From NCBI GenBank assembly GCA_009782385.1, contig WRJE01000008.1, positions 1-49,816 on the forward strand: a stretch of DNA of 49,816 nt, in the 5' to 3' direction. The notes beneath the pieces were generated by a model that was not told the DNA's origin, searched no databases, and saw nothing but the letters and a program-made list of their open reading frames with translations. This DNA comes from Oscillospiraceae bacterium. Its GTDB lineage: Bacteria; Bacillota; Clostridia; Oscillospirales; UBA929. Position numbers and translations under genes: made by a program. Of this stretch, positions 1-49,816 are shown piece by piece (the first letter of the stretch is position 1; each line of letters opens with the position of its first letter).

Positions 1-76
1 TTATTCGGAAACCGAAAAGACCGCTAAACACAACACTCTCAATACAAAAGATAAAGACCTCTTTACATATGACAAA

Positions 77-100
77 GACGATTGCTGAAACGCAATCGTC
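77..100 (-). terminator. Rho-independent-type hairpin downstream of the second subtilase
   Basis: Perfect 9-bp stem GACGATTGC/GCAATCGTC with 6-nt loop; on the minus strand followed by TTTGTC, just after the stop at 112. Confidence 0.6.
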
Positions 101-111
101 TAGTTATTTCT

Positions 112-1281
112 TTAGCTTACAGCTTCAAACATCCTGCTTATATTGATAGTTCCCCCTGTCAGCACTTTTCCTAAATACTGCGCTTTTTTATCCGCATTGG
201 ACAGAATAATATCTTTAATTTCCAAAGCGGTCAGCTCCGGTCTGTAGCCTTTCAATAAAGCGGCAGCTCCTGCCACGTGGGGCGCGGCCATAGAAGTCCC
301 GCTCATATATGTATACCCGCTGCCAAGAGCGGTGCTTAATATATCCGTTCCGGGCGCGGCAATGTCAACGCTTATTTCTCCGTAATTTGAAAATGAAGCC
401 AGATTGTCATTTTGGTCGGCCGCCGCGACCGATATAATATTTTCACTGTCGTAGCTTGAGGGGTAAACCGGCATTATATCATTATTTGAACCGTTGTTTC
501 CGGCGGATACAACTAAAAGTCCGTCATAATTATCTATCGCGTATTTTAGCGAGGATGAAAAAAATCTGCTGCCCCAGCTGCTGTTAATAATTTGTATCCT
601 GTTTCTGTTTGCGTAATCAATGGCGTTAATAGCCGCCGCCATATCAAAAACATTACCTCCGATTTTCAGCGATGCCAACCTCACGACCCAAGAAACCCCT
701 GTTACCCCGATAAAATTATTCCCAACCGCGCCGATTGTCCCCGCAACGTGTGTGCCGTGTCCGGTGTAATCTTCACAATTATTATTGTTTCCTTCAAAAT
801 TCCAACCGCGCTTGCCCTGCCCCCTCGGAGCAAGCCACATATTGTTCATTAAATCCGGGTGGTTAGAATTTATGCCGCTGTCCGTAACGCCGACAACAAC
901 GTCGGGACTTCCTACAGTATAATTCCATGCCGTGGGGCAGTCGGTTTTTTGCAAGCCCCAGAGGTTACCAAAATACGGGTCATTGGGAATGATATGGGGT
1001 TCTAAATGAAAGTCCGGCTCGGCAAATACCACGCACGGATTTTCGTTAAACCTTTCAATCGCGTTTATTACCGCTTGGGGGTCGTTTGTTCTTAAATCAA
1101 TCATAACTATCGCGCCGATATTGCTGCCATTTGCCGGATCGCGGTTTTGAAATAAAATTTCTATGTTGTTAATCTCAATTCCAAAAAGATTGTTTTCAAA
1201 GGAAGCAGGGGAAATTCCTTGAACGCAATCTTTATTTATAGCTATAATCACTCTTCCCGCCACAAAATCATTATAATTCAT
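112..1281 (-). CDS. S8 family subtilisin-like serine peptidase (leaderless)
   Basis: Catalytic triad motifs VTDSGI, GHGTHVAGTIGA and SGTSMAAPHVAGAAAL; no N-terminal signal peptide. Confidence 0.92.
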   Translation of the reverse strand: MNYNDFVAGRVIIAINKDCVQGISPASFENNLFGIEINNIEILFQNRDPANGSNIGAIVMIDLRTNDPQAVINAIERFNENPCVVFAEPDFHLEPHIIPNDPYFGNLWGLQKTDCPTAWNYTVGSPDVVVGVTDSGINSNHPDLMNNMWLAPRGQGKRGWNFEGNNNNCEDYTGHGTHVAGTIGAVGNNFIGVTGVSWVVRLASLKIGGNVFDMAAAINAIDYANRNRIQIINSSWGSRFFSSSLKYAIDNYDGLLVVSAGNNGSNNDIMPVYPSSYDSENIISVAAADQNDNLASFSNYGEISVDIAAPGTDILSTALGSGYTYMSGTSMAAPHVAGAAALLKGYRPELTALEIKDIILSNADKKAQYLGKVLTGGTINISRMFEAVS

Positions 1282-2318
1282 GATAGCAAGCCCGCCTTTC
1301 TTATCATTTTATTTACGTTCAGTATACCGGACGTTGAGATTTTACCGTGCAGACATCGGTGTCTGTCGGCACTGTGCAAAATGATGTCTTTAATATCCAT
1401 AGCGGTTAAATCCGGCCTGTATCCCTTCAATAGAGCCGCCGCCCCGGTTACATGGGGTGCCGCCATCGAAGTTCCGCTCTTATAGCCGTAAGTACCGTTT
1501 AATGTGGTGCTGAGTATGTTTATGCCGGGGGCGGCTATATCAACGCTTACCGCCCCATAGTTTGAAAAAGGGGCTAGGTGGTTATTGAATCCGACTGCCG
1601 CTACCGATATAATATTTTTACTGTCATATGAGGCGGGATAAGAGGGATAAAGGTCGTTATCCGTGCCGTTGTTTCCGGCAGAGTCTATAAACAGACCGTC
1701 ATACCGCTCTATCGCGAGCTTTAAGGTGTTAGAGAACGCTTTGCTGCCCCAACTGTTATTGAGAATTTTGATTCCATTCTCACGCGCGAATGAGATAGCT
1801 TTGATAGCCGCCGAGGTGCTTAGTTTTTTCGAGCTGCCCCCAATTTTAAGCGCGGCCATTTTTACATTCCAGCACACGCCCGCCGTTCCGATAAAGTTAT
1901 TCCCCACCGCGCCGATAATGCCCGCCACATGAGTGCCGTGACCGAACCCATCCATGGGGTCGCAGTTGTCGTCATAGAAATCCCAACCATAGCCGCCTTT
2001 ACCTTGCGTATCTACCCACATATTGCCGTTAATGTCAGGATGACTATAATCTATGCCGCCGTCTATTACACCGACCGATACGCAGGGACTTCCCGTAAAA
2101 TGATTCCACGCCAAGGGAGCTTTAATTTTAGGCATACCCCAAAGATAGTCATAGTAAGGGTCATTGGGAATGATATGTGTCTCCATATAGTAATCCGGTT
2201 CGGCGTAAAGCACTCTTGGATTTGCCATGAGCTTTTCAATCGCGTTATTTACAGATTCATCCTTCAGCCGGAGCGATATAACCGCTTTTTCCCGAGCCGT
2301 GACATCGTGAAACAGCAC
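1278..2318 (-). CDS. S8 family subtilisin-like serine peptidase, tandem paralogue; true start probably further upstream (about 2441)
   Basis: Motifs VIDGGIDYSHPD, GHGTHVAGIIGA and SGTSMAAPHVTGAAAL; 4-bp overlap with the next subtilase; upstream in-frame sequence is homologous to the N-terminus of the paralogue. Confidence 0.9.
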   Translation of the reverse strand: MLFHDVTAREKAVISLRLKDESVNNAIEKLMANPRVLYAEPDYYMETHIIPNDPYYDYLWGMPKIKAPLAWNHFTGSPCVSVGVIDGGIDYSHPDINGNMWVDTQGKGGYGWDFYDDNCDPMDGFGHGTHVAGIIGAVGNNFIGTAGVCWNVKMAALKIGGSSKKLSTSAAIKAISFARENGIKILNNSWGSKAFSNTLKLAIERYDGLFIDSAGNNGTDNDLYPSYPASYDSKNIISVAAVGFNNHLAPFSNYGAVSVDIAAPGINILSTTLNGTYGYKSGTSMAAPHVTGAAALLKGYRPDLTAMDIKDIILHSADRHRCLHGKISTSGILNVNKMIRKAGLLS

Positions 2319-2431
2319 TTCTATTTTTTCGAGTTCAATCCCATGAAATAATCGGTCTTCGGAAGTTGGTATATCGGTGTAATCACCGCCGAGAGCGATA
2401 ATTATTTTACGTGTATGAAAATCATTTTGAC

Positions 2432-2463
2432 TATTGATTATGACCCCCTCCTCATAATCAATA
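2432..2463 (-). promoter_or_regulatory. Perfect 12-bp hairpin presenting the subtilase Shine-Dalgarno in its 8-nt loop
   Basis: Minus strand TATTGATTATGA-GGAGGGGG-TCATAATCAATA. Confidence 0.6.
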
Positions 2464-2492
2464 ATATGTATGAAGAGTTGTGTTTGTTACGC

Positions 2493-2537
2493 ATATGTCG
2501 AAAAAAGTCCGTAATAATCGGACTTTTTTCGACATAT
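2493..2537. repeat. Perfect 19-bp inverted repeat, 7-nt spacer, in a divergent intergenic region
   Basis: ATATGTCGAAAAAAGTCCG-taataat-CGGACTTTTTTCGACATAT. Confidence 0.8.
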
Positions 2538-2644
2538 AAGATAATTATTTTGTAACGCGGTATGATGAGCTGACATAATATAAAACAAGATGGGAGGATT
2601 GAATTTTCCCATATCTAAAAACAATAAAAGGAGCAAATTTAATT

Positions 2645-3082
2645 ATGGATCCCAAAAATAATTTTGCGAACGCGCCGATGAATAACCCTATGGCAAACCA
2701 TCCGAATCCATCAATGAGCCAAGATGAAAGCATTGAAAGGATGTATCCGTATGTCCATAGGATGATGAGACCGTATGTTGAAAACGCGAGTTATATGCTC
2801 GCGGACGATGAAGATTTAACCGAGAACAAATTAAATCTTATGGCGGATGATGTGCTTAAAAACAGCGGATTGGCCGACAACCCGCTCCCCGGGCATAACC
2901 TCGGTACGCTCAGTGACCTTGCGAAGGTTATGGTGATGAATAATTTATACGATGACGCTGATGAACTTGACTACCAACAAGACCCGCGCTTCGGATTTTT
3001 CCCGTTCTCTCCGTTTTTCTTTTTCCCGTTTGACGGCAGAAGATTCAGACGCCGCCGCCGCGGAGGCCGCGGTCGCAGATAA
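2645..3082 (+). CDS. Uncharacterised protein with aromatic/Pro patch and Arg/Gly-rich C-terminal tail
   Basis: Good RBS (aaaaggagc) before ATG; C-terminus FGFFPFSPFFFFPFDGRRFRRRRRGGRGRR. Confidence 0.75.
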   Translation: MDPKNNFANAPMNNPMANHPNPSMSQDESIERMYPYVHRMMRPYVENASYMLADDEDLTENKLNLMADDVLKNSGLADNPLPGHNLGTLSDLAKVMVMNNLYDDADELDYQQDPRFGFFPFSPFFFFPFDGRRFRRRRRGGRGRR

Positions 3083-3097
3083 GAGTAAATATTGAGT

Positions 3098-4168
3098 TCA
3101 GTGTAACCCCAGCGCGTTTTTCAAAAATCCCAACGACTTATCGCGTTCAATTTCCAATCGCCTGTTGACTTCCGTGTAGTCAATGGGCGATGTGTCTGTT
3201 TCAAAGCGTGAAGATAATCCGAGTGTGTCAAGCAGATTGCCTATACGCGAGCCGCGCTTCTCTTCTCCTCCGCCCGCGCCGCATATAAACGGCTTGTTGA
3301 ATAGAATGGAGAACACCGCGCCGTGAAAAGAATTTGTCAGCACAAAATCCGCGTTTTGGTAAAGCCCCAGAAATTCTTCCGGTCCGGCATCAAGCACAAG
3401 CTCGTCCGCGCCCTTTACGCGGCGGCGAGTACCCGCAAGCTGGACAACTTTACGTCCCATTTCTGCGGCGAGAGGGGAGAGCCGCCCGGGGTCGGAGACA
3501 AAATAACAGAGAGTATAAGGTTCGCGCTGTTTCGGAGCGCGAGCCAACGCGATCCAGTCTCTACCATCCAACAAGAGGGTGGGGTCGAGCGTTACGGGAA
3601 CATCAAGTCCGGCGACATCTTTTATTATGTCCGCGCCGCGCTTCTCCCGCGCGGATATATGCGCGAATTTTGACAAGTAACCCGCCAGCTCCCCGCGCAT
3701 ATCATCGGGTATGGAAGCCGCGCCGAAACTCGGGGCATATGACACGAGCGGCTTTCCGGCGGCGAACGAGAGAAAAAACGAAGGGTCGAACTTTCTGTTT
3801 TCAAAAATGAACGGATTCCATATTTGGTCGCTGCCGCACAAATACGCATCGTATTGCGGCGGGTCGTTCAGCAAGTCTTGGAAACATGAGTAACGCTTTG
3901 TTCCAACATTCATATGCTTGTCTATAAAACCGTGAAAACGGCGCGAACGCCGCGTCAGCGGCGATAAAAACGCCAGTGTATGAAGATTTTTCGGTATGGA
4001 AAAAAAGCCGCCTTGGAACAGGCGGCTCGATTTTTCGGTATGAGGCAGTACATAATTGATTATCTCGCAGTCCGCGCCGATGTTCTGAACAGAGCGCGTG
4101 AGCGCGTAAGCCTGAAGCTGCGCCCCGTAATGGTGAGCGTAATGAAAGGTTATAAGCCCGGTTTTCAT
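3098..4168 (-). CDS. Polysaccharide pyruvyl transferase family protein
   Basis: N-term GLITFHYAHHYGAQLQAYAL, CGSDQIWNP, and TNSFHGAVFSILFNKPF are hallmarks of the family. Confidence 0.9.
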   Translation of the reverse strand: MKTGLITFHYAHHYGAQLQAYALTRSVQNIGADCEIINYVLPHTEKSSRLFQGGFFSIPKNLHTLAFLSPLTRRSRRFHGFIDKHMNVGTKRYSCFQDLLNDPPQYDAYLCGSDQIWNPFIFENRKFDPSFFLSFAAGKPLVSYAPSFGAASIPDDMRGELAGYLSKFAHISAREKRGADIIKDVAGLDVPVTLDPTLLLDGRDWIALARAPKQREPYTLCYFVSDPGRLSPLAAEMGRKVVQLAGTRRRVKGADELVLDAGPEEFLGLYQNADFVLTNSFHGAVFSILFNKPFICGAGGGEEKRGSRIGNLLDTLGLSSRFETDTSPIDYTEVNRRLEIERDKSLGFLKNALGLH

Positions 4169-4174
4169 TAAGGA

Positions 4175-4759
4175 TTAAGCTCCTTTTAGCAGCATAGATA
4201 CTGTTTTGCCCATCTGTTCGGCGTATGCGTCAACGACTTTCTCGGGATTTGCCGTGAATTGCGTATAAGTCGTGCCGCCCGAGACATAGACTTTTTTACA
4301 CTCCGGGCAAATATCGGTGTGTATGGCAACGGTTGACATAGCGTTCAAGCCCTTCTCACGGGCTTTCGCACTTTCGTTTGAGACGTGTTCCTGCTCGTGC
4401 GCCCTTACAAGGCTTGCCGCCGCTTCGGGCGCGACATTGGTAGGAGTTTGGAACGAGACGCTCGAATCGTTCGAGCCGTCTTGATAGCGGCGTTCCGCGC
4501 AGGTTTGGCACTGACCGGGTTCGCTCTTCATGCGCGATTTTCCCATAGCGATGCTGTCCTCAACGGGTCTGCCATCGGCGTTATAAAACCCGCTTTTGCC
4601 GACATCTCCGGCGGTAAATTGCAGGACAACGCCGTATTCGAGCGCGGCGGGGACAGAGCCGCTCTGCGGCATGACAGGCGCGGAAACAGGCTCAACGGGC
4701 TTGGAAACCGGAGCTATGCCGGAAATCTGAGGGAAATTTTCTATCGGCGCGATATACAT
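4175..4759 (-). CDS. Putative zinc metallopeptidase, SprA/CJM1_0395-like
   Basis: HEQEH motif in VRAHEQEHVSNESAKAREKG, plus CxxC pairs (CQTC, CPEC). Confidence 0.65.
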   Translation of the reverse strand: MYIAPIENFPQISGIAPVSKPVEPVSAPVMPQSGSVPAALEYGVVLQFTAGDVGKSGFYNADGRPVEDSIAMGKSRMKSEPGQCQTCAERRYQDGSNDSSVSFQTPTNVAPEAAASLVRAHEQEHVSNESAKAREKGLNAMSTVAIHTDICPECKKVYVSGGTTYTQFTANPEKVVDAYAEQMGKTVSMLLKGA

Positions 4760-4779
4760 AAAACCACCTCCATGCGATT

Positions 4780-5631
4780 TTACATTTTCAGTTTATAAAG
4801 CAGAGATTCAAATCTGACTCCTTCTGATGAAGATGTACCGTCACCGAACGACAACTCGCAGCATTCACGGACAAATTCGGCGGCGAGTTCGATTGAATCG
4901 GCAAGGGGCTTGCCGTGCATAAGAGAACCGACAACCACCGAGGCGTACAAGTCGCCTGTGCCGTGGAACAACTGTCCCACGTAATCTCTTTCAATGAAGC
5001 CGAAGTCCCCGTGAATACGGTCGAAATACACTTGTCCTATGCGGCAGTGTGTCGGGCGCACGCCCGTAATGATGACCGAACGCTTGCCGCCGCCCGACAA
5101 TTCCTCAAGCCAACGCTTAAAATCTTCGGGTTTTACCGGGGCTGATTCATACGGTTTGCCGAGCAGAATCGACGCTTCGGTTATGTTCGGCGTTATCAGG
5201 TCGGCTTTATCGGCAAGTTCACGCATACGACTGCACATACCGGGTGTATATGTCTTATACGCTTTGCCGTCATCGCCCATGACGGGATCAACAATAATAA
5301 GCGTATTATCATTGGTCTTGAATGTCCCGAAGATGTTTGAAACAACGTCTATCTGTTCCTCACTGCCCAAAAAGCCGCTGTAAAGCGCGTTGAAATTTAG
5401 GTTAAGCTCTTTCCAGTGTTCCGCCGCCTTTATCATGTCGGCGGTCATGTCAAGAAACGTGAAGTTCGGGAATGCCGTATGCGCCGAGAGATAGGCGGTC
5501 GGAAGCGGGCAGCACTGCACGCCCATGGCGGACAGGGTTGGAAGCGCGACGGTTAGGGAACAGCGTCCGAAGCCGGACATATCATGTATAGCCGCAACGC
5601 GGGTAATTGGTTCGTTAGTGGGGGTAAACAT
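4780..5631 (-). CDS. Pyridoxamine/pyridoxal kinase (PfkB-like, PdxY/PdxK family)
   Basis: AAIHDMSGFGRCSLTVALPTLSAMGVQCCPLPTAYLSAHT; DPVMGDDGKAY; HGTGDLYAS. Confidence 0.88.
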   Translation of the reverse strand: MFTPTNEPITRVAAIHDMSGFGRCSLTVALPTLSAMGVQCCPLPTAYLSAHTAFPNFTFLDMTADMIKAAEHWKELNLNFNALYSGFLGSEEQIDVVSNIFGTFKTNDNTLIIVDPVMGDDGKAYKTYTPGMCSRMRELADKADLITPNITEASILLGKPYESAPVKPEDFKRWLEELSGGGKRSVIITGVRPTHCRIGQVYFDRIHGDFGFIERDYVGQLFHGTGDLYASVVVGSLMHGKPLADSIELAAEFVRECCELSFGDGTSSSEGVRFESLLYKLKM

Positions 5632-5643
5632 TATAGCTCCTTC

Positions 5644-6300
5644 TTATGTGATTGACTTGATTATTTCCACCGAAGCGGACGCGCCGATTCTGTCGGCTCC
5701 CGCTTCGAGCATTGCGAGCGCATCGGGCAAAGCGCGTATGCCGCCGGCGGCTTTGACTAAAAGCCCGCCTGATGCGTGTTTCATCAGTTTAACGTCTTCG
5801 GCGGTCGCGCCGCCGGAAGAAAACCCGGTCGAGGTTTTAACGAAATGCGCTCCCGCTTGTTTGCACAGAGAGCAAGCGCGTTCTTTTTCGTTGTCTGTCA
5901 GCAGACAAGCCTCGATTATAACCTTTACGGTCGCGCCGTCCGCGGCTTTCACCACGGCTTTTATGTCCTCAAGAACTTCGCTGTCGCGTCCGGATTTCAA
6001 AAGCCCTACGGCAATCACCATATCGACTTCGTCCGCGCCGTCACGAACCGCCTGTTCCGTCTCAAAGGCTTTGACGGCTGTGCTTGAAGCTCCAAGGGGG
6101 AATCCGGCAACCGTGCAGACCATGACATTGCTGTCTTTCAGCAGTTTCGCGGCAAACGGCACATAAACCGGATTGACGCATACGGAAGCGAAACCGTAAT
6201 CCATTGCCTGTCGGCAGAGGATTTCAATCTGTTCCGGCGTCGCATCGGGTTTTAGGATTGTGTGATCGATTTTTGAGGCAAGAGCCTCACGCGTTATCAT
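5644..6300 (-). CDS. deoC: Deoxyribose-phosphate aldolase
   Basis: [44 protein letters not shown]. Confidence 0.95.
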
Positions 6301-6520
6301 CTATATACCTCGCAACGTCGGAAACGGTCTTGAACTGGGCTATTTCGTCTTCTTCGATGACAACTCCGAACTCCTCTTCAATGCTCATCATAAGCTCGAT
6401 AACATCAAGCGAGTCCGCGTCTAAATCTTCTGAAATGTTGGTGTTTTCAGTAATTTTATCCTCATCGATATCCAACTGTGCGGCAAGCAGCTCCCTGACC
6501 TTGTCAACTGAGGGCTTCAT
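6287..6520 (-). CDS. acpP: Acyl carrier protein
   Basis: Phosphopantetheine site [23 protein letters not shown]; overlaps the deoC start by 14 bp. Confidence 0.93.
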
Positions 6521-6618
6521 ACACTTCCTCCTTGTTTCGCGCGGCGATTAACCTTGCGTACATAGTAACAGTATATACGATAAGGCTTGTACAATGCAAT
6601 ACTTTTTTGAAAATTATT

Positions 6619-7749
6619 TTATCTTAGTCCTCTTATTTGCGTCACTCTGCGCTTTGCCGTGTCCGCCCTGTCGCGTGAGAGGACAGCGCGTGATACGAGA
6701 GTGTCCTCAAGGGTTCTAACCTCGCCTTTCAGCCTTGTCTCCAGCGCGTAATACGACATATACATCAGATGGTCGCGCAGGAACAACTCCCTAAGCCCGG
6801 ACATCTCGGCATAGGTCAGCAGCCCCACGGATGTGCCGTACTCGAGACCTCTATCCCATGTAAAGCCTTCGTCCTGCCCGTCAACATAACCCAGAACACG
6901 CAGAAGCATGGTGGCAAACTGTGCCGCGTCCGCCGCCCTGTTAGGGTCAAAAAGCGTCCCGCCGACACCCTGTGTATAGCCTTTCATGTATGCGTATTCC
7001 ATGGCGTTCGCCGCCCAGTCAGGGACATCTGTAAAGGCTCTCCCTCCGGTGTAAGCGTCCGCCATATCGCGCTCGCCCAATAAGGTCAGCGTCATGTAAA
7101 CCATTTGTACGCGCGTCACGTTCAACTCAAGCTCAAAACCCCTGCCAGTGCCTTGGACAAGCCCCATATCAAAGAGAGCTTGCGCGAGGTCGGTGTATTT
7201 AGGTTTATAAGCGGGCGCAGCCAAGACATACTGCCCGTTGACAAGCACTGTGGACGGCGCGGAGAATGTCATCAGCGCGCCGCTGTCCGCCAACAAGAAT
7301 TTGCGGTTAAGCGCGAGCGCGGTATCCGCCGCGCTGTCCGCCCCGATGTTCAAGTCAACGGCGGGCTTGGACAGCTTCGCGCCGCCGGACATCAGTACGA
7401 CAAGCGAACCCTGTCCGAGTGACAGCGTATGCCCCGGGAGGGCTGTAAGCGTGACATCCTTGCCGCCTGTTCCCTTTACGGCTTCCGCGATTTTGTCACT
7501 GACGGCATTTATAACGGCGGGTGACGATGCGAGAGCGGCTTCCGGGCTAAGCTGCTTATTTTTTTCGGTCAAGGCCGCGTTGGCGAGCTTTGACGCTTCG
7601 GCGGTCATCGCGGGAGTAAACTTGTCAAGCAGGTAACTCAGCGTTATCAGCGGATTAGAGGGAGAACCCGGTTCACCCGCCGCGAGCGCGGTAATCAAAA
7701 CCCCCAAGAGGGCAATCGCGAGGCAAAACGCAAGAATGCGTTTTATCAT
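6619..7749 (-). CDS. Secreted S-layer homology (SLH) domain protein
   Basis: Signal peptide MIKRILAFCLAIALLGVLITALAA; SLH-like FTDVPDWAANAMEYAYMKGYTQGVGGTLFDPNRAADAAQFATMLLRVLGY. Confidence 0.85.
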   Translation of the reverse strand: MIKRILAFCLAIALLGVLITALAAGEPGSPSNPLITLSYLLDKFTPAMTAEASKLANAALTEKNKQLSPEAALASSPAVINAVSDKIAEAVKGTGGKDVTLTALPGHTLSLGQGSLVVLMSGGAKLSKPAVDLNIGADSAADTALALNRKFLLADSGALMTFSAPSTVLVNGQYVLAAPAYKPKYTDLAQALFDMGLVQGTGRGFELELNVTRVQMVYMTLTLLGERDMADAYTGGRAFTDVPDWAANAMEYAYMKGYTQGVGGTLFDPNRAADAAQFATMLLRVLGYVDGQDEGFTWDRGLEYGTSVGLLTYAEMSGLRELFLRDHLMYMSYYALETRLKGEVRTLEDTLVSRAVLSRDRADTAKRRVTQIRGLR

Positions 7750-8879
7750 TTCAAGCTCTCCAAAACATATTGACAGAACTCTTCTCCGGTCGCTCCGGTG
7801 CCGCGTCCCGTTATTACAAGGCGTTTATCCTCAAACATACAGTAATCCAAGGCTTTTTCGAGAGTTTTGGCTTTATCGGCATACCCGATGTGTTCCAGAA
7901 GCATGACGGAAGCGCGGAGCATGGAGCATGGGTCGGCGTATTGGGCGCGGCCGTCCTCTACCATACGGGGTGCTGAACCGTGAATGGCCTCGAACATAGC
8001 CCAGCGGTTACCTATGTTCGCGCTGCCGGCTGTGCCGACACCGCCCTGAAGTTCCGCCGCCTCATCGGTGAGAATGTCGCCGTACAGGTTCGGAAGAACC
8101 ATAACCTGAAAATCGCGGCGGCGTTTTACATCGAGAAGTTTCGCGGTCATAATGTCAATGTACCAATCATCGAACGAGATTCCGGGATATTCGGCGGCAA
8201 TGTTCTTGCATATGTTAAGGAATTTTCCATCGGTAGTTTTGACAACATTCGCTTTTGTAACGGCGGTTACGCGCGTGCGTCCGGTCTTTTTGGCGTGTTC
8301 AAAGGCAAGGCGGGCAATACGCTCACTGCCCTGCGTTGTGGTAATCGTAAAATCGACCGCGATATCATCCGAGACATTATAGCCGCGGCTGCCAACGGCG
8401 TATGCGCCCTCGGTGTTTTCGCGGAAGAAAATCCAGTCAATGCCATCGCTCGGCACTTTTACGGGGCGGACATTGGCGTAAAGATCCAACTCTTTACGCA
8501 TTGCGACATTAGCCGACTCGATATTCGGCCAGCCATCGCCCGCGCGGGGCGTTGTTGTCGGTCCTTTTAATATGACATCACAGGTTTTCAGCTCCGCAAG
8601 CACGTCATCGGGAATCGCCTTGCCGCATTCGGCGCGGTATTCGATGGTAAGTCCGTCAATTTCCTTGAACGATACGCGGGTATCATCCTTTAATATCTGT
8701 TTAAGTACACGGGCGGCGTGTTCCGTTATCATCGGACCTATGCCGTCTCCGCCGCAGATACCGATAACGATTTTATCCAGTTTATCGTAGTTTACGGGAG
8801 GTTCTTGTCCTTTCATGTTCTCAACGCGCTGCTGCTGCTCGGTCATGAGTTTTTCGATGTGGGCAAATAGCTTGTCCAT
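7746..8879 (-). CDS. Isocitrate/isopropylmalate dehydrogenase family protein
   Basis: GGDGIGPMI; RENTEGAYA; NLYGDILTDEAAELQGGVGTAGSANIG; EAIHGSAPRM. Confidence 0.92.
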   Translation of the reverse strand: MDKLFAHIEKLMTEQQQRVENMKGQEPPVNYDKLDKIVIGICGGDGIGPMITEHAARVLKQILKDDTRVSFKEIDGLTIEYRAECGKAIPDDVLAELKTCDVILKGPTTTPRAGDGWPNIESANVAMRKELDLYANVRPVKVPSDGIDWIFFRENTEGAYAVGSRGYNVSDDIAVDFTITTTQGSERIARLAFEHAKKTGRTRVTAVTKANVVKTTDGKFLNICKNIAAEYPGISFDDWYIDIMTAKLLDVKRRRDFQVMVLPNLYGDILTDEAAELQGGVGTAGSANIGNRWAMFEAIHGSAPRMVEDGRAQYADPCSMLRASVMLLEHIGYADKAKTLEKALDYCMFEDKRLVITGRGTGATGEEFCQYVLESLK

Positions 8880-8919
8880 TGTATTCCTCCATATTGAGAT
8901 TTTTATCTTAATATGGTTA

Positions 8920-8954
8920 TTATACAGGTTCTATCGGTTTATGTCAATAACGCC
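8920..8954 (-). promoter_or_regulatory. Predicted sigma-A promoter of the dehydrogenase gene
   Basis: Minus strand TTGACA-17 bp-TATAAT (ttgacataaaccgatagaacctgtataat). Confidence 0.65.
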
Positions 8955-9008
8955 GAGGTTGTTTGCAATTCGCGGACACCATATATGCCGTCCCTACAAA
9001 TACGATAA

Positions 9009-9425
9009 TTATTCCCCGATTATTTTTACCAATACACGCTTGTCGCGCATACCGTCAAATTCGCCGTAGAAAATCTGTTCCCATGTGCCGAAATCGAGCT
9101 TGCCGCCCGTCACGGCAACAACGGTTTCACGCCCCATGACCGAACGTTTAAGGTGCGCGTCGGCGTTGTCCTCGTAGCCGTTGTGGTCGTATTGGCTGTG
9201 AGGTTTCTCAGGCGCGAGATTTTCAAGCCAACGCTCAAAGTCGCGGTGCAGTCCGCTCTCATGGTCGTTAATGAACACGCTTGCCGTTATGTTCATGGCG
9301 TTGACAAGGCACAAGCCCTCGCGTATGCCGCTCTCGGCGAGTACCGCCTCAACGCGCGGCGTGATATTGAGGAAAGCCCGGCGTGTTTGGGTGTGGAATG
9401 TCAGTTCTTTGCGGTATGATTTCAT
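9009..9425 (-). CDS. YjbQ family (UPF0047) protein
   Basis: Characteristic [32 protein letters not shown] and [39 protein letters not shown]. Confidence 0.92.
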
Positions 9426-9507
9426 GGTGGATGCCTCTCTTTCTATTTGGGTTGTTATATGTTGGTTAAACGCGGGCGGACGAACGGCCGCCCCTACAAC
9501 AAATTAC

Positions 9508-9536
9508 TTGTCATCATAAATATTATGTGTTAAGAT
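9508..9536 (+). promoter_or_regulatory. Predicted sigma-A promoter of hicAB
   Basis: TTGTCA-17 bp-TAAGAT about 25 bp before the hicA start. Confidence 0.55.
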
Positions 9537-9560
9537 AAAAATATCAAAAGACACAGGAGC

Positions 9561-9821
9561 GTGAAAGAATTGTCACAGAAGGACAAACTAATTGAGCGTC
9601 TGCTAACCCGTCCAAAGGATTTCACATATAATGAAGCAAAGACTTTACTCGGTCATTTCGGTTACAATGAAGCATTAGGCGGTAAGACGGGCGGGTCAAA
9701 AATATCGTTTACTAAAGATAAAGACTATATTAAGATGCACAAGCCGCATCCAATCAAGATACTCAAAACATATCAAGTAAACAACCTTATCAATAATCTT
9801 AGAGGAAGGGGATTGTTATAA
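9561..9821 (+). CDS. HicA family toxin
   Basis: Small basic protein, HKPHPIKILKTYQVNNLINNL; GTG start after caggagc; followed directly by a HicB-like gene. Confidence 0.82.
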   Translation: MKELSQKDKLIERLLTRPKDFTYNEAKTLLGHFGYNEALGGKTGGSKISFTKDKDYIKMHKPHPIKILKTYQVNNLINNLRGRGLL

Positions 9822-10150
9822 TGAGCCAATTAAGCTATAAGGGTTATATCGGAAGTATTTGTTTTTCTAAACCGGACGGAGTATATTGGGGGGAAATTAT
9901 TGGTATAACTGATTCAATTTCCTATGAGGGAGAAACCGTAGAATTACTAAAAGAAGATTTCGAGTATTCTGTAGACGACTATCTGGAATTTTGCAAAGAA
10001 GTTGGCAAAGAACCCCAAAAAACTTCTTTTACGGTAAATCTGTCTCCCGAGCTGTACAATATGGCAACACTGAACGCGCATCAAAAAGGCTTACCGCTGA
10101 ATCTATTTGTTGAGAATGCCATAAGGAACAATATCGCGGCTCATCAGTAA
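9821..10150 (+). CDS. HicB family antitoxin
   Basis: YKGYIGSICFSKPDGVYWGEIIGITDSISYEGETVELLKEDFEYSVDDYLEFCKEVGKEP plus C-terminal ribbon-helix-helix-like segment. Confidence 0.88.
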   Translation: MSQLSYKGYIGSICFSKPDGVYWGEIIGITDSISYEGETVELLKEDFEYSVDDYLEFCKEVGKEPQKTSFTVNLSPELYNMATLNAHQKGLPLNLFVENAIRNNIAAHQ

Positions 10151-10199
10151 TGAGTGCCGCGCCGCGCGCTCTTCGCCTTGCTTCCACAAAGTTTAGCTA

Positions 10200-10430
10200 T
10201 CAATCGAACCACGGCTCATGACCACTAGCAGCGTACAAATAATAATCAACAGCCGACATATTATCTTTACCATGTTCAATAATCGCATTAGTTTCGTTTT
10301 CAATAACTCTCCATCTAAAATCATCGCATAAATCACAAAGTGATTTTACAATGTTGCCCAATGCGAGTGTGTACCAATTTTTAACGCCATCTTTTGTGTA
10401 CCAACCTTGAAATGAATACTTGTAAAACAT
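10200..10430 (-). CDS. Hypothetical protein (76 aa)
   Basis: Strong RBS (aggaggaattataATG); no recognised family. Confidence 0.55.
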   Translation of the reverse strand: MFYKYSFQGWYTKDGVKNWYTLALGNIVKSLCDLCDDFRWRVIENETNAIIEHGKDNMSAVDYYLYAASGHEPWFD

Positions 10431-10598
10431 TATAATTCCTCCTACAATATGAAATAGTATAGTGTTACTTTAACATTTTTCATAAAGAAGGTCAATCCGT
10501 GGATTGAGTAGGCAACAATAGGCGTAAACCTCCGTAAATAGGATTGTGTCATCATTTTTGGCATTAGCGAAACACACAAACTTTCGCCGCTATCTCAG

Positions 10599-12935
10599 TC
10601 ATTTATTGTGAGATTCCACCAATTCTCTATACCTCTCCATCAACCTCGCCACACATTCCGCCTCGCTCGTGTCCTTAACACTGAATCCGTACAGCTTCAT
10701 CACCGCCCTGTCAAGCTCCTGATGAGCTTTCTTTAGAATGGGATAATAATCCAAACCCATAAGAATGCCATTATGTACCTTGCCATACATATCTGCAAGA
10801 GATTCTCCCGCATAACTATCCCGCGCGTCAAGAACAGCTTGCGCCAACTTTTCTATTTCTGATTTCTGTTCGTCTGTGACATCAGACCACGGAAAATTGT
10901 TATATACAAGTGTGTTAGAGTAGCTATAACGCATTTCTAACCTACCGGCAACAGCTCTCATCCAAGCGTTATGGACATTTGAAGTCAAAATACCAAAATG
11001 ATATAGTGTGGCGTTTGGTATGGTGAAAAGTTTATCACCAGCAATAATATTATTGCTCAAATACCCAATAGGAATGTAACGCCTTTGTTCGGAAGATACT
11101 TTTGGTATGGCTATATAATCTGTGTCGGGTTGCCGATTACTTTCAAACAACATTGGAGTTTCTGCGGCTCTCAAAGTATTGCTACGGGAACTTTTAATTC
11201 GCATTTGGCGGCATTTTTCTATTCGCTCCATAGTCAGGGGCATTTTCCGAAACTCTGAGGGTGGTACACCTTCAAGCCAGAGACAATAACGCTTCTTGTT
11301 GTTCAAAAACTCATTACCCATCATAAATTGTCTGATATATTTGGTAACTACAGGTTCTTTATTTACATATTTTTCGTATTCATCGGATTCAATAATCAAA
11401 TTCCCGCCGTCAACAGGGTCACTGCCACGAAACATTTCGGGTACATTACATAATGGTTTTGCCCTTTTCTCAATAAATACCGTTGGGGCTTCCAGTAAAT
11501 ATTGATTTATATTTGGTTCGGTTTTATTGCAGCTAAAGCCGATTATCACGCAATGAACTGCCGCTTTGCCTTTCGCTTCGTTACTCCATTTGAATGTTGG
11601 AACACCAAAATTGATAAAAACACCTTGTTCAAATAATGGTTTCCATAAAATTGTGGGTTGCTCACCTTGTGCCACGGAATTGGTAGAAACAAACGCCGTT
11701 TTTATTTGTGTTTGCTTCATCATATCTGTAGCTTTTTTGTACCACGCACAAACATAATCAAGCGTTTTGCTTTTCGGAAATATCTGCGCCATGTCTGCTT
11801 TTTGCTCTGCATTGGCATAAGCATACCCCACAAACGGCGGATTCCCCAAAATAAAACTCAGCTCCCGCTTCGGCACAATGTTCTCCCAGTCAATCCTCAG
11901 CGCGTTTCCGTGTACGATTGTCGCGCTCTGTGTCAGCGGCAGGCGGGCGTAATACTGCCCGAACTGCTCCGACACGCGCAGATTCATCTGGTGGTCTATC
12001 AGCCACATTCCCACTTGCGCGATTTGACAGGGGAAGTCCTCGACCTCAATGCCGTAAAACTGCTCAACACCCACTTTAAGCATCGGCGTGATGTCGAGAG
12101 TCATTTGGTCTGTGCCGCTTTTCATAATCAGAACTTCCAGTTCAAGCTCCCTCAGCTCCCGATAGGTGACTATGAGAAAGTTACCGCAGCCGCAGGCGGG
12201 GTCAAGGAATTTCAGTCTCGCGATTTTGTCGTGGAAGCGGTCAAGCGCGGTCGGGTCGGTCTTTACGCGGTCAAACTCCCGCCACAGCTCGTCCATGAAC
12301 AGCGGGTTAATCAGCTTTAATATGTTCTCCTCACTGGTGTAATGCGCCCCCAGTTCCCGCCGTTGATTTTTGTCCATAACGCCTTGGAACATCGCGCCGA
12401 ATATGGCGGGGGAGATTGTATTCCAGTCAAAATTCACGCAGTCAATCAAAGTCTGCCGCATTTTCGCGTCAAAATCCGCCATTGGCAGTATGTCCTTGAA
12501 CAGCCCTCCGTTGATATAGTGGAACTTTTTCAGTTCATCGGATAACAGGGTGCGCTTTGCGCGGACATCATCCGGCATATTCAGAGCTTCAAACAGCTTT
12601 CCGATGCGTTCCGATAAATCCGAGCCATCGGGTTTTGACTTCTCTATGTAGCGGAAAAAGCTGTCCTGCGGGAATATGCCCGTATCATCGGCGAACATAC
12701 AGAAAAGCAAACGCACGAGGTAAACCTCAAGGTCATGCCCATCGTAGCCGTGTTTACTCAATGCGTCGTGGAGCTTCGCCATCTTTTCGGCGGCTTTGAC
12801 GTTCAGCTCAAACTGGTCGGCGCGGACGCGCTCGGCGGTATACCCGGCGATGTTGGCAAAGCGGCGTATGTGCTTGCGGAAAACGCCACGGCGTTGGCTT
12901 GTATTGTGTCCCATGATAGCGGCATAAATTATCAC
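10599..12935 (-). CDS. MmeI-like N6-adenine DNA methyltransferase without the N-terminal nuclease domain
   Basis: LEVYLVRLLFCMFADDTGIF, LGAHYTSEENILKLINPLFMDELW, LDPACGCGNFL, NPPFVGY; N-terminus begins directly at the helical domain (FRKHIRRFANIAGY). Confidence 0.85.
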   Translation of the reverse strand: MIIYAAIMGHNTSQRRGVFRKHIRRFANIAGYTAERVRADQFELNVKAAEKMAKLHDALSKHGYDGHDLEVYLVRLLFCMFADDTGIFPQDSFFRYIEKSKPDGSDLSERIGKLFEALNMPDDVRAKRTLLSDELKKFHYINGGLFKDILPMADFDAKMRQTLIDCVNFDWNTISPAIFGAMFQGVMDKNQRRELGAHYTSEENILKLINPLFMDELWREFDRVKTDPTALDRFHDKIARLKFLDPACGCGNFLIVTYRELRELELEVLIMKSGTDQMTLDITPMLKVGVEQFYGIEVEDFPCQIAQVGMWLIDHQMNLRVSEQFGQYYARLPLTQSATIVHGNALRIDWENIVPKRELSFILGNPPFVGYAYANAEQKADMAQIFPKSKTLDYVCAWYKKATDMMKQTQIKTAFVSTNSVAQGEQPTILWKPLFEQGVFINFGVPTFKWSNEAKGKAAVHCVIIGFSCNKTEPNINQYLLEAPTVFIEKRAKPLCNVPEMFRGSDPVDGGNLIIESDEYEKYVNKEPVVTKYIRQFMMGNEFLNNKKRYCLWLEGVPPSEFRKMPLTMERIEKCRQMRIKSSRSNTLRAAETPMLFESNRQPDTDYIAIPKVSSEQRRYIPIGYLSNNIIAGDKLFTIPNATLYHFGILTSNVHNAWMRAVAGRLEMRYSYSNTLVYNNFPWSDVTDEQKSEIEKLAQAVLDARDSYAGESLADMYGKVHNGILMGLDYYPILKKAHQELDRAVMKLYGFSVKDTSEAECVARLMERYRELVESHNK

Positions 12936-12945
12936 CCAATAACTT

Positions 12946-13470
12946 CTAAATCAGATTTTTCAAATGTTTTCGCAGCAAATGCCTTACAAGGCATAAAATT
13001 ATAATGCCGGCTATAGCCGCCGCAGCGGTTCGCACGCAGTTTGAATCCGCCGCCAAACCAAGGGCGAGAGCCGCCGAGGGCGGATGTATAAAGCGCGTCC
13101 AAGCCATCAGGAATGTTGTTAGCGTCGCGGCGGAAGCGCATACAATAATCAACACAATATCCAGTTCCGTAAACTCAAAAACATAGGATACCGCAACACG
13201 CAGATAATAAAACGAAACCCCTGATACAGCGGCAAACAAATAACCGCCGAGCAGGTTAGGGGTTCGCGATGCCTTTGTGTGCGGGGTAAGAAACAAAATG
13301 CAGCTGCTGGCCCCGAATGACGCAACAATAATGCCGCCAAGAAACTCATAAAGCATAAGAATTATACTCAAAGCGACAAAAATCACCGCGCATTGCCTGA
13401 TAGTCTGCCTGAGATTTCTGTTGGGTTTTTCAACGGATCTTGCAAATATTTCTCTCAAACGTGAAAACAT
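12946..13470 (-). CDS. HPP family integral membrane protein
   Basis: GGIIVASFGASSCILFLTPHTKASRTPNLLGGYLFAAVSGV; FIHPPSAALAL. Confidence 0.88.
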   Translation of the reverse strand: MFSRLREIFARSVEKPNRNLRQTIRQCAVIFVALSIILMLYEFLGGIIVASFGASSCILFLTPHTKASRTPNLLGGYLFAAVSGVSFYYLRVAVSYVFEFTELDIVLIIVCASAATLTTFLMAWTRFIHPPSAALALGLAADSNCVRTAAAAIAGIIILCLVRHLLRKHLKNLI

Positions 13471-13471
13471 A

Positions 13472-14902
13472 CTACCTATCCAACAGCCCTTTCAATATCT
13501 CCCTGACGGCGGCGGTGTCGGCCTTTCCGCGCGTTTTACCCATAACGCTGCCGAAGAACGAATCGAACACCTGCACCTTGCCGCCTTTGTATTTCTCAAC
13601 GCCCTTGGGGTTGCCCTCCACGGCCTCCTCGCACAGGCGCGTCAGCAAATCGCGGTCGGTAATCATGCCGCTGCTCTTTATATACTCGTCAAGGTCGATG
13701 TCTTTGCCGTCATATAATTCATAAAAAATCTTTTTTGCCGTGTTGCGGTTTACCGTGTTGTCAAGCACGGCTTTTATTATTTTCGAGAATTTTTCCCAGT
13801 CAAAGGTTATGTCCTCTATTTCCTTTTCCTCGCGTTTAAGGCGGCTCAGAAGCTCCACAATCAGCCAGTTGGCAACCTCTTTCGGGTTGCCGCAGTATGA
13901 CACTGTCTCCTCGAAAATCTCGGAGAGACGCTTGCTCTCCGTAAGCAGATTTGTGTCATAGTCGCCCAATCCGTATTGCGTGATGAAACGGTTATACTTT
14001 TCTCCGGGCATTTCCGGCAGTGAGGATTTGACGTTTTTGACCCACTCGTCACTGATGACTATCGGGGCAACATCGGGATTGGGGAAGTATCTGTAATCGG
14101 TAGCGTCTTCCTTGGTTCTCATGGAATAGCTCCTGTTTTTCTCATCGTCCCAGCGGCGCGTCTCCTGCACGATTTCCTCAAAGCCTGTCTCCAACGCGTC
14201 TATCTGGCGGTTCTTCTCGTACTCAATGGCGTTTTTAATGGATCTGAAAGAGTTGAGATTTTTCACCTCCACCCTTGTCCCATATTTTTCATCGCCGACC
14301 TCGCGCACGGAAATATTGATGTCTACACGCATTGAACCCTCGTGCATTTTGCAGTCCGAAACCTCGGCGTATATGAGCAGTGCGCGAAGCCGCCGAAGAT
14401 AGGCGGCGACTTCCTCCGCGCTGCGAAAATCAGGCTCGCTGACAATCTCAATCAGCGGAACGCTCGCGCGGTTAAAGTCCACCATAGAGGAACTCGAACC
14501 GGGCATATGCACCAGTTTACCCGCGTCCTCCTCTATGTGAATCTGCTTTAGGCGGATTTTTTTCGTGCCGTCTTTCGTCTCAATGCCGACCCAGCCGTTT
14601 CTGCATATTGGAGCGTATAACTGCGTAATCTGATGACCCGTGGGCAAATCCGGATAGAAATAATTCTTCTTATCAAAAGTGATTGTCTCCGTAATCTCGC
14701 TGTTGGTGGCAAGCGCGGCCTTTATGCCGAACTCGACCGCCCTTTTATTGACAACAGGGAGCAGACCCGGCATCCCGGCGCAGGCGGGGCATACGTTTTC
14801 GTTGGCTTCCGCGCCGAACTTCGCGGAACATCCGCAAAACAGCTTTGAATCTGTCGCCAGCTCCACATGAACTTCCAATCCCATAACAACTTCATATTGC
14901 AT
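13472..14902 (-). CDS. gatB: Asp-tRNA(Asn)/Glu-tRNA(Gln) amidotransferase subunit B
   Basis: YEVVMGLEVHVEL; CPACAGMPGLLPVVN; KNYFYPDLPTGHQITQ; MRVDINISVR; DYRYFPNPD. Confidence 0.97.
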   Translation of the reverse strand: MQYEVVMGLEVHVELATDSKLFCGCSAKFGAEANENVCPACAGMPGLLPVVNKRAVEFGIKAALATNSEITETITFDKKNYFYPDLPTGHQITQLYAPICRNGWVGIETKDGTKKIRLKQIHIEEDAGKLVHMPGSSSSMVDFNRASVPLIEIVSEPDFRSAEEVAAYLRRLRALLIYAEVSDCKMHEGSMRVDINISVREVGDEKYGTRVEVKNLNSFRSIKNAIEYEKNRQIDALETGFEEIVQETRRWDDEKNRSYSMRTKEDATDYRYFPNPDVAPIVISDEWVKNVKSSLPEMPGEKYNRFITQYGLGDYDTNLLTESKRLSEIFEETVSYCGNPKEVANWLIVELLSRLKREEKEIEDITFDWEKFSKIIKAVLDNTVNRNTAKKIFYELYDGKDIDLDEYIKSSGMITDRDLLTRLCEEAVEGNPKGVEKYKGGKVQVFDSFFGSVMGKTRGKADTAAVREILKGLLDR

Positions 14903-14933
14903 ATTGTTCCTCCACCGATTAAATGTTGCGGTT

Positions 14934-14983
14934 TGTAGGGGCGGCTATTAGCCGCCCGCGGACGACCAAAGGTCGTCCCTACA
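14934..14983. repeat. Composite short palindromic repeat (two hairpins)
   Basis: TGTAGGGGCGGCTATTAGCCGCCC-GCGGACGACCAAAGGTCGTCCCTACA. Confidence 0.8.
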
Positions 14984-15904
14984 CAGATAAAAATTTTCAT
15001 CGAAATTTTTAACAAGTATCTGACGGTTATTTACGGTGAGTGACGGACACCCCACCAAGTCGGACAACGCCGATGTCACGGGCAGAACGATATAGTCGAG
15101 ATTTTCCATATGCCTGTCAAATTCATCTTTTATCAAACGCCTGAGCCTCAACGCTTTCAGGTAATACCGCTCAAATTGTCCTTCCATAAGCACATACGCG
15201 CCCATGAGGGCTTTCTGTTTCGTCTCGACCGTGAAGCACTCGCTCCGCGTATTTGTAATGACATCATTTACATTCTTAAAATTTTCGGTTCTGTATCCGT
15301 ATTTCAAGCCGTCAAATCTCGATATATTATGGCAGAACTCCGCCGCCGATATAATCGTGTGTACTTGGTCAAAATAATCGGCGTACTTTGTGACATAGTC
15401 TGCTGTTTTGTAGGGGACGCTGTCCTCAGCGTCCCGTTTATTCGGTATACCCTGATATGACATACCGTCTTTTTCGTCATGCCCCGCAATCGCTGACAGC
15501 ACCGCTAAAGCGTCTTCGGCGGTTTTCGCGTAAACGCCAACACAATCCATCGAGGATACATTAGCCGCGATACCGTAGCGCGAAACAGTTCCGTATGTCG
15601 GCTTGAGATAGACAATATTATGTTCGGCGGCGGATTTCCGCGCCGCGCCGTCCGTGTCCAATCCCAACGCGGCATCGACCGCGCCGCTGCTCACCAAAGA
15701 GGCGGCACAGTTTTGCGGAGACGCGCCGTTGCCGAACTCACCTATTCCGGAACGGCACGCAACCGTCATGCCCGCCGCTGTCAGCTTGTCTACTACTGTC
15801 GCGGTATATGGTGGTCTGAAATTATACAGCATTTTTGACCCGGCGGTACATATTTCGTCTTTGACAAATATGTTTTCATCTATGGCTATTTTATATGGCT
15901 TCAT
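14948..15904 (-). CDS. GatA-like (amidase family) protein with lost catalytic residues; probable pseudoenzyme
   Basis: Homology to GatA: GSKMLYNFRPPYTATVVDKL, YLKPTYGTVSRYGIAANVSSMDCVGVYAKTAEDALAVLSAIAGHD, ISRFDGLKYGYR, YYLKALRLRRLIKDEFD; amidase signature GGSSGGSA absent. Confidence 0.85.
   Translation of the reverse strand: MKPYKIAIDENIFVKDEICTAGSKMLYNFRPPYTATVVDKLTAAGMTVACRSGIGEFGNGASPQNCAASLVSSGAVDAALGLDTDGAARKSAAEHNIVYLKPTYGTVSRYGIAANVSSMDCVGVYAKTAEDALAVLSAIAGHDEKDGMSYQGIPNKRDAEDSVPYKTADYVTKYADYFDQVHTIISAAEFCHNISRFDGLKYGYRTENFKNVNDVITNTRSECFTVETKQKALMGAYVLMEGQFERYYLKALRLRRLIKDEFDRHMENLDYIVLPVTSALSDLVGCPSLTVNNRQILVKNFDENFYLCRDDLWSSAGG
15409..15435. repeat. Short palindromic repeat inside the GatA-like coding sequence
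   Basis: TGTAGGGGACGCTGTCCTCAGCGTCCC, 9-bp perfect stem; encodes RDAEDSVPYK in frame. Confidence 0.8.
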
Positions 15905-15923
15905 TTACTTGCTCCTCTTGTCC

Positions 15924-16349
15924 TCATTTTCTTCTCATTTCACCTGTTCTAAGTAACCGCAAAATATCTTCCTCTGTCTCTAAATCATAATCACCGGTAT
16001 AACCATCTCTGTGATATTCCACCCCATTGTTATAATTCCGCATTATATATTCCGCAAAATTATCAAGCCCGTCTTCTTTAATACATTTAACAAAAGTTTT
16101 TAATCTTAAATGCCCGTTAAACATATCTTTATCACAGGAAAAATCAGGACACTCCCAACACCCGTTCAATCCTTTTTCACGGCAGCACCTATATTGAAAA
16201 CATCCGTCAGGTGTCATGTTTTTACCGCAGTGGTTTTCTGCCCTGCAATCACAGCTGCCGTCAGGACTGCATAATCGGCACAGCAATCCGCAATATGAAA
16301 TAGATTTTTTGATTTGTTCCGCTGTCATTTCTCTTTCTTTCGGTTTCAT
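15924..16349 (-). CDS. DUF3795-like Cys-rich protein
   Basis: YCGLLCRLC ... CWECPDFSCDKDMF. Confidence 0.75.
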   Translation of the reverse strand: MKPKEREMTAEQIKKSISYCGLLCRLCSPDGSCDCRAENHCGKNMTPDGCFQYRCCREKGLNGCWECPDFSCDKDMFNGHLRLKTFVKCIKEDGLDNFAEYIMRNYNNGVEYHRDGYTGDYDLETEEDILRLLRTGEMRRK

Positions 16350-16399
16350 TTGATTTCTCCATCAGATAATGATTATTAGGCGAAATTGTAAAATGTCCA

Positions 16400-17854
16400 T
16401 TATAACTTTTTGGAAACCGCCGAATAATAACACGGAAAAAAGACGCATACAGACAGCACCAAGAGTAAAGCTACACCCGAGAATAAACTGAGCGGGGCAG
16501 CCATAAAAAAGCTGAACGGAAATGTAAACGGGAACACCGCAATGCCCGCAGCTAAGATGAATACGGGGATAAAATAAACCATTCTTTTAGAGGTCAATTT
16601 TATCCTTTCCCGCTTCCCGTTGCGGATTTGACGCTTCAATCGGACTGTAATAACCATCATCAATATTATACCGATTATGCAAAGAACGGTCACAATCGAA
16701 AAGATAATGTCAAAAATAACCCAAATATCGGGACTGTATGCTATGATGTCCTTACCCTCGAGTATATTTAATATATTCTCGGCAATGTTACCTGTGTTTG
16801 ATACCGCGCTCAGATTTGTCAATACACATACGCCGATATTACTTTGGGGACGTATAGCGATAAATGATGAAAATCTTGCCGTTGAGCCGGAATGATAGAT
16901 TTCACCTGTTTCATCTCCTATAGACCACCCGGCTGCGTAATGCGAACCGCCCATATCACTGACGGGGTTAAACTGATGGGACTTCTTTATAATTCTTTGA
17001 AATTGTTCGGAAACTTCTATGTTTCCCATCTGGATTTGCACCCAACGACCCATGTCCCGCAAATTGGAATATATATAGCCTTCCGGTACATTTCCTTCTG
17101 ACGCAGGAACATAGCTCGGCCATGCCCGAAAGAAGGACAGCCGATTGCCTTCTATCACTAACCCTGTATTCATGGCATTTTCGGGCGACGCGTATGTGCT
17201 GTTAAGTCCTAGCGGCAACAGGATACGCTCTGTCAAAAAATCATTATAATTCCGTCCCGAAACTACCTCAATTATCAATCCGAGAATACGATAATTTGTA
17301 TTTGCGTAAGCATATTGCTGTGACGGGTAAAACGCTAATTCTTTTCCGTTTGCCAGACGCACACCTTCTTCAACAGACATTCCAACGCTTGCGCTGGGGT
17401 ATTTGTCGCTGTTAGTGAAACCGCTTGTTTGATAGAGCAGATTAGCGATTGTAAACGCTTCGGGCGGTACGCTTTCCCCATCATAGGATACCGTAAACCA
17501 AGGGAGATATTCGCTGACAGGGTCATCGAGCGAGAGCAATCCTTCATCTTCCAAGAGAAGAATGCCAAGCCCTGTATAGGCTTTTGATAAAGAACCAATT
17601 TGAAATAACGTGTTCATATCGGCAGCCGTTCTGCCGTTTTTATTAGTATCCGGGTAGAATAGATATTCTGTTTCCTCCCCGCGCATGATTGCGATGGCGG
17701 CGTTCGGGATTTTAGCTTTTGCGAGTTCATTCAAAATAACACTATCAACTTGCTCACGGTCGGAGGATTCTGCGGCGGCGTTTGTTTGCGCTGAAAATAT
17801 AATGGTTATGGCGATAAAACATACGATGGTTATGTATACAATAGCTCTCTTCAT
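16400..17854 (-). CDS. Serine hydrolase (class C beta-lactamase/PBP4* family) with C-terminal membrane segments
   Basis: QIGSLSKAYTGLGILLLEDEGLLSLDDPVSEYLPWF; YANTNYRILGLIIEVVSG; HSGSTARFSSFIAI. Confidence 0.9.
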   Translation of the reverse strand: MKRAIVYITIVCFIAITIIFSAQTNAAAESSDREQVDSVILNELAKAKIPNAAIAIMRGEETEYLFYPDTNKNGRTAADMNTLFQIGSLSKAYTGLGILLLEDEGLLSLDDPVSEYLPWFTVSYDGESVPPEAFTIANLLYQTSGFTNSDKYPSASVGMSVEEGVRLANGKELAFYPSQQYAYANTNYRILGLIIEVVSGRNYNDFLTERILLPLGLNSTYASPENAMNTGLVIEGNRLSFFRAWPSYVPASEGNVPEGYIYSNLRDMGRWVQIQMGNIEVSEQFQRIIKKSHQFNPVSDMGGSHYAAGWSIGDETGEIYHSGSTARFSSFIAIRPQSNIGVCVLTNLSAVSNTGNIAENILNILEGKDIIAYSPDIWVIFDIIFSIVTVLCIIGIILMMVITVRLKRQIRNGKRERIKLTSKRMVYFIPVFILAAGIAVFPFTFPFSFFMAAPLSLFSGVALLLVLSVCVFFPCYYSAVSKKL

Positions 17855-18008
17855 TAAAAAAATGTCTCCTTTTGTATTATAGATATATCTTTGTTTATAT
17901 GGCGCATTGTCACGCCCGGTCGAGAATTTACAATAGCTTCTTTGACATATAATAGCGATTGTGACCCTCGGGGCAATCTTCTAAAACACCAAACACTGTA
18001 TATCCACG

Positions 18009-19265
18009 TTATTTATTCCTTTTCAAATCGGCTCTTATACTCGCGTATTCATTGTTCATTTCATCATACGCCTGTATAATCGGCTTGGCTTCCTTCTCTA
18101 TCTCTTCTGTTATATCGTCAAAACGCTCAACCGCCATTGCGGTTATTTTTTGGTCTATTAGATCTTTAGAACTCATATCGCTCAATATCCCAACGATTTT
18201 TTCTTTTGAAAAAGAGTTTTTATAACTGCGAGTTCCGTATAACGCGCCGAAAATATCGGCTATTGACACAATTCTTTCGGAAAATGAAATGTCTTTGCTC
18301 TCCAGTTGATTCGGATACCCCGTTCCGTTTATTTTTTCATGGTGATTGACGGCGATATTCTTAATATCTTCATCCACATTCCCTTTAAGAATCTTCCCCG
18401 TTATCGTTACATGAGTTTTCATAATGTCCATTTCAGCATCGCTTAGTTTACCCGGGCTTTCCAAAATATTAAGCGGTATACCGATTTTGCCGATGTCATG
18501 CAGCATAGCTCCTGTTTGAATTTTCTCTATTACGGTGCTGTCCGCGCCCAATAAGCTCGCCAGCATACCGGAAATACAGACCGTGCCGACCGTATGTATA
18601 ACCGTTTGACTGCTTCGGAAATCTATTGAATATATAATCATTTTAATATATCCGCTTACTTCGTCATCGGTCAAATGAGTGTTAAAAAGGCTGTCATAAA
18701 ACTCAGCATCGGTGTCGATTTCATCAAAGGCCGTGTCAATATTGACACCGGATGATAAAAACATATCCACAACGTCACTGCGGTATTTAATATCTCTTTG
18801 CTGATTCAAATATGCCTTGAGACTTTTGTCACTCCCGCCGTGCAGTGAAAAAACATCGGCTCTGTCACACAGGGATATGAGTTGTGCAAGCACTTGATAT
18901 TCGGGATTGTCAAGGTTCTTTAACTCATCGCAGTCCGCGTGATGGTATAAGATGATAGGAGACATTTCTTCAAGCGGCGAAAAATATTTCAGAAAAAGAT
19001 ACCCGTAGATAGAATGCTCCCATACGTCAACCGTTTCAAATATCACCATTTTGTCAACTTCTTCCGTTTTATAAGCCCCTATGTCATGAAGCATTCCGAG
19101 AATCAGAATGTCACGCAGCCGCTTCCTTTCATATTTACGCAGCGGATTCAATACTCTGTACATTAAATACGCAACCCGCTTGCCATGGTCAACTAATCTC
19201 GCGTCCATGTGATTCAAGGTGTTTTCCATGATGTTAATCATTTTTTCATTCTTTGTCAGCTGCAT
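18009..19265 (-). CDS. Tandem HD / HD-GYP domain phosphohydrolase
   Basis: Two HD domains: LHDIGAYKTEEVDKM...ILYHHAD and LHDIGKIGIPLNIL...VNHHEKINGTGYP. Confidence 0.9.
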   Translation of the reverse strand: MQLTKNEKMINIMENTLNHMDARLVDHGKRVAYLMYRVLNPLRKYERKRLRDILILGMLHDIGAYKTEEVDKMVIFETVDVWEHSIYGYLFLKYFSPLEEMSPIILYHHADCDELKNLDNPEYQVLAQLISLCDRADVFSLHGGSDKSLKAYLNQQRDIKYRSDVVDMFLSSGVNIDTAFDEIDTDAEFYDSLFNTHLTDDEVSGYIKMIIYSIDFRSSQTVIHTVGTVCISGMLASLLGADSTVIEKIQTGAMLHDIGKIGIPLNILESPGKLSDAEMDIMKTHVTITGKILKGNVDEDIKNIAVNHHEKINGTGYPNQLESKDISFSERIVSIADIFGALYGTRSYKNSFSKEKIVGILSDMSSKDLIDQKITAMAVERFDDITEEIEKEAKPIIQAYDEMNNEYASIRADLKRNK

Positions 19266-19291
19266 AATTAAGACCTCCTGAAAAAATTTAG

Positions 19292-19579
19292 TTAATCCAA
19301 TATTCTCGGCACAACAAAATACCCGTTGTGCCGCTCGGGGGCGTTTTCGGTCAGAATTTCCGCGCTCGATGTCTTGACCGCGATGTCCTCGCGCATTACA
19401 TTGACGAGCGTTGACGGCGTAATAAGCGGCTCAACGCCCTCGGTGTCTATGCCGTCAAGCATATCGAACTGTTTTGTATGAAGCTCAAAATACTCTTGGG
19501 TTTTTTCACGTTCAGCGTCTGACAGGTTAATCTTCGTCACTAACTCCAGTTTTTGCATTGTTTCGCTTGTAATAGACAT
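19292..19579 (-). CDS. gatC: Asp-tRNA(Asn)/Glu-tRNA(Gln) amidotransferase subunit C
   Basis: KLELVTKINLSDAEREKTQEYF...VEPLITP...MREDIAVKTSSAEILTENAPERHNGYFVVPRILD. Confidence 0.9.
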   Translation of the reverse strand: MSITSETMQKLELVTKINLSDAEREKTQEYFELHTKQFDMLDGIDTEGVEPLITPSTLVNVMREDIAVKTSSAEILTENAPERHNGYFVVPRILD

Positions 19580-19593
19580 AGTAACCTCCTGTT

Positions 19594-19678
19594 CGCGGGC
19601 GGCATATATGCCGCCCCTACGGTTTTGCGGACGACTAATAACCGCGTTTCTGCGGGCGGACGAGACGGCCGCCCCTAC
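19594..19678. repeat. Two short palindromic repeat units between gatC and aspS
   Basis: GCGGGCGGCATATATGCCGCCCCTAC and GCGGGCGGACGAGACGGCCGCCCCTAC. Confidence 0.8.
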
Positions 19679-21414
19679 CTAATCTTTATGTGAGTTTCTC
19701 TTAGCTGTAATTCATTTACCGTGCCGGGTGCGCCCAACAGTAAATCCTGCGCGTTGCTGTTCATCGGGAACGCAACGACCTCGCGTATATTTTTCTCACC
19801 TGTCAGCAACATTACGATGCGGTCAACGCCGGGAGCCATTCCCGCGTGGGGCGGCGCACCGTATTGAAAAGCGTTGTACAACGCGCCGAACTTGCCTTTG
19901 ACCGTCTCCTCGTCATACCCCGCCAGCTCAAACGCCTTAACCATTATTTCGGGTACATGGTTACGCACCGCGCCGGAGGACAGTTCAACGCCGTTGCAGA
20001 CAATGTCGTATTGATATGCCTTTATTTCCAAGGGTTCTTGTGAGTTCAGAGCGTCCAAGCCGCCCTGCGGCATGGAGAACGGATTATGTGAAAACTCAAT
20101 TTTTCCCGTTTCCTCGCTTATCTCATACATCGGGAAATCCACAATAAAGCACATCTCGTATCTGCTTTCATCGGTCAGCTCCATGCGGCTGCCCAGCTCG
20201 TCTCTAATCTGCCCCGCGAGCCGATTCACGATACTGATGTTGTCCGATATGAAGAACAGCGTATCACATTCTTTCATGTTCAGCATTTCCATGAGTTTAC
20301 TCTGTTTTTCATCGGACAGGAATTTTACAATCGGTCCTTTCAGCGTTCCGTCCGGCAGGACGGAGATATAACCCAGTCCTCTCATGCCGATTTTTGTAGC
20401 GAAGTCGAGCATACCCTCAAAGAATGAGTTGGTTTTCTTGCCGCATTCCGGCACGACTATGCCGCGCACGGGCTTGCCCTTAAACGGCATGAAGTCCACA
20501 TCTTTGAAAAAATCGGACAAGTCATTGATTAACAGCGGATTTCTAAGGTCGGGCTTATCCGTGCCGTATTTCAGCATACTTTCATTGTACGGTATCCTCG
20601 CGAACGGCGGCGGAGATACATATTTATCGGAGAAATTTTTGAAAGTATCGTAAAGAGCCTTTTCGGCAACGGCAAACACATCCTCTTGAGTTGCGAACGC
20701 CATCTCAAAGTCAAGCTGATAGAACTCACCGGGGGAGCGGTCAAGCCGTGAATCCTCATCGCGGAAGCAGGGCGCGATTTGGAAATAACGGTCGAAGCCC
20801 GACACCATCAGCAGCTGTTTGAATATTTGGGGTGCTTGCGGCAGCGCGTAAAACATTCCGTGATGCTTGCGGCTTGGAACGATGTAATCTCTCGCGCCTT
20901 CCGGGGAGGATGAGGTGAGAATGGGTGTTTGAATCTCCATAAAGCCTATTTCTTCCATCTTTGAGCGCAGATAGCTGATTATCCGCGAACGCTCAACGAT
21001 ATTTTTATGGATTTTCGGATTGCGAAGGTCTAAGAAACGGTTTTTAAGGCGCACATCTTCTCTCGTAGCTGTTGAGTTGTTTATCTCGAAGGGCAAATGC
21101 GGGTTAGCGCGGCTTAAAACCTCAAATGAGCCGGTTTTTACTTCTATATAACCCGTGCTTATCTTTTCGTTTATGGTTTCATCATCGCGTTTGACAACAG
21201 TACCCGACACGGAAATGACGCTCTCCCTTGTCAGACCCGCAATCATGCCGTCATCGGACAGGACAACCTGTGTAACCCCGTAATGGTCGCGCAAGTCAAT
21301 GAAGATTACGCCGCCGTGGTCGCGTATTGTATCGACCCAGCCCGCCAGCTTTACCTGTTCATTTATATTCTTTTCCCCTAACTCGTTGCACGTATGCGTT
21401 CTGTAGATATTCAT
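19675..21414 (-). CDS. aspS: Aspartyl-tRNA synthetase
   Basis: NIYRTHTCNELGEKNINEQVKLAGWV; QAPQIFKQLLMVSGFDRYFQIAPCFRDEDSRLDR; YGAPPHAGMAPGVDRIVMLLTGEKNIREVVAFPMN. Confidence 0.96.
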   Translation of the reverse strand: MNIYRTHTCNELGEKNINEQVKLAGWVDTIRDHGGVIFIDLRDHYGVTQVVLSDDGMIAGLTRESVISVSGTVVKRDDETINEKISTGYIEVKTGSFEVLSRANPHLPFEINNSTATREDVRLKNRFLDLRNPKIHKNIVERSRIISYLRSKMEEIGFMEIQTPILTSSSPEGARDYIVPSRKHHGMFYALPQAPQIFKQLLMVSGFDRYFQIAPCFRDEDSRLDRSPGEFYQLDFEMAFATQEDVFAVAEKALYDTFKNFSDKYVSPPPFARIPYNESMLKYGTDKPDLRNPLLINDLSDFFKDVDFMPFKGKPVRGIVVPECGKKTNSFFEGMLDFATKIGMRGLGYISVLPDGTLKGPIVKFLSDEKQSKLMEMLNMKECDTLFFISDNISIVNRLAGQIRDELGSRMELTDESRYEMCFIVDFPMYEISEETGKIEFSHNPFSMPQGGLDALNSQEPLEIKAYQYDIVCNGVELSSGAVRNHVPEIMVKAFELAGYDEETVKGKFGALYNAFQYGAPPHAGMAPGVDRIVMLLTGEKNIREVVAFPMNSNAQDLLLGAPGTVNELQLRETHIKIR

Positions 21415-21585
21415 TCTTATCCTCCGTATTAAAAATGCCTGTAACAAAACCGCGTAACGGTTCTGCTACAGGACAAGAAATCTCCCGCGGGTTTCTTATT
21501 TGTTAGCTTATCATAGCACAACAGATGTGTCAAGAAATTTTTTGCGGCGGGAGTGTCGTTGCCGTGTCGTCCATTAGGCGCGATG

Positions 21586-21614
21586 TTGACAATTTCGCCG
21601 AATTATGCTAAAAT
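21586..21614 (+). promoter_or_regulatory. Predicted sigma-A promoter of the candidate type I toxin mRNA
   Basis: TTGACA-17 bp-TAAAAT. Confidence 0.75.
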
Positions 21615-21700
21615 ACGCCTTGCAAGAGGGTGTTGGTCTCCGGTTACGCTGCCTTTTCTTCTCCCCGCAGATTCTGTGTGGAGGAGGGAGGTGATTGCTG

Positions 21701-21784
21701 TTGGTAAAAAAGTTGATTCGCTTTGCTGTCTGCGCGATATTCGCGCTTTGGCTCTTGGTGATGTTAGCTCCAAACGCAATGTAG
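21701..21784 (+). CDS. Candidate type I toxin-like hydrophobic peptide (27 aa, TTG start)
   Basis: MVKKLIRFAVCAIFALWLLVMLAPNAM; strong SD gaggagggaggtg upstream; not in the supplied ORF track because of length. Confidence 0.65.
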   Translation: MVKKLIRFAVCAIFALWLLVMLAPNAM

Positions 21785-21863
21785 CCGCCCAGCTCTCCGC
21801 AAAAGACTGACGGCTACATAGTCGTTTATTCTAGGCGGCGTGTCGGTATCGACACGCTCTTGC
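21781..21863 (-). ncRNA. Candidate antisense RNA antitoxin (5' part; 3' end unknown)
   Basis: Starts about 7 nt after a minus-strand TTGACA-N17-TAGAAT promoter and covers the 3' end and hairpins of the toxin transcript. Confidence 0.5.
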
Positions 21864-21869
21864 ATTTAC

Positions 21870-21898
21870 ATTCTACCACTATATTTTCACTATGTCAA
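21870..21898 (-). promoter_or_regulatory. Predicted sigma-A promoter of the antisense RNA
   Basis: Minus strand TTGACA (21898-21893)-17 bp-TAGAAT (21875-21870). Confidence 0.7.
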
Positions 21899-22013
21899 TA
21901 TAAAATTTATCGTTTTGTTCGGTAAAAATGTAAAAACGGTGCGCCGGGGTCGTCGCGCCCTACGAATTGGAAAACATACGCGGTCGGGCATGGAAGCCGC
22001 CCCTATAAATGTC

Positions 22014-22042
22014 TTGTTGAAATTTGGAAGTTATGGTATAAT
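22014..22042 (+). promoter_or_regulatory. Predicted sigma-A promoter
   Basis: TTGTTG-17 bp-TATAAT upstream of the 22082 CDS. Confidence 0.6.
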
Positions 22043-22081
22043 TTTGTTGGGAAAGATATTATATGCAGATGGAGGCTCACG

Positions 22082-23371
22082 ATGAAAAAGGCATTTATTT
22101 CAGTTCTCACGGTAAGTTTATTGTTATCTGTACTAATCCCATTTGCGGAAACGGAAGCACAAGAATCTTCGCTGGTCGTTAGCACTAATCCGCCAAGTGT
22201 ACAAGTATACGGCGCAAAAATAAACTCTCCCGCGCCGTTTGTTAAAGACGGAGTAACATGGGTGCCGTTTCGCGCCGTTGCCGAAGCGTATAATTTTCGT
22301 GTGGAATGGGACGATGATACTAAGACGGTTATACTCATTGATTATACAGGGTTAGCTTCCTTTTTTGTCATAGACGGCATAAACGCGGTTATTGTTGACA
22401 GCAGGACATTTGTGCCATACGATTTTTTGACGGGATTAAACTTTGACGATAATAATCTTATGAAAAGATTAGGATATTCAAAAGAGTATATTTCGGTAAT
22501 TGTCAACGAAGACAGAGAAATATTCAGAAAGCATTTTACCGAGCCAAACGAAACATGGAACTTGAGGAAAATCACGCGCGGACTGCCGTATCCGTCCGGT
22601 CGCCGTTATCAGACATCTGATATACAATTAGAGCCGTTAAAATCAATCATTGTCGAATATGAGCTTGATGAAGACAGTCCGTACCAAGGAGGAAACGGGT
22701 TAAACCCGTTCTACGAAACGGGCTTAGAAAATAACGCCTTAATTTTATTTGCGATGATTGAGGATTTGGAACAAGTAAATTTTCTGCATTATTTCGGCGA
22801 AGAGCGAAACAGCACCAATACTTATACCCTTGATGAGTTATCAGAGCGTTTCGGCGCGGTAAACCCGTTAGAGATGGATGTTGAGGAACTGTATTCCGCG
22901 TTATCGGCGAATATCCAAATATCGGAATTTTATTTCGCGCATTACTCCAGAATTTATTTGGGAGCAGATTTTGATTCGGTTTCATACCGCAACGGCAATC
23001 CGGACGAAGTACGGCAGTATCAGGACAATTCTGTAGAATGGCTGTACAACGACTTAGGTAAAACCTTGAACAATCCCGGATGTACGGCTTATTATTATTT
23101 TAACAGCCCCTTAGCCGAGCAGAATGATAACCTTAACGGCTTGTACGCTACAAAGTTTTCTGTGAACGATGGAGAATCTTATCTTGAATTGATTGCATAT
23201 TTAGGATTTCCGTCTGTTATTAAAGACATGGGCAACGGTTACAAATACATAGCTTACCCGCTGAGAGAAGGACAGCAAAGATATGCTTATTTTATTTTGC
23301 GAGATGAAATAATAATAACGGAAGGCGTAATGTATGGTACAGATTATACTACACTGAATTTCCAACAGTAG
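22082..23371 (+). CDS. Secreted protein with copper amine oxidase N-terminal-like (stalk) domain
   Basis: Signal peptide MKKAFISVLTVSLLLSVLIPFAETEA; PFVKDGVTWVPFRAVAEAYNFRVEWDDDTKTVILID. Confidence 0.85.
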   Translation: MKKAFISVLTVSLLLSVLIPFAETEAQESSLVVSTNPPSVQVYGAKINSPAPFVKDGVTWVPFRAVAEAYNFRVEWDDDTKTVILIDYTGLASFFVIDGINAVIVDSRTFVPYDFLTGLNFDDNNLMKRLGYSKEYISVIVNEDREIFRKHFTEPNETWNLRKITRGLPYPSGRRYQTSDIQLEPLKSIIVEYELDEDSPYQGGNGLNPFYETGLENNALILFAMIEDLEQVNFLHYFGEERNSTNTYTLDELSERFGAVNPLEMDVEELYSALSANIQISEFYFAHYSRIYLGADFDSVSYRNGNPDEVRQYQDNSVEWLYNDLGKTLNNPGCTAYYYFNSPLAEQNDNLNGLYATKFSVNDGESYLELIAYLGFPSVIKDMGNGYKYIAYPLREGQQRYAYFILRDEIIITEGVMYGTDYTTLNFQQ

Positions 23372-23464
23372 CGCAAGAAATAAGCATTTTCTGACAGATG
23401 AACAAACAAATTATTTGCCCCGATAATCAAGATTGTCGTTCATAGGACGGTACGGTCGATATGT

Positions 23465-23494
23465 AAAAACCTTGCGCCGCAGCGCAAGGTTTTT
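23465..23494. terminator. Bidirectional rho-independent terminator between convergent genes
   Basis: AAAAACCTTGCGC-cgca-GCGCAAGGTTTTT, perfect 13-bp stem. Confidence 0.9.
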
Positions 23495-23505
23495 ACTGTT
23501 TCATT

Positions 23506-26500
23506 TTAGATTTTCTTGTTGTTTCGCCATGATATAAAGTATACCGCGAATACCGATGACGACAGGCACATCAGGATAAAGTATTTAATTATACCGGAAT
23601 CGCCTGTTTTAGGATTGACCTTGACCGCTTCGGTGTCGTCAAATTCTGTGAGCGGCACGTCTTCGTCAAATATCCACTCGCCGTCATCTTCGCTCCAGTG
23701 CCATTCGCCCATCGGAACGCCGTAAGCGTCAAACTCAAAGAAGAATACATCGCCGTTTTCGTCTATGGAGGGCATAAGCGTGAACGCGGGATTGTGTGGA
23801 ACAGGCGGTATCTCGTGGATAACTCCTCCGGCGTGTGACTCATCGGGCTGATGTTCGTCAAAGTGCATAGTCGGGAAGTCTTCGGGAGTAGTTCCCTCCG
23901 GGAATCTTATTCTTTGAGGCTCGGGAGTAACGTCAGGTGTTGGATTTGGTGTCGGGTCGGGATTAGGGGTCGGGTCGGGGATTGGGTCTGAACTCGGTGT
24001 AATATCGGGTGTTGGACCCGGCTCGGGCTCGGGTTCGGACGTTGGCTCAGGTTCGGGTGTTGAGCTAGGGTCAGGTGTCGGTTCGGATTCCGGTGGAGTG
24101 CTGGGTTCTGGCGTTGAATCGGGATCCGGTGTCGGACTGGATTCTGGTGGAGTGCTGGGTTCTGGCGTTGGTGTTGGGTCTGAATCCGGCGGAGTGCTAG
24201 GCTCAGGTGTTGGACTGGGCTCTGGCGTTGGGTCTGGGTCTGGCGTTGGGTCGGGGTCGGGCGTTGGATCTGGGTCTGGCGTTGGGTCGGGGTCTGGTGT
24301 CGGGTCAGAGCCCGGATCTTCGCCGCCCGTTTTGTGTTCATATGTGTTTACAACCGTGACCGTCATATTTGTTCCCTGCGGAAATACCGCGTTATTGCCC
24401 TCATATGACACCGCGTAATGCGCGCCGCCAACCTCTTCCACAAGGTATTTGCAGTTAACCCAAAGATTAGTGACGGTTACGGGCTGACCCGCGCTTATGG
24501 TTATAACATCACCTGTAGAGCTGTCTGCGCTGCCGTTGTTCCCGTAGCAGTTGTATTCCGCGCCGCTGCCTGTAAACAGCAGATAGTTATCGTTGGTAAC
24601 GTCTTTTATACGCACCTGATATGTGGTATCATTGCCCGCGCTCCAGTCTGAGTAACTGCCCGCAAGCCGCTTGTTTATTATCATGTTGCCCGTTTTATGC
24701 TCGTATGTGTTGGTGACGGTCGCCGTGCTGTTCTGCCCGCCGGAGATGACCGATGACGCGCCGCCGCCCTCGTAGCGATAGTCGCTTACATACGCGCCGC
24801 TGTCTTCAACGACTGTGTACGCGCCGTCAGGCAGATTTATTATCCGCGCGGACTGACCCGCGCTGATGGTTATCGGGTTGCCGGAAGCGTCAGCTCCGTC
24901 ATACTCATACTCCGGTCCGCTGCCTTTAAGTTTCAGGAATTTACCGGATGAATCTTTTACCCGCGCTTGGAATGTGATGTCGTTATTAACACCCCAGTCG
25001 GCATAACCGCCCGCGAGCTTCTTGCTGACGATCAACGCGCCGGAGACCGCGATATAGTCGTTGTTTACCGTGATAGAAGTGTTTCCGCCGCTGCTGACCG
25101 CCGCGTTATTGCCGATATAGGACACGGTGCAGTTGCCATCGTCCAGTTCCTCGATTTCATATTTCCCGTCTGTAGGCAGACCCGTTATCATAATACTGTG
25201 TCCCGCGCTTACGGTAATAATATCTCCGGTTGAGCTGTCTGCGCTTCCGCTCAGACCTCTGAATTCATATTCCGGCTCATATCCGGAGAAGCGCAGATAC
25301 TCGCCCGTAACGGTATCCTTGACCCGTAAATCGAATGTAGTCGAAAGACTAACGCCCCAAGCGGTGTAACTGCCGCTGAGAGTTTTATTGATAACAAGGT
25401 TGCCCGTGCCTGAGCTGAACGTGTTAACCACCGTCACCGTGCGGTTCTCTCCATCGGGGAACGACACGTTATTTCCGGTATATGCCGCCGTGTAATGCGC
25501 TCCCGCTTTCTCGATTACCTCATACTCGGTATCAGACCAGAGATTCAGAAGCGTCAGCGGGCGTGACACGCTGAACGGCAGCTCCATCACGACATTCCCG
25601 CCGTAAGGTTCGCTAAGTCCGTCCACATCGTTACCCACGCACCGATAACTCCCGTCCGGTTCGGGGGTGTCCTTGAACAGTAAATTATTGTTGCGGGTAA
25701 CATCTTTTATCACGGCATAGAAGTTCTCATCGTTGTTAACGCTCCAGTCCGCGTAACTTCCGGAGAGGACTTTTTTGACTATAAGTCCGCCCGTGCCATG
25801 TTCATAGGTATTAACGACTGTTATCGTCTTATTTGCTCCCGTGGTAAGCGTGACGTTATTACCCTCATAAGTCGTTGTGAGATGCGCCGCGGCAGCTCCC
25901 GATGTCTCGTTGACCGCGTACATCCTGCCCGACCACATATTGGAAAGTCTTAACGGTTTGCCCTCGCTGACAGGAAGCTCCGTTATTGTCGCGCCGGAGT
26001 AATCAGCAGGATTGCTCAGACCGCTCGCGGTGTTCCCAACGCATTTATAGCTTCCGTCCGCCTCCGGTGTCGGCTTGAAAAGCAAAGTGTTGCCCATGGT
26101 GACATCCGAGACCTCAACATAGAAGTTGACGTTAGGGGTAATACCCCAATCGGAATAGCCGCCCTCAAGCCTTTTGTTGACTATCAAGATGCCCGTTCCG
26201 TGTTCATAATTGTTGGTTATAGCCACTTCGTCACTTCCGCCGCCGGAGAAGCTCGCCGTAAAGACCCCCTCCGCCGTGTAATGCGCGCCTTCGATCTCTT
26301 CAACCAAGTATGTAATATCGGCGGGGAGATTAAATATAATCGCTTCCTGCTCGGCGGTGAATGTTATTAAATCTCCGGTTGTGTCCGTACCGTTAAAGTC
26401 ATAGTAAGGACCCGTGCCAACCAGCCTTACATACGTATTGTTTGTAATATCTTTTATTTTCGCGTGAAACTCTGTCCTATCGGTAATACCCCAATCTCCA

Positions 26501-27894
26501 TGGTTCTCGCCCAGCGTCTTTCTGACCGTAAGCTGACCGGACTGTTCACCGCCGCCGCCGGACCAAGTGTTTTTGAACTCCCTGTCGCCTTTGGTGTATG
26601 TGACGACCGGGCTGCCGCCGCTGAGTGTGACCTTAACCTCGCGCACCGCCGTGTCGTATGTCCACTCGTCATCGCTGTAATCCGCCTCGTAGAGTTTGTA
26701 ATAGAAGGTGTCCGGAGTTCCCCAAGGGTTATACGGCATTACGACCGACAGCTCAAACTCCCCGCCTGTGGTGACAGTCGTAGCGGCTATGCCGTTGTTA
26801 TAAGTATATGTGCTGTCGCTCTCCGCCAGTGTGAATATAAAATCCCTTGGATTTTCCGTAGCACCGACTATGGTCTTTTCGCCGCTGATGATAAAAGAGA
26901 GTATTGAAAAACCGCCCTCGCCTGTTACAATGCTGCTCGTCTTAATGCTGTAATCGCCCCAGCCGCAGATTGCCTGTCTCCCCGCGCTGTCGGGACACCA
27001 GAAGAAAAACCCCTCGTTAGTTACGGAGCAGTCAACCGTTGCCTCGGCTTTGACAATCTGTACAATCCCGCTCGGAGGGCTGCCCATCTCAACATAGAAC
27101 TGATCGCCGTCTTTCATGACAGCCGAAGAACCCAAATATGCGTTATCGGGATAACTGCGAAGCTGATTTCCCATTTCGCCGCTGACTTTCACGGGTATTT
27201 TAGAACCCCAGATATCATATGGCATATTCATAGCAACAACTTCGAGTGTCAGCGGCCCGTAACATCCCGTTGCCGGGTCGTAGCCGCCATCGTAACTGAA
27301 GCCAATCTCTATTTCCGGGTCTCCGTAGGGCAGTGGGTTGTACGATGCCGCGCCCGCCGCGTCGCTGATAAGACCGTTATACACATCCAACATAGCGGCA
27401 TCAGCACCGTCCGGGGGCGTGAAACTTTTATTGCTGCTGTAATACCAAATTGCCCACTGGGTAACTACATATGCCTTTTCCGGCGTAAGTCCGCCGAAGG
27501 TTGTGCCGACACCCATGCCTCCGGACACAGTTCCCCGATACCCGTTCTTGGCTATCCAGAGCATTTGATCGCTGTAGTAGCTGCTCCAACCCACGCCGTC
27601 AGGGTCAAGCACCGTGTCGTATGTGCTTCCCGTGGATTTGCCTTTTTCGATGCAGTAAACCGCATAGTATGCCGAGCCGCTTTCGGTCTTCATACCCATA
27701 ATAGTAACGCCGTCTTCAGACGTGGGGTACTCCACCAGATTATGACTGCCGGTTTCGGCGGCCTGCCCTATCGGTATTGAAGCCACCGCCCACGGCAAGC
27801 ACATCAGAAAACAAAGAAAAATACTGGTAACACGCCGTGCCGTGCCGTTCCTCGATTTTGTGTGATTATGTATATGCCGATGTCTATTAAACAT
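23506..27894 (-). CDS. Large cell-wall-anchored adhesin: thioester domain, repeated domains, Pro-rich stalk, NPKTG sorting signal
   Basis: Thioester-domain motifs YAVYCIEKG and VVTQWAIWYYSS; six repeats of the type GxLIVxKxLxGxYxDWGV; PDPDPTPDPDPTP stalk; C-term NPKTGD + TM + RNNKK. Confidence 0.9.
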   Translation of the reverse strand: MFNRHRHIHNHTKSRNGTARRVTSIFLCFLMCLPWAVASIPIGQAAETGSHNLVEYPTSEDGVTIMGMKTESGSAYYAVYCIEKGKSTGSTYDTVLDPDGVGWSSYYSDQMLWIAKNGYRGTVSGGMGVGTTFGGLTPEKAYVVTQWAIWYYSSNKSFTPPDGADAAMLDVYNGLISDAAGAASYNPLPYGDPEIEIGFSYDGGYDPATGCYGPLTLEVVAMNMPYDIWGSKIPVKVSGEMGNQLRSYPDNAYLGSSAVMKDGDQFYVEMGSPPSGIVQIVKAEATVDCSVTNEGFFFWCPDSAGRQAICGWGDYSIKTSSIVTGEGGFSILSFIISGEKTIVGATENPRDFIFTLAESDSTYTYNNGIAATTVTTGGEFELSVVMPYNPWGTPDTFYYKLYEADYSDDEWTYDTAVREVKVTLSGGSPVVTYTKGDREFKNTWSGGGGEQSGQLTVRKTLGENHGDWGITDRTEFHAKIKDITNNTYVRLVGTGPYYDFNGTDTTGDLITFTAEQEAIIFNLPADITYLVEEIEGAHYTAEGVFTASFSGGGSDEVAITNNYEHGTGILIVNKRLEGGYSDWGITPNVNFYVEVSDVTMGNTLLFKPTPEADGSYKCVGNTASGLSNPADYSGATITELPVSEGKPLRLSNMWSGRMYAVNETSGAAAAHLTTTYEGNNVTLTTGANKTITVVNTYEHGTGGLIVKKVLSGSYADWSVNNDENFYAVIKDVTRNNNLLFKDTPEPDGSYRCVGNDVDGLSEPYGGNVVMELPFSVSRPLTLLNLWSDTEYEVIEKAGAHYTAAYTGNNVSFPDGENRTVTVVNTFSSGTGNLVINKTLSGSYTAWGVSLSTTFDLRVKDTVTGEYLRFSGYEPEYEFRGLSGSADSSTGDIITVSAGHSIMITGLPTDGKYEIEELDDGNCTVSYIGNNAAVSSGGNTSITVNNDYIAVSGALIVSKKLAGGYADWGVNNDITFQARVKDSSGKFLKLKGSGPEYEYDGADASGNPITISAGQSARIINLPDGAYTVVEDSGAYVSDYRYEGGGASSVISGGQNSTATVTNTYEHKTGNMIINKRLAGSYSDWSAGNDTTYQVRIKDVTNDNYLLFTGSGAEYNCYGNNGSADSSTGDVITISAGQPVTVTNLWVNCKYLVEEVGGAHYAVSYEGNNAVFPQGTNMTVTVVNTYEHKTGGEDPGSDPTPDPDPTPDPDPTPDPDPTPDPDPTPEPSPTPEPSTPPDSDPTPTPEPSTPPESSPTPDPDSTPEPSTPPESEPTPDPSSTPEPEPTSEPEPEPGPTPDITPSSDPIPDPTPNPDPTPNPTPDVTPEPQRIRFPEGTTPEDFPTMHFDEHQPDESHAGGVIHEIPPVPHNPAFTLMPSIDENGDVFFFEFDAYGVPMGEWHWSEDDGEWIFDEDVPLTEFDDTEAVKVNPKTGDSGIIKYFILMCLSSSVFAVYFISWRNNKKI
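23940..24325 (-). repeat. Low-complexity coding repeat for the Pro/Asp/Glu/Thr-rich stalk
   Basis: Reiterated tcgggttctggcgttgggtctgg-type units encoding PDPDPTP/PEPSTPP. Confidence 0.85.
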
Positions 27895-28065
27895 TATATT
27901 TGCCCCCTTCCCGAGTGGACGGAATCCGTTTCCGTCCAAGCGGACATTGAATCCGCTCTTACATAATGATTATAATCCCGGCAAACATATATGTCAATAG
28001 AGATATGGCGAAATCCACACATTGCTATGTTTGGAAACTGTTCCTCCCGCGCCGCCCGTGCTATA

Positions 28066-28935
28066 TTACTTTTTTTCGACCCTTATCCACGTTTCGCAGT
28101 AGCACATACCGTCTTCCGTCCCCCAATACAGCTCCATATCGTATCCGTAAACTTGATTATAACTCGCGGTCGGAAGCCAGTCGGTGTAAACACGTTTTAT
28201 AAGACCTTGTATTTCGCCCGATGTCTCCTCCATCGTGTGCTTCTTAGTCTTAAATATCGCCCATGTCGCGGCGGGGACATCAACCTGAGTATAGCCGTCT
28301 GTTTTGCTGTTTTCCGTCTTGAACGCAAAAAGCATATAAGGGAACTTGCTGCCCTCCATTGCCCTATAACCGCAAACAGCGTGAATATGACCGTCGCCGC
28401 CCGTGGAAGCGGCAAGTTTCTCAAACCTGCCGTCAGTCATGCAATCCTGCCAAAACTTTGGTATGTCCCTCGTGCTGCTGTCATCTTCCATCGAAAAAAT
28501 CCCTTCGATTCCATAGACTGAAAACGCTTCTTTGCTCTCGATTCTGTAATCCATTGCTATATCTCCTTTAACAGTTAGTAGAAAAGTAATGCGGGGGAAT
28601 GTTATGAGTTCCGTTCCCTCTCTGCGAGCCAGTGACGGCGGCGTACCGTGAACTTCCTTGAACGCGCGCGCGAACGCCTCAGGTGATTCATAGCCGAACT
28701 TAAAGGCAATATCTATAACTTTATTCTTGCTGTTTTGCAGTTCAAAAGCCGCTAATGTCAGCCGTCTTCTGCGTATATACTCATGCACGGACATATCCGT
28801 GACAATAGAAAATGTACGCTGAAAATTAACGGGCGATTGCCCGACTATCGAGGACAGCTTTTCAAAATCTATGTTTTCGAGTAAATTATCCTCAATATAG
28901 TTGATTGCCAAATTCATCCGTTCGTGCCAGCTCAC
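28066..28935 (-). CDS. AraC family regulator with C-terminal GyrI-like effector-binding domain
   Basis: MNLAINYIEDNLLENIDFEKLSSIVGQSPVNFQRTFSIVTDMSVHEYIRRRRLTLAAFEL; C-term IESKEAFSVYGIEGIF...WAIFKTKKHTMEETSGEIQGLIKRVYTDWLPTASYNQ; GTG start after gaggaggag. Confidence 0.88.
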   Translation of the reverse strand: MSWHERMNLAINYIEDNLLENIDFEKLSSIVGQSPVNFQRTFSIVTDMSVHEYIRRRRLTLAAFELQNSKNKVIDIAFKFGYESPEAFARAFKEVHGTPPSLARREGTELITFPRITFLLTVKGDIAMDYRIESKEAFSVYGIEGIFSMEDDSSTRDIPKFWQDCMTDGRFEKLAASTGGDGHIHAVCGYRAMEGSKFPYMLFAFKTENSKTDGYTQVDVPAATWAIFKTKKHTMEETSGEIQGLIKRVYTDWLPTASYNQVYGYDMELYWGTEDGMCYCETWIRVEKK

Positions 28936-29032
28936 TTCGCACTCCTCCTCTCTGTGTACAGTATAGCAAGAGACAAACAAAAAAACCTTGCACAGAACCG
29001 TTCGCCTATGCAAGGTTTAGTGTTATGTTCCG

Positions 29033-29428
29033 TCAGTGACACCACAACCACTTTACATCATATTTCCTTACATTTTCATCAGCTGATAAAAAGGTCATAT
29101 TCTCGGCTATCGCCGTAGCTATGAGCAGTCTGTCGAACGGGTCTCGGTGATGATACGGCAATGTTTCAACACGGTGAATATGGTGAGGTTCGAGCGTTAG
29201 CAATTCAAATTCGCTTGCCGCAACTTTATCAAAAAACTCCTCAACGCTACACAGCGGCGTTTTTTCCCGGTTAAGACTGCGTTTGATAGCTATTTCCCAC
29301 GCCGAAACAACGCTGACAAATATTTTGCTGTCGTTATCAAGTATCGCCGATTTTGCCATCTTCGAGAGTTCCGGGTTGCCTGTAAAAAACCAAAAAGCAG
29401 TATGTGTATCAAGCAGATACCTCATCAC
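29033..29428 (-). CDS. PIN domain toxin (VapC-like)
   Basis: YLLDTHTAFWFFTG; VSAWEIAIK; DPFDRLLIATAIAENMTFLSAD. Confidence 0.9.
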   Translation of the reverse strand: MMRYLLDTHTAFWFFTGNPELSKMAKSAILDNDSKIFVSVVSAWEIAIKRSLNREKTPLCSVEEFFDKVAASEFELLTLEPHHIHRVETLPYHHRDPFDRLLIATAIAENMTFLSADENVRKYDVKWLWCH

Positions 29429-29700
29429 ATATACTCCTTGAAGTCATCAAGCGGCTCATCAAAATTCTCGGGCAAGGAATATTTACCTTTCCATACGCCG
29501 TATTGCGCTTCGCGTTTTTGAGCTATATTTTCCGCCTTGTACTCAGTTCCCACCACAAAAGGCAGATTGTTAGCCCTTACCGTTTGTTTGAGGAACAGAT
29601 TTACTGCCGTGGACAAATCCAAACCGATAGACTCAAAAATCCTTTGAGCTTGCGTTTTTAGTTCCGCTTCTGTTCTCACATTTATATTCGCACTTGACAT
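29425..29700 (-). CDS. RelB/DinJ family antitoxin
   Basis: NINVRTEAELKTQAQRIFESIGLDLSTAVNLFLKQTVRANNLPF; RBS aggaggtgtcgttATG; 4-bp overlap with the PIN toxin. Confidence 0.88.
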   Translation of the reverse strand: MSSANINVRTEAELKTQAQRIFESIGLDLSTAVNLFLKQTVRANNLPFVVGTEYKAENIAQKREAQYGVWKGKYSLPENFDEPLDDFKEYM

Positions 29701-29836
29701 AACGACACCTCCTGTTTGCCATATTGTATCACGAATGAATCGCGTTGTCAATACATTTTGTGTTAATATGGCTAAATTGAGTGCCAAAAATTGATATTAT
29801 GCGTTCAACACCTTCTCCAGTGACGGCGGCGTACCG

Positions 29837-30256
29837 TCAGTGACAATGCTCGCATTTGCCGTCGCAGCCGACAATGGGGACAGGGTCAATGCCCTGTTTG
29901 ATATAGTAATCCGAAATTGCCGACTTAATGGCCTCTTCTGCCAGTACGGAGCAGTGCATTTTTACGGGCGGCAGCCCGTCAAGAGCCTCGGCAACCGTTT
30001 TGTTCGTCAGCTTGAGCGCGTTTTCGATAGTTTGTCCTTTGATAAGCTCAGTCGCCATCGAAGACGTTGCCACAGCCGCGCCGCAACCAAAGGTCTTGAA
30101 CTTTACATCGCTGATAACATCGTCTTCAACCTTAATACTGACACGCATAATGTCGCCGCACTTGGGGTTGCCGACTTGCCCGACACCGCTTGCGTCCTCT
30201 ATTTCGCCGACATTGCGCGGATTGTTGAAATGGTCGATTACTTTTTCTGAATACAT
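29837..30256 (-). CDS. Fe-S cluster assembly scaffold NifU/IscU family
   Basis: MYSEKVIDHFNNPRNVGEIEDASGVGQVGNPKCGDIMRVSIKVEDDVISDVKFKTFGCGAAVATSS; KMHCSVLAEEAI. Confidence 0.93.
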   Translation of the reverse strand: MYSEKVIDHFNNPRNVGEIEDASGVGQVGNPKCGDIMRVSIKVEDDVISDVKFKTFGCGAAVATSSMATELIKGQTIENALKLTNKTVAEALDGLPPVKMHCSVLAEEAIKSAISDYYIKQGIDPVPIVGCDGKCEHCH

Positions 30257-30350
30257 AATATCCTCCATTGGTAAATTAAATCTATATATTAGAAGTTGTG
30301 TTGTGAAGGTTGTTTGTCCAACTTCGTCTAATGTTTATTAAACGCGAAAT

Positions 30351-30611
30351 CTATGTATTAATCAATTTTTTAAGATTATCAATACGTTCAGGGTTTTCAG
30401 ATGTAGCCCATTCTCTAAGTTTTTCACATGGAAAATCAGGGCATAAACCGCAATGAACCAATTTTTTCCCCGTGGCGCAGTCATAAAGCTCACAACGCCC
30501 ACCCCAGATACATTCACCTTTTGGCGCACATACGCTGCAACCTTTACACCCATTTTCTTCTTTGCACTTGCAAATATCGCAATCAATTCCGCATATAGAA
30601 TAATTCGCCAT
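30351..30611 (-). CDS. DUF3795-like Cys-rich protein
   Basis: MANYSICGIDCDICKCKEENGCKGCS...HCGLCPDFPCEKLREWA; preferred start at 30611, upstream part of the long ORF runs into repeats. Confidence 0.75.
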   Translation of the reverse strand: MANYSICGIDCDICKCKEENGCKGCSVCAPKGECIWGGRCELYDCATGKKLVHCGLCPDFPCEKLREWATSENPERIDNLKKLINT

Positions 30612-30735
30612 TTTATTATGCCTCGCACTAATATATATTTTATTCAGTCCTGCTGTTGCCCGACAGGCGCACGATACCACTATGGCTTGACCGTTGTGGT
30701 ATATCAGTGCGCTGTTGGTTCTTTCTGCGATGGTT

Positions 30736-30812
30736 TCGTGGGGCGCGGCATCCTTGACGCGCCGTGTATAATTCTGTTGCAATTTCCGGCGCGTCTGGGA
30801 AGCCGCGCCCTA
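30736..30812. repeat. Two short palindromic repeat units
   Basis: GTGGGGCGCGGCATCCTTGACGCGCCGTGTA and GGCGCGTCTGGGAAGCCGCGCCCTACA. Confidence 0.75.
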
Positions 30813-30863
30813 CACCGCCCTTACATTTGGACAAACCACCTTCTCCGCACGTTTTTACAATTA

Positions 30864-31211
30864 TTACTCTGTTTCGCTTAAAATTTTATCAATATAGTTA
30901 AGAAGTATAGGTATATCGTTTTTACAAGATTTCCATATGGCATTAAAGCTGACACCTTCATAGTCATGTCCCAGTACATTTCTAAAGCGATAAGCCGCCC
31001 CCCAAGCAAAATCGGGATATTGGGTTTTTAACTCTTCACTTAATTTATGGGAATGTTCACCTATTTGAAATAACCTAAATGCACATACATCCCTTGCATC
31101 AATACCGTTTACAGAATTAAAATAATCTATCGAAATATTCTGAATGGTTTTTTGAATATTGACGCAGTGTGTCCTTATTTTTTGGATTCTCTCTATATCA
31201 GATTTTTTCAT
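30864..31211 (-). CDS. HepT-like HEPN domain toxin (DUF86)
   Basis: MKKSDIERIQKIRTHC; RFRNVLGHDYEGV matches the RX4HXY HEPN motif; follows an MNT gene. Confidence 0.85.
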   Translation of the reverse strand: MKKSDIERIQKIRTHCVNIQKTIQNISIDYFNSVNGIDARDVCAFRLFQIGEHSHKLSEELKTQYPDFAWGAAYRFRNVLGHDYEGVSFNAIWKSCKNDIPILLNYIDKILSETE

Positions 31212-31500
31212 ATAAAAGAACACCGTCCTTTTTTAGTTCAAGGTCAATTTTGCTTTTTGGAATAATATCAGCGGCGTATAAGAAATCCACATTTTTTCCC
31301 AGTTTGTTAATTATTTTGTCGGCTATATCACAAAAGCTCAATATGGACATTTCATCATCAACCAAGGCGGCTATATCAATATCACTTTCTTCTGTAGCCT
31401 CACCTTTTGCATATGAACCAAATAATATTGCCCTTACGACACCTGTTTCTTCAAATATTGAATTTAATTTGTTTTTAATTTCCTCAATGGTGTATGGCAT
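31198..31500 (-). CDS. MntA-like minimal nucleotidyltransferase antitoxin
   Basis: LFGSYAKGEATEESDIDIAALVD (GSX10DXD); 14-bp overlap with hepT. Confidence 0.88.
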   Translation of the reverse strand: MPYTIEEIKNKLNSIFEETGVVRAILFGSYAKGEATEESDIDIAALVDDEMSILSFCDIADKIINKLGKNVDFLYAADIIPKSKIDLELKKDGVLLYEKI

Positions 31501-31554
31501 ATGTTAAACTCCCCTGTTCCTGCATAGTATGATTTTTACAGTTACCCGACAGAT

Positions 31555-31581
31555 GGCGCGTCCGGGAAGCCGCGCCCTACA
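31555..31581. repeat. Short palindromic repeat unit supplying the nifS stop codon
   Basis: GGCGCGTCCGGGAAGCCGCGCCCTACA, 26/27 identical to the copy at 30786-30812. Confidence 0.8.
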
Positions 31582-32761
31582 TATTTTGCCAAAACCTCTC
31601 TGTTGGTTTTCCGCCGCTCCAGAGCGGCGACATCTCTCTCGCTCTTGCCACGACCTCGGCGACCGCTTTTACGACATATTCCGCTTCCTCAGCAGTGTTC
31701 TCCTCGCCGAATGTCAGCCGCAGGCTGCCGTGCGCCACCTCGTGCGGCAATCCGATTGCCAGCAGTACATGAGATGGGTCAAGCGTACCCGATGAACACG
31801 CCGAGCCTGACGATGCCGCAACACCTTTCGCGTCAAGCCCAAGTACAAGGCTCTCACCCTCGACAGCCTCGAATACGAACGAAACTGTTCCGGGCAGGCG
31901 TTTTTCGGGGTGTCCTGTAAGGTGTGAGTACGGTATTTCGGAAAGTCCGCGTTTGACGGTCTCGCTCACGGCGGACACTTTTTTTGTGTTTTCCGCAAGA
32001 TTGTCTGTCGCAAGGCTCAAAGCCTTCGCTAGACCGACTATACCCGCTATGTTCTCTGTCCCCGAACGCAGTCCGCCCTCATGCCCGCCGCCGTCAACCA
32101 GCGGCGGTATAATAATGCCGGGGCGCAGATACAACGCGCCCACACCTTTCGGACCGCCGAATTTGTGCGCGGAGAGCGTTAACATATCAATGTTTTGCGT
32201 ATCCGGAGCGACATGACCTATTGCCTGAACGGCATCGGTGTGAAACCACACGCCGCGCTCCCGCGCAATCGCGCCAAGTTCATCAATCGGCTGAATCGTG
32301 CCGATTTCGTTATTGGCGGTCATAATCGTTACAAGAACCGTGTCGTCTCTCAGTGCCGCGCGTAAATCGTCCGGTGAGACAGCACCGTATTCATCCACGG
32401 GCAATACCGTGAGTTCGCAATGCCCGCTTTTTCGCAAATGCTCCAAGGTGTGTATAATAGCGTGATGTTCAACCGCCGTGGTAATGACGTGCTTGCCTTT
32501 GCGCGAAAGCGCGGTAAGAACGCCCTTAATGGCGGTGTTATTCGATTCTGTGCCGCTGCCGGTAAAATATATCCCGCGTTTGTCAACGCCAAGCAGATTG
32601 GCGACATCCTCACGCGCCGCCTCAAGAGCTTTTTTTGCGCTACGGGCAAGCCCGTACATACTCGATGCGTTGCCGTACTGCTCTGTGAGGTACGGCATCA
32701 TAGCTTCTAAAACTTCCGGTTTCAATGGGGTTGTCGCGGCGTGATCCGCATATACTTGCAT
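31577..32761 (-). CDS. Cysteine desulfurase, NifS/IscS family
   Basis: YADHAATTPLKPEVLEAMMPYL; TGSGTESNNTAI; LSAHKFGGPKGVGALYLR; GSACSSGTLDPSHVL. Confidence 0.95.
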   Translation of the reverse strand: MQVYADHAATTPLKPEVLEAMMPYLTEQYGNASSMYGLARSAKKALEAAREDVANLLGVDKRGIYFTGSGTESNNTAIKGVLTALSRKGKHVITTAVEHHAIIHTLEHLRKSGHCELTVLPVDEYGAVSPDDLRAALRDDTVLVTIMTANNEIGTIQPIDELGAIARERGVWFHTDAVQAIGHVAPDTQNIDMLTLSAHKFGGPKGVGALYLRPGIIIPPLVDGGGHEGGLRSGTENIAGIVGLAKALSLATDNLAENTKKVSAVSETVKRGLSEIPYSHLTGHPEKRLPGTVSFVFEAVEGESLVLGLDAKGVAASSGSACSSGTLDPSHVLLAIGLPHEVAHGSLRLTFGEENTAEEAEYVVKAVAEVVARAREMSPLWSGGKPTERFWQNM

Positions 32762-32764
32762 AAA

Positions 32765-33340
32765 TTAAATCTCCCTTACAACCGCCGTAACGCGCCCTAA
32801 AATCTGACAGGTATCACCCTCGATGGGGTCGTAATCAGGGTTCTCCGGCATAAGCTGAACCTTGCCGTCCTTGCGCCAGAGACGCTTGACCGTTGCCTCG
32901 TCCTCAAGTAAAGCAACTACGATTTCGCCGTGCGATGCTATGTGCTGTTTTCTTACAACGACATAATCGCCGTCTAAAATCCCTGCGTTAATCATTGAGT
33001 CGCCGGATACCTCCAGAGCAAAATGCTCCCCGGAAGCTGACGGGCTGAACTGCAAAACGCCGATTTCCTGCTCGAACGCCAATATGGGGCTGCCGGCGGT
33101 AACGCGCCCGATGATAGGTACGCCCCCGCGCTGACCCTCGATTTTTATCGCACGGGTTTTATGGTTGTCGATGGAAATAAGTCCCGCCGCTTCGATTTTT
33201 CGCAGGTGCGAATGTACGGTTGACGGCGATTTTAGATTAACTGCCGAACAGATTTCACGAACGCTGGGCGGGTATCCGTTTTGTTCCGTAAACTCAATAA
33301 GAAATTTATGAATTTCAACTTGCTTTCGGTGTAAATTCAT
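32765..33340 (-). CDS. lexA: LexA repressor
   Basis: NLHRKQVEIHKFLIEFTEQNGYPPSVREICSAVNLKSPSTVHSHLRKIEAAGLI; LEVSGDSMINAGILDGDYVVV. Confidence 0.95.
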   Translation of the reverse strand: MNLHRKQVEIHKFLIEFTEQNGYPPSVREICSAVNLKSPSTVHSHLRKIEAAGLISIDNHKTRAIKIEGQRGGVPIIGRVTAGSPILAFEQEIGVLQFSPSASGEHFALEVSGDSMINAGILDGDYVVVRKQHIASHGEIVVALLEDEATVKRLWRKDGKVQLMPENPDYDPIEGDTCQILGRVTAVVREI

Positions 33341-33507
33341 ATCTGCTCCTCCCCGCTTAGTACATTTGTTTGGTATTGTATCACATATATTTAATATTAA
33401 CAAGCCCTTTGCGCAGGAAAGTTAAAAAAATTTGCCGTGTCATTGATTTCCGGGGGTCTTGACAAGCCTGCGTTGTTGTGCTATTATCTTGTAGTGTTGG
33501 AATATAT

Positions 33508-33592
33508 GGGGGAGTTCCCGAGTGGCCAAAGGGGGCAGACTGTAAATCTGTTGCGTTTCGCTTCGATGGTTCAAATCCGTCCTCCCCCACCA
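33508..33592 (+). tRNA. tRNA-Tyr (GUA anticodon), CCA encoded
   Basis: GGGGGAG/CTCCCCC acceptor stem, CAGACTGTAAATCTG anticodon arm, GGTTCAAATCC T-arm, long variable arm, ACCA end. Confidence 0.95.
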
Positions 33593-33600
33593 AAGCCTCA

Positions 33601-33639
33601 AACGCTTGTGACTGTAAGGTTACGAGCGTTATGCTTTTT
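33601..33639 (+). terminator. Rho-independent terminator after tRNA-Tyr
   Basis: AACGCTTGT...ACGAGCGTT stem followed by ATGCTTTTTC. Confidence 0.65.
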
Positions 33640-33994
33640 CACATAGTTGGTCAGCTCCTTAGCTTTTAGTATAGCATCTTAAAAAAACCTGTCCTCTCTT
33701 TTTATGCACAAATTAGAGAGCTGCCTTTTCATCACCATCAACGCTCCTTATTTTCAAGTATTGAAACAACCCAATCTGCATTAGGGCAAGGGGTTTTCTA
33801 ATCAGTTTGCCGGATTCGGAAAGCATTTCTTTAAGGTCGGATGGCAGTGAATCCAGATGTTGTGCATTTTCCATAAGCACGAATAACTTTGCGGCAAATG
33901 AGTTTGTGCTTACCATATTAAAGATTTGGATGTACTCGCGTTGGATTACTGCGGGGTTTTGCGAAATTCTGAGCAACTCAAACCACCAAAAGTA

Positions 33995-34033
33995 TTGACA
34001 AAACAAAGAGACAGCTTCATAATTGAAGCTGTC
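33995..34033 (+). promoter_or_regulatory. Predicted promoter with palindromic operator-like element over the -10
   Basis: TTGACA-17 bp-CATAAT; GACAGCTTCA-taat-TGAAGCTGTC (34010-34033) spans the -10. Confidence 0.6.
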
Positions 34034-34064
34034 TTTAATAGTGAAATCAAGAGGGGATGGGACT

Positions 34065-35582
34065 ATGTTCAAAATCATTGCGGCTCGTGAAGCGGCGGAG
34101 TTAATAAAAGACGGCGACTGTATCGCCATCAACGCCTTTTTGGCTCTGTCCAACCCCGAAGCTCTCCATGACGCTTTATATGAGCGGTTTATCCAAACCG
34201 GCGCGCCAAAAAATTTGCGTTTGTTCTGCGCGGCGGGATTCGGCGTATGGGATGAAAACCGTTATGCCGACCGCTACATTAAAGCGGGCGCGGTATGTGA
34301 AATTGTGGCGGGGCATTATAACAGCACACCCGCCGCCATACAAATGGCTCTCGCGGGCAAAATCGAGGCGTACTGTCTGCCGCTGGGCGTTCTGTCCCAC
34401 ACCATACGCGCCGCCGCCGCTGGGAGGGACTGGCATTTAAGTGAGGTAGGGATTGGTATTTACGCCGATCCCCGCGTGGACACCTACGCGCTTAATGACA
34501 TATCAAAAAAAGAGCTTGTTGCCTTGCGCGAAATTGAGGGCGAGGAGTATCTTCTGTATCAAACCCCCAAGATTGATGTTGCCTTTATCAAGGGTACTAC
34601 CGTTGACCCGAACGGGAACATATCCTTCGAGAAGGAGTACCTGACCGTGGACGCTCTGGCGGTGGCTCAAGCCACCAAGCGCAACGGCGGCAAGGTAATC
34701 GTTCAGGTAGAGCGGGTTAGCCATCAGTTTTCTCGCCCGCGCAATGTTATTGTTCCGGGGCTTTTAGTGGATGCCGTGGTTGTGTGCGAACCGCAGACTG
34801 ACGCAAAGGAATATAATCCCGCGCTGTCCGGTGATATGCACGTCCCCGCGTCGCATATGGACTACTTTGTAAATAAACTGTCAACCACGAAGAGAAAGAA
34901 AACCCAATCAGGCGATAAAACCGCCGACATCATCGGTGAACGCGCCGCAAGGGAGCTGCATCCCGGTCAGATTGTCAATATCGGTATCGGTATCCCCGAA
35001 ATGGTTGGCATATACGCTTCAAAGCAAGGTATCTTAAAAGACATCTATATAACGGTGGAAGCCGGCGGCGTGGGCGGACTTCCCGCGCCGGGCGTGGCGT
35101 TCGGAGCGACCATCGGCGCGGATATGATTTGCGACATAGCAACGCAGTTTGACTTTTACGATGGCGGCGGATTGGACATCTGCTTCTTGGGCGGCTTGGA
35201 AGCCGATATGCAGGGCAATGTGAACGCGCACAAACTGCCCGGCGGCTATGCAGGTATCGGCGGTTTCGCGAATATCACACACGCTACGAAGACAATCGTG
35301 TTCTGTATGAGCTTCAACACGAAAGGTCTTGTGGCATTGAACGAAAACGGCAAAATCCGCGTTGCGGAGGAAGGCTCTGTGCCAAAATTCAAAAAGGAGA
35401 TTTCCGCGATTAGTTTTTCCGGCAAAAACGCTCTTAAACGCGGACAGCGGGTACTGTATGTTACTGAACGCTGTGTTTTCGAGCTGACCGAAAAAGGCTT
35501 GGCGTTGAAAGAAGTTTACCCCGGTATTGACGAAGCGCGGCAAATTCGGGGAATGTTGGATTTTAGTATTGAAAGGAAGTAA
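34065..35582 (+). CDS. Acetate/propionate-type CoA-transferase (family I, fused alpha-beta)
   Basis: MFKIIAAREAAELIKDGDCIAINAF; KGTTVDPNGNISFEKEYLTVD; VTVEAGGVGGLPAPGVAFGA. Confidence 0.9.
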   Translation: MFKIIAAREAAELIKDGDCIAINAFLALSNPEALHDALYERFIQTGAPKNLRLFCAAGFGVWDENRYADRYIKAGAVCEIVAGHYNSTPAAIQMALAGKIEAYCLPLGVLSHTIRAAAAGRDWHLSEVGIGIYADPRVDTYALNDISKKELVALREIEGEEYLLYQTPKIDVAFIKGTTVDPNGNISFEKEYLTVDALAVAQATKRNGGKVIVQVERVSHQFSRPRNVIVPGLLVDAVVVCEPQTDAKEYNPALSGDMHVPASHMDYFVNKLSTTKRKKTQSGDKTADIIGERAARELHPGQIVNIGIGIPEMVGIYASKQGILKDIYITVEAGGVGGLPAPGVAFGATIGADMICDIATQFDFYDGGGLDICFLGGLEADMQGNVNAHKLPGGYAGIGGFANITHATKTIVFCMSFNTKGLVALNENGKIRVAEEGSVPKFKKEISAISFSGKNALKRGQRVLYVTERCVFELTEKGLALKEVYPGIDEARQIRGMLDFSIERK

Positions 35583-35632
35583 TGAGATTGTGACCCAAGC
35601 GGTCGCGTAATGCGACAGATTTTACACAGGGC

Positions 35633-35660
35633 TTGTCTATATAATAAATGGCATTATAAT
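35633..35660 (+). promoter_or_regulatory. Predicted sigma-A promoter of the P-type ATPase gene
   Basis: TTGTCT-16 bp-TATAAT. Confidence 0.6.
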
Positions 35661-35682
35661 AGAAGACAAGGGGTGATTGATA

Positions 35683-38265
35683 ATGTCACGAACGGCATCA
35701 CAGGCGCAGCCCGTTCAAGAAACGGTATCGCGTATCGCGTGGCATACACTGACAATCAGAGAGTGCTTGCGAAGACTTGATTCGCGCGAAGATGGACTTA
35801 CGGCGGCTATGGCGGACGAACGCCGTGTCAAATACGGCGATAACGAGCTTGCTCACGGGAATAAGAGAACGCTGATTTCAATATTTTTCGCGCAGTTCTC
35901 AGACCTTATGATATGGGTGCTGATTGCGGCGGCGGCTCTGTCCGCGCTGATGAGAGAACCCGTTGATACCGCGATTATACTCTTTGTCGTTATTGTAAAC
36001 GCCATTTTAGGCACAGTGCAGGAATCAAAAGCGGAACACTCGCTCGAAGCGTTAAAAAAAATGTCCGCGCCCACGGCAAAGGTTATGCGGAACGGTACGC
36101 CGCATAAAATTCCGGCGGGCGAAATAACCGTAGGCGATGTTATTATACTTGAGGCAGGAGACAGTGTCCCGGCGGATATACGCCTGTTGACCTGCAACTC
36201 GCTGAAAGTCGAGGAGTCCGCGCTTACAGGGGAATCCGTTCCCGTTGAAAAAATCTGTGCAAATCTGGATGATGCTGATTTGCCTCTGGGCGACAGATTC
36301 AATATGGCATACATGGGGACAGCCGTCACATATGGGCGGGCAATCGGCGTGGTATGCGAAATAGGTATGTCTACCGAAATCGGAACTATTGCGGAACAGC
36401 TTGCGTCCTCTGAAAAAGAGACTACTCCTTTACAGAAAAAACTTAATCAAATATCCAACGTGCTGTCCGTTGGCGTACTGTGCATAGCGGCGGTAATATT
36501 CGGCATTTCGATACTTATGAAGGGCTGGGGCAGCATACAGGATTCATTCCTGTTGGCAATCTCGCTTGCCGTTGCGGCAATTCCCGAGGGCATGGTAGCC
36601 GTTGTGACAATCGTACTGGCGATGGGCATGAGCCGTATGGCAGCAAAGAACGCGATAATCCGCCGTTTGCCCGCTGTAGAAACACTTGGTTCAACACAGG
36701 TTATATGTTCTGACAAAACCGGAACGCTTACCCAGAATCGTATGACCGTGCGGGAATTGTTCGCCGAAAAAGAGGACGAGTTACTCGAAGCTATGCTTCA
36801 CTGCAACGATGCGGCTCTTGATAAGACAGGTAAAGCCGTTGGCGACCCGACCGAAACCGCGTTGTTGGATTATCTGCTTGACAAAAACCTCGCAAAAGGA
36901 GATAATATAAGAGAACGTACCCGCGCGGGTGAGATTCCTTTCGATTCTGAACGGAAACTCTCAACGGTAGCCGTGAGAATAGGCGATAGTATAAGGCTCT
37001 ATGTCAAGGGCGCACCCGACATCCTGTTAAAACGGTGTATAAAGGGTAATATCAGTGCCGCCGAGAGCGCGAACAGCCGCATGGCAGTTCAGGCGTTGCG
37101 CGTACTCGCTTTCGCTTACAAAGACGTTCAGCGCGTGAATCTGTCTGATACATTTGGTTCTGAGAGCGGGCTTACATTCTGCGGGTTGGCAGGAATGCTC
37201 GATCCCGCCCGACCCGAGGCGAAAGCGTCTATCGCTGTATGCCGCGCCGCCGGAATACTTCCCGTTATGATTACGGGCGACCACAAGGAGACTGCCGTTG
37301 CCATAGCGAACGATTTAGGTATTCTTGGTGACGGGCGAAAGGCTGTAACGGGACAGGAACTGGCGTTGTTAAGCGACACGGAGCTTGAAAAAGAGGTAAA
37401 TAGTATCGGCGTTTACGCCCGCGTTGCTCCCGAACATAAGACGCGCATTGTATCTGCGTGGCAGAAACTGGGTAAAATCGTTTCGATGACGGGAGACGGG
37501 GTTAACGATGCCCCCGCGCTGAAGACCGCCGACATCGGAGTGGGCATGGGTATCACGGGTACTGATGTGTCAAAAGGCGCGTCTGACATGGTACTCACCG
37601 ATGATAACTTCGCGACAATAGTCACCGCCGTTGGAGAAGGACGGCGCATATTCGATAACATACACAAAACCGTAAGGTTTTTGCTGTCATCGAACGCCGG
37701 AGAGGTAATAGCCATTCTTGCCGCTACTTTGCTTAACTGGAATCTCTTGGCGGCTATACATATACTGTGGGTGAATCTGGTGACAGATACATTCCCCGCT
37801 CTGGCGTTAGGAATAGAACCCGCCGAACCCGATATTATGACGCGCAAGCCCCGCGACCAGAAGACACCATTTTTTACGGGGCGCGAGTGGTTCAGGGTTT
37901 TAATAGTTGGAGCGTTTGAGGCGTTTTTGACACTGGGCGCGTATATGCTCGGGGGCGGAGGTGTCTTAGGCACTACAATGGCATTCCTCACGCTGTCGCT
38001 GTCGCAGTTGTTTGCCGCCGTTGGATTTCAGTCGGAACGCAACAGCGTGTTTAACATGAAGCTGAAAGATCACCCCATGCTATGGCTGGCTTTTATCGGT
38101 TCTGGCGCGTTACAGGTATTGGTTGTGCTTATTCCTCCGCTGAGGACGCTGTTCAGGCTTGTGCCGCTCGGTTGGCTGAACTGGATGCAGGTCATTGCGC
38201 TCTGCCTGTGTATGCTGCTGTTCATAGAACTGCAAAAGTTTATCGCAAAACACACAAAGAGTTAA
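35683..38265 (+). CDS. P2-type cation-transporting (calcium-type) ATPase
   Basis: CSDKTGTLTQNRMTV; TGESVPVEK; MTGDGVNDAPALKTADIGVGMGITGTDVSKGASDMVLTDDNFATI; C-terminal cation ATPase region. Confidence 0.95.
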   Translation: MSRTASQAQPVQETVSRIAWHTLTIRECLRRLDSREDGLTAAMADERRVKYGDNELAHGNKRTLISIFFAQFSDLMIWVLIAAAALSALMREPVDTAIILFVVIVNAILGTVQESKAEHSLEALKKMSAPTAKVMRNGTPHKIPAGEITVGDVIILEAGDSVPADIRLLTCNSLKVEESALTGESVPVEKICANLDDADLPLGDRFNMAYMGTAVTYGRAIGVVCEIGMSTEIGTIAEQLASSEKETTPLQKKLNQISNVLSVGVLCIAAVIFGISILMKGWGSIQDSFLLAISLAVAAIPEGMVAVVTIVLAMGMSRMAAKNAIIRRLPAVETLGSTQVICSDKTGTLTQNRMTVRELFAEKEDELLEAMLHCNDAALDKTGKAVGDPTETALLDYLLDKNLAKGDNIRERTRAGEIPFDSERKLSTVAVRIGDSIRLYVKGAPDILLKRCIKGNISAAESANSRMAVQALRVLAFAYKDVQRVNLSDTFGSESGLTFCGLAGMLDPARPEAKASIAVCRAAGILPVMITGDHKETAVAIANDLGILGDGRKAVTGQELALLSDTELEKEVNSIGVYARVAPEHKTRIVSAWQKLGKIVSMTGDGVNDAPALKTADIGVGMGITGTDVSKGASDMVLTDDNFATIVTAVGEGRRIFDNIHKTVRFLLSSNAGEVIAILAATLLNWNLLAAIHILWVNLVTDTFPALALGIEPAEPDIMTRKPRDQKTPFFTGREWFRVLIVGAFEAFLTLGAYMLGGGGVLGTTMAFLTLSLSQLFAAVGFQSERNSVFNMKLKDHPMLWLAFIGSGALQVLVVLIPPLRTLFRLVPLGWLNWMQVIALCLCMLLFIELQKFIAKHTKS

Positions 38266-38292
38266 TACGGTTTCTAGAGAGGAGCAATACAA

Positions 38293-38553
38293 ATGCAAGC
38301 ACAAGCCTATGAGGGTTATTTTGAGAGCGGTACGTTTTACACTGCAGGTCAGCCACTGCGTATACCGGAGCGTAAACGTGTCCTTATAGCTATATTGGGT
38401 GACAGGCAAAGCGACATTGAAAAGCAAGCGGCATGGAACGGGTTTAAGCAAATGATGAAAGATACGGAACATGAAAATGTTTTACTGGATGATGAATCTT
38501 TTCTCCGCAGAGACAGCGGTCGTAGCTTAATCAATTTTGCGGATGAGAGGTAA
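38293..38553 (+). CDS. Putative antitoxin of a VapBC-like pair
   Basis: Small acidic protein with AF2212-like start (MQAQAYEGYFESGTFYTAGQPLRIPERKRVLIAI), immediately upstream of a PIN gene. Confidence 0.65.
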   Translation: MQAQAYEGYFESGTFYTAGQPLRIPERKRVLIAILGDRQSDIEKQAAWNGFKQMMKDTEHENVLLDDESFLRRDSGRSLINFADER

Positions 38554-38557
38554 CCTT

Positions 38558-38959
38558 ATGATATATGCGTTAGACACAAACATAATCATACACCTGCTGC
38601 GTGATACATCATCGGTAGTTTTTCAATATGATAAAGCAATGGCGCAAGGCACTTCGATAATAATTCCCCCTTACGTGGACTTTGAAATCCGCCGAGGATT
38701 GCGTTATGCGAACGCAACCGCAAAAGAGAGGATATACCAACAGTTGTGTGAGAGTTGTACTGTAGGCGAAATGCGAAGAGAAATATGGATTTATGCGGCA
38801 AACCTTTATTCCGAGTTGAGGCATAAAAAATTTACCGTAGGTGATGCCGATTTATTGATAGCCGCATATTGCTTAATTGATAAGTATACTCTTGTTACAA
38901 ACAATACCAAAGACTTTACGAAATTTCAAAATCTTCAGCTTGATGATTGGGTAAATTAA
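38558..38959 (+). CDS. PIN domain toxin (VapC-like)
   Basis: MIYALDTNIIIHLLRD; VTNNTKDFTKFQNLQLDDW. Confidence 0.9.
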   Translation: MIYALDTNIIIHLLRDTSSVVFQYDKAMAQGTSIIIPPYVDFEIRRGLRYANATAKERIYQQLCESCTVGEMRREIWIYAANLYSELRHKKFTVGDADLLIAAYCLIDKYTLVTNNTKDFTKFQNLQLDDWVN

Positions 38960-38986
38960 ACTTAGTTTACAAAGGGAGGGATTTTA

Positions 38987-39838
38987 ATGTCCGATTCATT
39001 TCCGCGCACATTAGTTGGCGGCGTATCATTGCCGCGTATGCTGATCGGCACAAACTGGCTGTTGGGATACAGTCATAGAACTCCGTCCAGCGACCGCCTT
39101 ATAGAGGAACAGAATAAAAACAGAGAAGCTATAGCCGATATTATAGAAGCGTTTCTTACATACGATATAAACGCGATTATGGCACCCGCGTCACAGAACG
39201 AAGTAGTCATTGAAGGCATTAAAATCGCCGAGGACAGAACCGGAAAAGGTGTTATTATCATTGACACACCGATACTTAATGTAGACGATACTCCCGAAGC
39301 TCGCCGCGAAGCCGAAGCGGTAATTAAAAACAGCGGTAAAATGGGTTCGGCGTTTTGTATGCCGCATCATTTTTCCGTTGAACAGCTTGTCAATAAAAAC
39401 AAACAGATCATAGACCGCTTGCCGGACTATCTATCAATGATACGCGGCAGCGGCATGATACCGGGACTGTCAGCTCATATGCCGGAACTCATAGTTTACT
39501 CAGACGAACAGGGCTATGATGTGGAGACATATATTCAGATTTACAACTGCATGGGCTTTCTTATGCAGGTCGAGATTGAGTATATCAATAACGTCATATG
39601 GTTCGCCAAAAAACCTGTAATGACCATAAAACCAATGGCGGCAGGACGTGTTACGCCGTTCGTTGGGTTAACATTCTCTTACGCGACCCTTAGAGAATGC
39701 GATATGGTAGCGGTGGGATGTTTTTCAGCGGATGAAGTTCATGAGGATGTCGAAATCGCGATGGCGGCGATTGAACGCCGCAAGCCCGGTCTAAAGGGCA
39801 GACAAAGCCCGGGCAAGAGCGCGATAATGAAGGAATAA
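38987..39838 (+). CDS. Uncharacterised protein, possible TIM-barrel fold
   Basis: Long ORF with gggaggg RBS; MLIGTNWLLGYSHRTPSSDRLIEEQN...IMAPASQNEVVIEGIK; family not recognised. Confidence 0.75.
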   Translation: MSDSFPRTLVGGVSLPRMLIGTNWLLGYSHRTPSSDRLIEEQNKNREAIADIIEAFLTYDINAIMAPASQNEVVIEGIKIAEDRTGKGVIIIDTPILNVDDTPEARREAEAVIKNSGKMGSAFCMPHHFSVEQLVNKNKQIIDRLPDYLSMIRGSGMIPGLSAHMPELIVYSDEQGYDVETYIQIYNCMGFLMQVEIEYINNVIWFAKKPVMTIKPMAAGRVTPFVGLTFSYATLRECDMVAVGCFSADEVHEDVEIAMAAIERRKPGLKGRQSPGKSAIMKE

Positions 39839-39855
39839 TAGAGTTGGAGGTCGGT

Positions 39856-40617
39856 ATGGATAACACGCCTATTGATTACAAGCGTTGGTTTGAAGCCGCG
39901 CGTTTCCGCGTTTCAACGCGGAAGTATTTCGGCGCGCCCGAAGAGGGAGAGCTTGAAAGGTTAAGCCTGTTGGCGAAAGCACTTGAGGGCGATGGCATAA
40001 GATTAAAAGTTACCGAAGCCACACCAAAGCTGTTCTCGGGATTTCAATCGTTAGCCATTAAAAACGTCACTCATGTTGCCCTGATTATCGGCAAAGAGGA
40101 TTCGCCTCTTAACCGCATTGGGTACAAGGGTGAAGCTCTGACACTCGAAGCAACGGCCATGGGACTTGCCACTTGTTGGATGGCGGGTACGTTCAAGCAG
40201 AGCGAGGCTCGTAAAATAGCGGAGCTTGAGGACGGAGAGAAATTATTCGGCTTAATTTCATTGGGCAAGCCGTCCGAGCCGTTTAAGGAAATACCGGACA
40301 GCGAACGCGGCCGTAAACCTCTCGAAAAGTTGGTGCAATCGGAGAAAGGTATGTCACTCGCCGATATTGAACCGTGGCAGAACTCCGCGCTGAAATGCGC
40401 CAGAATTGCGCCGTCGTCAGTAAATTTCCAGCCGTGGCGTTTCGCCTGCACCAAAGGTCTGATATGTATGGTTGCATCGGGATTATTCAGCAAGAAAGCG
40501 GAGTTGGATTTAGGAATCGCCATGCTGCATATTGACTTGGGTACGGCTGTTGAGGGCGTACACGGTTCATGGGGCAGAGACGGCGATGTCTGGGTATTCA
40601 CAAAAGCCAATGCGTAA
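39856..40617 (+). CDS. Nitroreductase family protein (TM1586-like)
   Basis: RFRVSTRKYFGAPEEGELERL; LTLEATAMGLATCWMAGTFKQSEA; CARIAPSSVNFQPWRF. Confidence 0.88.
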   Translation: MDNTPIDYKRWFEAARFRVSTRKYFGAPEEGELERLSLLAKALEGDGIRLKVTEATPKLFSGFQSLAIKNVTHVALIIGKEDSPLNRIGYKGEALTLEATAMGLATCWMAGTFKQSEARKIAELEDGEKLFGLISLGKPSEPFKEIPDSERGRKPLEKLVQSEKGMSLADIEPWQNSALKCARIAPSSVNFQPWRFACTKGLICMVASGLFSKKAELDLGIAMLHIDLGTAVEGVHGSWGRDGDVWVFTKANA

Positions 40618-42349
40618 AAAACGTAAGAAACGGGATATAAGAAAGCTAATCCGTTCCGGTATCACATTGATTGTTATTGCCGCCATTGCCGCGGGAGTGT
40701 ATCTTGCGGCTCCTATTGTGGTGTCAAAATACAGAGCCAATGAAGCCGCGCGCGCGGTTACCGATGAACGCCCCGAACGCGCGATTGAGATGCTGCTTCC
40801 CGAACTCGACCGCAACCCCAAGGATACAGAGTTAAGGCTAAAATTAGTCGATTTATATGTTGAGACCGGAAACTACTCCCGCGCCGAATATCTTCTTTTG
40901 CGCGGTACGTTGGAAAAGGCGGGACAGATTGAGTTGTACCGCCGCTTGTGCAACGTCTTTGTCAAACAGGACAAGCTGTTCGATGCCGTAAGTCTAATCA
41001 ACGATATGTCAAATCCTAATATTAGGGAGATGTTAATGTCGGAACGCCCGCCGATGCCGGTCTTCAACCCGTCTCCGGGCGATTACCGTGAGTTTTTAAC
41101 GGTTGCGGTCAGCGTGCGTGAGGGCGACATATGCTACCTTTCGCTGAATGGTGAAATTCCCGTACTTGCGGAAGAGTATAATGAACCGATAACTCTAACC
41201 CAAGGCATTACCAATATTAAAGCGGTAGCCGTTTCACCCGAAGGGATTGTTTCGGACTGGGTGGACATCAGCTACCGCCTTGACGATGTTATTGAGCCTG
41301 TCGTGTTTGAAGACGCTGTTATTGAGAGAATAACCCGTGAAATTCTGGGAATACCCAATGGTATAATAATAAGTGATAAATTGCAAGCGGTGAAAGAACT
41401 GTCTATTCCCGAAAACGAGAATTATGTGACATTGAACGACTTGCGTCACTTTACACATCTTGATACGCTAAAGCTCGTTGGAAACGGAACGCCCGTGGAC
41501 ATCTCCGCGCTTTGGAACTTGTCGCGGCTTAGAATAATGAGCCTAACTGATTTTGGCATAGATTCTTTTAATTTAGAATCTGTCGGTCAGCTTGAATGGC
41601 TCGAACACCTTGATTTATCAAGGAATAACATAGTATCGCTTGAGGCTTTATCCGGACTTGTATCGCTGAAAACATTGGTTATCAGCGGCAATAATATACT
41701 TGACATATCGCCGCTCGCGGAGCTGGTTTTACTTGAAAGATTAGATTTCAGTCAAAACGCGGCGGAGAGTACGGGTGCTCTCTCAGAAATGACAAATTTG
41801 AGGATTCTCAATATGTCCGGCAACCTGATTAGTTCGCTGAAAGGACTTGAAGCTCTTCGCGGTCTGGTAACTCTGGATATGAGTTCCAATTCTGTCGCGG
41901 GTAAAGAAATGACATATCTCGCGGGATTGTCCTCACTTAAAGAGTTAAATATATCCGGAAACCGCGGCTTGGAAGATATTTCGGCACTCGGAAACCTTAG
42001 CAAACTGGAGGCGTTGACCGCCGACAACTGCTCAATAAAGGATTTAACAGAGTTGGGCGGGCTTAGTTCTTTAACATTCCTGTCGCTGAATTACAACGCA
42101 ATCGAATTGTTGGATGGCTTAGAAGAGTTAGAATCTCTAAATATTCTATGGGCAAACAGAAACGAAATCAATTCACTCAGAGCCGTATCCCTCTTGCCTT
42201 TGATCGAACTGCATATCGAACATAACAAGCTGCCTTCACTTGTAAGAATCAAAGACAACGAGACGTTAAAAAAAGTTTACGCATTCGGAAATCCCTTGAC
42301 CGAGACAGTCGTGTTCAGAGAAGGCGTTGAAGTGTTTACAGGAAGATAA
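40610..42349 (+). CDS. Membrane-anchored leucine-rich repeat (internalin-type) protein
   Basis: N-terminal basic + TM; repeated LExLDLSxNNIxSLExLSGLxSLKTLxISGNNI; start overlaps nitroreductase stop. Confidence 0.88.
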   Translation: MRKKRKKRDIRKLIRSGITLIVIAAIAAGVYLAAPIVVSKYRANEAARAVTDERPERAIEMLLPELDRNPKDTELRLKLVDLYVETGNYSRAEYLLLRGTLEKAGQIELYRRLCNVFVKQDKLFDAVSLINDMSNPNIREMLMSERPPMPVFNPSPGDYREFLTVAVSVREGDICYLSLNGEIPVLAEEYNEPITLTQGITNIKAVAVSPEGIVSDWVDISYRLDDVIEPVVFEDAVIERITREILGIPNGIIISDKLQAVKELSIPENENYVTLNDLRHFTHLDTLKLVGNGTPVDISALWNLSRLRIMSLTDFGIDSFNLESVGQLEWLEHLDLSRNNIVSLEALSGLVSLKTLVISGNNILDISPLAELVLLERLDFSQNAAESTGALSEMTNLRILNMSGNLISSLKGLEALRGLVTLDMSSNSVAGKEMTYLAGLSSLKELNISGNRGLEDISALGNLSKLEALTADNCSIKDLTELGGLSSLTFLSLNYNAIELLDGLEELESLNILWANRNEINSLRAVSLLPLIELHIEHNKLPSLVRIKDNETLKKVYAFGNPLTETVVFREGVEVFTGR

Positions 42350-42351
42350 AT

Positions 42352-43206
42352 ATGAATGTACTTATCACAGGTTCAAACGGTTATATCGCCCGTATGCTTC
42401 ATGCCGCGCTGTCAGAAGCGCGGCATGAAGCGCGGCACTTAAACGTTCGCGGCGATGAATGGCGGAACACGGATTTTACCGGGTATGACAGCGTTGTACA
42501 CCTTGCGGGAATAGCGCATAACAGTTCCTTCGACCCGGAAGAGTACAGGCGCGTCAATATCGAACTGACATCGGCATTGGCAAAAAAGGCGCGTGACAGC
42601 GGCATACCGCAGTTTATATTCGTTAGTTCTATGGCGGTTTACGGTTTGAGTGACGTGTTTGCGCCCCTTAATGAACTAACGCGAAACACTCCTTTGCAGC
42701 CCAAAACACTCTACGGTAAAAGTAAGCTGTCTGCGGAATCAGAGGTTCTAAGTGTTTACGGCGATACTTCCTGCATAGTTCGACCGCCGATGGTTTATGG
42801 GGAGAACTGCCCGGGTAATTATGCCCGTTTGCGGAATATTGTGCTGAAATACAAGGTAATTCCCAATTACAAGAACAATCGCGGTATGATATATGTTCAC
42901 AATCTATGCGAAATGCTGAAACTACTTATAGAAAACCGCGCGAGTGGTTATTATCACCCGCAGGATGCTGAAACACTGTCTACGCGAAAACTGGCGGACT
43001 TGATAGCGGAAGCCAACGGCGTGAAAGTTCGCGCCATACCTATACCATTCCTCAAGTTTGCCGCCAAAGTATTACCAATAATAGGAAAAGCGTTCGGAAG
43101 CCTGTCATACAGCCCCGAATTGACGGCATATAATGATGGAAATTACCAAGTTTATGATGTAAAAAGCGCGATTGAGCGAACAGAAAAGTATTGGCGTGAG
43201 AGGTGA
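42352..43206 (+). CDS. NAD-dependent epimerase/dehydratase family protein
   Basis: MNVLITGSNGYIARML; VHLAGIAH; LYGKSKLSAE (YxxxK). Confidence 0.9.
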   Translation: MNVLITGSNGYIARMLHAALSEARHEARHLNVRGDEWRNTDFTGYDSVVHLAGIAHNSSFDPEEYRRVNIELTSALAKKARDSGIPQFIFVSSMAVYGLSDVFAPLNELTRNTPLQPKTLYGKSKLSAESEVLSVYGDTSCIVRPPMVYGENCPGNYARLRNIVLKYKVIPNYKNNRGMIYVHNLCEMLKLLIENRASGYYHPQDAETLSTRKLADLIAEANGVKVRAIPIPFLKFAAKVLPIIGKAFGSLSYSPELTAYNDGNYQVYDVKSAIERTEKYWRER

Positions 43207-43209
43207 ACC

Positions 43210-45417
43210 ATGCGGGTTATACATTTAATTAGCGGGGGCGATGTCGGCGGCGCGAAAACGCACGTTCTGACGCTGCTGAAAGGCTTGTCCGCGCGTATGA
43301 ATATCACGCTTGTGTGCTTTCTCGACGGTCCTTTTGCGAGTGAAGCGCGGGCAATGGGTATTGATACGCGGATTATCAGCGGAAACGGGGTTTTCGGTGA
43401 CTTGCGAGCGTTGGAAGTGCTTATTAAGAACGGCAAATATAATATCGTACACTCGCACGGTTCACGCGGTAACGCATTTTCCGCGCTCTTAAAACCGCGT
43501 CTTGGACTGCCTGCGGTCACTACCATTCACTCGGATTACAGGCTTGATTATCTCGGTTCACCTGTCCGCGCGGCAACATACGGTACGCTGAACAGGTGGG
43601 CATTGACAAAAATGGACTATTACACAGGCGTATCCGATCCAATATCAGAAACACTGATAAAGCGCGGATTTCCTGCGGAGCGTATGTTCACGATATATAA
43701 CGGCATTGATTTTGAGAGCGTATCACCCGACCGCAATGTGTCAAGAGAAAAACTCGGGTTCTCGCCAAGCGATGTAATAGTGGGTATAGCCGCCAGATTT
43801 GATCCGGTTAAAAACGTTGGCGAGCTAATAGCCGCGTTTGCTAAGGTAGCCGATGACTGCCCGAACATGAAGCTCGCGCTCGCGGGCGATGGCCGCCTGT
43901 GCGATACGCTTAAAAAGCAAGCCGCGAATCACGGTCTTTCGGAGCGTGTCATCTTTTTGGGATGGCAGGAAGATATGCGGGCTTTTTACAGCGCGATTGA
44001 CATTAACGCGCTGACCTCACGCTCGGAAACTTTCCCATACGCGCTCACAGAAGGTGCGCGGTCGGGAATCGCGACTGTGGCATCGAATGTCGGCGGCATC
44101 CCAAAGCTCATCGACCATGGCGTTAACGGCTTTCTCTACAAGTCAGGCAAAGCGGACGCGCTTGCCGTGTGCCTTAAAAATTTTTATGACAGCACAGAGT
44201 TGAGGACATCTCTTGGAGCGCGGCTTAACGCTAAGGCACGAAAAAACTTCTCAATTAAGAACACCGTAGACACGCAGGAAAAAATATACGAAGACATCCT
44301 TGCCCGTTCGGCGCGTGCGAAAAAAAAGCGTGACGGTATCACGCTTTGCGGGGCTTACGGATACGGGAATGCCGGGGACGATGGCATTCTGACGGCGATT
44401 TTAGATCATATGCGCGAGATGGATCCTTTCATGCCGGTACGGGTCATGTCGCGCAATCCGCGCCAGACCGCCTGTCAGTTCAGAGTGGAAACCCTCCATA
44501 CGCTCAATCCGTTCGCGCTGACACGCTCACTGAAAAGAAGCGAGCTGTACGTCAACGGCGGCGGCAATTTAATGCAGGACGCGACATCATCGCGTTCGCT
44601 GTGGTTTTACTTATTCACGCTGTGGCTGGCAAAAAAGCGCGGCGCGAAGGTGCTGATGTATGCTTGCGGCATAGGGCCTATTGACCGCAAACGCAACCGC
44701 CGCCTGACGGCGAAAATAATGTCAAGATATGTTGACGCAATCACGGTTCGAGAGCCGGACGCGCTGCGTGAGCTTGAAAATCTCGGTGTCAGAATTGAAA
44801 AAACATTGCTGACCGCCGACCCCGCTTTGCGTCTCGCCCCGGCTTCCGATGAGGCAGTCGATGCCGCCATGCTGTCAATGGGTCTCGAACCCCGTGGAAT
44901 GTACATCGGCGTTGCGCTCCGCGAATGGTCCGGATTTACTGAAAGCATTGCCGCGTTTGCCTCAATGCTGGACACCGCGTATACTAAATATGGGCTTACG
45001 CCCATTCTGCTGCCGTTTGAGGCAAAACGTGATGATGCCGCCGCCAAAAGCGTTGCCGGACTGCTCAAATCACCTTTCGTGTTTGCGGACGGATTGCGCC
45101 GACCCGAAGAGCTAATAGGTATTTTGTCGCGTATGCGTGCCGTTGTGGGTATGCGCCTTCACGCGCTGATTTTCGCGGCAGGGCAAGGTGTGCCGCTGAT
45201 TGGCGTTTCATATGACAACAAAGCGCGCGCGTTTTTGGATTATCTCGGTCAGGATTTGTGCTGTATGTTGAGCGAAGCGTCTCCCGAACGCTTGACGGCG
45301 TTGCTTGACGAGTGTATGTCGCGCCCGGACGACCCTGCAGAACGGCTTGCGGCGGTCACACGGCTGAGAAACATGGAAAAAGGCAACGTTCAAATGCTGC
45401 GGGAGATGTTGGGATAA
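43210..45417 (+). CDS. Fusion of GT4 glycosyltransferase and CsaB-type polysaccharide pyruvyl transferase
   Basis: N-half MRVIHLISGGDVGGAKTHV...ITSRSETFPYALTEGARSG; C-half GAYGYGNAGDDGILTAIL...VVGMRLHALIFAAGQGVPLIGVSYDNKARAF. Confidence 0.92.
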   Translation: MRVIHLISGGDVGGAKTHVLTLLKGLSARMNITLVCFLDGPFASEARAMGIDTRIISGNGVFGDLRALEVLIKNGKYNIVHSHGSRGNAFSALLKPRLGLPAVTTIHSDYRLDYLGSPVRAATYGTLNRWALTKMDYYTGVSDPISETLIKRGFPAERMFTIYNGIDFESVSPDRNVSREKLGFSPSDVIVGIAARFDPVKNVGELIAAFAKVADDCPNMKLALAGDGRLCDTLKKQAANHGLSERVIFLGWQEDMRAFYSAIDINALTSRSETFPYALTEGARSGIATVASNVGGIPKLIDHGVNGFLYKSGKADALAVCLKNFYDSTELRTSLGARLNAKARKNFSIKNTVDTQEKIYEDILARSARAKKKRDGITLCGAYGYGNAGDDGILTAILDHMREMDPFMPVRVMSRNPRQTACQFRVETLHTLNPFALTRSLKRSELYVNGGGNLMQDATSSRSLWFYLFTLWLAKKRGAKVLMYACGIGPIDRKRNRRLTAKIMSRYVDAITVREPDALRELENLGVRIEKTLLTADPALRLAPASDEAVDAAMLSMGLEPRGMYIGVALREWSGFTESIAAFASMLDTAYTKYGLTPILLPFEAKRDDAAAKSVAGLLKSPFVFADGLRRPEELIGILSRMRAVVGMRLHALIFAAGQGVPLIGVSYDNKARAFLDYLGQDLCCMLSEASPERLTALLDECMSRPDDPAERLAAVTRLRNMEKGNVQMLREMLG

Positions 45418-45487
45418 CTTGATTTTCAACTTCCAACAAAACATAGCACGGCAATTTAGTTTTGTAACTGTTTAATGCAAATCGTGG

Positions 45488-45566
45488 TGTAGGGGCGGCC
45501 ATTGGCCGTCCGTATCGTGTAAAAATTCGTATTTTTAACAACGGACGCGCAATGCGCGCCCCTACA
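45488..45566. repeat. Composite short palindromic repeat
   Basis: TGTAGGGGCGGCCATTGGCCGTCCG ... ACGGACGCGCAATGCGCGCCCCTACA. Confidence 0.8.
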
Positions 45567-45601
45567 AGTTACAAAACTAAATCGCCGTGAAAACATAGCG
45601 T

Positions 45602-45630
45602 TTGACAAATACAATGATAAATGGTAGAAT
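45602..45630 (+). promoter_or_regulatory. Predicted sigma-A promoter of the lipase-like gene
   Basis: TTGACA-17 bp-TAGAAT. Confidence 0.7.
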
Positions 45631-45665
45631 TAAGCTGACAATAATTAAATAACGGGGGTGCTTCT

Positions 45666-46493
45666 ATGCGTAACGAAACACTTACAATGTCCGATGGGGC
45701 GGCAATATACCTTGCCGATATGTCTCCCAGTCAAAAGCCAAGGGCGGTTGTTCAGTTCGTTCACGGTTTCAGCGAACACAGCGGGCGGTACATAGAGTTG
45801 GGCGAGCGTTTCCGCGACCAAAATATCGCTTTCGTCATGCACGACCAACGCGGTCACGGCAGAACGCCGGGTAAGCGCGGCGTTGCGCCGTCTTATGACA
45901 AACTGCTCGATGATGTTGAAGCGGTGCGCGGACGCATTGACGAACTGTACCCGGAAACACCCGTTATCATCTACGGTCACAGCATGGGCGGAAATATTAC
46001 CGCTAACTTCATGATTTCCCGCACACAGAAACGCCACGTCTGCGCCGTTATATGCGCCCCGTGGATTCGCCTTTATAAACCGTACTCCACATCCTCCGTT
46101 GTGTTTGCGTCCATTGCCGGAAAACTGACCTCTAAGCTCGGGGTTGTTAACCCTCCGAACTTTGAAATACTTACCCACGATGAAGAAATTATCCGCAGAA
46201 CGCGGGAAGACCCGTATTTCCACGGACGCTTATCGTTCCGGCTCTTCACCCAGATAACCGCAAAGGGCGAATACGCGATAATGCGAGCAAAACTGATAAC
46301 GCTGCCCGCGCTTCTTATGAACGCTTGCGGTGACAAGGTCGTGTCGCCCGATGCCGTCAGAGAGTTCCACAAAAATTGCGGGTCGAACGTTGTGCTTAAA
46401 GAGTATGAGGGACTATACCACGAACTGCATAACGAACTTGAGAGCGAGAAGGTGTTCGGGGATGTGATGGAGTTTATTTCGGGGTATTGCTAA
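45666..46493 (+). CDS. Alpha/beta hydrolase, monoacylglycerol lipase-like
   Basis: AVVQFVHGFSEHSGRYIELGERFRDQNIAFVMHDQRGHGRT; IYGHSMGGNI. Confidence 0.93.
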   Translation: MRNETLTMSDGAAIYLADMSPSQKPRAVVQFVHGFSEHSGRYIELGERFRDQNIAFVMHDQRGHGRTPGKRGVAPSYDKLLDDVEAVRGRIDELYPETPVIIYGHSMGGNITANFMISRTQKRHVCAVICAPWIRLYKPYSTSSVVFASIAGKLTSKLGVVNPPNFEILTHDEEIIRRTREDPYFHGRLSFRLFTQITAKGEYAIMRAKLITLPALLMNACGDKVVSPDAVREFHKNCGSNVVLKEYEGLYHELHNELESEKVFGDVMEFISGYC

Positions 46494-46550
46494 GGAATGG
46501 AAGCTCCCAAGATGTGTTCCATAGATTTTCTTTGAAAAAATCCGGCGACC

Positions 46551-46579
46551 TTGACTGAATTTGCCCGCTGTGATATAAT
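46551..46579 (+). promoter_or_regulatory. Predicted sigma-A promoter of trxA
   Basis: TTGACT-17 bp-TATAAT. Confidence 0.7.
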
Positions 46580-46633
46580 GCACTCGTCATTACGCATAAT
46601 AATAGAGTAATCTGTCTTTTGGAGGTCTTAAAT

Positions 46634-46951
46634 ATGTCAAATCTTATAACGGTTGATAACGGCAACTTTAATGAAACTATATCGGGCGGTACTGTTTTAG
46701 TTGACTTTTGGGCTCCGTGGTGCGGGCCATGCCGAATGGTCGGACCTATTGTCGATGAACTGGCGGAAGAATTTGCCGGAAAGGCAAAGATATGTAAGCT
46801 GAACACAGACGACAACCAAGCTCTCGCGCAAGAATACAACGTTATGACCATCCCTACGTTGATTATCTTCAAAGACGGCACGGAATCGGAACGTTTGGTG
46901 GGTGTGCGCCCCAAAAGCGAACTGTCGGAAGCGATAAATAAATACTTGTAA
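46634..46951 (+). CDS. trxA: Thioredoxin
   Basis: VLVDFWAPWCGPCRMVGPIVDELAEEF; IPTLIIFKDG. Confidence 0.96.
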   Translation: MSNLITVDNGNFNETISGGTVLVDFWAPWCGPCRMVGPIVDELAEEFAGKAKICKLNTDDNQALAQEYNVMTIPTLIIFKDGTESERLVGVRPKSELSEAINKYL

Positions 46952-46990
46952 TAGACGGGCTTGCCCGGTCTTTAGTAAGGGGCGATAACA

Positions 46991-47725
46991 ATGTCAGCCG
47001 ATAGCAGGAATTTCCGTTCGGCCGTTTTGGGCTTTGACCGGAGCGACGTAATCAATTATATTGAGCTAATGGCAAAAGAGCGGCGCGATGAAGTAGAAGC
47101 ACATCGGCGTGCCGCCGATGTGTTGCGCCGTGAGCGTGACGAAGCGCGTGAAGAGATTGCCTCTCTAAAGACCCAACTTGACGACAGTGACGGCGAGCGT
47201 GTCAGGCTCTCCAATCAGCAGGAGGAGCTTGCGGCTAAACGCATATTATGCACAGAGCTCTCCGAAAGACTTGCCCGCATAAATTCCGAACTCATAGCGG
47301 AACGTAAGAAGAACGGGGAGCTCGAGGAATCCCTCAAAGAGTATGAACGCGAGAACGAGGCTGTCGGGCGTGCCAAAAGCCGCGCCGCCGACCTTGAGTT
47401 TATGGCATATAAACGCGCCGAAGCGATTGAGGCGGAGGCCGTGCAAAACACGGAGAAGGCTCGCGGCTTACTTAAAAGGTTGGTCGCGGACACAAGAAGC
47501 AAATACACCTTGGCGAGAAACGATGCCGAGGGCGTGGCGTATGGAGTATTGCAGGAACTGGGAAAGCTGACCGAGTGGTTTAACGAGTTTCCGCGTCTGT
47601 TCGATACTATAGACGATAAGCTCGACTCAATGCAGGCACACGAAAAACCGATGATAAAGGCATTTGTCCCCCATCAGTTTGACGAAGAAGGCGCGGATGA
47701 ACAGCAGTCTGACGAAAGCGAATAG
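46991..47725 (+). CDS. DivIVA-like coiled-coil protein
   Basis: N-term FRSAVLGFDRSDVINYIELMAKERRDEV followed by long coiled coil. Confidence 0.7.
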   Translation: MSADSRNFRSAVLGFDRSDVINYIELMAKERRDEVEAHRRAADVLRRERDEAREEIASLKTQLDDSDGERVRLSNQQEELAAKRILCTELSERLARINSELIAERKKNGELEESLKEYERENEAVGRAKSRAADLEFMAYKRAEAIEAEAVQNTEKARGLLKRLVADTRSKYTLARNDAEGVAYGVLQELGKLTEWFNEFPRLFDTIDDKLDSMQAHEKPMIKAFVPHQFDEEGADEQQSDESE

Positions 47726-47731
47726 GTTCTT

Positions 47732-48748
47732 ATGAAACGTATCACAAGTATACTTTTAATTCTTCTTATTACCCTGTCTCTTTTTGCCGGATGTACCCCC
47801 AAAGCACAGCAGAACGAGACAGTGCTTCCCTACAATGCCGATAATGCTGATAAAACCGATAATGCCGATAACGTTGACATTAACGATATCGGCACACAAC
47901 GGCAGGCTATGCCCCTCATATGGCAGGTCACCGATACAAGCGGGCAAATTATGTACTTGTTCGGGTCAATACACGCCGCTGACAGCGTACTGTATCCCTT
48001 GCCGCCAACAATAATGAACGCTTTTGAGAGCAGTGATTATGTGGCGGTTGAGGTTGATGTGAACGCTTTTGAGAATGATTTTGATGCCCAGATGGCAATG
48101 TCACTCCGAATGATGTACCAAGACGGAAAATTGATAGATGATGATATAGGTTCGGAACTCCACGAGAGGGCAAAAGACGTTTTTACAGAACACGAGCCGC
48201 TTTTAGATTTAGGGTTTCCACTTGAAATGCTCGACCTCTTTAAGCCTTATATGTGGACATCACTGTTAACGAGTATCATTGTAAGCAAATCCGGCCTGTC
48301 GGAAGAATACGGATTGGATAAATATTTTCTGACCGAAGCGGCGGCACGCGGCAAGAGTATACTTGAAATTGAATCTATGGATGAGCAGTTAGATATAATA
48401 TTGGGGTTTTCAATGCCGTTGCAGTCTCTTCTGTTGGAGAGCGCGTTGAATATTGACAAGTCCGCCAACGAAATTAGCGAACTCTACAACCTTTGGAAGC
48501 AGGGCAATGAATCGGGTATTGAGGCGGTATTGAGTTCGGAACTGGAAGATATACCCGAACATCTCGCCGCCGAATACAATGCCGCGCTGATGACTAAGCG
48601 TAATTTGAAAATGGCGGAAGCGGCAAAACGGTATATGTCCGAGGGAAAAAACGTGTTTTACATAGTCGGAATCGCGCATATGCTCGGCGGCAACGGTATT
48701 ATCGCGCTGCTCAGGCAAAGCGGATATACGGTAGAATTATTGCAGTAA
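47732..48748 (+). CDS. TraB/GumN family lipoprotein
   Basis: Lipobox LFAGC; LFGSIHAADSVLYPLPPTIMNAFESSDYVAVEVDV; YIVGIAHMLGGNGIIALLRQSGYTV. Confidence 0.9.
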   Translation: MKRITSILLILLITLSLFAGCTPKAQQNETVLPYNADNADKTDNADNVDINDIGTQRQAMPLIWQVTDTSGQIMYLFGSIHAADSVLYPLPPTIMNAFESSDYVAVEVDVNAFENDFDAQMAMSLRMMYQDGKLIDDDIGSELHERAKDVFTEHEPLLDLGFPLEMLDLFKPYMWTSLLTSIIVSKSGLSEEYGLDKYFLTEAAARGKSILEIESMDEQLDIILGFSMPLQSLLLESALNIDKSANEISELYNLWKQGNESGIEAVLSSELEDIPEHLAAEYNAALMTKRNLKMAEAAKRYMSEGKNVFYIVGIAHMLGGNGIIALLRQSGYTVELLQ

Positions 48749-48785
48749 TCGACCGCACACGCCCGTGATGTTAAGGTTTTGCCCT

Positions 48786-49322
48786 CTACAGCAATTTCTG
48801 CACCCTTTTATATAGTATAAACGCCAAAATACAGTTTCCAAACGATTTTATCAAATTGAACGGCACGATTACCGGGATTAGCATACCCGCTACATCTCTC
48901 AACGAAGCGTGGGGGATAAACAGCGGCACAACGACAAGATTGAGCGGAATCATAATCACCGTGCTGGTCAACGCCCCAACAATCAGCGCGATAACCGCAC
49001 CCGAAAGGGTGCGTTTGTTTTGGTATATCAGCGAAGCGACAAAAACCATCAAGCCGGTCGAAACAAAGTGCATGATGAATCCCATCCACCCGCTTGCGGC
49101 ACTGACGGTCAACGCCTGAATGACACACGCCACGAACACCAGCACAAGTCCCGGCAGCGTTCCGTAAAATAACGCGCCGATAAGCAGAGGGATGTCGGCG
49201 GGGTCATACTCCATATGCGGAGCGGCGGGGAAGATTGGGAATCGGATTAAATACACCAACACAACGGCTACCGCCGCCAACAGACCGATGCCTGTTATGG
49301 TTCTGAGTTTGTCTTTGGACAT
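48786..49322 (-). CDS. ribU: ECF transporter S component, riboflavin-specific
   Basis: Multi-TM AAVAVVLVYLIRFPIFPAAPHMEYDPADIPLLIGALFYGTLPGL; preceded by an FMN riboswitch. Confidence 0.9.
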   Translation of the reverse strand: MSKDKLRTITGIGLLAAVAVVLVYLIRFPIFPAAPHMEYDPADIPLLIGALFYGTLPGLVLVFVACVIQALTVSAASGWMGFIMHFVSTGLMVFVASLIYQNKRTLSGAVIALIVGALTSTVIMIPLNLVVVPLFIPHASLRDVAGMLIPVIVPFNLIKSFGNCILAFILYKRVQKLL

Positions 49323-49336
49323 AAAAATACCTCCTT

Positions 49337-49512
49337 CTCGTATCCGGACTTTTCACTGTTCCCGCAAAGGGAATAAATCCTTTTGCTTGAAAACAGCGAC
49401 TTACCGTCGGCATCGGAATCTCACCGAATTCAACCTTATATAAGGCTCGCGGGCTTGCCACGGTAAAACCGTGTATAACCGCCGGTGGGGAGTTTCACCC
49501 CGCCCCGAAAGA
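49337..49512 (-). ncRNA. FMN riboswitch (RFN element)
   Basis: Minus strand CUUUCGGGGCGGGGUGAAACUCCCCACCGGCGGU...GCAAGCCCGCGAGCC...GAUUCGGUGAGAUUCCGAUGCCGACGGU...AGUCCGGAUACGAGAAGGAGG. Confidence 0.95.
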
Positions 49513-49550
49513 CTTGTTGAGGGTATTATAACACTGAGAGCGAGCGAGTG

Positions 49551-49816
49551 TCAAGAGGGATTTGACGCGGGTTCATAATTATGCCAGACATTCTGCACAT
49601 CATCGTTGTCCTCGAGCATTTCGAGGAGTTTATCCATCTTCTTGATGTCATCGGGGTCGGTCAAAGTTATATAATTCTGCGGAATCATCTCAACCTCCGC
49701 GCTGATATAAGCATAGCCGCGCGATTCCATAGCGTCTCGTACCGCGCTGAAATCATCGGGCGCGGTCGTTATCTCGTGCGTGCCGTCACTTGAATTGAAG
49801 TCGTCCGCCCCGCATT
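49551..49816 (-). CDS. YebC/PmpR family protein, C-terminal part (runs off window)
   Basis: Translated minus strand: DFSAVRDAMESRGYAYISAEVEMIPQNYITLTDPDDIKKMDKLLEMLEDNDDVQNVWHNYEPASNPS*. Confidence 0.9.
   Translation of the reverse strand, partial: CGADDFNSSDGTHEITTAPDDFSAVRDAMESRGYAYISAEVEMIPQNYITLTDPDDIKKMDKLLEMLEDNDDVQNVWHNYEPASNPS

What the first reader, a model, noticed from the sequence alone, without database searches (positions are those of the whole stretch)
21586..21898. Unannotated candidate type I toxin-antitoxin locus between aspS and the 22082 gene
Seen directly: promoter TTGACA-N17-TAAAAT (21586-21614), strong SD (gaggagggaggtg), and a TTG-initiated 27-aa peptide MVKKLIRFAVCAIFALWLLVMLAPNAM at 21701-21784 (Lys-rich start plus one transmembrane segment). 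A convergent minus-strand promoter TTGACA-N17-TAGAAT (21898-21870) would make an antisense RNA across the toxin 3' end. Two hairpins follow the ORF (GTAGCCG/CGGCTAC and GCGTGTCG-gtat-CGACACGC). Small hydrophobic peptides with convergent antisense RNAs are the established layout of type I systems such as Fst/RNAII and TxpA/RatA. Toxicity and antisense repression are inference.
Basis: partly seen in the sequence, partly recalled or inferred. Interest (0 to 1): 0.78.

Follow-up and report, generated by a model that had tools for sequence, protein, structure and literature searches.

The report
Small toxin gene silenced by antisense RNA
This stretch is one of about fourteen related copies, in one gut bacterium's genome, of a tiny two-gene unit: one gene makes a 27-amino-acid membrane peptide that is probably toxic to the cell, and the opposite strand makes an RNA that probably silences it; the control RNA matches the known bsrG/SR4 type of Bacillus, but the peptide belongs to an undescribed family.

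Summary
From one promoter to the opposite one, the element recurs about ten times in the same genome (14 loci with sub-types) and across Clostridia. The 23-31 aa frame is under purifying selection in its own frame only. The antisense promoter is kept in 59 of 61 copies. Shine-Dalgarno hairpin, stop-codon hairpin and 3' hairpin are all conserved. This is the architecture of bsrG/SR4, whose own sequence passes the same test, not of Fst/RNAII. The window peptide matches no Pfam, NCBIfam, PHROG or Rfam family, yet the same RNA chassis carries true Hol_Tox toxins elsewhere, once in a tandem array beside window-like peptides. I read it as a new toxin family on a bsrG/SR4-type chassis with exchangeable toxins. 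Toxicity, transcription and repression remain untested.

The parts
21586..21614 (+). sense (toxin mRNA) promoter TTGACA-N17-TAAAAT, TG before the -10
   Evidence: of 55 elements in the family 37 have a site of at least 9/12, mean 9.1 vs 5.6 in shuffles
21622..21654 (+). 5' leader of the toxin mRNA (X), predicted to pair with 21834-21863
   Evidence: fold of 21621-21872; leader/3'-end duplex mean -47.9 kcal/mol vs -33.4 +/- 0.8 when 3' ends are re-dealt among 64 elements
21655..21689 (+). Shine-Dalgarno hairpin: UUUCUUCUCC pairs with GGAGGAGGGA
   Evidence: pairs kept with changes on both sides in homologues
21701..21784 (+). toxin ORF, TTG start, 27 aa MVKKLIRFAVCAIFALWLLVMLAPNAM, TAG stop
   Evidence: pN/pS 0.51 in frame 0 vs 0.96 and 1.50 in the other frames
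21781..21817 (.). hairpin 1 GTAGCCG...CGGCTAC overlapping the stop codon: terminator of the antisense RNA and its probable recognition loop; the loop varies between paralogues
21834..21863 (.). X': complement of the leader in the mRNA; contains hairpin 2 (21838-21857) followed by a T-rich run (sense terminator); the same segment is the 5' stem of the antisense RNA
21768..21863 (-). [quoted passage not shown]
   Evidence: fold z-score -4.55; covariance model of this part finds the family; transcript ends inferred
21870..21898 (-). antisense promoter TTGACA-N17-TAGAAT
   Evidence: 59 of 61 elements have at least 9/12, mean 10.9 vs 6.4 in shuffles

Best explanation
The locus is a chromosomal type I toxin-antitoxin unit built on a bsrG/SR4-type RNA chassis with its own toxin family. 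A roughly 250-nt mRNA is made from 21586-21614. Its 5' leader pairs with its 3' end and its Shine-Dalgarno sequence lies in a hairpin, so the message is stable and poorly translated. A roughly 96-nt antisense RNA from a stronger opposite promoter ends at the hairpin over the toxin stop codon. It is fully complementary to the mRNA's 3' end. It probably makes first contact through the hairpin-1 loop, then invades the 3' strand of the 5'-3' helix, and the duplex is cut by RNase III. When the antisense RNA is lost, the 27-aa peptide (basic N-terminus, one membrane helix, APNAM end) is made and inserts in the cell's own membrane. Shown here: anatomy, conservation, selection on the frame, covariation. 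Inferred: transcription, repression, RNase III, toxicity.
For: Multicopy element bounded by the two promoters. Sixteen window-like (type A/B) copies found by similarity keep an open frame ending in TAG at the hairpin. Purifying selection in frame 0 only in three of four groups. 5'/3' pairing co-varies and the window mRNA folds with z -6.48. Antisense promoter conserved and on average better than the sense promoter. Same chassis carries Hol_Tox peptides above Pfam's cut-off, and classical Hol_Tox loci of Clostridia show the same leader/3' pairing. In G008:C50 three tandem units share nearly identical promoters, two with window-like peptides and one with Hol_Tox. bsrG of phage SPBc2, the characterised case, shows the same 5'-3' helix in the same test (-48.4 kcal/mol vs a mean of -18.3 with other 3' ends), and a review describes SR4 binding hairpin L3 and then the 3' part of main helix P1 (PMC6562991).
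Against: No transcript or growth data. The peptide has no detectable match to any named toxin. Group C alone shows no excess of synonymous change (pN/pS 0.79). Predicted Shine-Dalgarno accessibility does not rise when the 3' end is removed (mean 0.30 full, 0.21 truncated), so an AapA/hok-like switch by 3' trimming is not supported.
Confidence: 0.86

Rival explanations
1. A miniature transposable repeat: inverted ends and many copies in unrelated places, with the ORF incidental.
For: About ten window-like copies with unrelated flanks; the ends are inverted repeats; truncated copies exist.
Against: The frame is under selection; start, Shine-Dalgarno and stop are kept; the inverted ends differ completely between sub-types yet stay complementary within each element, which a transposase end would not do; the match ends at promoters.
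Confidence: 0.05
2. A small membrane-protein gene with a cis-antisense regulator that is not a toxin (for example a regulatory or secreted peptide).
For: Toxicity is untested; some peptides of the chassis are amphipathic rather than transmembrane (MEYITELRKLIQALASLIRAIKTK).
Against: Hol_Tox members on the same chassis; antisense promoter on average better than the sense one; rare TTG/GTG starts and hidden Shine-Dalgarno as in known type I toxins (PMC6562991).
Confidence: 0.08
3. Type I unit of the Fst/RNAII (par) kind.
For: Convergent promoters, hidden Shine-Dalgarno and a terminator hairpin shared between strands, as described for par (PMC7472228).
Against: The repeats are inverted (leader complementary to the 3' end of the same RNA), not direct repeats giving sense-antisense pairing at the start codon; peptide lacks PXXXG; no Pfam hit.
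Confidence: 0.03

Closest known systems
bsrG/SR4 (and bsrE/SR5) of Bacillus subtilis and phage SPbeta
   Same: Convergent genes overlapping at the 3' ends; 5'-3' main helix in the toxin mRNA (tested on SPBc2); hidden Shine-Dalgarno; antisense terminator hairpin at the toxin stop codon; small membrane peptide.
   Different: Peptide family unrelated by Pfam; antisense RNA shorter (about 96 nt vs an overlap of 100-140 bp in the Bacillus systems, PMC6562991); sense terminator merged with the 3' arm of the main helix, whereas bsrG has a separate downstream terminator; one genome holds about ten copies.
TxpA/RatA and Pfam Hol_Tox (PF16935) loci
   Same: Clostridial Hol_Tox loci have the same leader/3' helix and hairpin over the stop codon; Hol_Tox is found inside a tandem array with window-like units.
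   Different: Window peptide is not Hol_Tox; no RatA or other Rfam match.
Fst/RNAII (par of pAD1)
   Same: Convergent promoters, hidden Shine-Dalgarno, small membrane peptide.
   Different: Inverted instead of direct repeats; no PXXXG motif.
aapA/IsoA of Helicobacter pylori
   Same: 5'-3' long-distance pairing in the toxin mRNA plus metastable Shine-Dalgarno hairpins (PMC6733600).
   Different: There the antisense RNA is encoded opposite the small ORF itself and the Shine-Dalgarno is held by the long-distance helix; here the antisense lies at the 3' end and a local hairpin holds it.
C. difficile CD2517.1-RCd8, CD2907.1-RCd9, CD0956.2-RCd10
   Same: Clostridial, convergent, antisense overlaps the toxin mRNA (PMC6563280).
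   Different: Toxins of 50-53 aa; no sequence comparison with them was made here.

Membership tests
type I toxin-antitoxin system | small (under 60 aa) usually hydrophobic peptide under selection | tested here: met
   27 aa; pN/pS 0.51 in frame 0, 0.96 and 1.50 in other frames
type I toxin-antitoxin system | conserved antisense RNA gene complementary to the toxin mRNA | tested here: met
   at sequence level: antisense promoter 59/61, conserved terminator and 5' stem; transcription itself not testable
type I toxin-antitoxin system | peptide inhibits growth of its own cell | not testable with these tools
   needs expression in a laboratory strain
type I toxin-antitoxin system | antisense RNA represses the toxin | not testable with these tools
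   needs reporter or growth assay
bsrG/SR4-type chassis | 5' leader pairs with 3' end of the toxin mRNA (main helix) | tested here: met
   mean -47.9 vs -33.4 +/- 0.8 kcal/mol, none of 10000 permutations below -36.3; bsrG itself passes
bsrG/SR4-type chassis | antisense overlaps only the 3' end and terminates at the toxin stop region | tested here: met
   anatomy and hairpin conservation; RNA ends inferred
bsrG/SR4-type chassis | Shine-Dalgarno hidden in a short stem | tested here: met
   10-bp stem in the window; conserved with compensatory changes
Hol_Tox (PF16935) toxin family | profile match above the gathering score | tested here: not met
   window peptide has no Pfam match at E up to 10; sister elements do match
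Fst/Ldr toxin family | PXXXG(C) motif in the membrane helix | tested here: not met
   peptide sequence; motif from PMC7472228
Fst/RNAII (par) | direct repeats giving sense-antisense pairing at the start codon | tested here: not met
   end repeats are inverted
RatA or another Rfam RNA family | covariance-model match at gathering score | tested here: not met

The most novel reading that the evidence does not exclude
One RNA chassis (5'-3' helix, hidden Shine-Dalgarno, terminator over the stop codon, convergent strong antisense promoter) is shared across Clostridia and some phages and has exchanged its toxin reading frame several times, for Hol_Tox, several one-helix families including the window's, and amphipathic peptides such as MEYITELRKLIQALASLIRAIKTK. 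Within a genome the recognition loops diversify to keep copies separate, and some copies persist as antisense-only genes.
Probability: 0.5. Interest if true: 0.72.

Novelty: new variant of a known kind. Interest (0 to 1): 0.55.

Why it matters
The library review of clostridial type I systems says that homologues of known type I toxins could not be found in most clostridial species (PMC6563280). Here a covariance model of the RNA, not of the peptide, finds such loci in many clostridial genomes and links undescribed peptides to known Hol_Tox toxins. That gives a direct search method for toxins too short and varied for protein profiles, and a test bed for how a dozen antisense-controlled toxins in one cell avoid cross-talk.

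Tried and rejected
Mobile repeat without a gene: rejected because the frame is selected and the ends co-vary. Fst/par membership: rejected (inverted repeats, no PXXXG). Switch by 3' trimming as in AapA or hok: predicted Shine-Dalgarno accessibility does not rise on truncation. The window element itself was not found in 50,697 phage records, 72,556 plasmids or, as an exact pattern, in IMG/VR; looser chassis patterns were found in 27 IMG/VR contigs, of which six gave no peptide frame by my rule. Two paper searches and one pattern failed on syntax; the founding survey of type I families (Fozo 2010) is not held. Structure prediction was judged uninformative for a 27-aa helix.

Full report
Observation. 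The promoters, Shine-Dalgarno run, 27-codon frame and two hairpins are at the stated coordinates. The TTG start at 21701 is right: homologues have ATG there (for example MGKKLIRFVFCAIFALWLLIKFAPKAM), and the window's nearest copy also has TTG.

It is a repeated, conserved unit. A DNA search with 21480-22080 found copies in the same genome on contigs C26 (86%), C73, C47, C3, C84, C29, C31 (two) and C55, and in related genomes. The matched part begins and ends at the two opposing promoters (query 106-429 = 21585-21908), so promoter-to-promoter is the unit. The named relatives in GTDB are Oscillospiraceae metagenome-assembled genomes. A covariance model of the 3' part found the element or diverged sub-types in 14 of 19 genomes of the family at E up to 1e-3, 26 of 297 in an order sample and 26 of 392 in a class sample at E up to 1e-4. 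A few of the weakest hits are visibly chance rho-independent hairpins (G197, G216, G622), so these counts are approximate. In the window's own genome I count 14 loci: eleven with a peptide frame and three without.

The frame is a gene. All 16 window-like (type A/B) copies found by similarity keep an open frame of 23-30 codons ending in a TAG that lies in the hairpin. In three groups of copies pN/pS is 0.51, 0.42 and 0.37 in frame 0 and near or above 0.85 in the other two frames. A fourth group gives no contrast (0.79).

The RNA. The 5' leader is complementary to the 3' end of the same transcript. Across 64 elements the leader/3'-end duplex averages -47.9 kcal/mol; re-dealing 3' ends among elements gives -33.4 +/- 0.78, and none of 10,000 permutations goes below -36.3. 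The sequences differ entirely between sub-types (GGTGTCGG, GGACGGTTACC, GCGGGCGGTCTGCC, GGCGGTCTTTGTCC), so this is strong covariation. The elements are related and the permutation does not correct for that, but the sub-types change both sides together. The window mRNA folds with the long-range helix and a 10-bp Shine-Dalgarno stem at -111.2 kcal/mol, z -6.48. Fifty-seven of 64 mRNAs have the long-range helix in their minimum-energy fold.

The antisense RNA. The antisense promoter has at least 9 of 12 consensus bases in 59 of 61 elements (mean 10.9), better than the sense promoter (37 of 55, mean 9.1). Its RNA would start GCAAGAG, form a 5' stem, and end after the hairpin over the stop codon. 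The hairpin stems are 91-96% conserved but its loop only 54%. Between paralogues of this genome the loop duplex averages -16.4 kcal/mol against -40.6 for cognate pairs. The cognate value is trivially perfect; the point is that paralogues have diverged where first contact is expected.

Link to known toxins. The window peptide has no match in Pfam, NCBIfam or PHROGs. But a chassis copy in G008:C50 carries MTVFEALTLMLAFAALVLALKDRKEK, Hol_Tox PF16935 at 34.7 bits (cut-off 23.3). It sits in a tandem array whose three units share almost identical sense and antisense promoters, while the other two carry window-like peptides ending APKAM or AQKAM. Chassis patterns in IMG/VR give five further Hol_Tox peptides above the cut-off out of ten tested. 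Conversely, loci picked by the Hol_Tox profile in clostridial genomes show the same hairpin over the stop and the same leader/3' complementarity. The characterised bsrG of SPBc2 passes the same test, and the review of Bacillus systems describes SR4 contacting hairpin L3 and then invading the 3' part of the main helix P1, with RNase III cleavage (PMC6562991). The window locus therefore most likely works like bsrG/SR4.

What remains inferred: both transcripts, their ends, repression, RNase III involvement, membrane insertion and toxicity. The role of the 5'-3' helix is not settled; computed Shine-Dalgarno accessibility is low both with and without the 3' end (0.30 and 0.21), so the local hairpin seems to do the hiding and the long helix may serve stability and antisense docking.

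Novelty. No Rfam family covers it. The literature held here describes bsrG-type systems and a few clostridial systems, but I found no description of this peptide family or of exchange of toxins on a common chassis; that search was limited to open-licence papers. I call it a new variant of a known kind: type I, bsrG/SR4-like regulation, new toxin family.

Noticed in passing
window 21935-21968: A short dispersed repeat (GGTGCGCCGGGGTCGTCGCGCCCTACG) lies just downstream of the element; dozens of copies occur in related genomes G002, G009, G015, G022. It is separate from the toxin unit.
   Followed up: no
L033:248-393, L034:1001-1143, L036:1001-1114, L037:997-1134: Four copies lack the toxin start or the whole frame but keep the antisense RNA gene and score as high as complete ones (97.7-109.1 bits): possible antisense-only (orphan antitoxin) genes or recent deletions.
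   Followed up: partly
L098, L101, L088, L094, L096, L099: A sub-type of the chassis encodes a conserved 24-aa amphipathic peptide (ELRKLIQALASLIRAIKTK) instead of a membrane helix; no Pfam, NCBIfam or PHROG match, pN/pS 0.37.
   Followed up: partly
L081 (G008:C50:3500-5800): Three tandem units with nearly identical promoters but different toxins (two APKAM/AQKAM-type, one Hol_Tox): looks like toxin exchange on one chassis.
   Followed up: partly
window 29033-29787 (-): A RelB-like antitoxin gene and a PIN-domain gene overlap: a type II toxin-antitoxin pair.
   Followed up: no
window 23506-27939 (-): A 1477-aa surface protein with a thioester (TED) domain, repeated DUF7601/DUF5979 units and a Pro-rich repeat near the C-terminus.
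   Followed up: no
window 49328-49516 (-): FMN riboswitch (Rfam RF00050, 82.4 bits).
   Followed up: no
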